DNA from: Stagnihabitans tardus
GTDB lineage: Bacteria > Pseudomonadota > Alphaproteobacteria > Rhodobacterales > Rhodobacteraceae
Assembly: GCF_009925085.1 (NCBI RefSeq)
Contig: NZ_JAABNR010000011.1
Location: forward strand, 62,001 to 126,000
Length of the DNA: 64,000 bases
Direction of reading: 5' to 3'
Part shown: positions 1 to 64,000 of the stretch, piece after piece
Layout: every line of letters starts with the position of its first letter
Position numbering within the stretch: the stretch's first letter is position 1
Translations under genes and position numbers: made by a program
The notes under the pieces: model-generated
The model's input: only the letters and a program-made list of their open reading frames with translations
Database searches by the model: none
What the model was told of the DNA's origin: nothing

Positions 1-640
1 CGCGGGCCAGGAAATGCCCGGTCAGGTCCAGGGCGGCATCGGGATCGGAGGCTCCGTTGGCGCCGGGCCGCAGCATGCGAGGCAGGGGCAGAAGGCGGGG
101 TGCCCAGTCGCCAGCGGCCTCCCGGCTCACCGCGCGCCCGGTCTTGGGCGAGACATAGGCCAGGTCTTGGTTGCTACCCGTCACCGCGCAGCTGCCCAGG
201 TCCAGCGCGTAGCCGATCTGGTCCAAGAGCGCGAGCTCCCAGTGGATGTAATGGGTCAGCCACTCCTCCCCCTCGGCCAATTGATCGAAAAGGCCAAGGG
301 AGAGGGCGTAAAGCGCCGGGTGCGGATCGCGCTCGGGTAGAGAAATGTGAAGCAAGGACACGGCGGAGTTGAGCGCGGCCAGCCGCCCCCGGTCCTCCAG
401 GATCACCGCACGGGAGCGTTTCGGCTCGACGGTAAAGCTGCCCATATGGTCCTCGAGCCGCGCCCGCCAGCGCAGCGCCAGCTGCGTCCCGGGGATCAGC
501 ACCCCCGCCATCCGACGCGAGGCCCCGCCACGCACGACGCCCATGTGGCGGCCATGCGAGGCCGTCAGGACCTCGACGATGGCCGAGCTTTCGCCATGGG
601 GGCGGGTCGTCAGAAGGATGCCGTCGTCTTGCCAGTCCAT
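1..640 (-). CDS. recO: DNA repair protein RecO, cut by the left edge of the window
   Basis: The first 213 codons read without a stop from an ATG whose complement is at 638-640; the C-terminus lies outside the window. The N-terminus '[20 protein letters not shown]' followed by '[20 protein letters not shown]' is the OB-fold start typical of RecO. Downstream come '[20 protein letters not shown]' and an Asp/Glu-rich helical region ending near the cysteine-containing part. RecO works with RecF and RecR to load RecA on gapped DNA in the cytoplasm. The family is identified from sequence feel rather than an alignment. The neighbouring VOC gene is on the same strand 40 bases upstream, so co-transcription is possible. 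Confidence 0.85.
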
Positions 641-679
641 GGGCCCAGCATGCCCTGTCAGGGGCTGGGGGGGAAGGGC

Positions 680-1078
680 TCAGGCGGCGGCGGGGTCCAT
701 CCACATCGGGCCAAAACCGTTCCCATCGGGGTCCTCGAAGGCGCGGGAATACATGAAGCCCAGGTCCTCGGGGTCATGCAAGCTGCGCCCCCCGGCGGCG
801 ATGGCGGCCTCGGTCATTGCATCGACTTCGGCGCGGCTCTCGCAAGTGAGCGCAAAGAGGCAGGTCGCGCCCTCGGAGGGAAGGATCAGGGGCTTGGGGG
901 AATGTTCGCGGAACTGCTCATGCGTCGAGAGCATGAAATAGATCGCCTCAGAGAAGACGACGCAGGTCCAGGTCTCGCCCGAGAATTTCGGGTCGATGGC
1001 AAATCCCAAAGCCTGGTAGAAGGCCCGTGCCCGGGCCATGTCGGTCACGGGCAGGGTGATGAAGATCATCCGGGTCAT
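680..1078 (-). CDS. VOC superfamily (glyoxalase/bleomycin-resistance-like) protein
   Basis: A 132-residue protein starting 'MTRMIFITLPVTDMARARAF', the beta-alpha-beta opening of a vicinal-oxygen-chelate half. It ends in 'AFEDPDGNGFGPMWMDP', the usual terminal metal/ligand strand. The open frame extends 11 codons further upstream, but the ATG at 1078 has a GAGAGG ribosome site 9 bases upstream, so it is preferred. The substrate cannot be told. A TTGATGTCAA sequence lies about 20 bases upstream and resembles the palindrome in front of the DoxX gene at 24.5 kb, which suggests shared control by a MarR-like repressor (inference). Confidence 0.8.
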   Translation of the reverse strand: MTRMIFITLPVTDMARARAFYQALGFAIDPKFSGETWTCVVFSEAIYFMLSTHEQFREHSPKPLILPSEGATCLFALTCESRAEVDAMTEAAIAAGGRSLHDPEDLGFMYSRAFEDPDGNGFGPMWMDPAAA

Positions 1079-1096
1079 GGGTGGGGCCTCTCGCGG

Positions 1097-1116
1097 TTTA
1101 TTTGATGTCAAAGTAA
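1097..1116. promoter_or_regulatory. operator-like TTGATGTCAA site before the VOC gene
   Basis: The near-palindrome TTGATGTCAA (1102-1111) lies 24 bases upstream of the VOC start codon, where a repressor site would overlap the promoter. Over 20 bases it matches 15 positions of the stronger palindrome upstream of the DoxX gene (24482-24501). The regulator is not known; MarR-type proteins commonly bind AT-rich palindromes of this size. Confidence 0.35.
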
Positions 1117-1141
1117 GGCGCGAATGGGGGCGGGGTCAAGC

Positions 1142-1948
1142 TCAGAACGGGTGTTCCAGCACCGGCTCTTGGTCCGCCTCGGTCAGACGGCAGCCGGTCC
1201 AGCGGTCCCAGGGGACATAGGGCTCGTCGCGCAGGATCGGCATCAGCCAAAGCCAGATCGCAAGCCCGGCCGGAATGCCAAGGGCGACACCGTAAATCAA
1301 CAGGGAGGGCAGCCCGCCTCCGAAGGGCAAGATCGACAAAAGGAGCAGGCCCAGGACCGGGCTCATCCGGATCATCTCGCGCGCCACGAGGGCGAGGGGA
1401 CGGCCCGTCACCTTGAGACCGGTCAGCCACTTGCCCGGCGTTCGGCGCTTGGCGACGAGGCCGATCCAGCTGGCAGCCAGCATCACCACCAGGGCAAGGT
1501 GGTCGGCATAGACCAAAGGCCCTTCGACGGTGCCGAGCGACACCGTTCCGGATTCGCTGCTGCCATCCGCCTTGGTGAGGGAAAGGTCGGCAAACCCGCC
1601 GATCGGAACGCCGAAAATCCTGCTGATACAGATGTTTGCCTTCGTGACCGTGCCGTCCAGGGCCTGGCCGAGAAGAGCGCGTGTCTCTGGCACCGGGGCG
1701 CCGCAGGTCTTGGTCCCAAGGGACAGCATCGGGCGAAACTGCGACGTCTGAATGCTGAAGGAGAAGTTGATCTCGAACTCTTTGTGCGGAGAGGCCATAA
1801 GCTCGTCCTGCGTGTCCAGACCCGTCACGGCGACGATCAGGCCCAGAAGCAGCCAGGCGAAAACCTTGTCGATCATGTAGGCCAAGAGGCGCCGCAGGGG
1901 ATGGGGAAGGGCCGGGGTCTTGGGGCCCTCTGCCGCCGCCTCCGCCAT
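1142..1948 (-). CDS. RDD family membrane protein
   Basis: Translation from the ATG at 1948 (one base after the fabI stop) gives 268 residues. After a short polar N-terminus comes 'PLRRLLAYMIDKVFAWLLLG', the Arg-Asp pair of the first RDD helix. A roughly 110-residue periplasmic insert with two cysteines follows, then 'WIGLVAKRRTPGKWLTGLKV', the second RDD signature, and two further hydrophobic helices near residues 190-240. The function is unknown; RDD proteins have been linked to ion and osmotic stress transport. Its position at the end of fabA-fabB-fabI and the one-base spacing suggest co-transcription and translational coupling. Confidence 0.8.
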   Translation of the reverse strand: MAEAAAEGPKTPALPHPLRRLLAYMIDKVFAWLLLGLIVAVTGLDTQDELMASPHKEFEINFSFSIQTSQFRPMLSLGTKTCGAPVPETRALLGQALDGTVTKANICISRIFGVPIGGFADLSLTKADGSSESGTVSLGTVEGPLVYADHLALVVMLAASWIGLVAKRRTPGKWLTGLKVTGRPLALVAREMIRMSPVLGLLLLSILPFGGGLPSLLIYGVALGIPAGLAIWLWLMPILRDEPYVPWDRWTGCRLTEADQEPVLEHPF

Positions 1949-1949
1949 G

Positions 1950-2738
1950 TCAGATGTTCTCCGCCTGCGGCATGCCCAGGACGTGATAGCCGCAGTCGAC
2001 ATGGACCACTTCACCGCTGGTGCAGTTGCCGTAGTCGCTGCAGAGCCACACGGCGGTGCCGCCGATGGCCTCCAGCGTGGCGTTCTGGCGCATCGGCGCG
2101 TTGGCCTCGGTGTGGCGGAAGGTGGCGCGGGCGCCGCCGATGGCCGCTCCGGCCAGGGTCTTCATCGGACCCGGAGAGATCGCGTTGACCCGGACCTTCT
2201 GGGGCCCGAGGTCGTTCGCCAGGTAACGGGTGGCCGATTCCAGCGCGGCTTTCGCCACGCCCATGACGTTGTAATTGGGCGTCACGCGATTGGAACCCGC
2301 ATAGGTCAGGGTGATCAGCGACCCGCCGTCCGGCATCAGCTCGGCCGCGCGGCGCGAGACGTCGATGAAGGAAAAGCAGGAAATATGCAGGGAATTGAGG
2401 AAATTCCCCTTGGTCGTGTTGATGAAACGTCCGGTAAGTTCATTCTTGTCCGAAAAGGCGATGGCATGGACGAGGAAATCCATCCTCCCCCAGCGCTCTT
2501 GCAGCTTGGCGAAGCAGGCGGTCAGGCTCTCGTCATCGGTCACATCGACATCGACCAGGAAATCCGACCCGACCGAGGCCGCCAGCGGCTCGACCCGCTT
2601 GCCGAAGGCCTCGCCCTGGTAGGAAAAGGCCAGTTCCGCGCCCTCATCGGCCAGGGCCTTGGCGATGCCCCAGGCGATGGACCGCTCGTTGGCGACGCCC
2701 ATGACGAGCCCGCGCTTGCCCTTCATCAAATCAGCCAT
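1950..2738 (-). CDS. fabI: Enoyl-[acyl-carrier-protein] reductase (NADH)
   Basis: A 262-residue short-chain dehydrogenase-fold reductase for the last step of each fatty-acid elongation cycle. The cofactor loop reads 'GLVMGVANERSIAWGIAKAL', the FabI variant of the glycine-rich motif. The catalytic Tyr-x6-Lys appears as 'YNVMGVAK', followed by 'VRVNAISPGPMKTLA'. The length is normal. It is the third gene of fabA-fabB-fabI, 52 bases after fabB, and it is followed at once by the RDD gene. The two adjacent methionines at 1 and 5 leave a small start ambiguity. Confidence 0.95.
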   Translation of the reverse strand: MADLMKGKRGLVMGVANERSIAWGIAKALADEGAELAFSYQGEAFGKRVEPLAASVGSDFLVDVDVTDDESLTACFAKLQERWGRMDFLVHAIAFSDKNELTGRFINTTKGNFLNSLHISCFSFIDVSRRAAELMPDGGSLITLTYAGSNRVTPNYNVMGVAKAALESATRYLANDLGPQKVRVNAISPGPMKTLAGAAIGGARATFRHTEANAPMRQNATLEAIGGTAVWLCSDYGNCTSGEVVHVDCGYHVLGMPQAENI

Positions 2739-2790
2739 GTCTTCTCCTGACGAAATTCTTGCGAAAATGCGGGGCCCGAAGGCCCCGGGT

Positions 2791-4020
2791 TCAGCCGCGG
2801 TATTTGCTCATCACCAGGGTCGCATTGGTGCCGCCAAAGCCGAAGGAGTTCGACAGGACCCCATCCAGCTCGACATTCTCGCGCAGCGTGGTGACGATTT
2901 CCGAGGGGTCGATGGCGGGGTCCAGGGTCGTGATATTGGCCGAGGCGGCGATGAAGCTCTTGTTCATCATGATCAGCGAATAGATCGCCTCATGCACGCC
3001 GGTTGCGCCCAGGGAATGCCCGGTCAGCGATTTGGTCGAGGCGGTCGGCGGCGTATGGCCGCGACCAAAGACGCGGCGGATCGCCTCCATCTCGGTCACG
3101 TCGCCCGCGGGGGTCGAAGTGCCGTGCGAGTTGATGTAGTCGATCTTGCGGCCCTCGGGCAGGGTCGCCACGGCGAGCCGCATCGAGCGCTCGCCGCCCT
3201 CGCCCGACGGCGCCACCATGTCATGACCGTCCGAGGTCGCGCCATAGCCGGTGACTTCGCCATAGATCTTGGCGCCGCGCGCCAGGGCATGGGACAGTTC
3301 CTCCAGCACGACGACCCCGCCGCCGCCTGCGATCACAAACCCGTCGCGGGTCGCGTCATAAGTGCGGGACGCGGTCGAGGGCGCGTCGTTGTACTTGGAC
3401 GACATGGCGCCCATGGCGTCGAAGAGACAGGACAGGGTCCAGTCCAGCTCCTCGCCGCCGCCCGCAAAGACCACGTCCTGCTTGCCCATCTGGATGAGCT
3501 CCACCCCATTGCCGATGCAATGGGCCGAGGTCGAACAGGCCGAGGTGATCGAATAGTTCACGCCCTTGATCTTGAAGGGCGTCGCAAGGCAGGCGGAGTT
3601 GGTCGAAGACATGCAGCGGGTGACCATATAGGGCCCCATCTTCTTGGGCGCGCCCTTGTTGATCACCGCATCAAAGGCCTGGAAGAAGTTCGAGGTCGAA
3701 GGCCCGCCCGAGCCCATGATGAGCCCCGACCGCTCATTCGAGACATCGCCGGGTTCCAGCCCCGCATCCTCGATCGCCTGCTTCATCGCCAGGAAGTTAT
3801 AGGCCGCGCCCGGCCCCATGAAGCGCAGGTCGCGCTTGTCGATATGGTCTTCCAGCTTGATCTGGGGCTGGCCCTTGACCTGGCTGCGGAAGCCGTGCTC
3901 GGCGTAATCTTCTGCGAAGATGACGCCGGACTTGCCCGCGCGGAGCGATGCCTCGACCTCGTCCACCGAATTGCCGATGGGAGAGATGATGCCGAGCCCG
4001 GTGATGACGACGCGACGCAT
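2791..4020 (-). CDS. fabB: 3-oxoacyl-[acyl-carrier-protein] synthase I
   Basis: A 409-residue condensing enzyme starting '[20 protein letters not shown]'. The nucleophile elbow is '[14 protein letters not shown]' and the two catalytic histidines sit in '[11 protein letters not shown]' and '[16 protein letters not shown]', the Cys-His-His triad of FabB/FabF. Coupling to fabA, 13 bases upstream, marks it as FabB of the anaerobic unsaturated fatty-acid pathway, which elongates cis-3-decenoyl-ACP. The C-terminus '[16 protein letters not shown]' is typical. Confidence 0.95.
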
Positions 4021-4033
4021 GGTGTATCCTTCC

Positions 4034-4543
4034 TTAGGACGCAGAGAGGGCGACTTTCATGTCGGTGACCTGGTAGATCACCTCGCCATCGGCTTCGACG
4101 ATGCCATTGGCCACGCCCATGGTCAGGCGGCGCGAGGTCATGGCCTTGGTGAAATTCACCCGGTAGGTCAGCATCTTGCGGTCAGGCCGCACCATGCCGG
4201 TCAGCTTGACCTCTCCCACCCCCAGCGCATAGCCGCGCCCCAGCCAGCCGCGCCAGCCGAGGTTGAAGCCGGTCAGTTGCCAGAGCCCATCGAGGCCAAG
4301 GCAGCCCGGCATGATCGGGTTGCCGGGGAAGTGGCAGTCGAAGAACCAGAGCTCGGGCGTGATGTCGAATTCCGCCACGACATGGCCCTTGCCGAACTCG
4401 CCGCCGTCTTCCGAAATCTCGGTGATGCGGTCCATCATCAGCATGGGCGGCGCGGGAAGCTGGGCATTGCCGGGGCCGAAAAGCTCGCCACGCGCGCAGG
4501 CCAGAAGCGCCTCTTTGTCGAAACTGGTCGGATAGACGCTCAT
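4034..4543 (-). CDS. fabA: 3-hydroxydecanoyl-ACP dehydratase/isomerase
   Basis: A 169-residue hot-dog enzyme. The active-site His71 and Asp85 lie in '[12 protein letters not shown]' and 'CLGLDGLWQ', exactly as in FabA. It makes trans-2-decenoyl-ACP and isomerises it to the cis-3 isomer, the branch point to unsaturated fatty acids. It is the first gene of fabA-fabB-fabI and runs divergently from nhaA-irr with 121 bases between. That gap must hold both promoters. Confidence 0.95.
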
Positions 4544-4664
4544 CAGGACCCCCCTTCAAGGTTTCAACCCGTGTAACAGAGCGTGAAGCGCCTGCGCAAG
4601 GGTGGCGGCGGTTGCCTTGGGCGCGGGGGTGTCTATATCGGAGGCAACCATTGCGAGGACAAAG

Positions 4665-5792
4665 ATGATCGACGAGGAAAGCAAGAACGGCGGCGAGGCC
4701 CTCGGCGGGATCGTGCTGATCGGGGCCACGCTTCTGGCGCTGGTCGTCGCGAACTCTCCCCTGGCCGCGCGTTATGACGCCGTGCTGCATGCCCATTTCG
4801 GGCTTTCCATCCTGCATTGGATCAATGACGGGCTGATGGCGATCTTCTTCCTTGCGGTCGGGATGGAGCTGAAGCACGAGATGGTCGCGGGCACGCTGCG
4901 CGACCTGCGTGCCGTGGCCCTGCCGGGGCTTGCCGCCCTGGGCGGGATGGTGGTTCCGGCGCTGATCTACCTTTCGATCTCGGATGCGACGCGGGGCTGG
5001 GCCATTCCGACGGCCACCGACATCGCCTTTGCGCTGGGGGTCCTGGCCTTGGCGGGCAAGGGCTTTCCGCCGGGCTTGCGGACCTTTCTCTTGACCTTGG
5101 CGATCCTCGACGACCTGGGCGCGATCCTGGTCATCGCCCTGTTTTACGGCAAGGATTTGCAGGTCCTGTGGCTGGCTTCGGCGCTTTTGCCCCTGGCGGG
5201 CATGGTCTGGTGGATGCGCAGGGGCTCCGACCTTGTCTGGCCGACACTGGCGATGGGCGCGGTCCTGTGGCTTTGCGTGCTGCAATCGGGGCTTCATGCG
5301 ACCCTGGCGGGGGTCATCACCGCCTTCTGCCTGCCCGCCGCGAGCCGCAGCGGGGGCCATCCCTTGCATGACCTGCAAACCCGGCTGGCGTCCTGGGTCA
5401 CCTTTGCCATCGTTCCGGTCTTTGCCTTTGCCAATGCGGGCCTGCCCCTGGGCGAGTTGTCGCTGGAGGGGCCGGGGGCGAGCCTGGCCCTGGCCGTGGG
5501 TGCGGGGCTTCTGGTCGGCAAGTTCGTGGGCGTCGTCGGCATGGCCTGGGTGGCGGGGCTTTTCGGCCTGAGGCGGCCCGAGGGCGTCACCTGGGGCCAT
5601 CTGGCGGCGGCGGGGCTCCTGGCGGGGATCGGCTTCACCATGTCGCTCTTCATCGGGGGCCTGGCTTTCGGCGAGGGAGACGAGATGAACGCCGTCCGCG
5701 CGGGCGTGCTGGGGGCCTCGGCGCTGGCTGCGGTGCTGGGGTTGACGCTGTTGCGCATCCTCTCTGGCGCGGCGCGCGGCAAGCCTGTATGA
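4665..5792 (+). CDS. nhaA: Na+/H+ antiporter NhaA
   Basis: A 375-residue inner-membrane antiporter with about twelve hydrophobic helices. The start ATG at 4665 is chosen because the preceding GCGAGGA is a usable ribosome site and 'MIDEESKNGGEALGGIVLIG' matches the family's short cytoplasmic N-terminus. The functional core is visible: 'IPTATDIAFALGVLAL' and 'LAILDDLGAILVIALFY' carry the Asp residues that bind Na+/H+. The final helix 'GIGFTMSLFIGGLAF' is also conserved. It lies between fabA and irr, a place where irr is often the direct divergent neighbour of fabA, and ends 7 bases before irr, so the pair is probably co-transcribed. Confidence 0.93.
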   Translation: MIDEESKNGGEALGGIVLIGATLLALVVANSPLAARYDAVLHAHFGLSILHWINDGLMAIFFLAVGMELKHEMVAGTLRDLRAVALPGLAALGGMVVPALIYLSISDATRGWAIPTATDIAFALGVLALAGKGFPPGLRTFLLTLAILDDLGAILVIALFYGKDLQVLWLASALLPLAGMVWWMRRGSDLVWPTLAMGAVLWLCVLQSGLHATLAGVITAFCLPAASRSGGHPLHDLQTRLASWVTFAIVPVFAFANAGLPLGELSLEGPGASLALAVGAGLLVGKFVGVVGMAWVAGLFGLRRPEGVTWGHLAAAGLLAGIGFTMSLFIGGLAFGEGDEMNAVRAGVLGASALAAVLGLTLLRILSGAARGKPV

Positions 5793-5799
5793 TGGGCTG

Positions 5800-6219
5800 A
5801 TGGAGATGACGGCAGATCAGCGGGCAAGTGACTGGCTGGCGAAGGGCGACCTTCGACCGACGCGGCAGCGCATTGCCCTGGCGCGGCTTCTGGTGGGTGA
5901 TGGGCAAGACCGCCATGTCACCGCCGAAAGCCTCTTTGCCCTGACCGGGGGGGAGGGAGAGAAGGTCTCGCTCGCCACCGTCTACAACACGCTGCGCGCC
6001 TTTTGTGACGCGGGTTTGATGAACGAGATCGTGGTCGATGGCAGCCGCAGCTATTTCGACACAAGGATCGACGACCACCCGCATTTCTACTGGGAGGATC
6101 GGGGCGCCCTGACCGATGCCCCGGCCGATCAGATCGAGATCGCGCGCCTGCCTTTGGCCCCCGATGGGACCGAGATCAGCCGCGTCGATGTGGTGATCCG
6201 GCTGCGCAAGACGCGGTAA
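5800..6219 (+). CDS. irr: Fur-family iron-response regulator Irr
   Basis: A 139-residue Fur-superfamily regulator. The winged-helix part contains 'LRPTRQRIALARLL' and 'VSLATVYNTLRAF', the DNA-recognition helix. The dimerisation part has 'DDHPHFYWED', the His-rich segment of Irr that takes the place of the Fur metal site. The N-terminal Cys-Pro heme motif of rhizobial Irr is absent, as in other Rhodobacterales copies. Irr controls heme and iron genes at ICE boxes. A second ATG at 5806 could be the start. A 20-base hairpin (6224-6243) follows the stop. Confidence 0.85.
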   Translation: MEMTADQRASDWLAKGDLRPTRQRIALARLLVGDGQDRHVTAESLFALTGGEGEKVSLATVYNTLRAFCDAGLMNEIVVDGSRSYFDTRIDDHPHFYWEDRGALTDAPADQIEIARLPLAPDGTEISRVDVVIRLRKTR

Positions 6220-6223
6220 GGGC

Positions 6224-6243
6224 GGTGCGTGAGATCACGCACC
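6224..6243. terminator. Hairpin GGTGCGTGA-GA-TCACGCACC between convergent genes
   Basis: A perfect 9-base-pair stem with a 2-base centre starts 5 bases after the irr stop and lies 12 bases from the stop of the convergent gene at 6256. It belongs to a repeat family found also at 19333, 19557, 19589, 24531, 62394, 62475 and 62536. The position suggests a shared bidirectional RNA 3' end, although no T tract follows. Confidence 0.5.
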
Positions 6244-6255
6244 CTGCCCCGCCCC

Positions 6256-7122
6256 TTAAAACCACTGCCCGGGCTCCATCAGCCCCAGGTCCATCAGCTG
6301 CTGGCTGCCCCATTGGAAGGCCACCGAATTGTGCCAGCGGAATGTCGGGATGTCGAACTTCGACCCCGCATTGGTTTTCAAAGCCTTGGCCGTGCGGAAC
6401 GAGGCCACGGCGGTGGTGATGTTGTGGTGCCAGGGACAGGCGTAGGTGTTGTATTCCTCGTCCGAGAAGGTGAAGTCGGGCCGCAGCACCAGCCCCGGCT
6501 TGCCGCGGAAGAGGGCGATGCGGTCGATCTTGCGCCGCGCGGGCGGGACATGTTCCTCGAACCGCCAGCGCAGGCCCCCGAAGAAATCGAGCTGCCTTTC
6601 CTTGGGGTGGTTGTGGTTGGCCGGGTCAGGCCGACCCAGGGCGTAATAGCCTGACCGATCCAGGTGCGCCGTCTCGATCGAAACCGCATTGGGATGGGCG
6701 CCCAGGTCCTCGGCATAAAGGTCGATGACATAAGAGAGCATGGCATCGCGCCGCTCTTCGGTGTGAAAGGCCAGCATTTCCCGGATGTTGCGCGTCTCGC
6801 AAAACGGGTGGAACAGGTATTCCGCGTTGAAGCCGTAGTAGAACCAGATCCCCGGCGCCGCCGCCTGGATGCGGTTGATCGCCTCGACCGCCGCCCCCTC
6901 GGCCAGGGGGTCATAGTCGATGCGGTCGACCTGGGGCGGCAATTCGTCCAGCGCCAAGCCGGGGTCGGCCAAGAGCAGCACGCGCAGGAAGCCGATCTTC
7001 AGGTTATGCGCGATCGAGGAGCTGACTTCGACCCCATCCTCGGCGATCAGGATGGCCAGGGGCCCCTTGGCCAGGGCCGCCTTGTCGCCCCCCAGGAATT
7101 GATCCAGCGATGCATAGCGCAT
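6256..7122 (-). CDS. Conserved protein of unknown function
   Basis: Reading from the ATG at 7122, which has a GGAGG ribosome site, gives 288 residues starting '[20 protein letters not shown]'. There is no signal peptide or membrane span. The middle is rich in aromatic residues and histidines ('[20 protein letters not shown]', '[17 protein letters not shown]', '[20 protein letters not shown]'), giving it the look of a sugar- or nucleotide-binding enzyme. It resembles the C-terminal parts of some rhodobacterial glycosyltransferase-like proteins in my memory, but I cannot name the family. It is divergent from aroA, with 141 bases between. Confidence 0.75.
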
Positions 7123-7263
7123 GGCGCCCCCCTCCGTCCCCTTCTGCCGGGGCTTGCTTGCCAAAGCGTTAACCCAAGCGTGGCGCTGGGCCAAGAGCCA
7201 TGGGAGGTGGACCGTGCCGCAAGCTTGCGCTATCAGGCTTGCCAAAGCGAAAAGGAGCCGCAG

Positions 7264-8607
7264 ATGTCGCATGGAGCCGCCACCCCGATGACCTCCCGCA
7301 AGGCCGGCCCGCTGAAGGGCACGGCCTCGGTCCCGGGCGACAAGTCGATCAGCCACCGGTCCTTGATCTTCGGCGCCATGTCGATCGGCACGACCAAGGT
7401 GACGGGGCTGCTGGAGGGCCAGGACGTGCTGGACACGGCCAAGGCCATGCGGGCCTTTGGCGCCACGGTGACGCAGCACGGGCCGGGCGATTGGTCGGTG
7501 GAGGGCGTGGGCGTCGGCAACTTTGTCGAGCCCGCCGATGTCATCGACTGCGGCAATTCGGGCACCGGGGTGCGGCTGATCATGGGGACCATGGCGACCT
7601 CTCCGATCACGGCGACCTTCACGGGGGATGCCTCGCTCCGCAAGCGGCCGATGGGTCGGGTGACGGAACCCTTGGCGGAGTTCGGGACCATGGCCTATGG
7701 CCGCAAGGGGGGCCGTCTGCCGATGACGGTGGTGGGGGCCTCGGATGCGAAGGGGATCCGCCACACGCTGAAGGTCGCCTCGGCCCAGGTGAAATCGGCC
7801 ATCCTTCTGGCGGGTCTGAATGCCAGCGGCGAGACCGTGGTGATCGAAAAGGAACCGACCCGCGACCATTCCGAGCGGATGCTCGTGGGTTTCGGCGCCA
7901 ACCTGACGGTGGACAAGACCAAGGAGGGCCATGTGATCACGTTGCAAGGGCGGCCGTCCTTGCGCGCCCAGACCGTGGCCGTGCCGCGTGACCCGTCGTC
8001 GGCCGCCTTCCCGGTCTGCGCGGCGCTGATCGTCGAGGGCTCGGACATCTTCGTCCCCGGCGTCTCCCAGAACCTGACTCGCAACGGGCTTTACATCACG
8101 CTCGTCGAGATGGGCGCCGAGATCGAGTTCCAGAACCCCCGCGAAGAAGGCGGCGAGCCGGTCGCCGATCTGCGGGTGAAGTTCTCGGGCAATATGAAGG
8201 GCATCGAGGTCCCGCCCGAACGCGCGCCCTCGATGATCGACGAATACCCGATCCTGTCGGTCGTGGCCTCTTTCGCCACCGGAAAGACCGTGATGCGGGG
8301 CGTCAAGGAACTGCGCGTCAAGGAAAGCGACCGCATCGACGCCATGGCGCGGGGGCTCGAGGCCTGCGGCGTCACGATCGAAGAGGATGAGGATACGCTG
8401 ATCGTCCATGGCATGGGCCCGGGCGGCATGCCGGGCGGGGCCACCGCCAAGACCCATATCGACCACCGGATCGCCATGTCCTTCCTCGTGGCCGGCATGG
8501 CCTCGCAGCAGCCCATTTCGGTGGACGACGCCTCGCCCATCGCGACCTCTTTCCCGATCTTCGAGAGCCTGATGACCGGGCTTGGCGCCACCCTGACGCA
8601 AGGATGA
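7264..8607 (+). CDS. aroA: 3-phosphoshikimate 1-carboxyvinyltransferase (EPSP synthase)
   Basis: A 447-residue enzyme that joins shikimate-3-phosphate and phosphoenolpyruvate in aromatic amino-acid synthesis. '[15 protein letters not shown]', '[16 protein letters not shown]', '[14 protein letters not shown]' and '[14 protein letters not shown]' are the active-site segments. Overall it is closer to the class II (CP4-like) pattern, but the phosphate-binding loop reads '[13 protein letters not shown]', with Gly where CP4 has Ala. The open frame extends far upstream; the ATG at 7264 is preferred because it begins the conserved N-terminus. The stop overlaps the cmk start by 4 bases, so the two genes are coupled. 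Confidence 0.95.
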
Positions 8608-9191
8608 GCTTTACCGTCGCCATCGACGGCCCGGCTGCGGCGGGCAAGGGCACGATCAGCCGCGCGGTGGCGGCGGAGTTCGGCTTTGCGCATCTGGACA
8701 CCGGGCTCCTCTACCGCGCCGTGGGGGCCAAGGGCGGGGATCCGGTGCAAGCCGCCCTGACCCTGACGCCCCAGGATCTGGCGCGTGACGACCTGCGCAG
8801 CATGGCGGCGGGGCAGGCGGCGAGCCGTGTCGCCGTGATCCCAGAGGTCCGCGCCGCGCTGACCGCCTTCCAGCGCCGCTTTGCCGCGCAGGAGCCCGGC
8901 GCCGTGCTGGATGGCCGCGACATCGGAACGGTGATCTGCCCCGGGGCGGAGGTAAAGCTTTACGTCACCGCCAGCGCAGAGGTCCGCGCCCATCGCCGCT
9001 GGCTGGAGCTGGGCGGCGACGCGGCCCGCGTCCTGGCCGAGGTGCGCGAGCGCGACGACCGCGACATGAACCGCGCCGAGGCCCCTTTGCGGCCCGCCGA
9101 GGATGCCGTGGTCATCGACACCTCAGAGCTGGACATCGACCAGGCCGTGGCCCTGGCCTTCGAGGTCATCCGTCAGCGCCTCTCGAACTGA
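8604..9191 (+). CDS. cmk: Cytidylate kinase
   Basis: A 195-residue nucleoside monophosphate kinase that turns CMP/dCMP into the diphosphates. The P-loop is '[12 protein letters not shown]', the CMP-binding region '[12 protein letters not shown]', and '[20 protein letters not shown]' and '[13 protein letters not shown]' form the lid. It is slightly shorter than the E. coli enzyme. It starts inside the aroA stop. Its 3' end overlaps the convergent glycosyltransferase gene by 19 bases. In many relatives rpsA follows directly; here rpsA is 15.6 kb away. Confidence 0.93.
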
Positions 9192-10996
9192 TCCGCCCAC
9201 CACTCGGGCCGGGTCATCCGCGCATAGCCCTTGGCCCAGTCGCGTTTCAGCCGGGGCCAGGCCAGCGCCAGCCGCACCAGGTTCACCGCCATCCGCAGCC
9301 CCATCCGCAGCTCCAAGAGCTTGTCCTGGCGGATATGCATGACCTTCTCGCCATCGGTCGAGACATACCAGACATCCGAGGCGCCAAAGACCGGGCGCAC
9401 GATGCCGCGCTGCCTTTGGGTCAGCACCACCCGGTTGCCCCAAAAGGCAAAGCCGGGCAAGAGGATGCCGTTCAGGCTCAGCGCCATCAGGCGGCGCTGC
9501 CAGACCACATGGGGGTTGATGAAGCCCCTGGGCGCGGGCACCTCGCCCAGGGGCTGCCAGACCTCGACCTTGCGCGTGGCCGAAAGGCTCGCGCGGCGGC
9601 TGGCCAAGTCGGGCTCGGCCTCGACGAAATCGGGGCCTTTCAGGAAATCCTCGACCGCGGTCGACAACGCCGCCAGGCTGTCGGTCTGGTGCTGCATCAG
9701 GCAGCGCCCGAAGAAGCGCATCGGCAGGGTCAGCGCCCGCAACAGCGCGCGGCCCTGGTGCGGCAGGGTCACCAGGTGGATCAGGTTCGACCGCAGGTCC
9801 AGGTAGAGCGTCTGCGAGCTTTCCTTCTCGGTGAAATCCACGTCCTGGTGACACAGAACCCCCGGCAGGGTCACATTGGCAAATCCATTGGCGATGCAAA
9901 AGCTGGTGTCGTCGCCGCGCACGAAGAAGGGAAAGGGCGCGTGGGTGACATGCTCCAAGGGGAAGGCATAGCACCAGAAGCCGCCGTAAAAATTCACCCT
10001 GGGCTGTAGCGAGGTGATCTCTCCGTAAAACAGATCCCCCGGCACGGCGAGGTCTAGACCGCGCCCCAGCGCCAGGAAGCTCCCGGCAAAGGTCGCGCCA
10101 TTCTCCCAGAGTTCCGAGGGGAATTCGGCCGACATCAGCGCCCCCGCCACCGCCGTCCTTGGGTCGGTCGCATGGGCGAGGAAGGTCCAGATCCGCTTCA
10201 GCCCCTCCATGTCCAGCGAAGCATCGTCGTCCATGAAGAGGCAATGGCTGGCGCCGAGCGCCTTGGCCTCGGCCATGCCGCGCGCAAAGCCGCCCGAGCC
10301 GCCAAGGTTGCGGTTCGGGATCACGCGGATATGGGGCAGGTCGACGGGTTCCAGCGTCTGGCCGTTGTCGATGACGATGAGGTCGAGAAGACCCTCCAGC
10401 ATCGGGGGCCGCCCGGTGAAATTGTCGATGGCGTGGCGGGCATTGGCCTCGCGGCGGAAGGTGGTGATGGCCAGCGCCAGGTGCGGCAGGCGGCGGGGGG
10501 CGTCGCGCGTGGCCCAGGTCAGGGCGTTCAGCGTGCCGGGCCCCTCGGCGGTCAGGGCCAGGTGCAGGATGAGCGCGGGGCCCGCCAGCCAGGAGGCCAG
10601 GTCGATCTCGTGGCGCTGGCCCTTGGTCAGGGTCAGGGAGAGGCTTTGGGTCAAGGGCGGCGGCGGCTTCCAGATGCCGTCGGGCCCCATGCCCTCCAGC
10701 TCTCCGGTCAGGGTCAGGGTAAAGGCGCCCTCGCCCTCGATCACCAGGCGCAGGTCGGTCAGCCCGGCCCTGGAGCGCCATTTCCCCAGGGCAAAGATAT
10801 TGTGGGCGGTGTTCAAGAACACCTCGCCCCCCGCCTCGAAGCGCAGGCCCCGGGCCAGGGGGAGGGGGACGACCTCGCCAAAGGTCTTCAGCACCAAGGC
10901 GCGCACCGGGTGATGCAGCTGCGGCCAGACGGCCTCTTGCAAGGCATAAAGCGCGGGGCCAGGCCCGGTCAGTTCATGTGGCGCGGTTCGGTTCAT
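9173..10996 (-). CDS. GlfT2-like glycosyltransferase (GT-A fold)
   Basis: A 607-residue protein. The ATG at 10996 has AAAGGG 6 bases upstream; methionines 2 and 9 codons earlier are possible. An N-terminal beta-rich region (about residues 20-165) precedes a GT-A domain with '[12 protein letters not shown]', '[20 protein letters not shown]' and the metal-binding triad in '[15 protein letters not shown]'. '[14 protein letters not shown]' and '[16 protein letters not shown]' are the acceptor and catalytic segments. This layout is that of the mycobacterial galactofuranosyltransferase GlfT2 and its proteobacterial relatives that work on cell-surface glycans. The actual sugar is not known. The C-terminus overlaps cmk by 19 bases. 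Confidence 0.85.
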
Positions 10997-11047
10997 CGTC
11001 ATCCCTTTGGCCCGACCTCTCACGGACGGGCCAAAGCGTCAATCCCA

Positions 11048-12049
11048 TCAGGACTGGTGCGCTTCATCGGCCTCATAGGCCTCGATGATGCGGCCAACCA
11101 GCGGGTGGCGGACGACATCCTTGGAGGTGAAGTAGTTGAAGCTGACGCCCTTCACCCCCTTGAGGATCCGCTCGGCCTCGGCAAGGCCCGAGGTCGTGCC
11201 GCGCGGCAGGTCGACCTGGGTGCGGTCGCCGGTGATCACCATGCGGCTGCCCTCGCCGAGGCGGGTCAGGAACATCTTCATCTGCATCGAGGTCGCATTC
11301 TGCGCCTCGTCCAGCACGATGAAGGCATTCGAAAGCGTCCGGCCCCGCATGAAGGCCAGCGGCGCGATCTCGATCCGCTTTTCCTCCAAGAGCTTTTGCA
11401 CCTGCTTGGCCGGAAGGAAGTCGTTCAGCGCATCGTAAAGCGGCTGCATATAGGGATCGACCTTCTCCTTCATGTCGCCGGGCAGGAAGCCCAGCCTTTC
11501 GCCCGCCTCGACGGCGGGACGGGAGAGGATGATCTTTTCGACCGCGCCCGAGATGAACATGGTCACGCCCACGGCCACGGCCAGATAGGTCTTGCCGGTG
11601 CCCGCAGGCCCGATGCCGAAGCCCATCTCATTGGCGAAGAGGTTGGCGACATAGGCCTTTTGCGCCTCGGTCCGGGGCTCGACGCCCTTCCTGCGGGTGC
11701 GCAGTTCGATCCCGCCAGAGAAGAGCTCGATCTGCTCCTCGCGCGGGGCGGCCTGGCCCATGCGGATCGTGCCGTCGATGTCACCGGCCGAGATATGCTT
11801 GCCCGCCTCGAGCTTGGCGTAAAGCCCGCGCAGGACGGCTGCGGCCTGTTCGCGGCAGGCCTTGTCGCCCACCACCGCCAGCCTGTTCCCCCGTCGCAGC
11901 ACGTGAACCCCGGTCTGATGCTCGATCTGGGCCAGGTTGCGGTCATATTCGCCGCAAAGCTCGATCAACAGGCGGTTATCCGGAAACTCAAGGACGGTTT
12001 CGACGATGTCTTCCGGACGGGTCGGGGGGGTCAGCGCGCTGATGCCCAA
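11048..12049 (-). CDS. phoH: PhoH-family ATPase
   Basis: A 333-residue PhoH-like protein with an N-terminal KH-like region ('YDRNLAQIEHQTGVHVLRRG') and an ATPase core. The Walker A is 'FGIGPAGTGKTYLAVAVG'; Walker B and following are 'FIVLDEAQNATSMQMKMFLT', then 'RMVITGDRTQVDLPRGTTSG'. PhoH proteins are RNA-processing-linked ATPases normally encoded next to ybeY, with miaB upstream. Here ybeY is 10 kb away at 22.2 kb and miaB sits 1.4 kb upstream beyond an OmpA/lipoprotein pair. Confidence 0.92.
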   Translation of the reverse strand: MGISALTPPTRPEDIVETVLEFPDNRLLIELCGEYDRNLAQIEHQTGVHVLRRGNRLAVVGDKACREQAAAVLRGLYAKLEAGKHISAGDIDGTIRMGQAAPREEQIELFSGGIELRTRRKGVEPRTEAQKAYVANLFANEMGFGIGPAGTGKTYLAVAVGVTMFISGAVEKIILSRPAVEAGERLGFLPGDMKEKVDPYMQPLYDALNDFLPAKQVQKLLEEKRIEIAPLAFMRGRTLSNAFIVLDEAQNATSMQMKMFLTRLGEGSRMVITGDRTQVDLPRGTTSGLAEAERILKGVKGVSFNYFTSKDVVRHPLVGRIIEAYEADEAHQS

Positions 12050-12194
12050 AGGGCTCTCCTTCTGGTCTAGATACAGTCGCAGGCGGCTTCGATACCTCTA
12101 AGTCTGGGGCTGGCGCGGGATTCTGTCCAGTCCAAATCCTTCTCAGCCCCATTCAGTCAGCAAAGCGTGAAGATAAGGTGACATTTTGCGCAAA

Positions 12195-12224
12195 TGAAAA
12201 GGGCCGCGCGAAAGCGCGGCCCTT
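12195..12224 (-). terminator. Intrinsic terminator after the OmpA/lipoprotein pair
   Basis: On the minus strand an 11-base-pair GC stem (AAGGGCCGCGC / GCGCGGCCCTT, 4-base loop) is followed by TTTTCATTT, 20 bases after the lipoprotein stop. This is a textbook Rho-independent terminator and ends the two-gene unit before phoH. Confidence 0.8.
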
Positions 12225-12243
12225 GAAGGCAAGCCTGGCAGGT

Positions 12244-12582
12244 TCAGCGCGAGGGAACCCAGTCGTTGAAGATGCCGTTTTGCTGACGGTATTCGCCGAC
12301 CACGGTGCCCGGCGGGTAAAGCCCGTTGCAGACCGGCAGGCCGGTCTTGGGGTCATAGCGGCGGCCGGTATAGCCTTCGACGCCGTCATCCATCAGCCAG
12401 CCCTGGCAGCCGTCGGGATCATAGGCGATGGCGGCATGACCATCGGTCAGCGGGTTGCGGTCGCGGCCGCTGTCGGCATTGGTCGCGATCACCGTGTTGG
12501 GGCCAGCCTGGTAGGGCACGAGCCCGCCTTCGACGCAGCCCGCCAGGGACAGGGCCATCAGGGCGAAAAGAGAAGCGCGCAT
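12244..12582 (-). CDS. Small lipoprotein with a DGCQ...DPKTG-PVC module
   Basis: A 112-residue protein. 'MRASLFALMALSLAGC' is a signal peptide with a lipobox (LAGC), so the mature protein is probably an outer-membrane or periplasmic lipoprotein. The core contains 'DPDGCQGWLMDDGVEGYTGR' followed by 'RYDPKTGLPVC', closely repeating a segment of the OmpA-family protein encoded just upstream. The start ATG shares its A with the OmpA stop (TGATG), a sign of translational coupling. The function is not known; a joint peptidoglycan or outer-membrane role with the OmpA protein is inferred. Confidence 0.8.
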   Translation of the reverse strand: MRASLFALMALSLAGCVEGGLVPYQAGPNTVIATNADSGRDRNPLTDGHAAIAYDPDGCQGWLMDDGVEGYTGRRYDPKTGLPVCNGLYPPGTVVGEYRQQNGIFNDWVPSR

Positions 12583-13178
12583 CAATTCGAGGTCCCCCAG
12601 GTATAGCAAACCACTTCGACGCGGCGGTTCTTCTGCATGCCGGCGGCCGAGCCATTGTCGGCGATGGGCTGCCGCTCGCCAAAGCCGATCTGGCGTTCGA
12701 CGACGGCGCCGACCGAGCGGGCGACATCGCCCACGGCCTTGGCGCGGCGGTCCGAGAGGTTCATGTTGTATTCATCCGAGGCGCGGCTGTCGGTATGGCC
12801 ATAGATGGCGTAACCAAAGGCCCCGGCGTTCTGGAAGAACGAGGTCAGGCGGCGGCGGCCATCGGCGGTCAGCGTCGCGCTGTCGGTGGCAAAGAGCGTG
12901 TCGGTGTTCTCGGTGAAGCAGGTGTTCTTCGCCAGGCAGACCGGCTTGCCGGTCTTGGGATCGACACGGTCGAGCATATAGCCCTCGAGACCGCCATCCG
13001 CCCACCAGTGCTGGCACCCGTCGTCATCGACCCAGATGCCCCAGTTGATCTTGCCCGCCACCTGCGGCGCCACCGTGGGCGCCACCGACTGGGCCATGCT
13101 CATCGTCGCGGCGAACAGACCAGCCATCAGGGCCCCCACCCCGACCGTCCGTTTGGCTGCGCTGGAAATACGTTCCAC
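12582..13178 (-). CDS. OmpA-family outer-membrane/peptidoglycan-associated protein
   Basis: A 198-residue protein with a signal peptide ending 'LFAATMSMAQS'. Next comes an unusual N-terminal module 'DDDGCQHWWADGGLEGYMLD', then 'RVDPKTGKPVC', and a C-terminal OmpA domain: 'TLFATDSATLTADGRRRLTS', 'GYAIYGHTDSRASDEYNMNL', 'LSDRRAKAVGDV' and 'KNRRVEVVC'. The OmpA fold binds diaminopimelate in peptidoglycan via the Asp/Arg pair seen here. There is no beta-barrel. It is coupled to the following lipoprotein gene. Confidence 0.88.
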   Translation of the reverse strand: MERISSAAKRTVGVGALMAGLFAATMSMAQSVAPTVAPQVAGKINWGIWVDDDGCQHWWADGGLEGYMLDRVDPKTGKPVCLAKNTCFTENTDTLFATDSATLTADGRRRLTSFFQNAGAFGYAIYGHTDSRASDEYNMNLSDRRAKAVGDVARSVGAVVERQIGFGERQPIADNGSAAGMQKNRRVEVVCYTWGTSN

Positions 13179-13425
13179 GGCCTAGCTCTCCTCGTTCATA
13201 CCAATCGCACATGCCCCCGCATGGCCTAGAAATGGCCCGGGGCGGGGCCAAAGTAAAGCAAAATCTGGGCTAAGTGATTGATTTTAAAGGGTAATTGTTG
13301 CCGTTGCGGAACCAGCGGGGGGAATGGTTAATCATTGGCGCGGGGATGGAAACATCCCGCCACAATTCCGCCATGATTGGACAGCGCCCGAAAGGCGGTC
13401 CAACCAGGAAAAAAAGGAGAGAGAA

Positions 13426-14727
13426 TCAGCGGGTGATGGGCTCGGCGGCCAGGGAATTGGTCGAGGCGGCGGTGACTTTCACCCGCACGAGGTCGCCAAC
13501 CTGGCCCGTCGGATCGGTGACATGGACGGCCATCAGGTGCTCGGACTTGCCGACCATCTGGCCCGGCAGACGGCCTGCCTTTTCATAGAGCACCGTCGTC
13601 TCGCGCCCGACCATGGCATTCTGCGCCGCACGCTGCTGCTGGGTGATCAGCGCCTGAAGCTCCAGGAGCCTGGCATCGGCGACCTCATCAGGCAGGGTGG
13701 GCTTTTCGGCCGCAGGCGTGCCGGGGCGGGCGGAGTATTTGAAGGAATAGGCCATGCCATAGCCCACCGTCTCGATCAGCCGCATCGTGGCACGGAAGTC
13801 CTCGTCGGTTTCGCCCGGGAAGCCCACGATGAAATCCGAGGTCAAAAGGATATCGGGCCGCGCCGCGCGGATGCGGTCGATGAGGCGGAGGTAATCCTCC
13901 GCCGTATGCTTGCGGTTCATCGCCTTGAGGATGCGGTCGCTGCCCGATTGCACCGGCAGATGCAGATAGGGCATCAGCTTGGGCTGGTCGCGATGGGCGG
14001 CGATCAGGTCCTCGGCCATGTCATTGGGGTGCGAGGTCGTATAGCGCAGCCGCTCCAGCCCGTCGATCTGGGCCAGCGCCTCGATCAGGTGGCCGAGGCC
14101 CAGGCCGTCATCGTGCCAGGCATTGACGTTCTGCCCCAGCAGAGAGATCTCTCGCACCCCCATGGCCACCAGCTCGCGCGCCTCGGAGAGGATGCGGTCC
14201 CGCGGGCGCGAGACTTCGGCGCCACGGGTATAGGGGACGACGCAGAAGGCGCAGAACTTGTCGCAGCCCTCTTGCACGGTCAGGAAGGCGGCGGGGCCGC
14301 GCTTGGCGCGCCGCGCGGGGAGGAGGTCGAACTTGTCCTCGACGGGGAAGTCGGTCTCGACGGCATGGCGGGGGCCGCGCACCATCTCGGGCAGGCGGTG
14401 ATAGGCCTGCGAGCCCACGACGAGGTCGACCATGGGCATCCGCCGCAGGATCTCGTCGCCCTCGGCCTGGGCCACGCAGCCCGCGACGCCGATCTTGAGG
14501 TCGGGCTTGGCCGTCTTCAAGGGCCGCAGGCGGCCGAGGTCGGAGTAAAGCTTCTCGCCGGCCTTTTCGCGGATATGGCAGGTGTTCAGCAGGACGAGGT
14601 CGGCGTCCTCGGCACTTTCCGTGAGGCTATAGCCCTCGGGCGCCATGGCTTCCGCCATGCGCTCGCTGTCATAGACATTCATCTGACAGCCATAGGTCTT
14701 GATGAAGAGCTTCTTCGGTTCGGTCAT
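13426..14727 (-). CDS. miaB: tRNA-2-methylthio-N6-dimethylallyladenosine synthase MiaB
   Basis: A 433-residue radical-SAM methylthiotransferase acting on adenosine 37 of tRNAs that read U-starting codons. The N-terminal domain has its three cluster cysteines in '[14 protein letters not shown]', '[11 protein letters not shown]' and '[12 protein letters not shown]'. The radical-SAM cluster is '[17 protein letters not shown]'. '[13 protein letters not shown]'-like and TRAM C-terminal segments complete the family pattern. It is the gene next to trmB, 60 bases away on the same strand, forming an RNA-modification pair. Confidence 0.95.
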
Positions 14728-14787
14728 GATCGGGCCCCCAAGGCTTGCGCCTTTAGGCCAAAGCCGGGCTCTTGTCCACGGGTGGGC

Positions 14788-15480
14788 TTAGCGGCGCCAG
14801 GTGAGGTAATGCGGCGTGCGGTCTTCGCGCAGGGCCTTCTGCTCGTAGCGGGTGGAGAACCAGTCCTCCCAGGGCGCGTCGGTGTCGGCGGTCAGTGTAA
14901 AGCCTGCGAGGGGGATCTCTTCGCGGGCCTGGCGGATATAGTCGGGGATGTCAGAGGCCACGCGGAACTCGGCCCCTGGCGCGCAGAGGCGGGCGAGAGG
15001 GATCAGGTATTCCTGGGTCACGAAGCGGCGGCGGTGGTGGCGCGCCTTGGGCCAGGGGTCGGGGTAGTTCAGGAAGACCTTGGTCAGCGAGCCCTCGGGC
15101 AGGACCTCGAAGAGGTCGCGGACGTCGCCGGGATGGAGGCGCAGGTTGGTGACGTTTTGCGCCCGGACCTTGCCCAAGAGCATGGCGATGCCGTTGACGA
15201 AGGGCTCGGCGCCGAGGAGGGCCACGCTAGGGTTCTGGGCGGCCTGGTGGATCAGGTGCTCGCCGCCGCCGAAGCCGACTTCCAGCCAGAGGGGCCTTTG
15301 GGCGCGCCAGGGTTCAAGGGGGACCAGGGCGCGGCTCGGGTTCTCGTCCCTTGTGACGCCGTGCAGGGTCAGGGGACCGAGGTCCTCTTCCAGGTAGGAT
15401 TTCTGGCTGGCCCGCAGGGTCTTGCCCTTGATGCGGCCATAGAAGTTGCGGCGGGGAGAGGTCGGGGCTTCTTCGGTCAT
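14788..15480 (-). CDS. trmB: tRNA (guanine-N7-)-methyltransferase
   Basis: A 230-residue Rossmann methyltransferase that makes m7G46 in tRNA. The SAM-binding loop is 'LEVGFGGGEHLIHQA', followed by 'LLGAEPFVNGIAMLL' and the family motif 'FLNYPDPWPKARHHRRRF'. The C-terminus 'YLTWRR' follows the usual 'RYEQKALRE' segment. The N-terminus 'TSPRRNFYGRIKGKTLRASQ' is the one typical of alphaproteobacteria. Confidence 0.95.
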   Translation of the reverse strand: MTEEAPTSPRRNFYGRIKGKTLRASQKSYLEEDLGPLTLHGVTRDENPSRALVPLEPWRAQRPLWLEVGFGGGEHLIHQAAQNPSVALLGAEPFVNGIAMLLGKVRAQNVTNLRLHPGDVRDLFEVLPEGSLTKVFLNYPDPWPKARHHRRRFVTQEYLIPLARLCAPGAEFRVASDIPDYIRQAREEIPLAGFTLTADTDAPWEDWFSTRYEQKALREDRTPHYLTWRR

Positions 15481-15540
15481 GGGCTGGGCGGGTAGGGGGA
15501 GAGGGGGGCGGAGTCAAGGGCTCTTGCGGGCGGGATGGGG

Positions 15541-15574
15541 GCGGGCGGCGGGGGCATCGAGCCCCCTTCGCCCG
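15541..15574. repeat. Hairpin repeat with conserved ATCGA loop, upstream of trmB
   Basis: GGGGGC-ATCGA-GCCCCC is nested in an outer GCGGGCG/CGCCCGC stem. It lies in the 323-base gap between queF and trmB. The same loop, or its complement, recurs at 16349, 16458, 24600 and 50013 with different stems. Apart from this hairpin and a CG-rich palindrome near 15585-15605, I see nothing coding in 15481-15803. Confidence 0.6.
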
Positions 15575-15803
15575 CTGCTGCCGCGGGCTTGCACGCGTGC
15601 AAGGCGCGCAAGTGGCTGATGTTGCGTAGGTTTTTCCGTGGTGTTCAGCTTTTGTTAACCAAGCCCGGCCTCCAGGCGCCCGGTGTCGCCCCGGCCAGCC
15701 CTTGACCTGGCTTGGCCTCGACCCGACCCGCATCGCCTCTGCGGCCTTGGGCGCGCTTGGCCTCGACCCGGCCGGACTTGATGCGGAGCGGCCTCGGCCC
15801 GCT

Positions 15804-16262
15804 TCAGCCCCTGCCGCGATAGGGGGCGACGCCCTGGTCGGGGATCCAGGCTCCGGCGGGGGGCGCCCCGGTCTGCCAGAAGACATCGATCGGGATGCCG
15901 CCGCGCGGATACCAATAGGCGCCGATGCGCAGCCATTCGGGCTCGAGCAGGGTCACCAAGCGTTGCGCGATGTCCAGGGTGCAATCCTCGTGGAAGGCGC
16001 CGTGGTTGCGGTAGCTGTGCAGGTAGAGCTTGAGGCTCTTGCTTTCGACCAGCCAGGCGCGGGGGATATAGTCGATGACGATATGGGCGAAGTCGGGCTG
16101 GCCGGTCATCGGGCAGAGCGAGGTGAACTCGGGCGCGGTGAAGCGGACGGCGGAGAGCTTGCCTTCGTGGCCGAAGGGGACGCGTTCCAGGATGGCGGTC
16201 TCGGGCGAGGCGGGCAGCTCGGTCTTGGCGCCCAGTTGGGTCAGGGAGGAGACATCGGTCAT
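15804..16262 (-). CDS. queF: NADPH-dependent 7-cyano-7-deazaguanine reductase
   Basis: From the ATG at 16262 the product is 152 residues ('[20 protein letters not shown]'). The QueF signature is present: the catalytic Cys and Asp in '[20 protein letters not shown]', and '[20 protein letters not shown]' with the substrate Glu/His. It reduces preQ0 to preQ1 in queuosine synthesis. The single-domain, about 150-residue size is the YkvM-type (unimodular) form. It lies between metK and trmB, all minus strand. Confidence 0.93.
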
Positions 16263-16348
16263 CTGGGGCTCCGGTGTGGGGTGGGGGGCTTGCGGAGATG
16301 GGAAAGGCCGGTGACCGGGGTCTTTGTCCTGCGGCAGCAGCGGCACGA

Positions 16349-16365
16349 GGGGGCTCGATGCCCCC
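16349..16365. repeat. Hairpin repeat with TCGAT loop
   Basis: GGGGGC-TCGAT-GCCCCC in the queF-metK gap, the inverse orientation of the ATCGA-loop family. Confidence 0.55.
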
Positions 16366-16457
16366 GAGGGGCACTTCCCGGAGACCGGGAGATCACGGCG
16401 GGAAAGCGGGAGGGCGGCAAGGGGGGCAACCTCCCCCGAGGGGCGGCTGGTGGGGGG

Positions 16458-16492
16458 GCGGCTGGCGGAGGCATCGAGCCTCCGCCAGCCGC
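16458..16492 (-). terminator. Strong 15-bp hairpin after metK (ATCGA-loop family)
   Basis: A perfect 15-base-pair stem (GCGGCTGGCGGAGGC on the plus strand and its complement) with an ATCGA loop begins 13 bases after the metK stop. It is the strongest member of the ATCGA-loop repeat family together with the one at 50013. No T tract follows, so it may act as a Rho-aided end or an mRNA-stabilising structure. Confidence 0.6.
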
Positions 16493-16505
16493 TGCTGTCG
16501 CGGGA

Positions 16506-17672
16506 TCAGACGGCTTTCTTCAGCGCTTCGACCAGGTCGGTGCGCTCCCAGGAGAAACCGCCGTCCTCGGTCGCGGCGCGGCCGAAGTGACCATAGGCCG
16601 AGGTGCGGGCATAGATCGGGCGGTTCAGGCCCAGATGGGTGCGGATGCCGCGCGGGGTCAGGTCCATGCACTGGGCCACGGCGCGTTCGATGGCGGCTTC
16701 ATCCACCTGGCCCGTGCCATGGGTGTCGACATAGATCGACAGGGGCTTGGCCACGCCGATGGCATAGGACACTTGCAGCGTGCAGCGATCCGCCAGGCCT
16801 GCGGCCACGACGTTCTTGGCCAGGTAGCGCGCGGCGTAAGCGGCCGAGCGGTCGACCTTGGTCGGGTCCTTGCCCGAGAAGGCCCCGCCGCCATGGGGTG
16901 CCGCCCCGCCATAGGTGTCCACGATGATCTTGCGGCCCGTGAGCCCCGCATCGCCATCCGGGCCGCCGATCACGAAGGTCCCGGTCGGGTTGACCCACCA
17001 TTCGGTCTTGGAGGTGATCCAGCCCTCGGGCAGGATCTCGCGGATATAGGGTTCCACGATGGCGCGGATCGCATTCGAATCCTGCCCCACATCGGCATGC
17101 TGGTGCGACAGGACGATCGAGGTCACCTCGACCGGCTTGCCGTCCTCGTAGCGCAGCGAGAGCTGGCTTTTCGCATCCGGGCGCAGCGTGGGCTCGGCGC
17201 CCGACTTCCGGGCCTCGGCCAGGCGGCGGAGGATCGCGTGGGAATACTGGATCGGCGCGGGCATGAGCTCCGGCGTCTCGCGGCAGGCATAGCCGAACAT
17301 GATGCCCTGGTCGCCTGCGCCGTCGCGGTCCACGCCTTGGGCGATATGGGCGGACTGCTGGTGCAGGTAGTTCTGCACTTGCAGGGTGTTCCAGTGGAAC
17401 TCGTCCTGTTCATAGCCGATGTCTTTCACGCAGGCCCGGACGATGGCGTCCACATTGCCCATCATCTCGGCCAGTTTCGCGGGGTCGGAGAGACCCACTT
17501 CACCGCCCACGACCACGCGGCCCGTGGTGGCAAAGGTCTCGCAGGCCACGCGGGCATTGGGTTCGATGGCAAGGAAGGCATCGAGCACCGCGTCGGATAC
17601 GCGGTCGCAGAGTTTGTCCGGATGCCCCTCGGACACCGATTCCGAGGTGAAGACGTAGGATTTACGCGCCAT
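16506..17672 (-). CDS. metK: S-adenosylmethionine synthetase
   Basis: A 388-residue enzyme making SAM from methionine and ATP. '[20 protein letters not shown]' is the methionine/ATP site, and '[12 protein letters not shown]', '[20 protein letters not shown]' and '[20 protein letters not shown]' are the family signatures. An upstream in-frame ATG (17687) overlaps the Shine-Dalgarno part of a SAM/SAH riboswitch, so the real start is the ATG at 17672 with GGAG 9 bases ahead. Translation is therefore expected to fall when SAM is abundant. Confidence 0.96.
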
Positions 17673-17679
17673 TGGGAAA

Positions 17680-17722
17680 TGCTCCATTGGGATTGACCGT
17701 CACGCCAGGAAGCCGTTGTGAC
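17680..17722 (-). promoter_or_regulatory. SAM/SAH riboswitch controlling metK
   Basis: The minus-strand leader reads GTCACAACGGCTTCCTGGCG, then TGACGG, a short linker, and CCCAATGGAGCA. This matches the SAM/SAH riboswitch core that I know from Rhodobacterales: a GTCAC/GTGAC stem, an AACGGCTTCCTGGC loop and a pseudoknot partner ATTGGAGCA. The Shine-Dalgarno GGAG lies inside the pseudoknot partner, so ligand binding should hide it and repress metK translation. No other riboswitch class I know has this loop. Confidence 0.93.
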
Positions 17723-17761
17723 GGAATGCGACACTCGCGCTACGGTTAATAGCCCCACGCG

Positions 17762-19243
17762 TCAAGCCATGCGACGCCTTTTCGCCAAGATGGCAAACAG
17801 AACGCTACCTGCCAGCAACAGGAGGAAGGGCGCCTCGCCCCAGCGCGCATAGGGCGGTGCGGGCAGGCTGCCGGGCAGGCTTGCGTCCAGGTGGCCCTCG
17901 GGGCCGAAGGGCAGGCTGGCCACGACGCGGCCCCGGGCATCGCTGACCAGGGTGACGCCGGTATTGCCGACGCGGACCAGGGGCAGGCCCTGTTCGATGG
18001 CGCGCAGCCGCGCCTGGTCCTCGTGCTGGAAGGGGCCCGAGAAAGTGCCGAACCAGCCGTCATTGGTGATCTGCAAGAGCCAGTCGGGGCGGGTCTCTGT
18101 GCGCAGGTCCTGGGGGAAGACCGCCTCGTAGCAGATCAGCGGCAGGACGCGGCCCAGGCGCCCGAGGTCCAGGACCTGCGGCCCGGGGCCTGCCGAATAG
18201 GCGGCGCCGACCTGGGCCGCAAAGGCCCGGAGGCCGAAGAGGTCATAGGCGAGGTCTCCGAAAGGGATATACTCGCCGAAGGGGACCAGGTGGTGCTTGT
18301 CATAGGCCGCGATGAGCTGGCCGCCCGGGGCCCAGACGGCCAGGGAGTTCCAGCCGCGCAGGGTCTCTGCCGTCCGCTCGACCCTTTGGAGGCCGGTGGC
18401 GACCATGGCTCCGCCTGCGGCCTCGGTGATCTGGCGCGGCAGGTCAGGGGCATTCTCGACCATGTAGGGCAGGGCGGTTTCGGGCCAGATGACCAGGTCG
18501 GGCTTGCCCAGGGGACCGGGGGGGGCGGCGGTGGCGGCCATGAGGCGGTCGAAGAAGATGGCGGCCTGGTCCGGATCCCATTTCAGCGATTGCGCGGCTG
18601 CGGGCTGGACGAGGCGGAGCGTGACGGGGCGGTCGGGCGGCAGGGGCTGCGAGAGGGTCCATTGCCCCCAGCTCCAGGCCGCCGCGAGGACGGCCAGGGC
18701 CAGGAAGCGCCCGCGCGGATGGGTTGCAAGGCCCGCGATGGCCAGGACCAGCAGGGTCAGGCCGAAGGGACCCACGAGCGCGCTGACCTGGGCCAGCGGC
18801 GTGTCGATCCAGACATGGCCTGGCAGGGCCCAGGGGAAGCCGGTGAGCACATGGCCGCGCGCGAGCTCTGTGGCCGAGAGGCCCGCGACCATGCCGGGGA
18901 GCCCGAGCCGGGCGCCGAGGCCGAGGCCCGCGCTCCAGAAGAGCGCGAGGCCAGAGGCCATCAGGACCAGGGCGAAGGGGGCCATCCAGCCATAGGTCTC
19001 GGGTTCCACCAGGAAGGGCTGGACGATCCAGTTCAGGGTGGAGGCGAACCAGCCGATCCCCAGGGCCCAGCCGAGCCAGAAGGGGGACTTCGGCAGCAGG
19101 CGGAAGGCCAGGGCCAGGGCCGCAAGGGTCAGGGGCCAGAGGTGGAAGGGCGCAAGGCCAAGCCCCGCCACGGCGCCAAGGGCCAGGGTGGCGCCGAAGG
19201 GTCTCCAGCCGGGGAAGGAATGGGGGAGGCGGAGGAAGCGCAT
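17762..19243 (-). CDS. lnt: Apolipoprotein N-acyltransferase
   Basis: A 493-residue inner-membrane enzyme that adds the third acyl chain to lipoproteins. From the ATG at 19243 ('MRFLRLPHSFPGW') there are about seven N-terminal hydrophobic helices, then a nitrilase-like periplasmic domain. Its Glu-Lys-Cys triad is in 'DLVIWPETALPYM', 'AAYDKHHLVPFGEYIPFGD' and 'PLICYEAVFPQDL'. The frame is open for 34 more codons upstream, but those lack hydrophobic or conserved character. It lies 89 bases upstream of metK, past the riboswitch. Confidence 0.94.
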   Translation of the reverse strand: MRFLRLPHSFPGWRPFGATLALGAVAGLGLAPFHLWPLTLAALALAFRLLPKSPFWLGWALGIGWFASTLNWIVQPFLVEPETYGWMAPFALVLMASGLALFWSAGLGLGARLGLPGMVAGLSATELARGHVLTGFPWALPGHVWIDTPLAQVSALVGPFGLTLLVLAIAGLATHPRGRFLALAVLAAAWSWGQWTLSQPLPPDRPVTLRLVQPAAAQSLKWDPDQAAIFFDRLMAATAAPPGPLGKPDLVIWPETALPYMVENAPDLPRQITEAAGGAMVATGLQRVERTAETLRGWNSLAVWAPGGQLIAAYDKHHLVPFGEYIPFGDLAYDLFGLRAFAAQVGAAYSAGPGPQVLDLGRLGRVLPLICYEAVFPQDLRTETRPDWLLQITNDGWFGTFSGPFQHEDQARLRAIEQGLPLVRVGNTGVTLVSDARGRVVASLPFGPEGHLDASLPGSLPAPPYARWGEAPFLLLLAGSVLFAILAKRRRMA

Positions 19244-19332
19244 GGGGCGGCCTTCGGGGCGGAGTCTGGGCCTTTGGGGGTAAGGGGGGGCGGGCGCTTT
19301 GGCAAGGGGCAGGGAATCACGAGGCGGCAGGC

Positions 19333-19348
19333 TGCGTGAGATCACGCA
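19333..19348. repeat. TGCGTGA-GA-TCACGCA palindrome
   Basis: A member of the GGTGCGTGAGATCACGCACC hairpin family in the 364-base gap between lnt and the Imm11-like remnant. That gap otherwise holds the CCCGGGG palindromes at 19365-19377 and 19425-19442 and two more copies of this hairpin (19557-19576, 19589-19606). Confidence 0.55.
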
Positions 19349-19424
19349 TCATCGGCGGGGAACCCGGGGTATCCCCCGGGTTACGGGGTGGGGCTGAAAC
19401 GTCTGGCGCTGGCGGGGCGGGAGA

Positions 19425-19442
19425 CCCGGGGTGTACCCCGGG
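19425..19442. repeat. CCCGGGGTGTACCCCGGG palindrome followed by CTACG
   Basis: One of at least four near-identical palindromes (also 52161, 52218, 61658), each followed or preceded by a CTACG/CGTAG tail. A degenerate copy (GTATCCCCCGGGTTACGG) lies 50 bases upstream. Confidence 0.55.
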
Positions 19443-19556
19443 CTACGCGGCGGAGGCCGAGCGCTGCCCCCGGCGAGTGGGGAGCCCGCGTCACATTCTC
19501 CCCGCCGCGCCCCGGGCCTGAGCCCTGGGGCCTCGACGGTTTGGGGGATGGGTGGG

Positions 19557-19606
19557 GTGCGTGATCTCACGCACCATCCGGGCACGCGGTGCGTGAGATC
19601 ACGCAG
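19557..19606. repeat. Two GTGCGTGA..TCACGCAC hairpins in tandem
   Basis: GGTGCGTGA-TC-TCACGCACC at 19557-19576 and GTGCGTGA-GA-TCACGCA at 19589-19606. The pair sits directly behind the 3' end of the Imm11-like gene on the minus strand (repaired stop at 19608), so it probably formed that gene's transcript end. Confidence 0.55.
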
Positions 19607-19607
19607 C

Positions 19608-20239
19608 CTACCCCGGGACCACGCGGCAGGAGACCAAGTAAAAAGCCTTGTCCAGTTTCGCTATGAACAGGGCTCTTGCCAGCTTGGGGCTGACGAAGAA
19701 GCCACTGGCCAACTTCACATCCCCCCAAAGGTCTGCCCCTGCAATGCCGCAGCGGTAACAGCGACATCATCTGGCTGAATCAAAAGAGACGGCGAGAACC
19801 TGTCCTGCGGGGAGTGTTCCAGCCCTTTGCTTTCCGCAAGATTCAGTGCCGACTTCTTTTCCCCGAAATTCAGAGCCCAAAATGGCCCTGGGATGGGAGT
19901 TTGACCGTCGCTTCGAAACAGCTCCAGAGGATAGAGACCGCCTTGCCCCAAGTCATGATCTCTCAGGACTTGGGCAGCCTTTTCCGTGACACAGAGGAAG
20001 CCATTCACCATGAACAGGGCAGGAAGGCTGCGAACAGGACGGCCTCGGTCTTCTATTGCTCTTTGAGGCAAGAGGTCCGGCGTCAGCATCTGACCACAAA
20101 GGTGAGCCAAAGCGTTCTGCGACCGCTGTGATGAAGGCACCACGCGATCTTCCATCTGGCAGCCGGACGTAATTTGCACCTCTTGCAGAGCAACGCTCAA
20201 GTAAACCGTGTCGGACAAGCTCTGGCCTCGTTCTTCCAA
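19608..20239 (-). pseudogene. Imm11/DUF1629-like protein gene with a one-base frameshift
   Basis: The minus-strand frame from the TTG at 20239 gives 'LFMVNGFLCVTEKAAQVLRD', 'DLGQGGLYPLELFRSDGQTP' and 'FWALNFGEKKSALNLAESKG', the pattern of Imm11 (DUF1629) proteins. It stops at 19715. Adding one G to the G run at 19736-19739 lets it continue as 'ALQGADLWGDVKLASGFFVS', 'PKLARALFIAKLDKAFYLVS' and a stop at 19608, which is the family's normal C-terminus. So the gene has lost one base, or the assembly has. Imm11 proteins are immunity partners of polymorphic toxins; no toxin is visible here. Base composition is less G+C-rich than the flanks. Confidence 0.6.
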
Positions 20240-20374
20240 AATGCGGTGGGTGCAATGGTGCCGAGTGCAGTTTCAACGCGTCGGGGTCCAGGGGGTCAAG
20301 CCCGGGACGGCGGGGAGCGGGAGAGGCGGTGTCGCCCGCCTTGGCCCGGGTGGGGGCGCCGCTTCCACCCTCCC

Positions 20375-20434
20375 GTGGCAACCTGGGCGGAGGGGGCGTG
20401 GTTGGGGGAGCCTCGGGGGCCCCCGACGGACACC
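20375..20434. repeat. Imperfect repeat, copy 1 (pairs with 21084-21142)
   Basis: The stretch with GGCGGAGGGGGCGTGGTTGG, then GGGAGCCTCGGGGGCCCCCG and ACGGA recurs almost unchanged at 21084-21142, and its ends recur around the hairpin at 24583-24620. In the 417-base gap 20240-20656 there are also two copies (20281-20330 and 20459-20510) of a GTC-AAGCCCGGGACGGCGGGG unit. I see no gene in that gap. Confidence 0.55.
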
Positions 20435-20656
20435 GCTTGGCCCCAAGTTTCAAGGCGTCGAGGTCCAGGGGCTCAAGCCCGGGACGGCGGGGAGCGGGGG
20501 GAGGCGGAAGGCCCTGGCGCGGTCAGGGTGCGGTCAGGGTCAAGCGGGCTGGGTCGGGGGCAATTCCCTTGACACCAAGTTCAGGGCGGCATCGAATTGG
20601 CGGAAGGCGGCTTGTCTAGGTCGGAGACCTGGTGCCTTATCCGGAGGGTCAGGGAA

Positions 20657-20977
20657 ATGGTCAGGCGATGGGGGATCGGCCTTGCGCTCCTTGTCCTCGC
20701 GTTTCTCGGCAATGGGTGGTGGGTCATCTCACATGATGCCGCCGAAGCGCTGGATATCGCCTGGCTCGCCCGGACCTGTCCGGGCCTGACAGGGACCGAG
20801 CGGCAGGACTTGGCCCGGGATGTCGAACTGGACAGGTTCCTCTGGGACACGGAATACATCTTCGACGGGCGGGACGGGGCCTTTGTCCATGCCGTGAGGG
20901 GCGGGCATACCAAGGCCTTGTGCCTGGCCGGGGTCGGCTGCCTTTTGCCTCCCCAGGGGCTTGAGGGCTGTGGCTGA
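20657..20977 (+). CDS. Small membrane-anchored or secreted hypothetical protein
   Basis: A 106-residue product from the ATG at 20657 (CAGGGAA upstream). 'MVRRWGIGLALLVLAFLGNG' is an N-terminal membrane anchor or signal, followed by a short soluble part with 'DIAWLARTCPGLTGTERQDL' and a C-terminal 'KALCLAGVGCLLPP' containing two cysteines. No family recognised. It stands alone on the plus strand between the Imm11 remnant and corC, flanked by two copies of an intergenic repeat. Confidence is moderate because there is no conserved context. Confidence 0.45.
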   Translation: MVRRWGIGLALLVLAFLGNGWWVISHDAAEALDIAWLARTCPGLTGTERQDLARDVELDRFLWDTEYIFDGRDGAFVHAVRGGHTKALCLAGVGCLLPPQGLEGCG

Positions 20978-21083
20978 TCCCTCGGGGCCGGGGGGCTGCC
21001 GTGGAAGGAAAGGCCGCGCGGGGCGCAGCATCAGCCTGGGGCTGCGACCACAGCAGATCATGACGGGCCGACCTCTCCCCCCT

Positions 21084-21142
21084 CCGTGGCAACGCGGGCG
21101 GAGGGGGCGTGGTTGGGGGAGCCTCGGGGGCCCCCGACGGAC
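21084..21142. repeat. Imperfect repeat, copy 2 (pairs with 20375-20434)
   Basis: Second copy of the GGCAACGCGGGCGGAGGGGG unit followed by CGTGGTTGGGGGAGCC and CGGGGGCCCCCGACGGACGC. It lies in the gap between the small ORF and corC. Confidence 0.55.
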
Positions 21143-21212
21143 GCATCCTCCGGTGACAGCATCCTCCGGGGACAGCCGCTTCAGGCCACAGCCGCCTCGG
21201 GCGATGGCCGCC

Positions 21213-22109
21213 TCAGGCGGCGGTGTCGGCCTTGGGCGCCTCGGCCTCGGGCGCCATGATCGCACCCGGGAGCCGCACGCGGATGCGCTTGATGCGGCGG
21301 GGGTCGGCGTCGATGACCTCGAACTCGGCGCCCGACTCGTGGGGCACGATCTCGCCCCGCGCGGGCATGCGGCCGGTGCGCAGCATCACGAGGCCCCCCA
21401 GGGTGTCGATGTCCTGGTCATCCTCCAGCGTGCGCAGGGTCAGACCCAAAGCCGGTTCGAACTCGTCCAGGGGCGCCGTGGCCTGGGCCAGGAAGACGCC
21501 GGGCTTTTCCTCTTTCCAGAGGCTGCCCTCGTCTTCGTCATGCTCGTCCTCGATCTCGCCGATCACGGTCTCGATCAGGTCCTCGATGGTCACGAGGCCA
21601 TCGACCCCGCCATATTCGTCGATCACCAGCGCCATATGGACCCGCTCGCGCTGCATCTTCTGCAAGAGGACCCCAACCGGCATCGAGGGCGGCGCATAGA
21701 GGATCGGCCGCAACAGTTTCTTCAAGGAAAACCGCCCGCCCGCGCCGAAGCCGTGCTGAAGCGCCAGGTCCTTCAAGAGCACCAGGCCCTGGGGGCTGTC
21801 CAGGTTGCCCTTGTAGACCACGATCCGCGAAAACCCGTGTTCCTTGAAGGCGGCGACCAGGTCCTCTTTCGAGATATCCAGCGCCACGGCCACGATATCG
21901 ACCTTGGGGATGGCCACGTCGTCCACCCGCAGCTTGCGCAGGTTCGACATGCCATGGGTCGCCACGACCTGGATGGCGGGAAGGGCCGGAAGCGCGTTCT
22001 TCTGGGCGGGCGAGCGCCGGAAGAGGCGCTGCAGCAGCCCGCGTCGCAAGGGAGGTTCGTCCGTCGTGCCCGGCGCGGAAGGGGCCGGTCCTTCGATGCT
22101 ACTGCCCAT
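21213..22109 (-). CDS. corC: CorC/HlyC-family CBS-domain protein
   Basis: From the ATG at 22109 the protein has 298 residues. Two CBS motifs are visible: 'LRVDDVAIPKVDIVAVALDI' to 'GFSRIVVYKGNLDSPQGLVL', and 'PPSMPVGVLLQKMQRERVHM' to 'ALVIDEYGGVDGLVTIEDLI'. A C-terminal CorC_HlyC domain follows ('IDTLGGLVMLRTGRMPARGE'). It has no membrane helices. It belongs to the ybeY-corC-lnt group linked to ribosome, RNA and envelope maintenance; in this window ybeY lies 85 bases upstream and lnt 2 kb downstream. The earlier ATG at 22142 has no ribosome site. Confidence 0.92.
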   Translation of the reverse strand: MGSSIEGPAPSAPGTTDEPPLRRGLLQRLFRRSPAQKNALPALPAIQVVATHGMSNLRKLRVDDVAIPKVDIVAVALDISKEDLVAAFKEHGFSRIVVYKGNLDSPQGLVLLKDLALQHGFGAGGRFSLKKLLRPILYAPPSMPVGVLLQKMQRERVHMALVIDEYGGVDGLVTIEDLIETVIGEIEDEHDEDEGSLWKEEKPGVFLAQATAPLDEFEPALGLTLRTLEDDQDIDTLGGLVMLRTGRMPARGEIVPHESGAEFEVIDADPRRIKRIRVRLPGAIMAPEAEAPKADTAA

Positions 22110-22194
22110 GGCGGTCGCGGAAATCCTTTGAAAACCCGTCATCGGGCAGGGGCATTATGCGGCAGGAGCGCCCCATGTTGCAAGGGGCCCGGGC

Positions 22195-22698
22195 TCAATA
22201 GGGGTCCGGCAGGCCGAGACGGGCGAGGATTCGAACCTCCAGCGCCTCCATCCGCGTCGCATCGCCGTCGCGGACATGGTCATAGCCCAGGCAATGCAAA
22301 AGCCCATGGGTCACAAGATGGGTGACGTGATCGGCCAGGGGCTTGGCGGCTTCGAGCGCCTCGCGCGCGCAGGTGTCATAGGACAGGGCGATGTCGCCGA
22401 GCGATTCGGGGTCATCGGCCGGGCCGATCTCCGGCGCCTCGGGGGCTTCGCCATCGGCATCGGCGGCCAGGTCCCAGGCGGGCCAGGAGAGCACGTTGGT
22501 GGGCTTGGCCTTGCCGCGGAATTCCTCGTTCAAGGTGGCGATGCGCGCATCGTCGCAGCCCATGACCGAGAGGGTCAGCCCGGTCTCGGGCAGGCCCAGT
22601 TCGGCCAGGCTGGCCTGCACCGCCCGCAGCGCCAGAGGTTCAAGCCCCAGGGTCTCCCAGCGGGCATCCTCGATGACGCATTCGACCAGTGCTTCCAT
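22195..22698 (-). CDS. ybeY: Endoribonuclease YbeY
   Basis: A 167-residue zinc protein for 16S rRNA 3'-end maturation and ribosome quality control. The metal site is 'HLVTHGLLHCLGYDH' (three His in H-x3-H-x5-H), preceded by 'PTNVLSWPAWD' and 'LGDIALSYDTCAREA'. The start at 22698 is set by the GAGGAG ribosome site; upstream codons in the same frame have no family resemblance. Its usual neighbour phoH has moved 10 kb away. Confidence 0.94.
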   Translation of the reverse strand: MEALVECVIEDARWETLGLEPLALRAVQASLAELGLPETGLTLSVMGCDDARIATLNEEFRGKAKPTNVLSWPAWDLAADADGEAPEAPEIGPADDPESLGDIALSYDTCAREALEAAKPLADHVTHLVTHGLLHCLGYDHVRDGDATRMEALEVRILARLGLPDPY

Positions 22699-22826
22699 GG
22701 GTGGCTCCTCCTCAGGATAGGCTTGCATAAGGCCATGCGGGGGCGGCGCCAATCCACGCTTGCGCAAGGGTGGATTGCGGGGGGCGCATGGCTGAACCCC
22801 GGGGGGCTTCGCGCCCCCCGGACCCC

Positions 22827-22855
22827 CCGCGGGATATTTGTGAAAAGATGAAAGG
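22827..22855. repeat. GGGATATTTG..TGAAAG repeat unit
   Basis: CGCGGGATATTTGTGAAAAG followed by ATGAAAGGG, immediately past the hxlR stop on the opposite strand. One of twelve units of the same family in this window. Confidence 0.6.
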
Positions 22856-22862
22856 GCTTGGG

Positions 22863-23285
22863 TCAGGCGCGGTTCGGAGAAGCCTGTTCTCCGGCCAGGG
22901 CCTCGGCCCCATGGCCCGTTTCGGCCTCGGCAAAGCTGCGGCGGTTGGCCTCGATGCAGGTCTGATGGTCGAGGGCCCATTTGGCCAGCGCCATGACCGG
23001 CTCCTGGAAGGTGCGGCCCAGGTCGGTGAGTTCGTATTCGACGCGGGGCGGGATCGTGGCGAAGTGGCGCCGCGCGATCAGCCCGTCGCGTTCCAGGTCG
23101 CGCAGGCTTTCGGACAGCATGCGCTGCGAGATGCCCAGCTCGCGCTTGAGCTCGTTGAAGCGCATGGTCCCGCGCGAGAGCGCATAGACGATCTGCACCG
23201 ACCAGCGGTCGCCGACACGGGTCAGGACCTCGTTCATCACGCGGCAGTTCTGGTGGCGCTGATCAGGGCAATCGGGGTGATCCAT
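22863..23285 (-). CDS. HxlR-family transcriptional regulator
   Basis: A 140-residue winged-helix protein: 'CRVMNEVLTRVGDRWSVQIV', 'GTMRFNELKRELGISQRMLS' and 'DLERDGLIARRHFATIPPRV' give the HxlR fold, with Cys14 in the N-terminal 'HQNCRV', the place of the redox/aldehyde-sensing Cys in HypR/YodB types. It is divergent from a nitroreductase gene 110 bases away and is likely to repress it in response to electrophiles (inference from context). Confidence 0.9.
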   Translation of the reverse strand: MDHPDCPDQRHQNCRVMNEVLTRVGDRWSVQIVYALSRGTMRFNELKRELGISQRMLSESLRDLERDGLIARRHFATIPPRVEYELTDLGRTFQEPVMALAKWALDHQTCIEANRRSFAEAETGHGAEALAGEQASPNRA

Positions 23286-23311
23286 GGTGATCTCATTATG
23301 AGGGGGCTTGC

Positions 23312-23378
23312 ATTCGCCGTCCAGTTACTTATGTATACCGGTATGAAATTGACACCAGGTTGCAAAAAGAAACCTGGT
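23312..23378. promoter_or_regulatory. Shared hxlR/nitroreductase control region with inverted repeat
   Basis: The 110-base divergent gap contains AGTTACTTATGTATACCGGT (23322-23341), where the GTATAC core resembles HxlR-type sites. Further on is a perfect 8-base inverted repeat ACCAGGTT / AACCTGGT at 23354-23361 and 23371-23378. The first is a good operator candidate; the second could be an operator or an mRNA hairpin just before the ribosome site. Confidence 0.5.
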
Positions 23379-23395
23379 TCCTGAAAGGAACGACC

Positions 23396-24052
23396 ATGCT
23401 GGACCAAGCCAAGACCTCGCCGCTGCTGGACAAGCTGCAATGGCGCTATGCGACCAAGAAATATGACGCCGCCAAGGTGGTGGCGGAGGAAAAGATCGAG
23501 GCGATCCTCGAGGCCATCCGCCTGGCGCCGACCTCCTCGGGCCTGCAGCCTTTCCAGGTGCTGGTCGTGACGAACAAGGAAATCCGCGCCAAGATCCAGC
23601 CGGTGGCCTTTGGTCAGGCGCAAGTGGTGGACGCGAGCCATCTGCTGGTCTTCGCGGCCTGGGACAATTACACCGACGCCCGCATCGACGCGGTGGTGGA
23701 CCGCACGGCTTCGGAGCGTGGTGCCCCGCGTGAGGCGGTTGCCGAGTACTACGACATGCTCAAGGGCATGTATCTGCCGCGTGAAGCCGAGGTGAACCAT
23801 CAGCATGCCGCCCGCCAGGCCTATATCGCGCTGGGCGTGGCGCTGACCGCCGCCGCCTTCGAAGAAGTCGATGCGACCCCGATGGAGGGCTTCGACCCCG
23901 CCGCCGTGGACGAAATCCTGGGGCTCAAGGCCCATGGCCTGCGTTCGGTCGTGCTGATGCCGGTGGGCTACCGCGCCTCGGAGGGCGACTGGCTGAACGG
24001 GCTGAAGAAGGTCCGGAAGGCGCGCGAAGACCTGATCGTCGAAGTCAAGTAA
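23396..24052 (+). CDS. NAD(P)H-dependent nitroreductase/oxidoreductase
   Basis: A 218-residue flavin enzyme of the NfsB/NfnB type. The FMN-binding segments are 'KLQWRYATKKYDAAK', 'EAIRLAPTSSGLQPFQVLVV' and 'GLRSVVLMPVGYRASEGDWL'. The start at 23396 has AAAGGA 7 bases upstream. Such enzymes reduce nitroaromatics, quinones or flavins. The divergent HxlR gene suggests induction by quinones or similar electrophiles. A terminator follows at 24071. Confidence 0.92.
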   Translation: MLDQAKTSPLLDKLQWRYATKKYDAAKVVAEEKIEAILEAIRLAPTSSGLQPFQVLVVTNKEIRAKIQPVAFGQAQVVDASHLLVFAAWDNYTDARIDAVVDRTASERGAPREAVAEYYDMLKGMYLPREAEVNHQHAARQAYIALGVALTAAAFEEVDATPMEGFDPAAVDEILGLKAHGLRSVVLMPVGYRASEGDWLNGLKKVRKAREDLIVEVK

Positions 24053-24070
24053 GCGACGTCAAGACTCTGG

Positions 24071-24095
24071 GGGGCGGCCTGCGGGTCGCCCCTTT
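24071..24095. terminator. Bidirectional terminator between nitroreductase and DoxX genes
   Basis: GGGGCGGCC-TGCG-GGTCGCCCC followed by TTTCC, between two convergent stop codons (24052 and 24097). One G-T pair in the stem. Confidence 0.7.
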
Positions 24096-24096
24096 C

Positions 24097-24471
24097 CTAT
24101 CGCACCAGCGGGAAGACCGCCCGGATGCGCGGGTCGCGCAGGATCAGGCCGACCCACATCAGGATGCCGAGGTAGACCGAAAACAGCGTATGGCTGTAAA
24201 GCGGGGCCTGGCCCTGGAGGTTGGTCGCCATGGCGCCACCCAGGATCGCCATCATCAGCGCGGCACCCAGGACCCCGGTGGCCGGGATCAGGTAAAGCAC
24301 CGTCGCGATCAGCTCCAGCACGCCGATCAGCAGAAGTGGCGCATTCTCCCAGCCCAAGGCCACCAGCGACTCATCGGCCACCGCCATGCCCGAAAGCTTG
24401 GGTGCCACCGAGGCCCCCAGCATGAAGAGCCCGAAAAGCCCCGAAAGGGCCCAACCGAGTTTCTGCATCAT
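24097..24471 (-). CDS. DoxX-family membrane protein
   Basis: A 124-residue protein with four hydrophobic helices: 'GWALSGLFGLFMLGASVAPK', 'APLLLIGVLELIATVLYLIP', 'GALMMAILGGAMATNLQG'-like and 'LFSVYLGILMWVGLIL'. This is the DoxX/DoxD fold. Family members influence thiol and quinone redox balance but the role here is unknown. Two start codons lie in tandem after GGGGGA. A 20-base palindrome (24482-24501) lies 10 bases upstream and is likely to be its operator. Confidence 0.85.
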   Translation of the reverse strand: MMQKLGWALSGLFGLFMLGASVAPKLSGMAVADESLVALGWENAPLLLIGVLELIATVLYLIPATGVLGAALMMAILGGAMATNLQGQAPLYSHTLFSVYLGILMWVGLILRDPRIRAVFPLVR

Positions 24472-24481
24472 GATTCCCCCA

Positions 24482-24501
24482 TTAGTTTGATATCAAGCTA
24501 A
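24482..24501. promoter_or_regulatory. 20-base palindromic operator before the DoxX gene
   Basis: TTAGTTTGATATCAAGCTAA is self-complementary except for one mismatched pair, centred on TTGATATCAA. Size and symmetry fit a dimeric MarR-type repressor. The VOC gene at 1 kb carries a weaker relative. Confidence 0.55.
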
Positions 24502-24530
24502 GTGTTTCAAGGGCGTGCGGTCAAGGGACC

Positions 24531-24548
24531 GGTGCGCTGAAGCGCACC
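24531..24548. repeat. GGTGCGCT-GA-AGCGCACC hairpin
   Basis: A member of the GGTGCGY hairpin family with a changed but fully compensated stem, followed by the family's CCTGCG tail. It lies in the 322-base gap 24472-24793, which also holds a TCGAT-loop hairpin at 24600-24616 and must contain the rpsA promoter. Confidence 0.55.
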
Positions 24549-24599
24549 CTGCGGCGCGGCAGGCGACCGATTTCCACCTTCCCTGGCAAGGCGGGCGGA

Positions 24600-24616
24600 G
24601 GGGGCTCGATGCCCCC
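24600..24616. repeat. Hairpin repeat with TCGAT loop upstream of rpsA
   Basis: GGGGGC-TCGAT-GCCCCC, flanked by GGCAAGGCGGGCGGA and CGACGGCCGC, the same flanks as the repeat copies at 20375 and 21084. Confidence 0.55.
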
Positions 24617-24793
24617 GACGGCCGCCCCTTGGGGCGGAATCCGCCTTGCTTTGTTGGGGAAATGGCGATAGCAGGCCCCCAGCGGCAGGGCAGGGGGATT
24701 CCCTTGGCCCTTTTCGTGTTTGTGCCGCTGACGATCCGAAGACCGGTGGAGACAACCGCCAGGCCCGCAATATGTTGAAAGGACTAACGCCGC

Positions 24794-26476
24794 ATGTGCG
24801 CTAAAGCTACTATGGAAGACTTCGAAGCCCTCTTGAAGGAAAGCTTCGAGATTGACACCCCCGAAGAGGGCACGGTTGTCAAAGGCCGGGTCATCGCGAT
24901 CGAAGCGGGCCAGGCCATCATCGATGTCGGCTACAAGATGGAAGGCCGCATCGATCTGAAAGAATTCGCAAATCCCGGCGAAGCCACGCCTTCGATCAAG
25001 GTGGGCGATGAAGTCGAGGTCTATCTCGACCGCGTCGAGAATGCCAAGGGCGAAGCCCAAATCTCGCGCGAGAAGGCTCGCCGCGAAGAAGCCTGGGACC
25101 GCCTGGAAAAGGCCTATGCCTCCGAGACCCGCGTCGACGGCGCGATCTTCGGCCGCGTCAAGGGCGGCTTCACGGTCGACCTGGGCGGCGCTGTTGCCTT
25201 CCTTCCCGGCAGCCAAGTCGATGTCCGCCCGGTGCGTGACGCTGGCCCGCTGATGGGCATGAAGCAGCCCTTCCAGATCCTGAAGATGGACCGTCGTCGC
25301 GGCAACATCGTTGTCTCGCGCCGTGCGATCCTCGAAGAATCCCGTGCCGAGCAGCGCGCCGAAGTCATCGGCAACCTGCACGAAGGCCAGACTGTCGACG
25401 GCGTCGTCAAGAACATCACCGAATACGGTGCTTTCGTTGACCTCGGCGGCGTCGATGGCCTGCTGCACGTGACCGACATGGCTTGGCGTCGCGTCAACCA
25501 CCCGTCGGAGATCCTGGCGATCGGCGAGACCGTGAAGGTCCAGGTCATCAAGATCAACAAGGAGACGCACCGCATCTCCCTGGGCATGAAGCAGCTCCAG
25601 TCCGATCCGTGGGATGCCGTCGAAAAGGCCTATCCGCTGGGTTCGGTCCACAAGGGCCGCGTCACCAACATCACCGATTACGGCGCCTTCGTGGAGCTGG
25701 AAGCCGGTGTCGAGGGCCTGGTTCACGTCTCGGAAATGTCCTGGACCAAGAAGAACGTGCACCCCGGCAAGATCGTTTCGACCTCTCAGGAAGTCGAAGT
25801 CATGGTGCTGGAGATCGACTCGTCCAAGCGTCGCGTCTCGCTCGGCCTCAAGCAGACCCAGCGCAATCCGTGGGAAGTCTTCGTCGAAACCCATCCCGTG
25901 GGCTCCGCCATCGAAGGCGAAGTCAAGAACATCACCGAATTCGGTCTGTTCGTGGGTCTGGATGGCGACATCGACGGCATGGTTCACCTCTCCGACCTGT
26001 CCTGGGACAAGCGCGGCGAAGAGGCCATCCAGGAATACCGCAAGGGTGACATGGTCAAGGCCGTCGTCACCGAAGTGGACGTCGAGAAGGAGCGCATCTC
26101 GCTCTCCGTCAAGGCCCTGGGCGATGACACCTTCACCGATGCCGTGGGCGATGTGAAGCGCGGCTCGATCATCACGGTTGCCGTCTCGGCCATCGAAGAG
26201 GGCGGCATCGAGGTGGAATACAACGGCGCCAAGTCGTTCATCCGCCGCTCGGACCTGGCCCGCGACCGTGGCGATCAGCGCCCCGAGCGCTTCCAGGTCG
26301 GCGACAAGATCGACGTCCGCGTCACCGCGATCGACTCCAAGACCCGCAAGCTGGGCCTGTCGATCAAGGCGCGCGAGATCGCCGAAGAGAAGGAAGCCGT
26401 CGAACAGTATGGCTCGTCCGATTCGGGCGCCTCGCTGGGCGACATCCTCGGCGCGGCCCTGAAGGGCAAGAACTGA
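24794..26476 (+). CDS. rpsA: 30S ribosomal protein S1
   Basis: A 560-residue protein with six S1 (OB-fold) domains, for example 'GTVVKGRVIAIEAGQAIIDV', 'VDGVVKNITEYGAFVDLGGV', 'HKGRVTNITDYGAFVELEAG' and 'IEGEVKNITEFGLFVGLDGD'. It binds mRNA leaders to the small subunit. The size is that of alphaproteobacterial S1. Codon use is strongly biased and less G+C-rich than the neighbours, as expected for a very highly expressed gene. It is followed by a strong terminator. Confidence 0.97.
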   Translation: MCAKATMEDFEALLKESFEIDTPEEGTVVKGRVIAIEAGQAIIDVGYKMEGRIDLKEFANPGEATPSIKVGDEVEVYLDRVENAKGEAQISREKARREEAWDRLEKAYASETRVDGAIFGRVKGGFTVDLGGAVAFLPGSQVDVRPVRDAGPLMGMKQPFQILKMDRRRGNIVVSRRAILEESRAEQRAEVIGNLHEGQTVDGVVKNITEYGAFVDLGGVDGLLHVTDMAWRRVNHPSEILAIGETVKVQVIKINKETHRISLGMKQLQSDPWDAVEKAYPLGSVHKGRVTNITDYGAFVELEAGVEGLVHVSEMSWTKKNVHPGKIVSTSQEVEVMVLEIDSSKRRVSLGLKQTQRNPWEVFVETHPVGSAIEGEVKNITEFGLFVGLDGDIDGMVHLSDLSWDKRGEEAIQEYRKGDMVKAVVTEVDVEKERISLSVKALGDDTFTDAVGDVKRGSIITVAVSAIEEGGIEVEYNGAKSFIRRSDLARDRGDQRPERFQVGDKIDVRVTAIDSKTRKLGLSIKAREIAEEKEAVEQYGSSDSGASLGDILGAALKGKN

Positions 26477-26497
26477 TCCCATCCGGGATACAATCGG

Positions 26498-26526
26498 AAA
26501 GGCCCCGCCCTCAAAGCGGGGCCTTT
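26498..26526 (+). terminator. Intrinsic terminator of rpsA
   Basis: AAAGGCCCCGC / GCGGGGCCTTTT stem with a 7-base loop and a T tract, 22 bases after the rpsA stop. Confidence 0.88.
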
Positions 26527-26662
26527 TCATTCGGGCGGTGGCTTTCCGTTCAAAACCGTTTGTCAGCGGTAAATTCTTCGCTACAGTCCGAGCCGACGAC
26601 AACAACGATGGCGCTATCATGGCCGGCAACAAGGCCAGGGCGACCGCGACGGGGGGTAATTG

Positions 26663-26947
26663 ATGATCCGTTCGGAGCTGATCCAGAAGATCGCTGACGA
26701 AAATCCGCATTTGACGCAGAAGCACGTCGAAAAGATCGTGAACACCGTCTTTGACGAGATCATCGAGGCTTTGGCGCAAGGCAACCGCGTCGAGCTGCGC
26801 GGCTTTGGCGCCTTCTCGGTCAAGGCGCGGGATGCGCGGGTGGGCCGCAATCCCCGCACCGGTGAGGCCGTGCAGGTCGAGGACAAGAAGGTTCCCTTCT
26901 TCAAGACCGGCAAGCTTCTGCGCGACCGTCTGAACGGCAAAGCCTGA
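26663..26947 (+). CDS. ihfB: Integration host factor subunit beta
   Basis: A 94-residue DNA-bending protein: '[20 protein letters not shown]', '[20 protein letters not shown]' and '[20 protein letters not shown]', the last with the intercalating Pro. The ATG at 26663 is preceded by an in-frame TTG that is unlikely to be used; GGGGGG lies 8 bases upstream. It follows rpsA as in many proteobacteria and pairs with IhfA. Confidence 0.95.
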
Positions 26948-26995
26948 GCTTGACCTCCGCGCCGGGGCGGGGATAGTGGCGGCAGGGGGTGTCCC

Positions 26996-27349
26996 ATGCG
27001 GCTGTTTCGCTATTTGATCCTGGGGCTTCTGCTCCTTGCTTTCCTCACCGTGGCCCTGGCCAATCGCGGTCCCGTGGGCGTGAGCCTTCTGCCCGAGGAC
27101 CTGGCCATGCTGATCGGCTGGCAGGCGCGGGCCGAGGTGCCCTTGTTCGTCGTCCTGGGCTTTGGTGCGGTGATGGGCGTGGTGATCGGCTTCGTCTGGG
27201 AATGGCTGCGCGAGCACAAGCACCGCAAGGTGGCCCGGGTGCAGACCAAGGCGGTCTCGAAGCTGGAGCGCGAGTTGGCGGCGATGAAGGACCAGACCTC
27301 CTTGCCGCAGGATGACGTCCTGGCCCTGTTGCAAAAGCCGCGCAAATGA
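26996..27349 (+). CDS. LapA-domain (DUF1049) membrane protein
   Basis: A 117-residue protein with two membrane helices ('[20 protein letters not shown]' and '[20 protein letters not shown]') and a cytoplasmic basic, coiled tail. It matches the LapA (YciS) family, whose partner LapB tunes LpxC turnover and lipopolysaccharide assembly. No lapB is visible here. The stop overlaps the trpF start by 4 bases. Confidence 0.85.
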
Positions 27350-28020
27350 TCCGCGTCAAGATTTGCGGGCTGAAGACGCTGGCCGATGTGCAGGCTGTCG
27401 CGGCGGCGGGCGCGGCCTATGCCGGGTTCAACTTCTTCCCGAAGTCGCCGCGCTACGTGACGCCCGCGCAGGCGCGGGAGCTGGCGCTGGAGGCCCCGGT
27501 GGGGCTCGCCAAGGTCGCCCTGGTGGTGGATGCAACGGACGACCTTCTGGATACCCTGGTCGAGACCGTGCCGCTGGACATGCTGCAACTCCATGGCCAC
27601 GAGAGCCCGGAGCGCGTGGCCGAGGTGCGGGCGCGCTATGGATTGCCGGTGATGAAGGTGCTGGGCGTGGCGGGGGAAGAGGATCTTGCGCAGATCCTCG
27701 ATCATTCCGTCGTGGCCGATCAGCTTCTGATCGACGCCAAGGCGCCGAAGGGGGCGGTCCTGCCGGGCGGCAACGGGGTCAGTTTCGACTGGCGCCTGAT
27801 TGCCGGACGCCGCTGGCTTCGCCCCTGGATGCTGGCGGGGGGGCTGACGCCGGACAATGTGGCCGAGGCGATCCGGTTGACCGGGGCCTCCCAGGTCGAC
27901 GTGGCCTCGGGGGTGGAGAGCGCCCCGGGCCAGAAGGACGCCCTCCGCATCGCGGCCTTCGTGCGGGCGGCTGCGGAGGCGGCTCCGAAGCCCAAACCCG
28001 CTTTCGTGATGCCCTCTTAA
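27346..28020 (+). CDS. trpF: Phosphoribosylanthranilate isomerase
   Basis: A 224-residue TIM-barrel enzyme of tryptophan synthesis. '[20 protein letters not shown]' holds the catalytic Cys; '[19 protein letters not shown]', '[18 protein letters not shown]', '[18 protein letters not shown]' and '[15 protein letters not shown]' (catalytic Asp and phosphate loop) follow. Its TAA stop lies in TTAA, whose complement is also the stop of the convergent DUF4405 gene. Confidence 0.95.
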
Positions 28021-28511
28021 TCCGCCATCAGCACGGCCAGCATCGCATTGGCATCCGTGCCCTTGGCGGCGGCGACCTCGGACAGGGGCTGATCTGGCGC
28101 GGCGAAGACATAGCCCGCCGAGGTCAGCTTCGCCCGGGCCTCCTCGCCCGTCAGACCGATCAGCGGCGCCACGGCGTCGGCCGAATGGGTGAAAGCCTCG
28201 GTGGTGAAGGCAAAGGCGGGCGGGCCGGAGCGGGTCTCGGTTTCCGAGGACAGGAAGAAGGGGACGCAGGCCAGGAGGGACAGGCCCAGGGCCAGGGCCA
28301 TGGGCGCGTGTTTGAAATAGGCCGTCATCGGGCGCCAGTTCTTCCAGATGTGGAAGGCGAAGGGCAGGATCAGCACGAGGGAGAGGATCTCGTGGATCTC
28401 GCGGAAGGCATTGGGCCCGATGTGGACGAAAAGCGCCACCCCGGTGATGAGCGAGATGAGGAAGAACCCGGTGATGAAGGGTGTGGCATAGCGGTTGAAG
28501 AAGCTGATCAT
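28017..28511 (-). CDS. DUF4405 membrane protein
   Basis: A 164-residue protein from the ATG at 28511. Three hydrophobic helices are visible, including '[20 protein letters not shown]' and '[20 protein letters not shown]', with His residues spaced as in small di-heme cytochrome-b-like DUF4405 proteins, and '[20 protein letters not shown]'. A soluble C-terminus may fold as a small acidic domain. The function is not known. It is inserted between trpF and trpB on the opposite strand. Confidence 0.8.
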
Positions 28512-28611
28512 GTCCCGACCTTGAAAACGCCCGGCCTCTGCGAGCCGGTCATCGGTTTCACGTCGGCCCCCCGCGTTTCCGTCGCTGCGGTTGCAAAAAT
28601 GAGCGCCTGCG

Positions 28612-28740
28612 GCGCATTCCTTTGTCTCGCCTCTGGCCTGCGGCCAACCGGCTCGGCGATGCGCTCCGCGCGGGAGATATTTTGGCCAAGTTGAAAGACG
28701 CGCCCCTTTGCTTTCATACTGGCACAAATATCCCGGGGGG
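28612..28740. repeat. Composite intergenic repeat, copy 1
   Basis: TTTGTCTCGCCTCTGG, a GC hairpin and CAACCGGCTCGG lead into GGGAGATATTTTGGCCAAG..TTGAAAG. After a 12-base spacer the near-inverse CTTTCATACTGGCACAAATA..TCCCGGGGGG follows. The two arms could pair over about 27 bases. The same composite occurs at 37424-37556 and 41706-41851. It fills much of the 309-base gap before trpB, which must also hold the trpB promoter. Confidence 0.7.
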
Positions 28741-28820
28741 AGCGCAAGCGGGGGGCAGCGCCCCCCTTTCCTCGGCCTCCCCATGGCGCTAGGTATGGCT
28801 CAAAGCGCTAGGAGGGTGAC

Positions 28821-30053
28821 ATGGCCGAGGACGGGTTGAACAGCTTCATGACGGGGCCGGATGAGCAGGGCCGCTTCGGCATGTTCGGCGGGCGTTTCGT
28901 TTCCGAGACCCTGATGCCGCTGATCCTGGATCTGGAAGAGCGCTACAATTTCGCCAAGACCGATCCCAGCTTCTGGGCCGAGATGGAGGATCTCTGGAAG
29001 CATTACGTGGGCCGCCCCTCGCCCCTCTATTTCGCGCCGCGGCTGACCGAGCACCTCGGCGGCGCCAAGGTCTATATGAAGCGCGACGAGCTGAACCACA
29101 CCGGCGCGCACAAGATCAACAACGTGCTGGGCCAGATCATCCTCGCCCGCCGCATGGGCAAGACGCGGATCATCGCCGAGACGGGGGCGGGGCAGCATGG
29201 GGTGGCGACCGCAACCGTCTGCGCCAAGTTCGGGCTGAAATGCGTGGTCTACATGGGCGCGCATGATGTGGAACGCCAGGCGCCGAACGTCTTCCGCATG
29301 CGGCTTCTGGGGGCCGAGGTCATTCCGGTCACCTCGGGTCGTGGCACGCTGAAGGATGCGATGAACGACGCGCTGCGGGATTGGGTGACCAATGTGCGCG
29401 ACACCTTCTATTGCATCGGCACGGTGGCGGGGCCGCATCCCTATCCGGCCATGGTCCGCGACTTTCAGTCGATCATCGGCAAGGAGGTTCGCTGGCAATT
29501 GGCCGAGCAGGAGGGTGAGGGCCGCCTTCCCGATACGGTGGTCGCGGCCATCGGTGGGGGGTCGAATGCCATGGGGCTGTTCTTCCCCTTCCTCGACGAT
29601 GCTTCGGTGAACATCATCGGCGTCGAGGCCGGCGGCAAGGGCGTGGACGACCGGATGCAGCATTGCGCCAGCCTGACCGGCGGGCGGCCGGGCGTCTTGC
29701 ATGGCAACCGGACCTACCTTTTGCAGGACAATGACGGGCAGATCCTGGAGGGCTTCTCGATCTCGGCGGGCCTCGATTACCCGGGCATCGGGCCCGAGCA
29801 TTCCTGGCTGCATGACATCGGCCGGGCGCAATATGTCTCGATCACCGACAAGGAGGCGCTGGAGGCCTTCCAGCTCTGCTGCCGCCTGGAGGGGATCATC
29901 CCGGCGCTGGAGCCGTCCCATGCCCTGGCCCATGTCATGAAAATTGCGCCGACTTTGCCGAAGGACCACATCATCGTCATGAACATGTGCGGGCGGGGCG
30001 ACAAGGATATCTTCACCGTGGCCAAGCACTTGGGCGTCCAGGTCGCGGTCTGA
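28821..30053 (+). CDS. trpB: Tryptophan synthase beta chain
   Basis: A 410-residue PLP enzyme joining indole and serine. The PLP lysine lies in '[15 protein letters not shown]', with '[20 protein letters not shown]', '[15 protein letters not shown]' (PLP phosphate loop) and '[20 protein letters not shown]'. Normal length. trpA is not within the window. Confidence 0.96.
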
Positions 30054-30228
30054 GGCGGGTTTCGGGGCGCTTTAAACCATCGTTTATGAGGCGGGCCGTT
30101 CCAAATGGAGCGGCCCGCAAACGTTCGTGCCATAGTCTTGAGGCATATTGGGGGGCAGGTTTGTCCGGCGGGCCGATTCGCAAAGCGGGTCAGGTTCGAC
30201 AGGCGAGCCAATCGAGAGGTGTAGTGGC

Positions 30229-31338
30229 ATGACTGAGGTAAAGGTGAGCGGCCGGGCTTTGATGCTGGCTGTTTCGGTTCTGGCTCTGGCGGCCCTGGCC
30301 CCGGCCGTTCGGGCGCAGGACGTGTCCGCGGCTGACGGGCAGGACGCGGGCGAAACCCAGGCCTCCGAGACCGGAGGCGCGGTGACTGACGTCACGGAAG
30401 AGGCGTCGGGTGCTGAAGGAGCGGATGCTGCCGGGGGCGAGTCCGAGGTCGATGATCCGGTGAGCCAGGCGGATGAGGGGCAAGACCCCGGCGCCTCGGA
30501 CGCGGGGACGGGCGAAGAAGATGGCGGCTTGGGTGAGGCCGGCGCTGGGGATGAGGGCTCCGACAACTCGGGCGGGGAACCGGTGGACGAGACGGGCTCC
30601 TGGACGGATTCGGGCGAATGGACCACCGATGTTCAGATCGATGTGGTCGATCCCCTGCCCTTCGAATGCCCCGACTGCGAAGTCTACATCGCCATCGAGT
30701 GGCTCCCGGTCGTGCCGGAACTGGTCGTCGACGAGACCTATGTCGAGGAAGAGGGCATCGGTGGTGAAGAGGTGATCGTCGACGAAGAAGTCATCGTTGA
30801 CGAGGAGGTTACCGGTGGCGAAGAGGCCATTGGTGGCGAAGAGGCCATCGTCGAAGAAGAGGTCATCATCGACGAGGAAATCTTCGTCGACGAGGGCGAC
30901 CTTGGCGAGGGCGGCGAGGACCTGGGCAACCCTGATCCCGAGACCGAAACCCCGATCGACCCGGGCACCGAGACCGATGGCGACCTGGGCGCCGCGCCCG
31001 GCGAAGACTGCGCCGATTGCGAGACCCTGATCACCATCGACCCGATCGAGCTTTACTACCCGCTGCCCGATGGGGAATGGAACTGGGTCGAATATGGCCT
31101 TCCGGATTGGGTCAAGCGGGGCGACCTCGTCGCGCTTCCTGCCGATGTCATGGACGGGCCGGTGATGACCATGACCGGTGCCGAGACGCTTGCCGACCTT
31201 GGCGCCGAGACGGCTGCCGTGGTGGAGCCCGTGGAGGCGCCGGTCGTGGCGCAAAACGCGGAAAGCTCGACCTCGGACCAGCCGGAGCTGCTCTGCACCG
31301 GGGTCGTGCCGGCCAAGGGCTGCCTGCCGTTGAACTGA
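30229..31338 (+). CDS. Secreted acidic low-complexity protein with three Cys pairs
   Basis: A 369-residue product from the ATG at 30229. A signal peptide ends 'LALAALAPAVRAQD'. The mature protein is extremely acidic. It has two similar units, 'FECPDCEVYIAIEWLP' and 'GEDCADCETLITIDPIELYY', flanking a Glu/Val/Ile-rich repeat tract (about residues 175-235, units like 'GGEEVIVDEE' and 'GGEEAIVEEE'). The C-terminus has 'LLCTGVVPAKGCLP'. No family recognised; a metal- or surface-binding envelope protein is possible. It is followed by a strong terminator and then the 31430 and LuxR-type genes. Confidence 0.75.
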   Translation: MTEVKVSGRALMLAVSVLALAALAPAVRAQDVSAADGQDAGETQASETGGAVTDVTEEASGAEGADAAGGESEVDDPVSQADEGQDPGASDAGTGEEDGGLGEAGAGDEGSDNSGGEPVDETGSWTDSGEWTTDVQIDVVDPLPFECPDCEVYIAIEWLPVVPELVVDETYVEEEGIGGEEVIVDEEVIVDEEVTGGEEAIGGEEAIVEEEVIIDEEIFVDEGDLGEGGEDLGNPDPETETPIDPGTETDGDLGAAPGEDCADCETLITIDPIELYYPLPDGEWNWVEYGLPDWVKRGDLVALPADVMDGPVMTMTGAETLADLGAETAAVVEPVEAPVVAQNAESSTSDQPELLCTGVVPAKGCLPLN

Positions 31339-31353
31339 GGTCGATCTGACCAA

Positions 31354-31384
31354 GCCCCGGGCCGGGCCCTGTCCGGCCCGGGGC
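31354..31384 (+). terminator. GC-rich terminator hairpin after the acidic protein gene
   Basis: CCCCGGGCCGG / CCGGCCCGGGG stem with a 7-base loop, 16 bases after the stop. Only a weak CTTG follows. Confidence 0.6.
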
Positions 31385-31429
31385 CTTGCGCGCGACGCGG
31401 GGCCCCGCGTCACGACTGAGGAGCCTGCC

Positions 31430-31879
31430 ATGACCCGACGCGGTCCGACCCTTGCCCTTGTTCTCTTTTGCCTCGCCGCGCCTGTCCATGCCCAGGGCAA
31501 CCCGGTCGAGGAAGGCCTCGTCGCCAGCCTCCGCGCCCAGGGCTATGACGTGCTTGAGCACGGATATACCTGGCTGGGGCGGTTGCGCATCGTGGCGCAG
31601 AACGACACGTTGCGCCGCGAGCTGGTGGTCAATCCCGGCACCGGAGAGGTGCTGCGCGACTATGCCGAAAGGCTGGACCTGCCCAAGCCCGGCGGCACAC
31701 CGTCGCAGAGCGTGGCCTCGGCGGGGGGGACGACGACGACCCGGACGACAGATGGCGGGACGGTGCCGGGCGTGGCGGCCAGCTCGGTCGCGACGGTGCC
31801 CGGGCTGACGGTCAGCGGGGCGGCCAGCGGCACCGTGGGGACCCTGGTGCTGGAGCCGGCCGTGGAGAGCCAGCCTTGA
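31430..31879 (+). CDS. Secreted PepSY-like hypothetical protein
   Basis: A 149-residue product with a clear signal peptide ('LALVLFCLAAPVHAQG'). The next 70 residues ('LVASLRAQGYDVLEHGYTWL', 'RLRIVAQNDTLRRELVVNPG', 'TGEVLRDYAER') look like a single PepSY-type alpha-beta repeat. The C-terminal third is a Thr/Ser/Gly-rich linker. A GAGGAG ribosome site sets the start. It ends 22 bases before the LuxR-type regulator gene, so the two are probably co-transcribed. Confidence 0.75.
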   Translation: MTRRGPTLALVLFCLAAPVHAQGNPVEEGLVASLRAQGYDVLEHGYTWLGRLRIVAQNDTLRRELVVNPGTGEVLRDYAERLDLPKPGGTPSQSVASAGGTTTTRTTDGGTVPGVAASSVATVPGLTVSGAASGTVGTLVLEPAVESQP

Positions 31880-31901
31880 TGCGACGGGAGGGCTTGGCAT
31901 C

Positions 31902-32459
31902 GTGACCCGCGCCGGGGCCTATGTGCTTTTGCTGGTGGTTCAGACGCTCTGCGCGCTGTTCTTCGCCGCCGATATCCTCTTGTCGGTTGTCGGCATCTAT
32001 CCCAAGCCGCTGTCCTGGACCACGCGCGAGCTGATGGAGATCGGCGCGCTGATCGGGCTTTTCCTGGGCCTGGCCTCGGGGTCGATGCTGGTCTGGCGCG
32101 GGTTTTCCGACCTCCGCCGGGCCGAGGCGCGGCTGGAGAAAGCCTCGGGCGCCTTCATCGACCTTCTGAACTCGCGCTTCCTGCAATGGGGGCTGACGGC
32201 GGCGGAGCGGGATGTGGCGGTCTTTGCCATCAAGGGCTTGACGGTGCCCGAGATCGCCAAGCTGCGCGAGACCTCGGAAGGCACGGTCAAGGCCCAGACG
32301 GCGGCGATTTACCGCAAGGCGGGGGTCAGCGGGCGGCCGCAATTGTTGTCGCTGTTCATCGAGGACATGATGGGGGCCGAGGGCCAGGACCCCGGTGCGG
32401 CGCTCGCGCGGCTGGTGTCGGACGAGGCCATGGCGCGGCCTTCACGCGCGGCGCGCTAG
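31902..32459 (+). CDS. Membrane-anchored LuxR-type HTH regulator
   Basis: A 185-residue protein with a GTG start after GGGAGG. Two N-terminal membrane helices ('AGAYVLLLVVQTLCALFFAA' and 'ELMEIGALIGLFLGLASGSM') are joined by a short coil to a C-terminal LuxR-type helix-turn-helix: 'LTAAERDVAVFAIKGLTVPE' and 'TSEGTVKAQTAAIYRKAGVS'. There is no receiver or ligand domain, so it is a one-component membrane-tethered regulator. The secreted protein encoded just upstream could be its periplasmic partner (inference). Confidence 0.85.
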   Translation: MTRAGAYVLLLVVQTLCALFFAADILLSVVGIYPKPLSWTTRELMEIGALIGLFLGLASGSMLVWRGFSDLRRAEARLEKASGAFIDLLNSRFLQWGLTAAERDVAVFAIKGLTVPEIAKLRETSEGTVKAQTAAIYRKAGVSGRPQLLSLFIEDMMGAEGQDPGAALARLVSDEAMARPSRAAR

Positions 32460-32482
32460 GGGGCGGATTCCCCCGGGCGCGG

Positions 32483-32794
32483 TCAGCTTTGCGTCAGGAT
32501 GACCAGGGCGCCGATGGCGGCGAGGGCGGCGCCGATTAGGTCGCGCGCCGTGGGAGTCGCGCCCTCGACCGCCCAAAGCCAGATCAGCGAGGCCGCGATA
32601 TAGACCCCGCCATAGGCTGCATAGCTGCGCCCCGCATGGGAGGGCGGGGTAAGGGCCAGAAGGAAGGCAAAGGCGGCAAGGGCTGCCGCGCCCGGGATCA
32701 GCCAAAGCGCCGATGCCCCGCGCCACCAGGACCAGACGGCGAAACAACCTGCGATCTCGGCCAGGGCGGCCAGGGCGTAGAGGGGGAGGGTCAT
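32483..32794 (-). CDS. ynfA: YnfA/UPF0060 family small membrane protein
   Basis: A 103-residue protein with four membrane helices: '[20 protein letters not shown]', '[20 protein letters not shown]', '[20 protein letters not shown]' and '[18 protein letters not shown]', the UPF0060 pattern related to small multidrug transporters. Its start overlaps the upstream gene by 4 bases. A truncated second copy of its first 36 codons lies at 33339-33521. Confidence 0.9.
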
Positions 32795-33354
32795 GGGGTG
32801 GCCTTGGGGCGGTGGGCTTCGATGGTGGCCTGCACGTCTATTGGTGGAAGCCGGAATCGCCTGCAATTCAACCACAGCGATGCGCTTCGCGGATTCAGCG
32901 CGGATATGAGACGCCATTTGTACCGCGCGAGCCGGGGAAGGGCGCGGATGCGCTTTTGAAGCCCCTTGATCTTGATGTACAGAAAGACCACTTGGGTCGA
33001 TACCTTGGTCTCGTAGGCTTCCAGCGATGTCGCTCCGATTGCCGACCAGGGGATCAATCCTAGACGCCAGAACCAGAGCCCCTCCTCGCGAACCTCGAGG
33101 AAGACCGGAGCGAAGATCAAGGCCCGCGCGGACCACATGAGCATCCAAAGGCACCCAAGAACCAACACAGGGGCAATCAGGAACAGGGTAGGGGCCCCCT
33201 TGACGTGAAAAATCAGGGTCCAACCATGGGTCGCCAGGACGTGATAATACCAAAGGGGCACCAGTCCCACGGCGCCCGCAATCCCGGTGGCGAGCGCTGC
33301 GAACTTGCGGTTCTCGCGGAAGCTGATCGGCAGATCGCTCAGCGGTCCCTCCAT
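32791..33354 (-). CDS. Two-helix membrane protein of unknown function (paralog B)
   Basis: A 187-residue product starting '[20 protein letters not shown]'. Two membrane helices (about residues 22-45 and 55-85) are followed by a PH-like soluble domain containing '[20 protein letters not shown]'. It ends '[11 protein letters not shown]'. It resembles the STM3941-type small membrane proteins. The paralog at 33674-34231 shares the start 'MEGPLSD', the middle 'GLIPWADIG' and the end 'SIEAHRPQAEP'. Together with the ynfA fragment this shows an old tandem duplication. Confidence 0.75.
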
Positions 33355-33521
33355 CGGTTGGCAATCGGATGGCGCCAGTCCTGCCGGGGCCCGCTGTCCC
33401 GACGGGGCGAGGTCAAGGCTGCGGCGCCCGGGATCAGCCAAAGCGCCGAGGCCCCGCGCCACCAGGACCAGAGGGCGGAGCAGCCTGCGATCTCGGCCAG
33501 GGCGCAGAGGGGGAGGGTCAT
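33339..33521 (-). pseudogene. Truncated ynfA copy fused to a duplicated nadE tail
   Basis: Sixty codons: '[20 protein letters not shown]' through '[11 protein letters not shown]' repeats the first 36 residues of YnfA. The frame then runs into '[13 protein letters not shown]', a copy of the last residues of NadE ('[12 protein letters not shown]'). The junction marks the seam of a tandem duplication of the nadE-tail/membrane-protein/ynfA-5' unit. It lacks helices 3 and 4, so it cannot be a working UPF0060 protein. Confidence 0.75.
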
Positions 33522-33673
33522 GGGGCGGTGGGCGAGGCTTTGCGCACTTGGCCTGCGCCTTGGTGCTGCGCTCGGGGCTGGAACGGGGCCCGGGCGGATG
33601 AAAGGGACACCGGCGTGCTCTGCTCTGGCTTGACGCTGTGCGCCCCGAGACGCGGTTCGATCGGGGGAGGGGA

Positions 33674-34231
33674 TCATGGCTCTGCCTGCGGCCGATGGGC
33701 TTCGATGGAGGCGGCAATCTCTTTCAGGGGGCGGGCGAAAACCCCTTGGTCAAGAATGGCGCGAGAGCTGTTGCCACTCGTGCGCCAGTAAGCCACGAGG
33801 CGTGACCAGAGACCGGCCTCGGCCGCTGATGGGATGGGTCGGGCCTTGGCCTCGATTGCGATTTGCCAGCGACGCCAGAGGAAGGCGCCCCCTTTGGCAG
33901 GCAGGATTTCGACTTTGCCGATGTCGGCCCATGGGATGAGTCCCCTGACCGCGAACCTGAGCCCATCGCTTCGGACCTCCAATTGGACGGAATTGATGAA
34001 AGCCTTGTAAAAGAAAAGCGGAACCACGACGGCGACGATGCCCACCCCGAGCCAGGCGGCGAGAAGAAGCGGGCCGGGATGGACGATTCCGGCATGGGCT
34101 CGGGGGGGGCCATAGACCTCGTTCCAGACCCAATGCTCCACATAGACGATCACGCCGACCCTGACCATGAGCCAGAACCAGGACGAGCGGAAGGAGGCAT
34201 GGATGACAGGGTCGCTCAGCGGTCCCTCCAC
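33674..34231 (-). CDS. Two-helix membrane protein of unknown function (paralog A)
   Basis: A 185-residue product beginning 'MEGPLSDPVIHASFRSSWFW'. It has two membrane helices (about residues 18-35 and 50-75), a soluble PH-like domain with 'VRSDGLRFAVRGLIPWADIG', and the end 'IAASIEAHRPQAEP'. Its start lies inside the nadE 3' end (16-base overlap). Diverged paralog of the gene at 32791. The role is not known. Confidence 0.75.
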   Translation of the reverse strand: MEGPLSDPVIHASFRSSWFWLMVRVGVIVYVEHWVWNEVYGPPRAHAGIVHPGPLLLAAWLGVGIVAVVVPLFFYKAFINSVQLEVRSDGLRFAVRGLIPWADIGKVEILPAKGGAFLWRRWQIAIEAKARPIPSAAEAGLWSRLVAYWRTSGNSSRAILDQGVFARPLKEIAASIEAHRPQAEP

Positions 34232-35865
34232 CTGTTGGCGATCGGGTAGCGGCGGTCGGCCCAGAAGGCTTTTTTCGTCAGCTTGGTCCCCGGCGCCGAT
34301 TGGAAGCGTTTGTATTCGCTGATGTAAAGCAGGTGCTCGATGCGTTTCACGGTCGCCTCGTCATGGCCTTGGGCCACGATCTCGGCCACCGAAAGCTCGT
34401 TCTCCACCAGGCCTTCGAGGATCGCGTCGAGGATGGGGTAGGGGGGCAGGGAGTCCTCGTCCTTCTGGTTCTCGCGGAGTTCGGCGCTTGGGGGCTTTTC
34501 GATGACGCGGGGGGGGATAACGACCCCGGCAGGGCCCGCCATCCAGTCGCGGTGGTTCTGGTTCCGCCAGCGGCAGGCGTCGAAGACCCGGGTTTTATAG
34601 AGGTCCTTCAGGGGATTATAGCCGCCGTTCATGTCGCCATAGATCGTGCAATAGCCCACCGCCATTTCCGACTTGTTGCCGGTGGTCAGAAGCATCGCCC
34701 CGGTCTTGTTCGACAGCGCCATCAAGAGCACTCCGCGCAACCGGCTCTGGATATTCTCTTCGGTGATGCCGGGCTCGGTGCCCGCGAAAAGGGGCGCCAG
34801 GGCCTCGCCCACCGCCTCTTGCGGGCCGGTGATCGCCACGGTGTCCAGACGCGTTCCAAGCGCGCGGGCGACGGCAGAGGCATCCTCCAGCGAGTGCTGG
34901 GAGGTGAAGCGCGAGGGCAGCATGACGCAATGGACCGCCTCCGGCCCCAGGGCATCGGCGGCGATGGCGGCGACCAGCGCGCTGTCGACCCCGCCCGAGA
35001 GGCCGAGGAGGACCTTGGCAAAGCCGGTCTTGCGGCAATAATCCTTCAAGGACAGTACCATGGCCTGGTAGTCGGCCTCATGCTCCGAGGGCCAAAGCGC
35101 GAGGGCCTGGGGCCGCGCGCGCCAGCCCTCCGCCCCCAGGTCGAAATCCACATGGGTCAGCGCGGGTTGGAACTGCGGCAGCGAGGCCACCAGCTCTCCG
35201 CCGGGGTTCAAGACGAAAGAGGCGCCGTCGAAGACCTGGTCGTCCTGCCCGCCCACCATGTTGAGATAGACTAGGGGCAGCCCGGTCTCGACCACGCGGG
35301 AGACCATGAGCCCCATGCGGACGTCGATCTTGCCCCGGTGATAGGGCGAGCCATTGGGGACGAAGAGGATCTCCGCCCCGGTCTCGGCCAGGGTCTCGGC
35401 GACATCGGCGTGCCAGGCATCCTCGCAGATCGGGACGCCGAGGCGCACCGGGCCGACCACGACGGGCCCCGAGATATCGGCGGGGGTGAAGATGCGCTTC
35501 TCGTCGAAGACGCCGGTGTTGGGAAGCTCATGCTTCAGGACCGAGGTCACGGCGCCGCCCTGCAGGATGTGGAAGGCGTTGTAAAGCTTGCCCTCTTTCA
35601 CCGCCGGGCCTCCAATCCCCAAGGCGGGGCCAGAGGCGCAGTCGCGGGCCAGGGCCTCGATCCGCGCAAGGGCGGCGGCGACGAAGGCGGGTTTCAGGAT
35701 CAGGTCCTGGGTCTGGTAGCCGGTGATGAACATCTCGGTCAGGCAGACCATATGGGCGCCCGCCGCACGGCCTGCCTCCCAGGCGGCGCGGGCCTTTGCG
35801 GCATTGCCGTCCAGGTCCCCCAGCACGGGGTTGTCTTGCGCGAGGGTCAGGCGGAAATGGGTCAT
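34216..35865 (-). CDS. nadE: Glutamine-dependent NAD+ synthetase
   Basis: A 549-residue two-domain enzyme. The N-terminal nitrilase-like glutaminase has its triad at Glu44 ('CLTEMFITGY'), Lys111 ('LKHELPNTGVFDE') and Cys147 ('VPICEDAWH'). The C-terminal synthetase has the PP-loop 'LLGLSGGVDSALVAAIA' and 'TTGNKSEMAVGYCT'. It makes NAD from deamido-NAD, ATP and glutamine. The 3' end, 'PIANRWRDR', was copied in the downstream duplication. Confidence 0.95.
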   Translation of the reverse strand: MTHFRLTLAQDNPVLGDLDGNAAKARAAWEAGRAAGAHMVCLTEMFITGYQTQDLILKPAFVAAALARIEALARDCASGPALGIGGPAVKEGKLYNAFHILQGGAVTSVLKHELPNTGVFDEKRIFTPADISGPVVVGPVRLGVPICEDAWHADVAETLAETGAEILFVPNGSPYHRGKIDVRMGLMVSRVVETGLPLVYLNMVGGQDDQVFDGASFVLNPGGELVASLPQFQPALTHVDFDLGAEGWRARPQALALWPSEHEADYQAMVLSLKDYCRKTGFAKVLLGLSGGVDSALVAAIAADALGPEAVHCVMLPSRFTSQHSLEDASAVARALGTRLDTVAITGPQEAVGEALAPLFAGTEPGITEENIQSRLRGVLLMALSNKTGAMLLTTGNKSEMAVGYCTIYGDMNGGYNPLKDLYKTRVFDACRWRNQNHRDWMAGPAGVVIPPRVIEKPPSAELRENQKDEDSLPPYPILDAILEGLVENELSVAEIVAQGHDEATVKRIEHLLYISEYKRFQSAPGTKLTKKAFWADRRYPIANRWRDR

Positions 35866-35983
35866 GTCGGGCTCCTTGGCCCCATGGTTCTAGCAGGTTC
35901 GGGGGGAGGGAAAAGGGGGGCGCTTGTCAGGAGAGGGGCGCAGGGGATAGGGTCGGCGCGAGGTGGCTGCGGGGGAAGTGGCG

Positions 35984-37396
35984 ATGGCGAGAATGCAGGT
36001 CCTGGGCGCGGCTTTGGTCGTGGGTCTTGGCGCGGCGGGGGCGGGCTTCGCGCAAGAGGTCGTCACCAAGCAATTCGACAATGGCGCGGTCTATGAGGGC
36101 ACCGTCAAGGACGGCAAGCTGGATGGGACGGGCACCTACAAGATGCCCGATGGGTTCGAATACTCCGGCGACTGGGTGGCCGGAGAGATCAAGGGCCAGG
36201 GAAAGGCGCGCTTTCCCGATGGCTCGGTCTACGAGGGCAGCTTTGCCAAGGGCGTGCCCGATGGCAAGGGCAAGCTCGCCGCCGCCGATGGCAGCATCTA
36301 CGAGGGCGACTGGCAGGCGGGGGCCATCACCGGGACCGGCGTCTGGACCGGGGCCGATGGCGCGGTCTATGCGGGCGGCTTCAAGGACGGTCAGCGCGCG
36401 GGCAAGGGCAAGCTGACGGAGAAGAGCGGCGCGGTCTATGACGGCGACTGGGTGGCGGGGGTCAAGGAGGGCAAGGGCAAGCTGACCTTCCCCGATGGCT
36501 CGGTCTACGAGGGCGATTTCAAGGCCGACGCCCAGGAGGGCCAGGGCAAGTATGTCGCCAAGGATGGCTCGGTCTACCAGGGCGCCTGGGTGGGCGGCCA
36601 GGTCAATGGCCAGGGCCGCATGGTCCAGGCCAATGGCGATGTCTATGAGGGCGCGCTGAAGGACGGCCAGCGCGAGGGGCGCGGCAAGGTGACCTGGAAG
36701 AGCGGCGGGTCCTATGACGGGGAGTTCAAGGCGGGTCTGCGCGATGGCCAGGGCATCTGGGTCTCGGCCGATGGGCAGACCTATCGCGGGCAATGGGTCA
36801 AGGGCGTGATGCAGGGCAAGGGCGTGCTGACCCATGCCGATGGGTCGGTCTATGACGGGGCCTTCCTGGCGGGCCAGCCCGAGGGCCAGGGCAAGCTGAC
36901 CCGCAAGGATGGCAGTTCCTACGAGGGCGCCTGGGTCAAGGGCGCGATCCAGGGCAAGGGGCGGGCCACCTATGTGGGCGGCGCGGTCTATGAGGGCGCC
37001 TTCGTCGCCGGGGAGCCCGAGGGCATCGGCCGCATGGTCTGGGCCGATGGACAGACCTACCAGGGCCAGTGGAAGGCCGGCGAGCGCCAGGGCTTCGGCA
37101 TTGGCACCTGGCCCGATGGCACGGTCTACCAGGGCGCCTTCGAGAAGGGCGTAAGGCAGGGCAAGGGCAAGCTCGTGATGCCAGATGGCTTCACTTACGT
37201 GGGTGATTGGGTGGCGGGTGAAATCCAGGGCAAGGGCGTCGCGACCTATACCGGCGGCGAGGTCTATGAGGGCGATTTCGTCAAGGGCGTGCGCGAGGGC
37301 CAGGGCAAGCTCGTCTACAAGAACGGCGATGTGTCGGAAGGCCAATGGCGCGCAGGCATCCTGATCGCCCCGCCCGAAGCACCTGCGGAGAACTGA
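35984..37396 (+). CDS. Secreted MORN-repeat protein (19 units)
   Basis: A 470-residue protein from the ATG at 35984 (GGGGGAAG upstream). A signal peptide 'VLGAALVVGLGAAGAGFAQE' is followed, from about residue 27 to the end, by 19 MORN units of 23 residues (consensus DGsvYeGdwkaGxxxGkGkl), the last one incomplete. Beyond these there is no other domain. MORN repeats bind lipids or proteins; in bacteria they are often in envelope proteins, so a periplasmic or surface scaffold is likely. Repetition is also clear at the DNA level, a possible source of repeat-number change. Confidence 0.88.
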   Translation: MARMQVLGAALVVGLGAAGAGFAQEVVTKQFDNGAVYEGTVKDGKLDGTGTYKMPDGFEYSGDWVAGEIKGQGKARFPDGSVYEGSFAKGVPDGKGKLAAADGSIYEGDWQAGAITGTGVWTGADGAVYAGGFKDGQRAGKGKLTEKSGAVYDGDWVAGVKEGKGKLTFPDGSVYEGDFKADAQEGQGKYVAKDGSVYQGAWVGGQVNGQGRMVQANGDVYEGALKDGQREGRGKVTWKSGGSYDGEFKAGLRDGQGIWVSADGQTYRGQWVKGVMQGKGVLTHADGSVYDGAFLAGQPEGQGKLTRKDGSSYEGAWVKGAIQGKGRATYVGGAVYEGAFVAGEPEGIGRMVWADGQTYQGQWKAGERQGFGIGTWPDGTVYQGAFEKGVRQGKGKLVMPDGFTYVGDWVAGEIQGKGVATYTGGEVYEGDFVKGVREGQGKLVYKNGDVSEGQWRAGILIAPPEAPAEN

Positions 37397-37423
37397 GCGG
37401 AGCGCGCAAGCGCGCAAGCCATT

Positions 37424-37556
37424 TGTCTCGCCTCTGGGCCTGCGGCCCAACCGGCTCGGAGCGGCGCTTCGCGCCGGGGTCCTTCGGCATAAGGCAGCCC
37501 CTTGCCCCGTGGCCAAGGTCCCTCTTCGCTTTCATACTGGCGCAAATATCCCGGGG
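37424..37556. repeat. Composite intergenic repeat, copy 2
   Basis: TTTGTCTCGCCTCTGGGCC..GGCCCAACCGGCTCGG, then a variable part, then CTTTCATACTGGCGCAAATA..TCCCGGGGGG (37529-37556). Copies at 28612 and 41706. A further CTTTCAATTTGGCCCAAATA unit follows at 37634-37662. Together they fill the 298-base gap between the MORN gene and the PfkB kinase. Confidence 0.65.
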
Positions 37557-37694
37557 GGCCGAAGGCGGGGGCAGCGCCCCCTCTGCCCTGGACACCCTGG
37601 CCTCGAGACTTCTGGCAGCGCCCCCCCTGCCTGCTTTCAATTTGGCCCAAATATCCCGGGGGTCCGGGGGCAGCGCCCCCGGCTTGCGCGGCCC

Positions 37695-38645
37695 TCAGAC
37701 CTGGCTGATCACGCATTCCGGGAGAAGCCGCAGCACATCCTCGGCCCGGCAGAGCTGCGTCGCATCGGTCGTCACGGCGGCCGAGGCCGCTGCCGCGCCC
37801 ATGGCCAGGGCCGCCTCCGGCCCCTCGCCGCGCGCGAGCGTCAGGACGAGGCCCGCGACAAAGGTGTCCCCGGCCCCCACGGTCGACTTCACCTTGACCT
37901 TGGCCGCCTTGGCAAAGATGCGGCGGTCGGCATCGACCAGGACCGACCCATCCGCCCCCCGCGCCACGATCACGGTCTGCGCCACGCCCGCCTTGACCAG
38001 GCCTTCGGCGAAATCGGCGGAATCACTGCGGCTGACCAGGTGGCGGCCTGCCAGGCTCTCGGCCTCTTCGCCGTCCATGCGCAGGATGGCAAGGCCCGGG
38101 ATCGGGTTGGAGACGGCCTCGACCAGGGCGGGGCCGGAGGTGTCCAGCACCACGTTCAGCCCCGGCATGGCGCGGGCGAGCCGCGCGGGGAAATCCACCG
38201 GCACGCCGGGCGGCTGGCTGCCAGAGATCACGCCGTAAGCCCCGGGCCGGGCCGAGGCGCGCAAGAGGGTGAAGACCCGCTCCTGGTCGGCCTCGGACCA
38301 CTTGGGCCCCGGCAGCATGAAACGGTATTGGCGGCCCGTCGAGGTCTCGGTCACGGTCAGGCTCTGGCGCGTCTCGCCGGGGGCGGTGAGCGCCAGGAAA
38401 GGCACGCCCTCGTTGCGGATCAGCCCCGCGAGGCGGTCGCCGGTCAGGCCGCCCAGGGCCACAAGCGCCAGGCTCTCTCCCCCAAGCGCCCCGATGGCGC
38501 GGGAGACGTTCAGCCCGCCGCCGCCCGGGTCCAGGAGCGGATCGGAGCAGCGCAGCTTTTGATCCGGGATCAGCGCGGGCACATCCGAAGAGAGATCCAG
38601 CGCCGGGTTCAGCGTCAGGGTCACGACGGGGGTCTGCTGGGGCAT
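37695..38645 (-). CDS. PfkB-family sugar kinase (1-phosphofructokinase-like)
   Basis: A 316-residue ribokinase-fold enzyme. 'VVTLTLNPALDLSSDVPALI', 'DPGGGGLNVSRAIGALGGES' (substrate loop) and 'STVGAGDTFVAGLVLTLARG' (anion hole with catalytic Asp) are the signatures. The N-terminal 'TLTLNPALD' is typical of the 1-phosphofructokinase/6-phosphofructokinase II/tagatose kinase group. Without an adjacent PTS gene I cannot say which sugar phosphate it uses. Its start is followed by a second gene in the same direction upstream. Confidence 0.88.
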   Translation of the reverse strand: MPQQTPVVTLTLNPALDLSSDVPALIPDQKLRCSDPLLDPGGGGLNVSRAIGALGGESLALVALGGLTGDRLAGLIRNEGVPFLALTAPGETRQSLTVTETSTGRQYRFMLPGPKWSEADQERVFTLLRASARPGAYGVISGSQPPGVPVDFPARLARAMPGLNVVLDTSGPALVEAVSNPIPGLAILRMDGEEAESLAGRHLVSRSDSADFAEGLVKAGVAQTVIVARGADGSVLVDADRRIFAKAAKVKVKSTVGAGDTFVAGLVLTLARGEGPEAALAMGAAAASAAVTTDATQLCRAEDVLRLLPECVISQV

Positions 38646-38649
38646 GGGG

Positions 38650-39219
38650 CTACTCCGCGATTTCGATGGCGGTCTGGAAAGAGCCGGATTTCTGGCTGTT
38701 CTTGTCGCGCAAGGTCGTCACCAGCGTATAGCGCCCCGGTTTGATGCCCTGCAGCGTATAGGTGATATTGGCCGGGATCTCGCGGTTCAGATGGCGCGAG
38801 ACCATGTTGTATTGCGTCACCTCGGGCAGGTTTGCCAATTGGTTGCCGCCCGAATCCAGCACCTGGAGGTCGATGAAGAAGTTGACCGACCAAAGCCCCT
38901 CGCCCGGGTTGCCATAGTCGAAGCCCACCGGCTCGCAATAGATCAGGATCGGCTCGCCCGGCTTGAAGACATTGGTCGCGCGCGGGTTGTAGACGCCGTA
39001 GCCCGTGGCCTCTTGTTCGATCAAGAGCGCCTGGGAGAAGCTGAGCTGCATGGCCTGGCCCCAGACCGAGGCAAGGAGGTCCTGGGCCAGGGAAATCGCC
39101 GCCGCGCCGTCGCCTTCGGACAATTTGCCCTCGATTGCCGCCGCCTGATCGGCCACGGGCCCGGCCACGGCTTGGGCCAGGGTTGCAACCGAAAGAAGAA
39201 GACCGAGAGAAAACCGCAT
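38650..39219 (-). CDS. Secreted protein of unknown function
   Basis: A 189-residue product with the signal peptide 'MRFSLGLLLSVATLAQAVAG'. The mature part has a helical N-terminus and a beta-rich C-terminus ('IYCEPVGFDYGNPGEGLWSV', 'NITYTLQGIKPGRYTLVTTL', 'DKNSQKSGSFQTAIEIAE'), resembling Rhodobacterales-conserved periplasmic proteins of unknown role. Its stop lies 4 bases before the PfkB kinase start, so the two are probably one transcription unit. Confidence 0.8.
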   Translation of the reverse strand: MRFSLGLLLSVATLAQAVAGPVADQAAAIEGKLSEGDGAAAISLAQDLLASVWGQAMQLSFSQALLIEQEATGYGVYNPRATNVFKPGEPILIYCEPVGFDYGNPGEGLWSVNFFIDLQVLDSGGNQLANLPEVTQYNMVSRHLNREIPANITYTLQGIKPGRYTLVTTLRDKNSQKSGSFQTAIEIAE

Positions 39220-39433
39220 GAACTGCCTCCTGCCCCGGTTTAACCGGGAAGGGGGGGCGGGGGGAAGGGGGCTGTTGGGGGGGTGGGAAGGGGGCTGTTG
39301 GGGGCGAGGCCCCGGGTCAAGCCCGGGGCGCCCTGGCGCGGGGGCAAGGCGCGCCCTTGTGGCGGTTGGCCGGGTGGTCGCGCGCTTCCGGGGCGGCGTG
39401 GCGCGGGAGGGCAGGCGGTGCCCTGTGCGGCGG

Positions 39434-39841
39434 TCACTCCCACCAGGGGTCGATGGCGGCGATGTCCTCGTCGGTCCAGCCGAAATGATGCGCCATCTCG
39501 TGGATGAGCACATGGGCGATCAGTTCGGCCAAGGAGACATTCCCCCGGTCGATCCACTCATCCAGGATCGCCCGGCGGTAGAGGAAGATCTGGTCAGGGC
39601 GCGGATCGGGCTCTGACAGGCGCTTTTCGGTCAGGGGGATGCCGTCGTAAAGCCCGGTCAGCTCGAAAGGATCGGTGATCTCCAGCGCCTCGAGGATCTC
39701 GGGATCGGCGAAGTCCTCGACCCTCAGGCGGACCTCGCGGGCGGCCAGGGCAAAGGGCTCGGGCAGGGAAGCGCGGGCGGCCTCGGCCAGGGTCAGGATG
39801 AGGTCGAGATCGGGGGCGATGGCGTCGGAAGGGGTCAGCAT
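39434..39841 (-). CDS. Metallopeptidase family (minimal zincin) protein
   Basis: A 135-residue protein whose core 'LIAHVLIHEMAHHFGWTDED' holds the HExxH zinc motif with a following His. This is the small zincin-like family (PF06262 type) found widely in actinobacteria and alphaproteobacteria. The preceding 'EKRLSEPDPRPDQIFLYRRA' is also typical. It is probably cytoplasmic (no signal). The substrate is unknown. Confidence 0.85.
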   Translation of the reverse strand: MLTPSDAIAPDLDLILTLAEAARASLPEPFALAAREVRLRVEDFADPEILEALEITDPFELTGLYDGIPLTEKRLSEPDPRPDQIFLYRRAILDEWIDRGNVSLAELIAHVLIHEMAHHFGWTDEDIAAIDPWWE

Positions 39842-39904
39842 GGCGCCATGCTACGCGTTGCGGGGCCATATGCAAGGCACGCCCGGGATGTTAGGCTGAC
39901 GGCC

Positions 39905-40363
39905 ATGACAGAGGATGTCCATGCCTTCCTTGCGACGCTTGACCCGCAGCGGCGGGCCGAGGCCTATAGCCTGATCGGGCTGTTTTCGGATGTTACCGGC
40001 TATGCGCCGGTGCTCTGGCCCGGAAAGATCATCGGTTTCGGGCGCTATGCCTATCGCTACGAGAGCGGCCATGCCGGGGTCTCGCTCGCGACCGGCTTTT
40101 CGCCGCGCAAGGCCGAGCTGTCGCTTTACGTCAACGGTGCCGACCCGGCGTTGCTGGAGCGGCTGGGCAAGCACCGCGCGGGCAAGGGATGCCTTTACCT
40201 GCGCCGCCTGTCGGATGCCGATCCCGCGGTATTGAAAGAGCTGATCGCCCTTGGGCTGCAGGACCTGCTCAGCCGCTGGACGGTGACGGCCGACCAAGGC
40301 TGCAACTGGACAAATCCGCGCAGGCGTGACAGGGAGAACCTGCTTTCTGGAGAACGCCCATGA
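39905..40363 (+). CDS. DUF1801 domain protein
   Basis: A 152-residue product from the ATG at 39905. 'RRAEAYSLIGLFSDVTGYAP', 'LWPGKIIGFGRYAYRYESGH' and 'GFSPRKAELSLYVNGAD' match the DUF1801 (YdhG-like) fold. The function is unknown. Its stop overlaps the gltX start by 4 bases, so the two are translated together. Confidence 0.85.
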   Translation: MTEDVHAFLATLDPQRRAEAYSLIGLFSDVTGYAPVLWPGKIIGFGRYAYRYESGHAGVSLATGFSPRKAELSLYVNGADPALLERLGKHRAGKGCLYLRRLSDADPAVLKELIALGLQDLLSRWTVTADQGCNWTNPRRRDRENLLSGERP

Positions 40364-41697
40364 CCCGCCCGACCGTCACCCGCTTTGCCCCCTCGCCCAC
40401 CGGCTATATCCATGTGGGCAACTTGCGCACCGCCTTGATGAATTACCTGATCGCCCGCAAGACGGGCGGGACTTTCATCCTGCGGCTGGACGACACGGAT
40501 CAAGAGCGGTCCAAGCAGGAATATATCGACGGGCTGAAGCGCGACCTTGACTGGCTGGGCCTGCATTGGGACCGGATCGAGCAGCAGTCCAAGCGCTTCG
40601 ACCGCTATTACGAGGCGGCCGAAGAGCTGAAGGCCAAGGGCCGCTTCTATGAATGTTTCGAGACGCCGGTCGAGCTGGACCTCAAGCGGAAGAAGCTTTT
40701 GAACATGGGGCGTCCGCCGGTCTATGACCGGGCGTCCCATCGGCTTTCGGCCGAAGAGCGGGAGGCCATGCGCGCCGAGGGGCGGCAGGGCTATTGGCGC
40801 TTCCTCCTGGATCAGAACCGGATCGAGTGGAAGGACGGGATCCTTGGGGATATCTCGATCGACGCGGCCTCGGTCTCGGATCCGGTGCTGATCCGGGCCG
40901 ATGGGCAGATCCTGTACACCTTCGCCTCCTCGGTCGATGACATCGACATGGGGGTCACGAATATCGTGCGTGGCGCGGACCACGTGACGAATACGGCGAC
41001 GCAGATCCAGATCATGCAGGCCATGGGCGGGGTGCCTCCGGCCTTCGCGCATCACTCGCTGTTGACGGGCCCCCAGGGCGAGGAGCTCTCCAAGCGCCTG
41101 GGCGTGCTCGCGCTCCGCGACCTGCGCGAGCGGGGGGTGGAGCCCATGGCTTTGCTGAGCCTGATGGCGCGGCTGGGGTCCTCGAAACCCGTGGAAGTGG
41201 CGGGCTCGATGGAAGAGCTGATCGCGGGCTTCGAGGTCGAAAGCTTCGGCGCGGCCCCGACCAAGCTGGATTCGGAAGACCTATTCCCCCTGACCCGCGC
41301 GATCCTGGCCGCCCGTCCCTATGCGGCCGTCAAGGACCAGGTCGCGGCGCTGGGCGTGCCCGGTGACAAGGCCGAACTCTTCTGGAATGTCGCGCGGGAG
41401 AATATCACCGTGATGGCCGACCTTGCGCCCTGGTGGACGCTCTTCCGCGACGGCGCCGAGCCCCTGGTCGACGACGAGGACCGCGATTTCGTGGCCCAGG
41501 CTTTCGCGCTCTTGCCGCCCCAGCCCTGGACGCATGAGACCTGGGGTCAGTGGACGACGGCCGTCAAGGAGGCCACGGGCCGCAAGGGCAAGGGCCTCTT
41601 CCGCCCCCTGCGCCGCGCCCTGACGGGCCGCGATGCTGGCCCGGAAATGGCCGACGTGATGCCCCTCTTGCAAACCCTTCCCAAATTGAGCGCCTGA
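40360..41697 (+). CDS. gltX: Glutamyl-tRNA synthetase
   Basis: A 445-residue class I synthetase. The HIGH motif appears as 'PTGYIHVGNLRTAL', with 'RLDDTDQERSKQEY', and the KMSKS loop as 'GEELSKRLGVLA'. The C-terminal anticodon-binding part is shorter than in E. coli, as for the second alphaproteobacterial GltX type, which can act as a GluQ/Gln-charging form. Whether another copy exists cannot be seen. It is coupled to the DUF1801 gene. Confidence 0.93.
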   Translation: MTRPTVTRFAPSPTGYIHVGNLRTALMNYLIARKTGGTFILRLDDTDQERSKQEYIDGLKRDLDWLGLHWDRIEQQSKRFDRYYEAAEELKAKGRFYECFETPVELDLKRKKLLNMGRPPVYDRASHRLSAEEREAMRAEGRQGYWRFLLDQNRIEWKDGILGDISIDAASVSDPVLIRADGQILYTFASSVDDIDMGVTNIVRGADHVTNTATQIQIMQAMGGVPPAFAHHSLLTGPQGEELSKRLGVLALRDLRERGVEPMALLSLMARLGSSKPVEVAGSMEELIAGFEVESFGAAPTKLDSEDLFPLTRAILAARPYAAVKDQVAALGVPGDKAELFWNVARENITVMADLAPWWTLFRDGAEPLVDDEDRDFVAQAFALLPPQPWTHETWGQWTTAVKEATGRKGKGLFRPLRRALTGRDAGPEMADVMPLLQTLPKLSA

Positions 41698-41705
41698 CGG
41701 CGCAA

Positions 41706-41851
41706 GATTTTCTCTCGCCTCTGAGCCGCAAGCGGCTCAACCGGCTCGGGATATGCGCACCGCGCGGGAGTATTTGAACCAAATTGAAAGAGGGCGCCCC
41801 GTTCAAGAGGCGCCCCTTTCGCTTTCATACTGACCCAAATATCCCGGGGGG
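41706..41851. repeat. Composite intergenic repeat, copy 3
   Basis: TTTCTCTCGCCTCTGAGCCG..CAACCGGCTCGG, then GCGGGAGTATTTGAACCAAA..TTGAAAG (41763-41790), then GCTTTCATACTGACCCAAAT..ATCCCGGGGGG (41822-41851). A further unit, CTTTCAACTTGGCGCAAATA, lies at 41902-41930. They fill the 292-base gap between gltX and gcvP, two convergent genes. Confidence 0.7.
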
Positions 41852-41989
41852 CGCGCAGCGCGGGGGCAGCGCCCCCTCGACCTCGACCGCAGCGCCCCCC
41901 CCTTTCAACTTGGCGCAAATATCCACGGGGTTTCCAAAGGGGGCCGTGGCCCCCTTTGGGCAGGGGGTGCGGGGGGCGGCAGCCCCCCG

Positions 41990-44830
41990 CTACTCCGCCG
42001 CCTGGGCATAGTCCTCGACCGGCGGGCAGATGCATTGCAGGTTGCGGTCGCCCCAGACGTTGTCGACACGGCCCACGGGGGGCCAGTATTTGTCGACGCG
42101 GAAGGCGCCGGGGGGGAAGCAGCCCTGTTCGCGGGGGTATTTGCGCGTCCAGTCGGCCACCAGGTCCTCGACGGTGTGGGGGGCGTGGCGGAGGGGGGAC
42201 TCTTCGGCCGTGATCTCGCCGTTTTCGACCGCGCGGATTTCCTCGCGGATGGCGAGGAGGGCGGTGATAAAGCGGTCGATCTCGGCCTTGGTTTCGGATT
42301 CGGTGGGTTCCACCATCAGGGTTCCGGAGACGGGCCAGGACATGGTCGGCGCATGGAAGCCGTTGTCGATCAGGCGCTTGGCGATGTCGTCCACCGTCAC
42401 GCCCGCCGCTGCGAAGGGCCGGGTGTCGAGGATGCATTCATGCGCCACCCGTCCCTTGTTGCCCATGAAGAGGATCGGGAACTCCGACTTCAGCCGGGCC
42501 GCGATGTAATTCGCGTTCAGGATGGCGATGCGGGTGGCCTGGGTCAGGCCCTCACCCCCCATCATCATGCAATAGGCCCAGGAGATCAGCAGGATCGAGG
42601 CAGACCCCCAGGGCGCGGCCGAGACCGGGCCTTCGCGACCTCCCGTATGCACATGGCCGGGCAGGAAGGGGGCCAGGTGGGCGCGCACGCCGATGGGGCC
42701 CATGCCGGGGCCGCCACCACCATGGGGGATGGCGAAGGTCTTGTGCAGGTTCAGATGGCTGACGTCCGAGCCGATCTCCCCGGGTTTCACCAGGCCCACA
42801 AGGGCGTTCATGTTGGCGCCGTCCAGGTAGACCTGGCCGCCGTGGTCATGGGTGATCTGGCAGATCTCGCGGACGGTTTCTTCAAAGACACCATGGGTGG
42901 AGGGATAGGTGATCATGCAGGCGGCCAAACGGTCCCCCGCCTCCGCCGCCTTGGCCCGGAAGTCGTCAAGGTCGACATCTCCATTCGGCGCGGTCTTGAC
43001 CACGACCACCGTCATCCCCGCCATCTGCGCCGAGGCCGGGTTGGTGCCATGGGCCGAGGTCGGGATCAGACAGAGCGTCCGCTGATGATCCCCCCGCGCC
43101 TTGTGATAGGCGAGGATCGTCATCAACCCCGCATATTCCCCCTGCGCGCCGGAATTGGGCTGCATCGAGAAGGCGTCATAGCCGGTGATCTCGCAGAGCT
43201 TGCCGGTCAGGTCGGCAAAGACCTCGTGGTAGCCTGCTGCCTGATCCACGGGGGCAAAGGGGTGGAGGTTCGCGAACTCCGGCCAGGTGATCGCGGCCAT
43301 CTCGGCCGCCGCGTTCAGCTTCATCGTGCAAGAGCCCAAGGGGATCATCGCGCGGTCCAAGGCCAGGTCGCGGTCCGAGAGGCGGCGCATATAGCGCATC
43401 ATCTCGGACTCCGCCCGGTTCATGTGAAAGACCGGATGGGTCAGGAAATCACTCTCACGCAGCAGGCTTTCGGGGAAGGAGAGCTCCGCCCGATGTGGCG
43501 GGACGCCCTCGATGCCGAAGGCGCGCAGGCAGCGGATCAGGACCTGTTCGTCGGTGGTCTCATCCAGCGTGATGCCCACCCGCGTCGTGCCGATCTTGCG
43601 GAAGTTCAGCCCCTCGGCGCGGGCGGCGGCCAGGATGCCCGCCTGGCCCACACCAACCTCAACGGTGATCGTGTCGAAGAAGGCCTTGGGCGAGACCTGC
43701 GCCCCCGCCGCCCCGAGCGCGCGGTAAAGCCGGTTGGTCAGGAAATGCACCCGCTCGCCAATCGCCCGCAGACCCTTGGGCCCATGGAAAACGGCATACA
43801 TGCTTGCCATCACCGCAAGCAGGGCCTGCGCCGTGCAGACGTTCGAGGTCGCCTTCTCGCGCCGGATATGCTGCTCGCGGGTCTGCAAGGCCAGCCGGTA
43901 GGCCTTGTTCCCGCGGCTGTCGATCGAGACGCCCACGATCCGCCCCGGCATCTGCCGCTTCAAGGCGTCCTTGCAGGCGAAGAAGGCCGCATGCGGGCCG
44001 CCATAGCCCATGGGCACGCCAAACCTTTGCGACGACCCAAGCGCGATATCCGCCCCCATGGCGCCGGGCTCTTTCAACAGCGTCAGCGCGAGAAGGTCGG
44101 TCGCCACGCAGGCAATCGCGCCCTTGTCATGCAGCCGAGCGATATCCTCGGTCAGGTCGCGGACATGGCCATAGGTTCCCGGATACTGGAAGAGCGCACC
44201 GAAGACCGCAGCCGGGTCGAGGCTCTCGGCCGGGCCGGTCAGGACCTCGATCCCCAGGGGCTCGGCGCGGGTACGGACCACGCCCAGGGTCTGGGGGTGG
44301 CAGTTTTCATCCACGAAGAAGGCCCGCGCCTTGGACTTGGCCGAGCGGAGCGCCATGGTCATCGCCTCGGCCGCCGCCGTGGCCTCGTCGAGCAGGCTGG
44401 CATTGGCCACATCCATCCCGGTCAGGTCGGCCACCATGGTCTGGTAGTTCAACAGGGCCTCAAGCCGGCCCTGGGCGATCTCGGGCTGATAGGGCGTATA
44501 GGCGGTATACCAGGCCGGGTTCTCCAGGATATTCCGCTGGATCGCAGGCGGCGTGACCGTCCCGTGATAGCCCTGACCGATCAGCGAGGTCAGGACGCGG
44601 TTCCGCCCCGCCACCGCCCGCATCCTGGCAAGCAGGTCCTGCTCCGACAGGGGCGCCCAGCCCAGGGGGATCTCCTGCCGGATCGAGCGCGGCACCGTCT
44701 CGTCGATCAGCGCGCCCAAACTGGGGGCACCGACCGCCTCCAGCATCAGCACCATCTCCTCGGGCGAGGGCCCGATATGGCGGCGGTTGGCGAAGTCGTA
44801 GGGATTGTAGTCGATGGGAGTGAAAGACAT
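41990..44830 (-). CDS. gcvP: Glycine dehydrogenase (decarboxylating), P protein
   Basis: A 946-residue PLP enzyme; both homologous halves are on one chain. The PLP lysine lies in '[17 protein letters not shown]'. '[20 protein letters not shown]', '[19 protein letters not shown]' and '[17 protein letters not shown]' are family signatures. It decarboxylates glycine and passes the aminomethyl group to the H protein. Third gene of gcvT-gcvH-gcvP. Confidence 0.97.
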
Positions 44831-44857
44831 GACGCCTCCGTGAGCAGCCCGCAGCTG

Positions 44858-44887
44858 CTTTCAATTTGGTCCAAATATCTCTGGGGG
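44858..44887. repeat. CTTTCAATTTGGTCCAAATA repeat unit inside the gcv operon
   Basis: A unit of the TGAAAG/ATATTTG family in the 93-base gap between gcvH and gcvP. A hairpin-forming repeat within an operon could tune the relative amounts of the messages. Confidence 0.6.
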
Positions 44888-44923
44888 TCTGGGGGCAAGG
44901 CCCCCAGCCTTCAGCCCAAAGCG

Positions 44924-45283
44924 TTACCCGATCAGATCGGCGTATTCGTCTTCGTCCATGAACTCGTCCAGGACGACCAGGTCATCGACGCGGATCTTGA
45001 AGAACCAGGCCTGCAAAGGGTCCTCGTTCACCAGGCCCGGGTTGTCGACCAGCTTGGTATTCACCGCGATGATCTCGCCATCCACCGGGGCCAGGATATC
45101 CGAGGCCGCCTTGACGCTTTCGATCACCACGGCCTCGTCGCCTGCGGCCACCATGGTCTCGACCTCGGGGAGTTCGACGAAGACCACATCGCCCAGTTGC
45201 GTCGCGGCATGGGCGGTGATGCCCACGACGACCACGTCATCCCCTTCGGCGCGCAGCCATTCATGTTCGGCGGTAAACTTCAT
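44924..45283 (-). CDS. gcvH: Glycine cleavage system H protein
   Basis: A 119-residue lipoyl carrier: 'KFTAEHEWLRAEGDDVVVVG', 'VFVELPEVETMVAAGDEAVV' and the lipoylated Lys in 'IESVKAASDILAPVDG'. It shuttles the aminomethyl arm between P, T and L proteins. It starts 8 bases after the gcvT stop. Confidence 0.97.
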   Translation of the reverse strand: MKFTAEHEWLRAEGDDVVVVGITAHAATQLGDVVFVELPEVETMVAAGDEAVVIESVKAASDILAPVDGEIIAVNTKLVDNPGLVNEDPLQAWFFKIRVDDLVVLDEFMDEDEYADLIG

Positions 45284-45291
45284 GGGAAACC

Positions 45292-46410
45292 TCAGCGTTT
45301 GTAGGTGGTGGGGTGGAAGGGCAGCGGCGCGACCGTGACGGGCAGGCGCTTGCCGCGCAGCTCGGCCTCGATCCTGGTGCCGGGGGTGGAAAGGCCCACG
45401 GGGACATAGCCCATGGCCACGGGCGCGCCGACCGAGGGCCCGAAGCCGCCGGAGGTGATGCGCCCGATCAGGTCGGAGCCGTGGTAAAGCTCGGTCCCCT
45501 CGCGCATCGGGGCCCGACCCTCGGGGCGAAGGCCGACGCGGAGGCGATCCGGGCCCTGGGCCATCTCATGCAGGATGGCCTCGGCGCCGGGGAAGCCGCC
45601 CTCGCGCTCGCCGCCGCGACGGCGCGCCTTGGGGATCGCCCAAGACAGGTTGGCCGCGATGGGAGAGGTCGTGCGGTCGATGTCATGGCCGTAAAGGCAA
45701 AGCCCGGCCTCGAGCCGCAGGGAATCCCGCGCGCCAAGCCCCACGGGCTGGGCGCCCGCCGCCACCAGGGCGCGGGCAAAGGCTTCGGCCCGGGCCTGGG
45801 GCAGCGAGATCTCGTAGCCATCCTCGCCGGTATAGCCCGAGCGGGAGACCCAGAGCTCGACCCCTTGCCAATCGAGGTAACCCACATCCATGAAGCGCAT
45901 GGCCGCCGCCCCGGGGGCCAGGGCCTGAAGGATCGCCTCGGACCCCGGGCCCTGAAGCGCCAGAAGCGCGCGGTCGGTCACGGGCAGGACCTCGGCCACG
46001 GCGGAGAGATGGGCCTTCATATGGGCGATGTCCTGGGCCTTGCAGGCGGCATTGACCACGACGAAGAGGTGATCGCCCCGGTTGCCGAACATCAGGTCAT
46101 CGAGGATCCCGCCCATGGCATCGGTGAAAAGCCCGTAGCGCTGGCGGAGGGGTTTGAGGTCCAGCACATCGGCGGGGACCAGCGCCTCGAAGCCGAGGCA
46201 CAGTTCGGTCATCGAGGTCTTTGGCCGCAGGATGACCTGGCCCATATGGCTGACGTCGAAGAGCCCGGCGCCCGAACGGGTCGCGAGGTGCTCTTTCAGC
46301 ACGCCCTCCGTGTATTGCACCGGCATGTCATAGCCTGCGAAGGGCACCATGCGGCCGCCCCAGTCGCGGTGGAGCGCATCGAGCCCCAGTTTCAACAGGT
46401 CATCTTGCAA
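45292..46410 (-). CDS. gcvT: Glycine cleavage system T protein (aminomethyltransferase)
   Basis: A 372-residue folate-dependent enzyme: 'GGRMVPFAGYDMPVQYTEGV', 'SGAGLFDVSHMGQV', 'SRSGYTGEDGYEISLPQARA' and 'LRLEAGLCLYGHDID'. I start it at the TTG at 46410, because AAGGAGG lies 6-7 bases ahead and 'QDDLLKLGLDALHRDWGGRM' then matches the usual N-terminus. The ATG at 46437 is too close to its GGAGG. It is first in the gcv operon, downstream of a tandem glycine riboswitch. Confidence 0.93.
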   Translation of the reverse strand: MQDDLLKLGLDALHRDWGGRMVPFAGYDMPVQYTEGVLKEHLATRSGAGLFDVSHMGQVILRPKTSMTELCLGFEALVPADVLDLKPLRQRYGLFTDAMGGILDDLMFGNRGDHLFVVVNAACKAQDIAHMKAHLSAVAEVLPVTDRALLALQGPGSEAILQALAPGAAAMRFMDVGYLDWQGVELWVSRSGYTGEDGYEISLPQARAEAFARALVAAGAQPVGLGARDSLRLEAGLCLYGHDIDRTTSPIAANLSWAIPKARRRGGEREGGFPGAEAILHEMAQGPDRLRVGLRPEGRAPMREGTELYHGSDLIGRITSGGFGPSVGAPVAMGYVPVGLSTPGTRIEAELRGKRLPVTVAPLPFHPTTYKR

Positions 46411-46480
46411 GACGCCCTCCTTGATGGCCGGGGGCATGCCTCCGGCACCGATCGGGCAGACCAATCCCTGCCCTTCGATG

Positions 46481-46642
46481 CCCCCTCTGTCCCTGCCTTT
46501 CGGCGCCTGAGATCGTTATCCCTTCGGCGGGCGCGAACGCCACTCTCCAGAGTTTTCCTGCCAGGAACGGTCCTTGCGCCTGAGAGTTTACCGGGGCGGT
46601 TGCTCCTTCGGCACCGCATCACTGCGGATTCTCCCGAACCTG
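46481..46642 (-). promoter_or_regulatory. Tandem glycine riboswitch upstream of gcvTHP
   Basis: On the minus strand, aptamer 1 (about 46566-46642) has CGGGAGAAT, GCCGAAGGAGCAACCGC and AACTCTCAGGC..AAGGACCG. Aptamer 2 (46481-46560) has CTCTGGAGAGTGG, GCCGAAGGGATAACG, ATCTCAGGC and GGGACAGAGG. These are the two glycine aptamers in their usual head-to-tail form. The end lies 70 bases before the gcvT start. Glycine binding is expected to turn the operon on. Confidence 0.95.
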
Positions 46643-46795
46643 ACGGTCGCAGATTAGCCGCGAAGCGTCGGTTTTGTCCAGAGGGGGGAATACGATTGCA
46701 TACCGATGCATGCGGGGCTGGAAGGCGGGCGCGGGATCGGCTTAGCTGGGCTTGGGCGGGGCGCGCTGGAGGGTTGCAGCCTCCAGACCTCTCGG

Positions 46796-46869
46796 CCGGG
46801 ATATTTGAGCAAGTATGAAAGGGATTTGGGGAGGGCGGAGGAAGGGCGTATTTGGGCCAAATTGAAAGC
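46796..46869. repeat. Two GGATATTTG..TGAAAG repeat units before azlC
   Basis: CCGGGATATTTGAGCAAGTA..TGAAAGGG (46796-46821) and GTATTTGGGCCAAATTGAAAG (46848-46869), both in the same direction, in the 274-base gap between the glycine riboswitch and azlC. Confidence 0.6.
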
Positions 46870-46916
46870 AGGGCGCGATTTGGGGGCTTTGGGATGAAGC
46901 GGGGGAGCGAGGCGGG

Positions 46917-47642
46917 ATGACGGAAGGTCGAAGCGGGGTTTGGGCGGGGGCCTTGGAGGCTTTGCCCTTGATGTTGGGCTATTTTCCGATCGCCTTCTCC
47001 TTCGGGGTGGCGGCGACGCGGGCGGGGCTTTCGGGGTGGGAGGCCATGGGGCTTTCCATCATCGTCTTTGCAGGCGCCGCGCAGTTCCTGGCGATTGCGC
47101 TGATCACCGGGGGGACGCCGGTGGTCCTGGCCGGGCTGACCTTGGCCGCGATGAACCTGCGGCATGTGCTTTATGGCCCGGTCCTCTTGCAGAAGGCCGG
47201 GCGGCCCGCGACGCGCTGGGCGGGGATCTGGTCCTTTGCGCTGACCGACGAGGTCTTTGGCGCGGCCCTGGGCGCCATGGCGCGGGGGCAGCGGTTTTCG
47301 GAAGGCTTCATGGCGGTTCTGGGCCTTGCGGCCTATGGGGCCTGGGTGGCGGGGACCGCCGCCGGGGCCTGGGCGGGCGGCGGCGCCTTGGACGCCTGGC
47401 CCGCGGTCGCGGCGGGCCTGGATTTCATGCTGCCTGCCTTGTTCCTGGCGCTGCTCCTTTCGATCCTGAGCCGCGCGCAGGTGCCGGTGATCCTGGCCTC
47501 GGTCCTGGCGACGGTTGTGGTGACCTTGGGGCTTTCGGCCCGGGTCGAGACCTTGCAGGCGGCGGGCACGCTTGGGCTTTTTGCGGGCATGATCGCCGGG
47601 GCGGTCACCGGGGTGGCCTGGAGGGCGCGGGATGCGCAGTGA
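46917..47642 (+). CDS. azlC: AzlC-family branched-chain amino-acid exporter subunit
   Basis: A 241-residue protein with about seven membrane helices: 'PLMLGYFPIAFSFGVAATRA', 'MGLSIIVFAGAAQFLAIALI', 'AAMNLRHVLYGPVLLQ', 'SFALTDEVFGAALG'. These are AzlC signatures. It pairs with AzlD to export branched-chain amino acids. It overlaps azlD by 11 bases. Confidence 0.93.
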   Translation: MTEGRSGVWAGALEALPLMLGYFPIAFSFGVAATRAGLSGWEAMGLSIIVFAGAAQFLAIALITGGTPVVLAGLTLAAMNLRHVLYGPVLLQKAGRPATRWAGIWSFALTDEVFGAALGAMARGQRFSEGFMAVLGLAAYGAWVAGTAAGAWAGGGALDAWPAVAAGLDFMLPALFLALLLSILSRAQVPVILASVLATVVVTLGLSARVETLQAAGTLGLFAGMIAGAVTGVAWRARDAQ

Positions 47643-47961
47643 AGTCCTGATCCTTTGCCTGATCGCCGGGGGGCTCACTTACCTTTGGCGCTGGTTGCCG
47701 ATCCGCTTCGACCTCGGCGGCATGGGGACAAGGGGCTGGGTGGCGCGGTTCCTGGCCTCGACCGGACCGGCGGCGATTGCGACGCTGTTTGTGGCCGAGG
47801 TCCTGCCTTTGGCCCGTGCGGCGGGGCCGGAGCTGATCCATGCTGTCGCGGGCACGGCGGCGGTCATCGCGGTCTGGGTCTGGCGGCGGTCGGTCGTGGC
47901 GGCCACCCTGGCGGGGGCGCTCGCGGCGGGCATCGCGGCTGCGGCGATGGGGGGGCTATGA
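47632..47961 (+). CDS. azlD: AzlD-family small membrane subunit
   Basis: A 109-residue, four-helix protein: 'ILCLIAGGLTYLWRWLPIRF', 'FLASTGPAAIATLFVAEVLP', 'AVAGTAAVIAVWVWRRSVVA' and a final Ala/Gly-rich helix. The AzlD pattern (Arg at the end of helix 1, Pro after 'GPAA') is kept. It starts inside azlC. Confidence 0.9.
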   Translation: MRSEVLILCLIAGGLTYLWRWLPIRFDLGGMGTRGWVARFLASTGPAAIATLFVAEVLPLARAAGPELIHAVAGTAAVIAVWVWRRSVVAATLAGALAAGIAAAAMGGL

Positions 47962-47991
47962 TCGGCGGCCCCCGGGCGCTAGGCTGACCCC

Positions 47992-49365
47992 ATGAGCCTG
48001 ACCGATGACACGCGCAACTGGTGGTCCGACCTGAGCCTGGCGGGGCAATTCGCCCTGGCCGGCGGCCTTGTCATGGCGCTGGCCACGGGGCTTGTGGGCT
48101 TTTGGGTCTCGGGCCGGATCGAGGGCGCGGTGGTGCGCAATGCCGCCAACACGACCGCGCTTTACATGGAAAGCTTCATCGAGCCCCTGGCCCAGGATAT
48201 GGCCAATGCCGAGGCCCTGACCCCCGCCTCCGAGGCCGCCATCGCCGAGCTTTTGCGCGGCACGACGCTGGGCAAGAGGGTGGTCAGCTTCAAGCTTTGG
48301 GGGGCAGGGCAAAGGGTCGTGGCCTCGACCGATGCGGCGGTGGTGGGGCGGAGCTTTCCCGATGAAGGCGACGTGGTCGAGGCCTGGAAGGGCGAAGTCG
48401 TGGCCTCGTTCAACCATCTGGACGACGAGGAGAATGCGGCGGAGCGGGCGCTGAACCTGCCCCTGTTGCAGATCTATACGCCGATCCGCGAGAGGGGCTC
48501 GGGCCGGGTCATCGCGGTGGCGGAGTTCTACGAGGTCGCGACCCAGTTGCAGACCGACCTGGTGAAGGCGCGTCTCTCGTCCTGGATGGCTGTGCTGATG
48601 GTCATGGCGGGGATCTTCGGCACGCTCTTTGCCATCGTTCTGCGCGGCAGCCGGATCATCCAGGCCCAGCTCGAGGCCCTGGCCGAGATGGCCAGCCGCA
48701 ATGTCGGCCTGCGGATCAAGGTCCAGGGGGCGGCGGCGCGGTTCTCGGCCTTGAACGACCAGGCCTTGCGGCAGATCGGGGCAGACCTGCATGACGGGCC
48801 CGCGCAGCTGATGGGCTTTGCGGCTTTGCGGTTGGACAGCTTGCGCAAGGGGGCGGATGAGCGGGGGCAGCGCGAGATCGACGGCATCCAGAAGGCGATC
48901 CGCGAGGCGATTTCCGAGATCCGCAATATCTCGCGCGGGGTGTCTTTGCCCGAGATCGAGAAGCGCGACATGGGCGAGGTGATCCGGGGCCTGGTCGATG
49001 CCCATGCGGCGCGGACCGGGACGGAGGTGGCGCTGAGTCTGGAGCTGGGGCCCGAGATGCCGATCGCGGTGAAGATCTGCCTGGGCCGCCTGGTGCAGGA
49101 GGGGCTGACCAATGCCTTCCGCCATGGGGGCGGGGTCGGGCAGGAGGTCAGGGTCTCGGAGACTGACGGCGCCCTGGTGGCGCAGGTGCTGGACGCGGGG
49201 CCGGGGCTCGCTGCGGGGATTGGCGACGACCTTTACGGGCTGGGGCTGGCGGGGCTTGCGGGGCGGGTGGAAAGCCTTGGCGGAGAGCTGTCCTTGACCC
49301 CGCGCCTCGATGGGCGCAAGGGCAGCGAATTGCGCATGGTTCTTGATTTGCGGAGCGTGGAATGA
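47992..49365 (+). CDS. NarX-type sensor histidine kinase
   Basis: A 457-residue membrane kinase. Helix 1 'LAGGLVMALATGLVGFWVSG' and helix 2 'MAVLMVMAGIFGTLFAIVL' (about residue 200) bracket a 150-residue sensor region. The HisKA_3 box 'IGADLHDGPAQLMGFAALRL' carries His at about 266. The HATPase has 'LVQEGLTNAFRHGGGVGQEV' (N box) and 'LYGLGLAGLAGRVESLGGEL' (G box). The stop overlaps the response-regulator start by 4 bases. The signal is unknown. Confidence 0.93.
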   Translation: MSLTDDTRNWWSDLSLAGQFALAGGLVMALATGLVGFWVSGRIEGAVVRNAANTTALYMESFIEPLAQDMANAEALTPASEAAIAELLRGTTLGKRVVSFKLWGAGQRVVASTDAAVVGRSFPDEGDVVEAWKGEVVASFNHLDDEENAAERALNLPLLQIYTPIRERGSGRVIAVAEFYEVATQLQTDLVKARLSSWMAVLMVMAGIFGTLFAIVLRGSRIIQAQLEALAEMASRNVGLRIKVQGAAARFSALNDQALRQIGADLHDGPAQLMGFAALRLDSLRKGADERGQREIDGIQKAIREAISEIRNISRGVSLPEIEKRDMGEVIRGLVDAHAARTGTEVALSLELGPEMPIAVKICLGRLVQEGLTNAFRHGGGVGQEVRVSETDGALVAQVLDAGPGLAAGIGDDLYGLGLAGLAGRVESLGGELSLTPRLDGRKGSELRMVLDLRSVE

Positions 49366-50006
49366 GCGACATCATCCGGCTGGTTCTGGCCGACGACCAC
49401 CCGATCTATCGCAACGGCCTGGTGATGAGCCTGGGCGACGAAGCGGATATCGAGGTCGTGGGGGCGGCCAAGGACGGCGAGGAGGTGGCGGGGCTGGTCG
49501 CCAGCCTGCGGCCTGACGTGGTGCTTCTGGACATCTCGATGCCGAAGGGCGGCGGCATTGGCGCCCTGGCGCGGATCATGGCGCTGGAGGCCCCGCCCAA
49601 GGTGGCCATGCTGACGGCCTCGGAGGCGGATGAGGACCTGATGCAGGCCCTGAAGCTGGGGGCCCTGGGCTATATCCTGAAGGGCGTGGGCGCGGAGGAG
49701 CTGGCGGAGCTGGTGCGGGAACTGGCTGCGGGGCGGAGTTACGTCTCTCCGGGGCTTGCGGGGCGCTTGCTGGTGGCGATGCGGCGGCCTGCGGAAAAGC
49801 CGGAGAACCCCTTGGATGACCTGTCCAAGCGCGAGGAGGATATCCTGAAGCTGGTGGCGCAGGGCAAGTCCAACCGGGAGGTGGGCGAGGCGCTGGATTT
49901 GCAGGAGAAGACGGTCAAGCATTACATGACCTCGATCCTGCAGAAGCTGCAGGTGAGGAACCGGGTCGAGGCGGCCATGCTGGCGCGGCAGCATCTGAAG
50001 GGGTGA
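49362..50006 (+). CDS. NarL/FixJ-type response regulator
   Basis: A 214-residue protein. Receiver: 'IRLVLADDHPIYRNGLVMSL', phospho-Asp57 in 'VVLLDISMPKGGG' and 'MLTASEADEDLMQALKLGA'. The C-terminal LuxR-type DNA-binding domain contains 'LSKREEDILKLVAQGKSNRE' and 'LQEKTVKHYMTSILQKLQVR'. It is the partner of the upstream kinase. Targets unknown; the azlCD genes upstream are one possibility. Confidence 0.94.
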   Translation: MSDIIRLVLADDHPIYRNGLVMSLGDEADIEVVGAAKDGEEVAGLVASLRPDVVLLDISMPKGGGIGALARIMALEAPPKVAMLTASEADEDLMQALKLGALGYILKGVGAEELAELVRELAAGRSYVSPGLAGRLLVAMRRPAEKPENPLDDLSKREEDILKLVAQGKSNREVGEALDLQEKTVKHYMTSILQKLQVRNRVEAAMLARQHLKG

Positions 50007-50012
50007 GGGGGT

Positions 50013-50047
50013 GCCGCCCGAGGGGGCATCGAGCCCCCTCGGGCGGC
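50013..50047 (+). terminator. 15-bp hairpin with ATCGA loop after the response regulator
   Basis: GCCGCCCGAGGGGGC / GCCCCCTCGGGCGGC, a perfect 15-base-pair stem with loop ATCGA, 6 bases after the stop codon. It belongs to the ATCGA-loop family and again lies immediately behind a gene. The rest of the 343-base gap to 50349 shows no gene. Confidence 0.65.
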
Positions 50048-50349
50048 GCTGCCGGGGGAAAGTTGTGCGGGGCGGTCTTGACGCGGGGCGGCCTGGTTCC
50101 GGGTGGGAGGATGCGCCCAGGGTTGGCGGGTTTGAAACGGGTTGGGCAAGGCTGGATTGGGCCAGAGCGGATAGGGCCTGGGCGGGTAAGGTTTCAAGGG
50201 ACAGGGCCTTTGGTCTGAAAAGCCAGGGCCCCTGGTCCAAGAAAAGGGCCGATTTTCGCCAGACCTCCATCCGTGCCCTGAAAGGGGAGAATCGGCCAGA
50301 TTGGGTTCACCGGAGCAACAATGCTCTCAACACCAACCTGGAGGTTCCC

Positions 50350-50547
50350 ATGAAGACCCTGATCCTGACCGCCACCCTGATCGCCGCCACCCTCTCGACC
50401 GTCGCCCCCGTTTCGGCCACGGTGCTGAAGGCCGGCCTGCACGATATCTCGATGATGGACACCTTCGACCGCCGCGGTCGCCGTCCGCGCACCCCGGGTG
50501 GTTCGGGCTGCGACGGTGCGGGCGACGTGGGCAAGCCCGGCTGCTGA
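50350..50547 (+). CDS. Small secreted peptide with C-terminal Cys pair
   Basis: A 65-residue product beginning 'MKTLILTATLIAATLSTVAP', a clear signal peptide with cleavage near 'VSA'. The mature part of about 42 residues contains 'VLKAGLHDISMMDTFDRRGR' and ends 'GGSGCDGAGDVGKPGC'. GGAGG lies 7 bases before the ATG, so translation is plausible. No family recognised; it could be a periplasmic or exported peptide, even a bacteriocin- or regulator-like one. A hairpin follows the stop at 50555. Confidence 0.55.
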   Translation: MKTLILTATLIAATLSTVAPVSATVLKAGLHDISMMDTFDRRGRRPRTPGGSGCDGAGDVGKPGC

Positions 50548-50554
50548 TCCGGTC

Positions 50555-50581
50555 GGGGCAGGGCGCCTGTCGCCTTGCCCC
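50555..50581 (+). terminator. Hairpin after the small secreted peptide gene
   Basis: GGGGCAGGGCG / CGCCTTGCCCC with a 5-base loop and one mismatch, 8 bases after the stop. No T tract. Confidence 0.5.
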
Positions 50582-50675
50582 AGCCTTCCCGGCGGCTGTC
50601 GATCCGCCCTGCGGCGATCCGGCCCCGGATGACACCCCACAGGCGCAAGCCAGGGCACGCGACATTCATCCAGCC

Positions 50676-50741
50676 CCACTGCGGTGGGCAACGGCCTTGG
50701 GCCGTTGATGGGCGGGGCTCCGGGGGGAGGCCCGCCCTTTT
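50676..50741 (+). promoter_or_regulatory. Hairpin cluster ending in a T-tract terminator, upstream of the creatinase
   Basis: Three hairpins follow one another: CCCAC-TGCG-GTGGG (50676-50689), CAACGGCC-TT-GGCCGTTG (50690-50707) and a 12-base-pair GGGCGGGGCTCC..GGAGGCCCGCCC (50710-50737) followed by TTTT. The last is a textbook terminator but lies 206 bases before the creatinase start. It may be an attenuator in a leader or a second terminator of the peptide gene. Confidence 0.45.
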
Positions 50742-50898
50742 CCGTCCTCGCGGCGCGGCCTGTCCCTTTTGCGCCAGCTTCTGTCGGGAACGGGCTTGCA
50801 AAGCCGCTCCGCCCCAGCCATCCTGACGGCGAGCATGGGCGATGGCGTCGCCCCGGGTCTTCCCACCGCTTGCGGGTCCGCCCGCTGTCGTCCTGTAC

Positions 50899-50923
50899 GC
50901 CGGGACCTTTCGGGGTCCGGCGC
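50899..50923 (+). promoter_or_regulatory. Leader hairpin just ahead of the creatinase ribosome site
   Basis: GCCGGGACC..GGTCCGGC (one bulged G) lies about 12 bases before the GAGGT ribosome site. It could mask or expose it. Confidence 0.35.
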
Positions 50924-50946
50924 GGACCCCTTGCATGAGGTCTGCG

Positions 50947-52152
50947 ATGACGAACCGTCCGCAACAATACCGCTTCCACCAGGGCGACCGGGTCCTGCCC
51001 TTTGCCGCATCGGAATATGACGCCCGCCTGGCCGATCTGCGCGAGATCATGGAGCACCATGGCGTCGAGGCCTGTGTCTTTACCTCGATGCACTCGATCG
51101 CCTATTATTCGGGCTTCCTCTATTGCTCCTTCGGCCGGCCCTACGGGCTTGTCGTCACGGCGACGGAAAGCGTGACGATCTCGGCCGGGATCGACGCGGG
51201 GCAACCCTGGCGGCGCTGCCATGGCGACAACATCACCTATACCGACTGGCAGCGCGACAATTACTGGCGCGCGGTGGCCTCGGTGACGGGCGAGGGCCGC
51301 GTCATCGGCTGCGAGGCCGATCACCTGACGCTGGTGCAGTCCGAAAAGCTGAACGCTTTCCTCAAGCCGAAGCGCGGGGTCGATATCTCCAAGGCCGTCA
51401 TGGAGCAGCGGATGCACAAATCCGCGGCCGAGCTGGAGATCATCCGCCACGGCGCGGCGGTGGCCGATGTGGGGGGCTTTGCCATCCGTGAGGCGGTCAA
51501 GGAGGGGCTGCGCGAGATCGACATCGCCATGGCTGGCCGTGACGCCATGGAGCTGGAGATCGCGAAACGCTTCCCCGATGCCGAATACCGCGACACCTGG
51601 GTCTGGTTCCAGTCCGGCATCAACACCGACGGCGCGCATAACCCGGTGACCTCGCGCAAGCTCAAGCGCGGCGATATCCTGTCCTTGAACACTTTCCCGA
51701 TGATCTCCGGCTATTACACGGCGCTGGAGCGGACGATGTTCGTGAAAGAATGCGACCCGGCCTCGCGTCGGATCTGGGATATCAACGTGGCGGCGCATGA
51801 ATACGGGATCAGCCTCCTGAAGCCTGGCGTTTCCTGCGCGGAGGTCACCGCCAAGCTGAACACCTTCTTCGAGGAACACCAGGTGCTGCAATACCGCACC
51901 TTCGGCTATGGCCATTCCTTCGGCGTCCTGTCGCATTACTATGGCCGCGAAGCGGGGCTGGAGCTGCGCGAGGATATCGACACGGTGCTGGAACCCGGCA
52001 TGGTGATCTCGATGGAGCCGATGCTGACCATCCCGGAAGGCCAGCCGGGGGCGGGGGGCTACCGCGAACATGACATCCTCTTCATCACCGAGGATGGCAA
52101 CGAGGATATCACCAAGTATCCCTATGGGCCGGAAACCAATATCGTCGGCTGA
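50947..52152 (+). CDS. Creatinase (creatine amidinohydrolase)
   Basis: A 401-residue pita-bread (M24-like) enzyme. 'YYSGFLYCSFGRPYGLVVTA', 'GQPWRRCHGDNITYTDWQRD', 'DTWVWFQSGINTDGAHNPVT' (catalytic His) and 'LQYRTFGYGHSFGVLSHYYG' and 'REHDILFITEDGNEDITKYP' match my memory of the Pseudomonas putida creatinase almost word for word, rather than a Xaa-Pro peptidase. It splits creatine into sarcosine and urea. The ATG at 50947 has GAGGT 6 bases upstream; 50935 is an alternative. Its length equals the reference (about 402). Confidence 0.92.
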   Translation: MTNRPQQYRFHQGDRVLPFAASEYDARLADLREIMEHHGVEACVFTSMHSIAYYSGFLYCSFGRPYGLVVTATESVTISAGIDAGQPWRRCHGDNITYTDWQRDNYWRAVASVTGEGRVIGCEADHLTLVQSEKLNAFLKPKRGVDISKAVMEQRMHKSAAELEIIRHGAAVADVGGFAIREAVKEGLREIDIAMAGRDAMELEIAKRFPDAEYRDTWVWFQSGINTDGAHNPVTSRKLKRGDILSLNTFPMISGYYTALERTMFVKECDPASRRIWDINVAAHEYGISLLKPGVSCAEVTAKLNTFFEEHQVLQYRTFGYGHSFGVLSHYYGREAGLELREDIDTVLEPGMVISMEPMLTIPEGQPGAGGYREHDILFITEDGNEDITKYPYGPETNIVG

Positions 52153-52160
52153 GGCCGGTG

Positions 52161-52243
52161 GCCCGGGGTGTACCCCGGGCTACGCTGCGACACCAGAGCG
52201 CTCGATTTGCAACCGCGTAGCCCGGGGTATACCCCGGGTTACA
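52161..52243. repeat. Two CCCGGGGTrTACCCCGGG palindromes after the creatinase
   Basis: GCCCGGGGTGTACCCCGGGC at 52161-52180 and a GTAG-CCCGGGGTATACCCCGGG-TTAC palindrome at 52218-52243. The second overlaps the end of the convergent EamA gene (52239). Both would form strong cruciforms or RNA hairpins and act as shared transcript ends. Confidence 0.6.
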
Positions 52244-53075
52244 ACCGCGTCAGCACCACGCCGCCGACGATCACCAAGGCCGCCAGGGCCTTGGACCGCG
52301 TCATCCGCTCGTGGAAGAAGATCCAGCCCATGACCACGGCGAAAAGGATCGAGGTCTCCCGCAGCGCCGCCACCAAAGACACCGGCGCCACCGTCGTCGC
52401 CCAGATCGAGATCGCATAGGCCACATAGCTCGCCGCCGCCGCGGTCAGGCCGGTGACCCAGGGCTTGACCTCGCGCGGCAGGAAGCCCAGGCCCTTCCAG
52501 GCCGTCACGCCGACCGAAAAGAACAGCCCATCCGCGATGAAGACCCAGGCCACATAGGCCACCGCATCGCCCGACACTTTCGCCCCATGTGCGTCGATCA
52601 TCGTGTAGATCGAGGTCGCCACCGCCGAACCCAGGGCGAAGGGGATCAGCCTCCGGTTCTCTCCGCCAAGGATCGCCCCTCCGGCCATCATCAGGATGCC
52701 AAGCCCCAGGACCATGATTCCGGCGAATTCATGCGGCGTCAGGACCTCGCCCAGGAAGGTCGCCGAGACCACCGCGATGATCAAGGGCGCCGTGCCCCGG
52801 GCGATGGGATAGACCCGGCTGAGGTCGCCGCGCTGATAGGCCAGGGTCAGGAACAGCTTGTAGAAGAAATGCGTGCAGCCCGCCGCGAAGACCCAAGGCA
52901 GCGCCTCGGTGGCCAGCATGGGACGCGAGACCGCGACCGCGATGCCGAAGGGAATCTCTCCAAGGCTCAGGATCACCGTGGCCGCCATCCGGTTGGTGCC
53001 GGATTTGATCAGCGTGTTCCACAGGGCATGGAAGAAGGCCGAGCCGAGGACGGCCAGCATGACGAAAAGGGACAT
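52239..53075 (-). CDS. EamA/DMT-family transporter
   Basis: A 278-residue protein with ten predicted membrane helices in two EamA halves ('LGSAFFHALWNTLIKSGTNR', 'PLIIAVVSATFLGEVLTPHE', 'VGVTAWKGLGFLPREVKPWV', 'VSLVAALRETSILFAVVMGW'). It is likely a metabolite exporter. The substrate is not known. The gene is convergent with the creatinase, with a palindrome at the join. Confidence 0.88.
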   Translation of the reverse strand: MSLFVMLAVLGSAFFHALWNTLIKSGTNRMAATVILSLGEIPFGIAVAVSRPMLATEALPWVFAAGCTHFFYKLFLTLAYQRGDLSRVYPIARGTAPLIIAVVSATFLGEVLTPHEFAGIMVLGLGILMMAGGAILGGENRRLIPFALGSAVATSIYTMIDAHGAKVSGDAVAYVAWVFIADGLFFSVGVTAWKGLGFLPREVKPWVTGLTAAAASYVAYAISIWATTVAPVSLVAALRETSILFAVVMGWIFFHERMTRSKALAALVIVGGVVLTRL

Positions 53076-53207
53076 TGGCGCCTCGGGCTGCGATGGGCCT
53101 TGTTACAAAACTGTCACCTCGCGGTCCAGTCTTCGACGCGTTGGACTTGGGAGCGGGGCAGGGCTGGACTTACCCAAAGAGGTTTCAGGGGCCCCGCACC
53201 GCAAGGT

Positions 53208-55115
53208 CTAAAGCTGCAAGCCCAGCCTTGTGCCCTCTTCGATGGCGCGCTTGGCGTCGATGCCCGCCGCATCGCGCGCGCCTCCGATCCTTTGCCCCAT
53301 CAGCTCGGCCACCGGCTCCTGGCCCGCGCAGATCACAAGGTCGGTCGCCGGGATGATCTCGGGCAGGCCGTCGCGCAGGATATGGAGCCCCTGCGCGTCG
53401 AAATGCAGATACTCCACCCCGCCCAGCATCCGCACCCCATGGGCCGCCAGATGCGCCCGGTGAATCCAGCCCGTGGTCTTGCCCAGGCCCCGCCCCGGCT
53501 TGCCCTTCGACCGCTGCAAGAGCCAGATCTCCCGCGCGGGGGCCTTGGGTTCAGGCGCGGTCAGACCTCCGGGCGTCGTGGCCGGATCGCCCAGGCCCCA
53601 TTCCTTGGCAAAGTCCTCGTGCCCCAAAAGGAAAGCCGCGACATCGAAGCCGATCCCGCCGGCGCCGATGATGGCGACCCTGGGGCCCAGGGCCGCGCCG
53701 TTCAGCGCCTGGGCGTAGTCCGGGCCGGGCAGGGCGGACTTGCGGGGGCGGACCCCCGTGGCGATGACCGTCTCGTCAAAGCCCGAAAGCTCGGCCTCGG
53801 TCGCCTTCGTGTTCAGTTTCAAGGTGATGTTGGGATGCGAAAGCTCGGCCTCATAGAAGGCGAGCAGGGTCAGGAACTCTTCCTTGCCGGGGATTTTCGC
53901 GGCCAGCCGCATCTGGCCGCCGATCTGGCCCAGGGCCTCGAACAGCGTGACCAGGTGGCCGCGCCGGGCCGCCGTCAGGGCGCAGGCGATGCCCGCAGCC
54001 CCCGCACCCACGACCGCGATGCGGCGGGGCGTGGCGGGGAGGGGCGCGAACTCCGCCTCGCGCCCGGCGGCGGGATTGGTCAGGCAGGTCGCGGCCTTGC
54101 CCTCGAATGTGTGGTCCAGGCAGGCCTGGTTGCAGGCGATGCAGGGGGTGATCCTTTGGCCCTTGAGGGCCTTGTTCGGCCAGTCCGGGTCGGCCAGCAG
54201 GGGCCGTGCCAGGCCGATGAGGTCGGCCTGACCGCTGGCCAGGATCGCCTCGGCCGTCTGCGGGTCGGGGATGCGGTTGACCGCGATGACCGGGGTATCG
54301 GTCAGGGCGCGCAGGCGGGCGGTCAGCGGCGCAAAGGCCGCGCGGGGGACCATCTGCCCGATGGTGGGCACCCGCGCCTCGTGCCAGCCGATCCCACTGT
54401 TGAAGATATCGACGAGGGGGGAAAGCTCGCGGGCAAGGGCGGCGGTGTCCTCCCAGGTCTGACCGCCCTCGACCAGGTCGATGAGCGAGATGCGGAAGAT
54501 GAGAAGCGCGTCACCGATGGCGGCACGGGTGGCGCTTGTGACCTCGCGGGCGAAGAGGCGGCGGTCAAGGCCCCAGCGGTCGGTGCGGCGGTTGGTCTTG
54601 GGGGCAAGGAACTGGTTGATCAGGTAACCCTCTGATCCCATGAGCTCTATTCCGTCATAGCCCGCGCGGATCGCCCGGGCGGCCGTGGCGGCGATGTCGG
54701 CGATCTGCTTGGCGATGGTCTCTTCGGTGAGCTCGGTCGGGGCGAAGGGGGAGATGGGGGACTTGAGCGCGGAGGGGGCGACGCAGGCGGGGGAGAAGGC
54801 ATAGCGGCCGGCGTGAAGGATCTGAAGGACGATCCGGGAGCCCGCCTGGTGGACCGCGGCGGTGAGGTTCTGATGGTGGGGGAGGTTCTCCTCCGTCAAC
54901 TCGGCCGCGCCCTGGAAGACCGCGCCCTCGGCGTTGGCCGAGATGCCCCCGGTGATGATCAAGGCCGCACCGCCCTGGGCGCGACGCGCGTAGAAGCGCG
55001 TCAGCGCGGGCCAATCGTGGCGCTCTTCGAGGCCGGTATGCATCGACCCCATGACAAGGCGGTTCTTCAGGGTGAAGGGGCGAAGGGGGAGGGGGGTGAA
55101 GAGATGGGGGTGCAT
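53208..55115 (-). CDS. FadH-like 2,4-dienoyl-CoA reductase / NADH:flavin oxidoreductase
   Basis: A 635-residue enzyme with an Old-Yellow-Enzyme TIM barrel ('FTLKNRLVMGSMHTGLEERH', 'RIVLQILHAGRYAFSPACVA' with the catalytic His/Tyr region). The 4Fe-4S cluster motif is 'CIACNQACLDHTFEGKAATC'. An FAD/NADPH domain pair carries 'RIAVVGAGAAGIACALTAAR' and 'VAIIGAGGIGFDVAAFLLGH'. It is closest in memory to E. coli FadH, which removes double bonds of polyunsaturated fatty acids. Other substrates of this family (trimethylamine, histamine) cannot be excluded. Confidence 0.9.
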   Translation of the reverse strand: MHPHLFTPLPLRPFTLKNRLVMGSMHTGLEERHDWPALTRFYARRAQGGAALIITGGISANAEGAVFQGAAELTEENLPHHQNLTAAVHQAGSRIVLQILHAGRYAFSPACVAPSALKSPISPFAPTELTEETIAKQIADIAATAARAIRAGYDGIELMGSEGYLINQFLAPKTNRRTDRWGLDRRLFAREVTSATRAAIGDALLIFRISLIDLVEGGQTWEDTAALARELSPLVDIFNSGIGWHEARVPTIGQMVPRAAFAPLTARLRALTDTPVIAVNRIPDPQTAEAILASGQADLIGLARPLLADPDWPNKALKGQRITPCIACNQACLDHTFEGKAATCLTNPAAGREAEFAPLPATPRRIAVVGAGAAGIACALTAARRGHLVTLFEALGQIGGQMRLAAKIPGKEEFLTLLAFYEAELSHPNITLKLNTKATEAELSGFDETVIATGVRPRKSALPGPDYAQALNGAALGPRVAIIGAGGIGFDVAAFLLGHEDFAKEWGLGDPATTPGGLTAPEPKAPAREIWLLQRSKGKPGRGLGKTTGWIHRAHLAAHGVRMLGGVEYLHFDAQGLHILRDGLPEIIPATDLVICAGQEPVAELMGQRIGGARDAAGIDAKRAIEEGTRLGLQL

Positions 55116-55477
55116 GGGGCCTCCTTTGCGGGGAGGATGGCGGAGGTGGCCCCGCAGGGAAAGCGTAACGTTGGGGCGAGGAGGCGCAGGGGGGGCGCGT
55201 TTTTTCCTGCAGCCCCCGGTTGGCTTTTGCGATGCGGCATTTATGAGTATCGTGTCGCCTCTCGTGGGAGGCGCGCCATAAAACTACCTTGAAAAACGCC
55301 TAAGTAAATTTCTCAACAATTGGAGATGCCATGCAATACGTCGATAGGTCGGCATGCCGACTGATGCCTTTTTCCAAAAATCTGGCAAGGGGGGCATGCG
55401 TAACGTTTGGCATCTCCACCCGCGTCAGGGGGCTTCGCGCCCAGCCGACCGTTGCTTTCTCCGGGGAGTGACGCGCC
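55116..55477. other. Promoter region of the cyclase locus, lower G+C
   Basis: This 362-base stretch has no gene that I can support. From about 55235 it becomes clearly richer in A+T than the flanking chromosome (runs such as AAAACTACCTTGAAAAACGC and TAAATTTCTCAACAATTGG). A GGTCGGCATGCCGACT palindrome lies at 55351-55366. It is the left border of the accessory region and probably carries the cyclase promoter. Confidence 0.5.
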
Positions 55478-56650
55478 ATGACGGATGCACAACTTTACAA
55501 CTTCGACCTGGTGCACGGTAAACACCAGAAGGACATCGTCGTCCTGGTGGTCGACCTCGTGAATTCCAGTTCCCTTAGGTCGCATGCCGATGCCACGACC
55601 TGGCGGGCACAGTACGACAACTGCATGCCGGTGATCCTTGCCGTGGTCACAAGGTACAATGGTCGCGTGGTCAAGTTCCCGGGCGACGGGTTCCCGTTCG
55701 CCTTCCCGCCCTTTGAACGTGATCCCGAAGACGATGCCCTGCGGGCCGCTGTGGCGATCCAGAGAGAACTCGATAAGCTGCGCGAAGAGCGCGAGATCGA
55801 CGCGAAGATGCAGGTCCGGGTCTCTGCCGGCATCGTCAACGCGAGCGTCGTGAACTGGAAAGTGGGCGTGGTCGAGGGGGGGAGGACTATGTCGGCGAGG
55901 AAGTCGACGCGGTCTTCCGCCTCAATTCGGTGATTGCTCCCAATGGAATCATCATCAACACGGCGATGAACGGCGACATCAAGTGGCGCTTCATGAGCCG
56001 GGAATTGGGCCTGATTTCCGACGATGCCGGCAATCTGACCAAGTTCCTGGGGCGGCTCTCCCTGAAGGGCTTGCCGCCGACCCCGGCCTATGAGGTGGGA
56101 TGGACCTCCCGGTTCTTCGGCCAACGCGGCCCAGACACAGGGCAAGCGCGACGGTTGGTGGGGCCCATGTGCCGGTGCCGTCCAACTTCACGCAAACGGG
56201 GGCTGGCTTCGCAACCCTCACCAGCTTGGCCGAGACCACCATGGTTGGCCATTGCAAGGCATTCAACGCGGCGGGGAACTCCGCCTGGATCCAGCGTCAC
56301 AACCCCGAGAAGGAGCAGATGATCTGCGTCTTCGCTAACTTCGTCCGCGGGGGACCCCTTATATTGGGGAGGTCGTCTGTTTCGTCGCCAAGCCCGGACA
56401 GCCGCACAAGAAGGCCATGCAGGTCATTCGCGGGGGCACCACGCTGCAGGGCGAAGTCCGGCAAGTGGATGGCCTCGTCAAGGTCAAGGTCGACGAATAT
56501 GCGGCACGTGAGCATGGTCCCTTCACCGTTGAAATGGGTGGGGCCAAGGTCAAGGTCGGTGACCGGGTGGAGTTCGTGCTGCACTTCGTCCACGACGGGG
56601 AAGGCACCTGGCGCCCCATCGGCAAGGACGGGCGGGTCGTGGTCTCCTGA
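55478..56650 (+). pseudogene. Class III nucleotide cyclase (PycC-like), three G-run frameshifts
   Basis: The ATG at 55478 has GGGGAG upstream. Frame 1 gives the cyclase N-terminus: 'DIVVLVVDLVNSSSLRSHAD' (metal Asp) and 'YNGRVVKFPGDGFPFAFPPF' (second Asp). Adding one G at 55876-55882 continues with 'GEDYVGEEVDAVFRLNSVIA', the class III dimer/base-binding segment. Adding one G near 56140-56142 continues into 'GGAHVPVPSNFTQTGAGFAT'. Adding one at 56349-56353 gives 'RGGTPYIGEVVCFVAKPGQP' and runs to the stop at 56650. About 390 residues result: a cyclase domain and an unknown C-terminal domain. The adjacent DUF5706-like gene suggests a Pycsar pyrimidine cyclase. The uncorrected gene would give a truncated product. 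Confidence 0.7.
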
Positions 56651-57168
56651 GGCGGAATGAGGGCTCCTCTCCGCGGGGTTTCGCGGGGAGGACGCCAGGC
56701 CTGGATCTGCAGGTAATCGACCAGGGCAGTGAGGGCGAGGCCCAAGAGCAGGAAATGGATGGCGCGTCCGACCAGCTCGTGCGTGGTCTTGGCAAAGCCC
56801 GCGCAGGCGTGGATCGCGGCGAGGAGGTCCGTCGTGGGGACTAGAAAACCCTGGGCTGCCATGGCCTTGCGGTAGTCATCGAGGGTCCTGTCCAGGATGT
56901 GTCCGAAATAGATGAAGCCGGCCGGACCCCCGGAGCGGGGGGCCACGACCATCAGGCAGCAAAAGAGGGCTGCCAGGAGGGCGAAGCCGGGGGCAATGAG
57001 GGCCGGGGTCAGGTAGCTGGCCCTTCCGCTGCCCATGAGGGCCGCGCCGACCGAGAGGAGGGCCAGGCAGACGACGGCGGCGGCCTTGGTTTCGGCGGTC
57101 TTGATCCAGTCGAGCTGGAGTTGGAGGAGCCATTCCAGGTGTTCGTGGGGGTCTCGGGTCGGGGGCAT
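56359..57168 (-). CDS. DUF5706/PycTM-like membrane effector of a Pycsar-type system
   Basis: From the ATG at 57168 the product starts 'MPPTRDPHEHLEWLLQLQLD'. 'WIKTAETKAAAVVCLALLSV' joins an N-terminal amphipathic helix to membrane helix 1, 'LIAPGFALLAALFCCLMVVA' is helix 2, and 'GGPAGFIYFGHILDRTLDDY' and 'IHACAGFAKTTHELVGRAIH' lead to a third helix 'FLLLGLALTALVDYLQ'. This is the layout I know for DUF5706, the PycTM effector of Pycsar antiphage defence. The first about 175 residues are family-like. The remaining about 95 are Pro/Thr/Ser-rich and antisense to the cyclase C-terminus, so the true stop may have been lost. Confidence 0.7.
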   Translation of the reverse strand: MPPTRDPHEHLEWLLQLQLDWIKTAETKAAAVVCLALLSVGAALMGSGRASYLTPALIAPGFALLAALFCCLMVVAPRSGGPAGFIYFGHILDRTLDDYRKAMAAQGFLVPTTDLLAAIHACAGFAKTTHELVGRAIHFLLLGLALTALVDYLQIQAWRPPRETPRRGALIPPQETTTRPSLPMGRQVPSPSWTKCSTNSTRSPTLTLAPPISTVKGPCSRAAYSSTLTLTRPSTCRTSPCSVVPPRMTCMAFLCGCPGLATKQTTSPI

Positions 57169-57322
57169 GGCGGGCCTGTCTGAGGGTTGCTCGGCGGAGT
57201 CAGGGGCTCTTGCACGTGTGCAAGAGGGGGCAAGGCTCGGATAATACACGGTTTTCGTTTTTTTGTTAGGGTTTTGTTAAGGGCTTGCGCGGGTGGCGTG
57301 AGGACCGATTTGAGGCGCGATG

Positions 57323-57346
57323 CGCCCGCGAAAGCTTTCGCGGGCG
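57323..57346. repeat. Perfect 24-base palindrome, copy 1
   Basis: CGCCCGCGAAAG / CTTTCGCGGGCG. Identical copy at 57527-57550, 204 bases downstream, within a longer direct repeat. Confidence 0.85.
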
Positions 57347-57465
57347 GGGCGGTGGGCGTGGGTGGGGTGGGCCGTGGGGTGCTCGGGTGGGGGATAGCGT
57401 AGCCCCGTAGCCCGGGGGGCACCCCGGGGGTGGGTGGAGCGGTTGCGGTTTTTGGGGTTCGGACC

Positions 57466-57518
57466 GACCCCATGGCCCTTGGGCCATGGGGTCAAATCGG
57501 TCCAGTGGACCGATTTGA
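57466..57518. repeat. Two overlapping perfect hairpins
   Basis: GACCCCATGGCCC-TT-GGGCCATGGGGTC (57466-57493) is followed, sharing two bases, by TCAAATCGGTCCA-G-TGGACCGATTTGA (57492-57518). Both have 13-base perfect arms. Confidence 0.85.
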
Positions 57519-57526
57519 GGTCCGAA

Positions 57527-57550
57527 CGCCCGCGAAAGCTTTCGCGGGCG
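57527..57550. repeat. Perfect 24-base palindrome, copy 2
   Basis: Same sequence as 57323-57346. Confidence 0.85.
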
Positions 57551-58044
57551 GGGCGGTGGGCGCGGGTGGGGTGGGCCGTGGGGTGATCGGGTGGGGGGTA
57601 GCGTAGCCCGGGGCCGTGGCCTCGGGGTTGGGTAGAGCGGTTGCGCTCGTCTGGTCGAGGTCCCGGGTCAAGCCCGGGACGGTGGGGGGAGAGGTTTGGG
57701 GTTTTGTGGTAGTTTGGCGTCGGTCGGGCGGTTAAACCCGGGGCCACTGGCCCCGGGCTACGAGGTGCGCTTTGTGCGTGAGCGGGAGGGTGAGTTCCAG
57801 CTTCCAGATTAGACCCGATGAAGAACTAGTCGATCGCGCTGCCCATGGGTGAGCCCTATTACTCGATCCCCCTGGATTTGCGATAGGACGCGTGATTTCT
57901 CGCACTATGCCTAGTTGAATTGGCGGGCGCTGCAGGGCGGTTGCGGTGTTTGAATTCACGCACAACTATCTCGGTGAGTAGTGGCCGCGCGAGCGCGCGC
58001 AGTATTGACACATCTGGTAGCTCGCAGTGAATTCAACTGTTCGC

Positions 58045-59067
58045 TTAGCCGGGTAGATTGTCAATAACCCAAGAAGTCAGCGCTGCAAGCTTCTTTCCGA
58101 TTGATCCAATCGAGTCAGAAGCTTTGTCGATGCTCTCCAATGCCTTCCGTTTGCTCTCAAGTCGCTCCAAGATAGTGTTCTTGTTGGATCCCGCCATTTC
58201 GACTGGAAGCGCATCTAGCGCTTCCTGCTGCAAGAGCGTGTTTACCTTCGCAAGTTGAGCAAGGAACTCAACTCTGGGGTCATTCGTGGACATATCGCTA
58301 GCTACGATATCAAACGATGAGAGGCGATTGAATCTGTTGTCGCCACATGTGCAAGGTACGCGGGCGCAGATTGGGCAGCCTCTCAAGTATCTGCGTTGAA
58401 ACGCTTCTGTAGGACTGAATGTTGGTCTGCCCTCTGAGCTAAGGCGCCAAACAGCCAAAATCCATGCGAGAAGCGACAGAACATGATCGGTCAGTGCCTC
58501 TCGGGAAGCATCGTTATCCTTTTTGCACATTTCGTGAGAAAGGCGCCCCAAGCAACGCAGAACATCGGTAAAGATTGAGTCCCTGTTATACTGGTGCCTC
58601 GTGTCATTTCTGCTGTAAATTCGAGCTAGCATTTCGGAAACTTGGTCAAGCGTCGGGGGCTCTGAAATATAAGGGATTCGTCCCGACTTTCCTGTGTGGG
58701 CTCCACTAAGAATTGAGTTGATAATCGCATTGCCCCTGGAAATTCGCTCTTCCCTTGCTCGCCAAATTGGTACCTCTCGCGGTGCGCCGCCGCTTGGCTT
58801 GCAGATGCACACGGGCTCGAGGCAGCGATAGCATTGATTTGGGTAACGCAGCAGAATTTCTTGCCAGAAACTTTTGCGAGCCTTGGAGAAAATCGCAATT
58901 GACCACGCCACAATCTCTACAAACGGGTCATCGTGCACCGTTCCTGCAAGGTGGTTTGTTACCACCACCCCAGTATTGGCCGAAATCCGGTTGACCATGA
59001 ACTGAACAGGAATATCTGCATTCGGGTAAATGCTAGCGAGTTGGCGTTGCATTTCATCGAGGTTCAT
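58045..59067 (-). CDS. Unknown two-module protein with CxxC..CxC knuckles, lower G+C
   Basis: A 340-residue protein; GGGAGA lies 8 bases before the ATG. Two related modules are visible. Residues about 1-95 end 'ILLRYPNQCYRCLEPVCICK'. Residues about 130-245 end 'AFQRRYLRGCPICARVPCTC'. Each is mostly helical with an Asp/Trp-containing helix before the Cys knuckle ('DPFVEIVAWSIAIFSKARKS' and 'DHVLSLLAWILAVWRLSSEG'), a pattern that reminds me of MazG-like pyrophosphohydrolase-fold proteins. The last 90 residues form a likely coiled coil ('ILERLESKRKALESIDKASD'). There is no signal peptide. The DNA is about 42% G+C in 58561-58620, so it was acquired. No family name can be given. Confidence 0.75.
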   Translation of the reverse strand: MNLDEMQRQLASIYPNADIPVQFMVNRISANTGVVVTNHLAGTVHDDPFVEIVAWSIAIFSKARKSFWQEILLRYPNQCYRCLEPVCICKPSGGAPREVPIWRAREERISRGNAIINSILSGAHTGKSGRIPYISEPPTLDQVSEMLARIYSRNDTRHQYNRDSIFTDVLRCLGRLSHEMCKKDNDASREALTDHVLSLLAWILAVWRLSSEGRPTFSPTEAFQRRYLRGCPICARVPCTCGDNRFNRLSSFDIVASDMSTNDPRVEFLAQLAKVNTLLQQEALDALPVEMAGSNKNTILERLESKRKALESIDKASDSIGSIGKKLAALTSWVIDNLPG

Positions 59068-59113
59068 AGTTGTTTTCTCCCAATTGAAGTTAGCGCCAAG
59101 GCCGCCTTACCCC

Positions 59114-60913
<1,800 letters not shown>

Positions 60914-61045
60914 GGGCTGCCTATAGCGGAAGGCGGCGTGGCGGGGAAGGGGGCGGGCGGGATTCCTTGGGGATTCGCAAGGGATTCGGGCGGGGGGCGT
61001 GGCACGGGCGGCAGCCCCGGAGAGGCGCTGCCTCTCCGGACCTCT

Positions 61046-61071
61046 CCGGGATATTTGGGCCAAGGTGAAAG
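61046..61071. repeat. CCGGGATATTTGGGCCAAGG..TGAAAG repeat unit
   Basis: Unit of the TGAAAG/ATATTTG family in the 349-base gap between lepA and the 61263 gene. Nothing else is seen in the gap besides a GAGAGGCGCTGCCTCTCC hairpin at 61019-61036 just before it. Confidence 0.6.
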
Positions 61072-61262
61072 GGGCTTGGGGTCGGGGCAGATATTGCGGG
61101 GCGGAGTCTGGGGCCTACCCGATCTGGGGCGGGGGGAGGGGAAAGGGCGGAAATCCGCGCAAGTCTCTGCCCGGGTTGAAAAAAGCGTTCCGAATCGTCA
61201 TAATGCGGGCAAGAAAAACAGCAAGGGCGCGCAGGTGCAGCCCTTCGGAGCAGAGGCAAGAC

Positions 61263-61574
61263 ATGAGCAGAATGCTTTTCGGCGCCGCGGTTGCGGGCCT
61301 TTCCCTGATGATGGTGGGCGGGGCCTTTGCGGGTCCGATCGAGAATGCCTGCCTGCGCTCGGACCGCGATGCGGCCAATCGGCAGCTGTGCTCCTGCATC
61401 CAGCGCGTCGCCAATGTGACCTTGGGCGGCGGCGATCAGCGGCTCGTGGCCTCGTTCTTCAAGAACCCCGACAAGGCCCAGACCGTGCGCATGTCGCAAT
61501 CGGCCCGCGACGATGCCTTCTGGGACCGCTACGAGGTCTTTGGCCAACAGGCGGCCATGGCCTGCCAGGGCTGA
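61263..61574 (+). CDS. Small secreted protein conserved in Rhodobacterales
   Basis: A 103-residue product from the ATG at 61263 (AGAGG upstream). Signal peptide 'AAVAGLSLMMVGGAFAGP'. Mature: 'IENACLRSDRDAANRQLCSC' with three Cys, 'RLVASFFKNPDKAQTVRMSQ' and 'AFWDRYEVFGQQAAMACQ'. I remember such proteins from many Rhodobacteraceae genomes, sometimes labelled arginine transporter without evidence. The role is unknown. A terminator follows at 61606. Confidence 0.8.
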   Translation: MSRMLFGAAVAGLSLMMVGGAFAGPIENACLRSDRDAANRQLCSCIQRVANVTLGGGDQRLVASFFKNPDKAQTVRMSQSARDDAFWDRYEVFGQQAAMACQG

Positions 61575-61605
61575 GACCGTCTCGGCCGGGGGGAACCCGC
61601 GTGAG

Positions 61606-61628
61606 AGGCCGCCTTCGGGCGGCCTTTT
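61606..61628 (+). terminator. Intrinsic terminator after the 61263 gene
   Basis: AGGCCGCC-TTCG-GGCGGCCT followed by TTTT: a UUCG-capped 8-base-pair stem, 31 bases past the stop. Confidence 0.88.
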
Positions 61629-61657
61629 CGTTTGCCGGTTCGTCTGCTGGGGGGGGA

Positions 61658-61675
61658 CCCGGGGTATACCCCGGG
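61658..61675. repeat. CCCGGGGTATACCCCGGG palindrome
   Basis: Same palindrome as at 52218 and followed by CTACGGGG. A TGAGATCACGCA half-hairpin of the other family lies at 61702-61714. Confidence 0.6.
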
Positions 61676-61733
61676 CTACGGGGCGGGGCGGAGCAGGGCG
61701 GGTGAGATCACGCAGCCTACCAGAAGGCCGCCG

Positions 61734-62372
61734 TCAGTCCGTTTCAAGGCTCCAGCGCAGCACGGGTGGGGGAGCGTCCGGGGGGCTGTCGGCTTCGGGC
61801 TGAGGCTCTCCGACCTGCAGGGACAGGGGGATCACCCCGGCCCAGACGGGCCAGGCGCGGTCCTCTTCGGGGTCCTCGGGGCCGCCCGTGGCGATCTTGG
61901 CCGAGGCCTCGGAGAGGTCCAGCGCCATGACCTTGGTCGCCTTGACCTCTTGCGCGGTCATCGGGCGCAACTGCTCCCAGCGGCCGGGGAAGAGCCGTTC
62001 GACCATGGCTTCCAGATGGGCCGCCTTGCCTTCGGTCACCTCCTCCGCCCGTCCCATCACCATGACCGAGCGGAACTGGACCGAATGCTCGAAGGCCGAG
62101 CGTGCGAGGACCAGCCCGTCCAGCGTCGTCACGGAAAGGCAGATGGGCTGCCCCGCCATCGCCCGCAGCGCCCGGCTGGCCGAGGAGCCGTGCCAGAAGA
62201 CCCTTGTCCCTTCGCGCCAGGCCAGGGTCGAGAGGACCATGGGCGCGCCCTCCATCTGATAGGCGATATGGGCCAGGGGGGCGGCATCGATCACGGCATG
62301 GATCGTGGCGGCGTCGTAATCGGCCTTGCCCGGGAAGCGGCGGAGGCGCGTGCGGTCGGAGGGTTCTGTCAT
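61734..62372 (-). CDS. Pyridoxamine-5'-phosphate-oxidase-family (FMN-binding split barrel) protein
   Basis: A 212-residue product from the ATG at 62372. 'RRFPGKADYDAATIHAVIDA', 'LAWREGTRVFWHGSSASRAL' (FMN phosphate loop), 'QPICLSVTTLDGLVLARSAF' and 'HSVQFRSVMVMGRAEEVTEG' match the flavin-nucleotide-binding PPOX group, the one with His in 'EHSVQFRSV', rather than PdxH itself. Members bind FMN, F420 or heme. The role is unknown. Confidence 0.88.
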   Translation of the reverse strand: MTEPSDRTRLRRFPGKADYDAATIHAVIDAAPLAHIAYQMEGAPMVLSTLAWREGTRVFWHGSSASRALRAMAGQPICLSVTTLDGLVLARSAFEHSVQFRSVMVMGRAEEVTEGKAAHLEAMVERLFPGRWEQLRPMTAQEVKATKVMALDLSEASAKIATGGPEDPEEDRAWPVWAGVIPLSLQVGEPQPEADSPPDAPPPVLRWSLETD

Positions 62373-62393
62373 GGCGGGGCTTTCGGGGGGGGC

Positions 62394-62549
62394 GGTGCGT
62401 GCAAGCACGCACCCTGGGCGGGATAGGGCGGATGTCTCGCGCCGCAGTGGAGGTAATGGGGCGCGGGGTAGGGGGCGTGTTCACACGCACCTTGTGGGGC
62501 AAACCTGCACGCCGCATGCGCGGCGGGGGCAGGGGGCGTGATCTCACGC
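62394..62549. repeat. Cluster of GGTGCGTG-type hairpins
   Basis: GGTGCGTGC-AA-GCACGCACC (62394-62413), GCGTGT-TC-ACACGC (62475-62488) and GCGTGA-TC-TCACGC (62536-62549), each followed by C-C or CCTTG/CCATG. The stems differ but stay complementary. They fill the 286-base gap between the PPOX gene and the 2OG oxygenase gene, which shows no other feature. Confidence 0.6.
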
Positions 62550-62658
62550 ACCATGACCGGAAGGTGGGGTCGATTGGACTGGGGGAGGGGGCGTGATTTG
62601 GCGCGTCTCCATGTGCCATGGGGAGGGCTCGTGGTCACACGCAGCTTGTGGCGCCACC

Positions 62659-63210
62659 CTACCGGAAGGCCGGGCCATGGGTCCAGAGCGTCAGGCTCCA
62701 TCTTGTGCCCTCGGTCACCGGGGTGACGCGGTGCAGGACGAAGGAGGGGAAGAGGACCGCCGTGCCGCGCGCGCGCTCGACCTCGCGGATGTTGCTGTCG
62801 GGGCGGAGTTCCAGCACGCCGCCCTGGTAATCGGCGGGGTCGGAGAGTTGGACCACGATGGTCAGCTTGCGCTTGGCCGCCACCTGGCCAGAGCCGATGT
62901 CGGAATGCCAGTCGAAATGGCCCTCACGCTCGGCGCCATAGCGCGCGACCTGGGGGCTTTCGAGGAAATCGGTCAGGTCGAAACCAAAGGCCGCGCGGTT
63001 GGCCTCGGCCACCAGGCGGATCATGCGGTCCATGACCCATGACGCTTCGGGGATATCGTCCAGCCAGGACAGCTCGGCCCGGCGGATCTGGTGCGCCGTG
63101 GTCTGGCGCACCAGGCCCGCGTCCTTCATCTCATGGCCCTGGCAAAGCGCAATCAGCGCGTCACATTCGGCGGGGCTGAGGGCTTCGGGGATCAGGTGGA
63201 AGGGGGTCAT
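62659..63210 (-). CDS. 2-oxoglutarate-Fe(II) oxygenase (prolyl-4-hydroxylase-like fold)
   Basis: A 183-residue protein. The iron ligands are in 'EGHFDWHSDIGSGQVAAKRK' (HxD) and 'PSFVLHRVTPVTEGTRWSLT' (distal His and the 2-oxoglutarate Arg). 'KLTIVVQLSDPADYQGGVLE' is the jellyroll strand between. The N-terminal 'FHLIPEALSPAECDALIALC' is family-typical. The substrate is unknown; PiuC-type relatives are tied to iron uptake. Confidence 0.9.
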   Translation of the reverse strand: MTPFHLIPEALSPAECDALIALCQGHEMKDAGLVRQTTAHQIRRAELSWLDDIPEASWVMDRMIRLVAEANRAAFGFDLTDFLESPQVARYGAEREGHFDWHSDIGSGQVAAKRKLTIVVQLSDPADYQGGVLELRPDSNIREVERARGTAVLFPSFVLHRVTPVTEGTRWSLTLWTHGPAFR

Positions 63211-63251
63211 GGCTTCGGTCCTTGGGGGGGCAAGCGCCCCCCCGGTCTGGG

Positions 63252-64000
63252 TCAGGGGGCGGTGCCGTGCTTGTGGTTGGCATGGGGATCGGCGGCCTGG
63301 CCATCCGTCCCATGGGCGGCGTGGTCGGCATGGGCCGCGGGGTCGGAGACCATCACCACCTCGGCAAAGGTCGAGAAGCGAGCCACCGCCTCGGCGCCGA
63401 GCCCGTCTTCGGCGGCGTTGAACATGGCCGAGAGGTGCTCGGCCCCTGCAACCCCGTGTTGCGCCAGGAAATCGGCCGCGCGCAGCTCGGGCCCGGCGCA
63501 GAGGACGATTTCCCAGGCGCCGTCCTTGCGGGCCAGGAGCGCACGGCCCGCCATGTCGCCCTGGGCCCAGGAGGCCAGCGCGCTGTCGCCCATGACGACG
63601 ACCGGATCGACGGTCAGCGGCGCCTCGGGCTTGTCGAACATGGCCTTCATCGTGGCGATGATCGCGCCCTGGTCGGTGGTGCTCATCGCGCCGGTCTCGA
63701 CGGCGGAGTGCTTTTCGCCCGAGGCCGCGTCGAACTCGGTCGGGCCATCGCCGGGGGCATCCTTGCGGTCGTTCATCACGGGGACAGCCAGGGTGACCTC
63801 TCCGGCATGTTCGAAGACCAGGGTGACGGAGACCGTGTCGCCGTCCTTCACGTCATGCTTGAGATGCATGAGCATGACGTGGTCGCCGCCGGGGGCGAGG
63901 TCGTGGGAGGTCTCGCCCTCGACCGCGATGCCTTCGGGCAGGTCGATCATCTTCATGACGCCGTTCTCGTCGGCGGCATTGGTCATGATCATCACCATGC
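63252..64000 (-). CDS. PCuAC copper-chaperone protein, cut by the right edge of the window
   Basis: The frame is open to the window end; the true N-terminus is outside. 'MVMIMTNAADENGVMKMIDL', 'HDLAPGGDHVMLMHLKHDVK' and 'GEVTLAVPVM' are the PCuAC fold with the Met/His copper ligands (H-x-M pattern). After about 85 residues a second domain follows ('MSTTDQGAIIATMKAMFDKP' to 'ALLARKDGAWEIVLCAGPEL'), the copper-uptake-associated domain that I remember fused or adjacent in rhodobacteria. The tail is His-rich ('HADHAAHGTDG', 'HANHKHGTAP'), a further metal site. It delivers copper to cytochrome oxidase in the periplasm. Confidence 0.85.
   Translation of the reverse strand, partial: MVMIMTNAADENGVMKMIDLPEGIAVEGETSHDLAPGGDHVMLMHLKHDVKDGDTVSVTLVFEHAGEVTLAVPVMNDRKDAPGDGPTEFDAASGEKHSAVETGAMSTTDQGAIIATMKAMFDKPEAPLTVDPVVVMGDSALASWAQGDMAGRALLARKDGAWEIVLCAGPELRAADFLAQHGVAGAEHLSAMFNAAEDGLGAEAVARFSTFAEVVMVSDPAAHADHAAHGTDGQAADPHANHKHGTAP

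Follow-up and report, generated by a model that had tools for sequence, protein, structure and literature searches.

Known systems close to the protein discussed here include the MazG proteins (Pfam PF03819) and the dimeric all-alpha dUTPases. PMC2954211 gives the metal ligands of 1vmg and 1w2y, those of the Campylobacter jejuni dUTPase being E46, E49, E74 and D77, and refers to work in which the dimeric dUTPases are proposed to have arisen from MazG-like ancestors by duplication. MazG domains have also been predicted to act in defence, and in PMC13092281 the candidates of this type are listed as predictions that were neither tested nor validated there.

Here we compare with these enzymes a gene from a window of 64,000 nucleotides of Stagnihabitans tardus (contig NZ_JAABNR010000011.1), the window being the whole stretch of DNA that was analysed. 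Its product appears to combine the tandem fold of these enzymes with a metal site in which every ligand has been replaced, and the gene lies at a site where related genomes carry other short foreign genes.

A foreign gene directly behind lepA

The gene and its flank are arranged as follows.

58045..59067, minus strand: gene for the tandem MazG-like protein, 340 codons, ATG start, intact frame
59068..59113, minus strand: junction of 46 bp between the lepA stop and the gene start
59114..60913, minus strand: lepA (EF4), the conserved flank of the slot

The gene is on the same strand as lepA and starts 46 bp past the lepA stop, with its ATG preceded by GGGAGAAAACAACT, a plausible ribosome-binding site. 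It has a G+C content of 51% and a GC3 of 53%, compared with 64% and 90% for the adjacent lepA, and the bin at 58001-59000 has the lowest G+C (50.7%) of the 64 1-kb bins in the window. The gene is of foreign origin, and these values bear out the horizontal acquisition proposed in an initial annotation of the locus. The low G+C reported there was also correct, although the line counts of 42% and 75% used to illustrate it were extremes. The neighboring LepA is 88.1-89.8% identical to LepA of Paracoccus, Pseudorhodobacter and Cereibacter, whereas its identity to that of Sinorhizobium is about 78%, which suggests a host from the Paracoccaceae.

When searched alone, the protein gave no significant match in Pfam, NCBIfam, PADLOC, PHROGs or the PDB sequences. 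Hits to Methyltransf_28 (E 0.091), steroid receptor RNA activator (E 0.25) and a Streptomyces plasmid (E 0.3) were judged to be due to chance. A tblastn search of phage records returned one match, to the 8 kb Vibrio filamentous phage PQ189347.1, covering residues 3-334 with an E value of 2e-13; because a phage protein aligns over this range, the ORF is more than a chance reading frame.

Two MazG-like modules with cysteine knuckles

The protein can be divided into two modules and a C-terminal region.

58792..59067, minus strand: module 1, residues 1-92, a MazG-like unit with knuckle
58801..58833, minus strand: knuckle 1, C79-x2-C82...C87-x-C89
58339..58656, minus strand: module 2, residues 138-243, MazG-like, acid-bearing in relatives
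58345..58377, minus strand: knuckle 2, C231-P-x-C234...C239-x-C241
58048..58338, minus strand: C-terminal helical region, residues 244-340

On the basis of its sequence we assign the protein to an unnamed family whose members have two MazG units, each with a C-x2-C...C-x-C knuckle. The two helical modules with four-cysteine knuckles described in the initial annotation are present (C79, C82, C87 and C89; C231, C234, C239 and C241). Most members of the family also have a helical C-terminus, which is missing in two short members (L020 and L222). A transmembrane C-terminus was considered and rejected, as the mean hydropathy of the best 19-residue stretch within the final 30 residues does not exceed about 1 in any member.

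The window protein belongs by descent to the MazG or all-alpha NTP pyrophosphatase superfamily. Profile-profile comparison, which had been suggested as a check, was run with hhalign against L021, a single-module archaeal MazG of 96 amino acids from a Thermococci MAG that carries the same knuckle and scores 53 bits to Pfam MazG. The family profile of module 1 matched L021 end to end at 99.44 and that of module 2 matched over most of the length of L021 at 99.06, both profiles including the window protein, while the two module profiles matched each other at 97.4. Taken alone, the window modules matched L021 at 92.5 (module 2) and 65.8 (module 1). The Pfam MazG cut-off of 22 bits is passed by module 2 of the Vibrio phage protein, at 26.7 bits, as well as by L015, L020 and L021. 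The P1-type protein scores under it, at 14.7 bits, the window protein has no PF03819 match over the curated cut-off, and two members from the window's own bacterial family (L226 and L227) match no Pfam family at E 0.001.

The AlphaFold2 model of the window protein has a pLDDT of 69.4 and contains helices in both modules. Its C-terminus is mostly below 50, and in this region of low confidence a long helix is modelled at residues 296-337. A whole-chain fold search with this model gave talin and other helix bundles as the best matches, with E. coli MazG (3cra) at rank 50 (E 4, Z 5.0), and it was replaced by a search with the two-module core of the relative L015, for which AlphaFold2 gave a pLDDT of 86.6 and a pTM of 0.87. 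Module 1 of L015 superposes on the Sulfolobus MazG 1vmg at 1.2 Å over 77 residues (Z 7.3), and the L015 core superposes on the trypanosome dimeric dUTPase 4dk4 at 3.2 Å over 139 residues (Z 8.1). The unrelated talin R7R8 reaches Z 8.3, so these values support the fold rather than prove it, and Foldseek found no match to the L015 core with E below 0.9. Taking the hhalign profiles together with the superposition of module 1 of L015 on 1vmg, we regard the MazG-type all-alpha fold that had been proposed for both modules as close to certain.

Family members and their surroundings

The statement in the initial annotation that no known family has this architecture is correct for the curated libraries searched, but relatives do exist and RefSeq names the P1-type one 'MazG-like family protein' (WP_000944483.1). 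A tblastn search of plasmids matched 17 E. coli plasmids (E 1e-7), two of which were inspected and are typed IncY with phage-type genes nearby; we take IncY plasmids to be P1-like. Across 5,426 E. coli genomes the gene occurs in 19, with all 19 places on plasmids. A profile scan of viral contigs recovered P1-type copies and variants, and scans of viral contigs with the window protein or P0001 alone recovered no relative. In the Vibrio phage PQ189347.1 the family gene lies between the 'gene 1 protein' gene and a putative regulator.

Among cellular genomes, the profile scan of contigs gave seven loci (L015-L021). None of 60 relatives carries a family gene by single-sequence search, nor does any of 384 other genomes of the class. 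The 397 other genomes of the phylum contain no full-length member and two partial MazG matches, and the 389 other genomes of the order contain two full-length members and one partial, all three in the window's own bacterial family. In two genomes of that bacterial family the members lie in low-G+C DNA. In the bacterial family of the Aliivibrio genome that carries L015, 247 genomes contain two full-length members (that genome included) and four partial ones.

The genes surrounding these members are varied. In one member from the Aliivibrio family (L221) the gene sits between a packaging ATPase and a major head protein, which we read as a tailless-type prophage; the packaging ATPase is split over two overlapping ORFs (L221:7038-7711). 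The Aliivibrio sifiae member (L015) is flanked by two copies (7787-7859 and 8957-9029) of a 73-nt repeat that occurs 19 times. In our reading these copies are attC sites of an integron, and the array also carries a TIR protein and a GmrSD/NsnA-type gene. By eye, a GmrSD-type and HEPN-type pair in this array (L015:2185-3937) resembles a pair behind lepA in another genome (L057:3303-4797); GmrSD_N was confirmed in L015, and one protein each from the lepA site matches GmrSD_N and HEPN_MAE_28990. The gene before the family member in L016 matches CBASS-type HNH effectors, and in L227 a set of three genes, with ABC-3C components and an LmuB-like ATPase, follows downstream of the family gene, on a contig that also carries a Rep3 replication gene.

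Other surroundings relate to nucleotide metabolism. In a Melioribacter MAG (L018:7470-9056) a dCMP/cytidine-deaminase domain (PF00383, E 3.1e-13) is fused to the tandem MazG, and this protein is possibly a one-gene dCTP-depleting defence enzyme. A short form in a Staskawiczbacteria MAG (L020) lies near genes for dCTP deaminase, dUTPase and ThyX, and a second short form in the same genome (L222) lies beside a NUDIX gene. The fusion and these neighbors together hint that the ancestral substrates were pyrimidine deoxynucleotides. In a Clostridia member the last four bases of the family gene overlap an ORF of 120 amino acids (L019:8966-9328), which looks membrane-anchored by eye and matches nothing in Pfam or PADLOC.

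Replacement of the metal ligands

The key difference between the window protein and its relatives lies in module 2.

58474..58557, minus strand: erased metal site, residues 172, 175, 195 and 198 being C, R, H and S in place of E, E, E and D

In a joint alignment the E-x2-E...E-x2-D motif is kept in module 2 of 14 out of 14 other members, some of which are close P1-type variants, and it is also kept in L226 and L227. The family sequence is E-E-x2-E followed by E-x2-D, while the window protein has R171, C172, R175, D194, H195 and S198. The E-E-x2-E...E-x2-D pattern is absent by eye from module 1 of every aligned member. A total of 18 columns are invariant in 15 other members (the partial L032 being left out), and the window protein keeps nine of these, namely the eight cysteines and Y151. 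The nine lost are R30, Y81, P152 and the six active-site acids, one of which depends on the alignment, as another alignment pairs E179 of the window protein with that acid. When each of the other members was left out in turn, none lost more than two invariant columns.

Because the search profiles came mainly from intact sequences, site-less relatives are possibly under-sampled. In a tree built without L032 and without the deaminase part of L018, the end branch of the window protein has a length of 4.07 compared with a median of 0.94, a value that carries a long-branch warning and goes with an unsure placement.

Since every metal ligand in the only acid-bearing module of the family is replaced, the nucleotide depletion or signal clearing suggested originally is unsupported for this protein as a canonical enzyme. 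Canonical catalysis has very probably been lost. Judged from the aligned residues, the window protein is probably a pseudoenzyme.

The site behind lepA

Directly behind lepA, the window's bacterial family has a cargo slot with varied genes, of which several belong to defence or toxin types. To describe it we examined 97 of 135 genomes with lepA, leaving out 38, and added 13 further, giving 110 loci of which 14 are from the window's own genus besides the window itself. Six loci with less than 600 bases downstream were dropped, and the remaining 104 comprise the window (junction 59068-59113) and others within the sets L038-L059, L061, L076-L102 and L133-L192. The G+C content of the first 600 bases behind lepA was compared with that of the lepA 3′ end. 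A drop of at least 10 points was found in 50 of the 104 loci of the window's bacterial family, the window gene being one of the 50, and 54 loci had no such drop.

As a control we used one gene, recA, for which 22 genomes of the family were matched and 17 had a locus that was measured; the drop was found at none of the 17. It was also found at none of 57 stretches located 1.5-2.1 kb behind lepA, and among the 16 genomes for which both loci were available, 12 had it at lepA and none at recA. A sharp junction at the lepA stop is partly expected anyway from the divergence of intergenic DNA. Four named Paracoccaceae records outside the 104 loci have no drop behind lepA, and the two annotated records among these four name no defence gene there.

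The G+C content recovers within the stretch examined in 39 of the 50 loci, after a median of 950 bases, roughly the length of one gene. In 49 loci low-G+C ORFs could be called, and the first of these is codirectional with lepA in 35 and starts within 60 bases of the lepA stop in 23. Matches of the 60 slot ORFs, among the 25 commonest of 36 families, include FRG, SLFN_AlbA_2, Panacea, HNH, SLATT_5, Fic, GmrSD_N, HEPN_MAE_28990, TIR_2 and AAA_21; among the 25 commonest of 113 families in a second set they include a UG13a-type reverse transcriptase, SoFic, NsnA, PD-T4-2_A and several PADLOC candidates. In the near relative G001, whose LepA is 98% identical, the slot is occupied by a different gene of 251 amino acids that is SLATT-like by eye. 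The defence-like setting claimed for the window gene is thus supported by what related genomes carry at this site. No consistent repeat of the lepA 3′ end was found at the far side of the inserts, so we claim no mechanism of integration, and a search of open-licence papers found no publication on the slot.

The nearby Pycsar-like pair

PADLOC identifies a PycC-type gene at 55478-55933 (E 8.5e-9) and a PycTM-type gene at 56359-57249 (E 1.1e-17), the latter with 36.4 bits to Pfam PycTM. The frame of the PycC-like cyclase breaks near a run of seven G at 55876-55882 and its continuation is open in another frame; the break could be either real or a sequencing error. Two parts (57302-57391 and 57455-57599) of the G+C-rich, repeat-like spacer that separates this pair from the MazG-like gene match overlapping places in G001.

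The initial annotation placed the MazG-like gene beside this pair, and the two are indeed adjacent. The window is, however, collinear with G001 up to 55175 and again from 57302, and the pair is absent from G001, which indicates a separate insertion. The MazG-like gene is on the opposite strand to the cyclase and is not part of the Pycsar cyclase-effector unit. Repeated pairing with Pycsar, which had also been raised, was not found, as no Pycsar neighbor of other members was recognized by eye among the gene contexts listed.

Proposed function and alternatives

We propose that the gene encodes an inactivated member of the tandem MazG family, carried as single-gene cargo behind lepA, which acts as a nucleotide-binding but non-cleaving sensor or decoy in an antiphage response, and we give this reading a probability of about 0.5. 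The chain would contain two MazG units, of which module 1 is acid-free and module 2 has a magnesium site in relatives, with zinc probably bound in the knuckles. Active relatives probably cut dNTPs, perhaps pyrimidine ones, to dNMP and PPi during conflict with phage, an activity that fits carriage by phages and the link to a deaminase. With the magnesium site gone and the paired fold and both knuckles kept, the window protein is most likely still able to bind a nucleotide or a partner but not to cleave it, though binding itself could be gone, since R30, Y81 and P152 are lost as well. As a guess at the output step, the bound state might be passed on to the C-terminal helical region. The protein would serve as a sensor, decoy or competitor in the antiphage response.

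A role in conflict is supported by the locations of relatives, which are found on phages and phage-plasmids, within an integron-type array or next to genes of defence type. We consider a defence role of the window protein likely and the sensor or decoy mode tentative; no phage-plating test of any family member was found in the literature searched. A wider version is doubtful but worth stating: enzymes of the MazG and dimeric dUTPase type may have been turned into non-cleaving nucleotide sensors in phage defence, the window protein reading a phage-induced change in dNTPs or modified nucleotides and its C-terminal helix triggering the response, as one item of a large defence slot of Paracoccaceae-type bacteria that holds a single gene behind lepA and in which no integrase was seen.

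The same features could be left by a decaying former enzyme, whose site was lost as the gene was no longer selected and whose ORF would be a passenger that is being lost. This would suit the longest end branch of the family tree, the loss of the most constrained acids, a highest identity to any member of only 23% and the lack of another member in the 60 relatives and 384 other genomes of the class. On the other hand the 340-codon frame is intact and has a plausible ribosome-binding site, and the eight cysteines are kept along with Y14, W55, P76, N154 and P232 at about 20% identity. One would not expect these residues to survive random decay, and we consider this explanation unlikely. It is also conceivable that the protein is still a hydrolase with a changed substrate and a site rebuilt from C172, H178, D194 and H195, for example for zinc or manganese. 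The replacements do include cysteine and histidine, able to bind metal and located in the same segments, but R171 and R175 place positive charge at the former acids and no member with an intermediate site is found among those aligned, and we judge such a rebuilt site to be improbable.

Two further explanations give the protein a partner. As a subunit or regulator of another host enzyme it might pair, for instance, with a host MazG and have no role in defence. MazG-type units are described in PMC2954211 as pairing within or between chains, and the genome contains three other Pfam MazG matches over the cut-off, but a gene that is rare (0 of 60 relatives) and located in a variable slot suits cargo more than a housekeeping partner, and the chance of this arrangement seems to us small. 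The remaining explanation, a cyclic-nucleotide binder serving as third component of the Pycsar-like system, draws on closeness to the pair with its PycC-like and PycTM-like PADLOC matches, and a non-catalytic nucleotide-binding fold would suit a cNMP sink or sensor. It is highly improbable given that the pair is missing from G001, whose lepA slot carries another gene, that the two insertions are separated by about 0.8 kb of G+C-rich spacer, part of which G001 shares, that the assembly has the cyclase ORF out of frame, and that no Pycsar neighbor of other members was recognized by eye in the contexts listed.

The family provides a compact test set, in which members that appear active, from P1-like phage-plasmids and a filamentous phage, can be set against the natural site-less window version in its defence-type slot. 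Should both kinds protect, the function would be binding and not cutting. The slot itself, which has short foreign genes in roughly half of the related genomes that were sampled, is a place to seek unknown defence genes.

Comparison with known systems

The window family resembles the MazG proteins of PF03819, such as 1vmg and L021, in that its module profiles align with L021, knuckle included; the window protein differs in having two modules, an extra C-terminal region and no metal ligands. The dimeric all-alpha dUTPases (4dk4/1ogk and Campylobacter 1w2y) have two MazG-like halves per chain, like the tandem units seen by sequence in the window family, and a single E-x2-E...E-x2-D site, and here the window protein is distinguished by its knuckles, its C-terminal region and the erased metal site. 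The iMazG of Vibrio DAT722 (2q73 and 2q5z, both among the structure matches) shares the MazG fold but is a single module; it presumably comes from an integron array, like the integron-borne L015. A nucleotide-cleaning fold also serves as a sensor in the Kongming defence, where fold and genes are unrelated and the likeness is one of analogy only. Further counterparts are WP_000944483.1 of the IncY plasmids and XLL20512.1 of Vibrio phage 10N.286.54.E11_PE002A, which have the same tandem architecture, the same knuckles and a similar length (330 amino acids) at 20-25% identity, and which, unlike the window protein, have kept the metal site intact.
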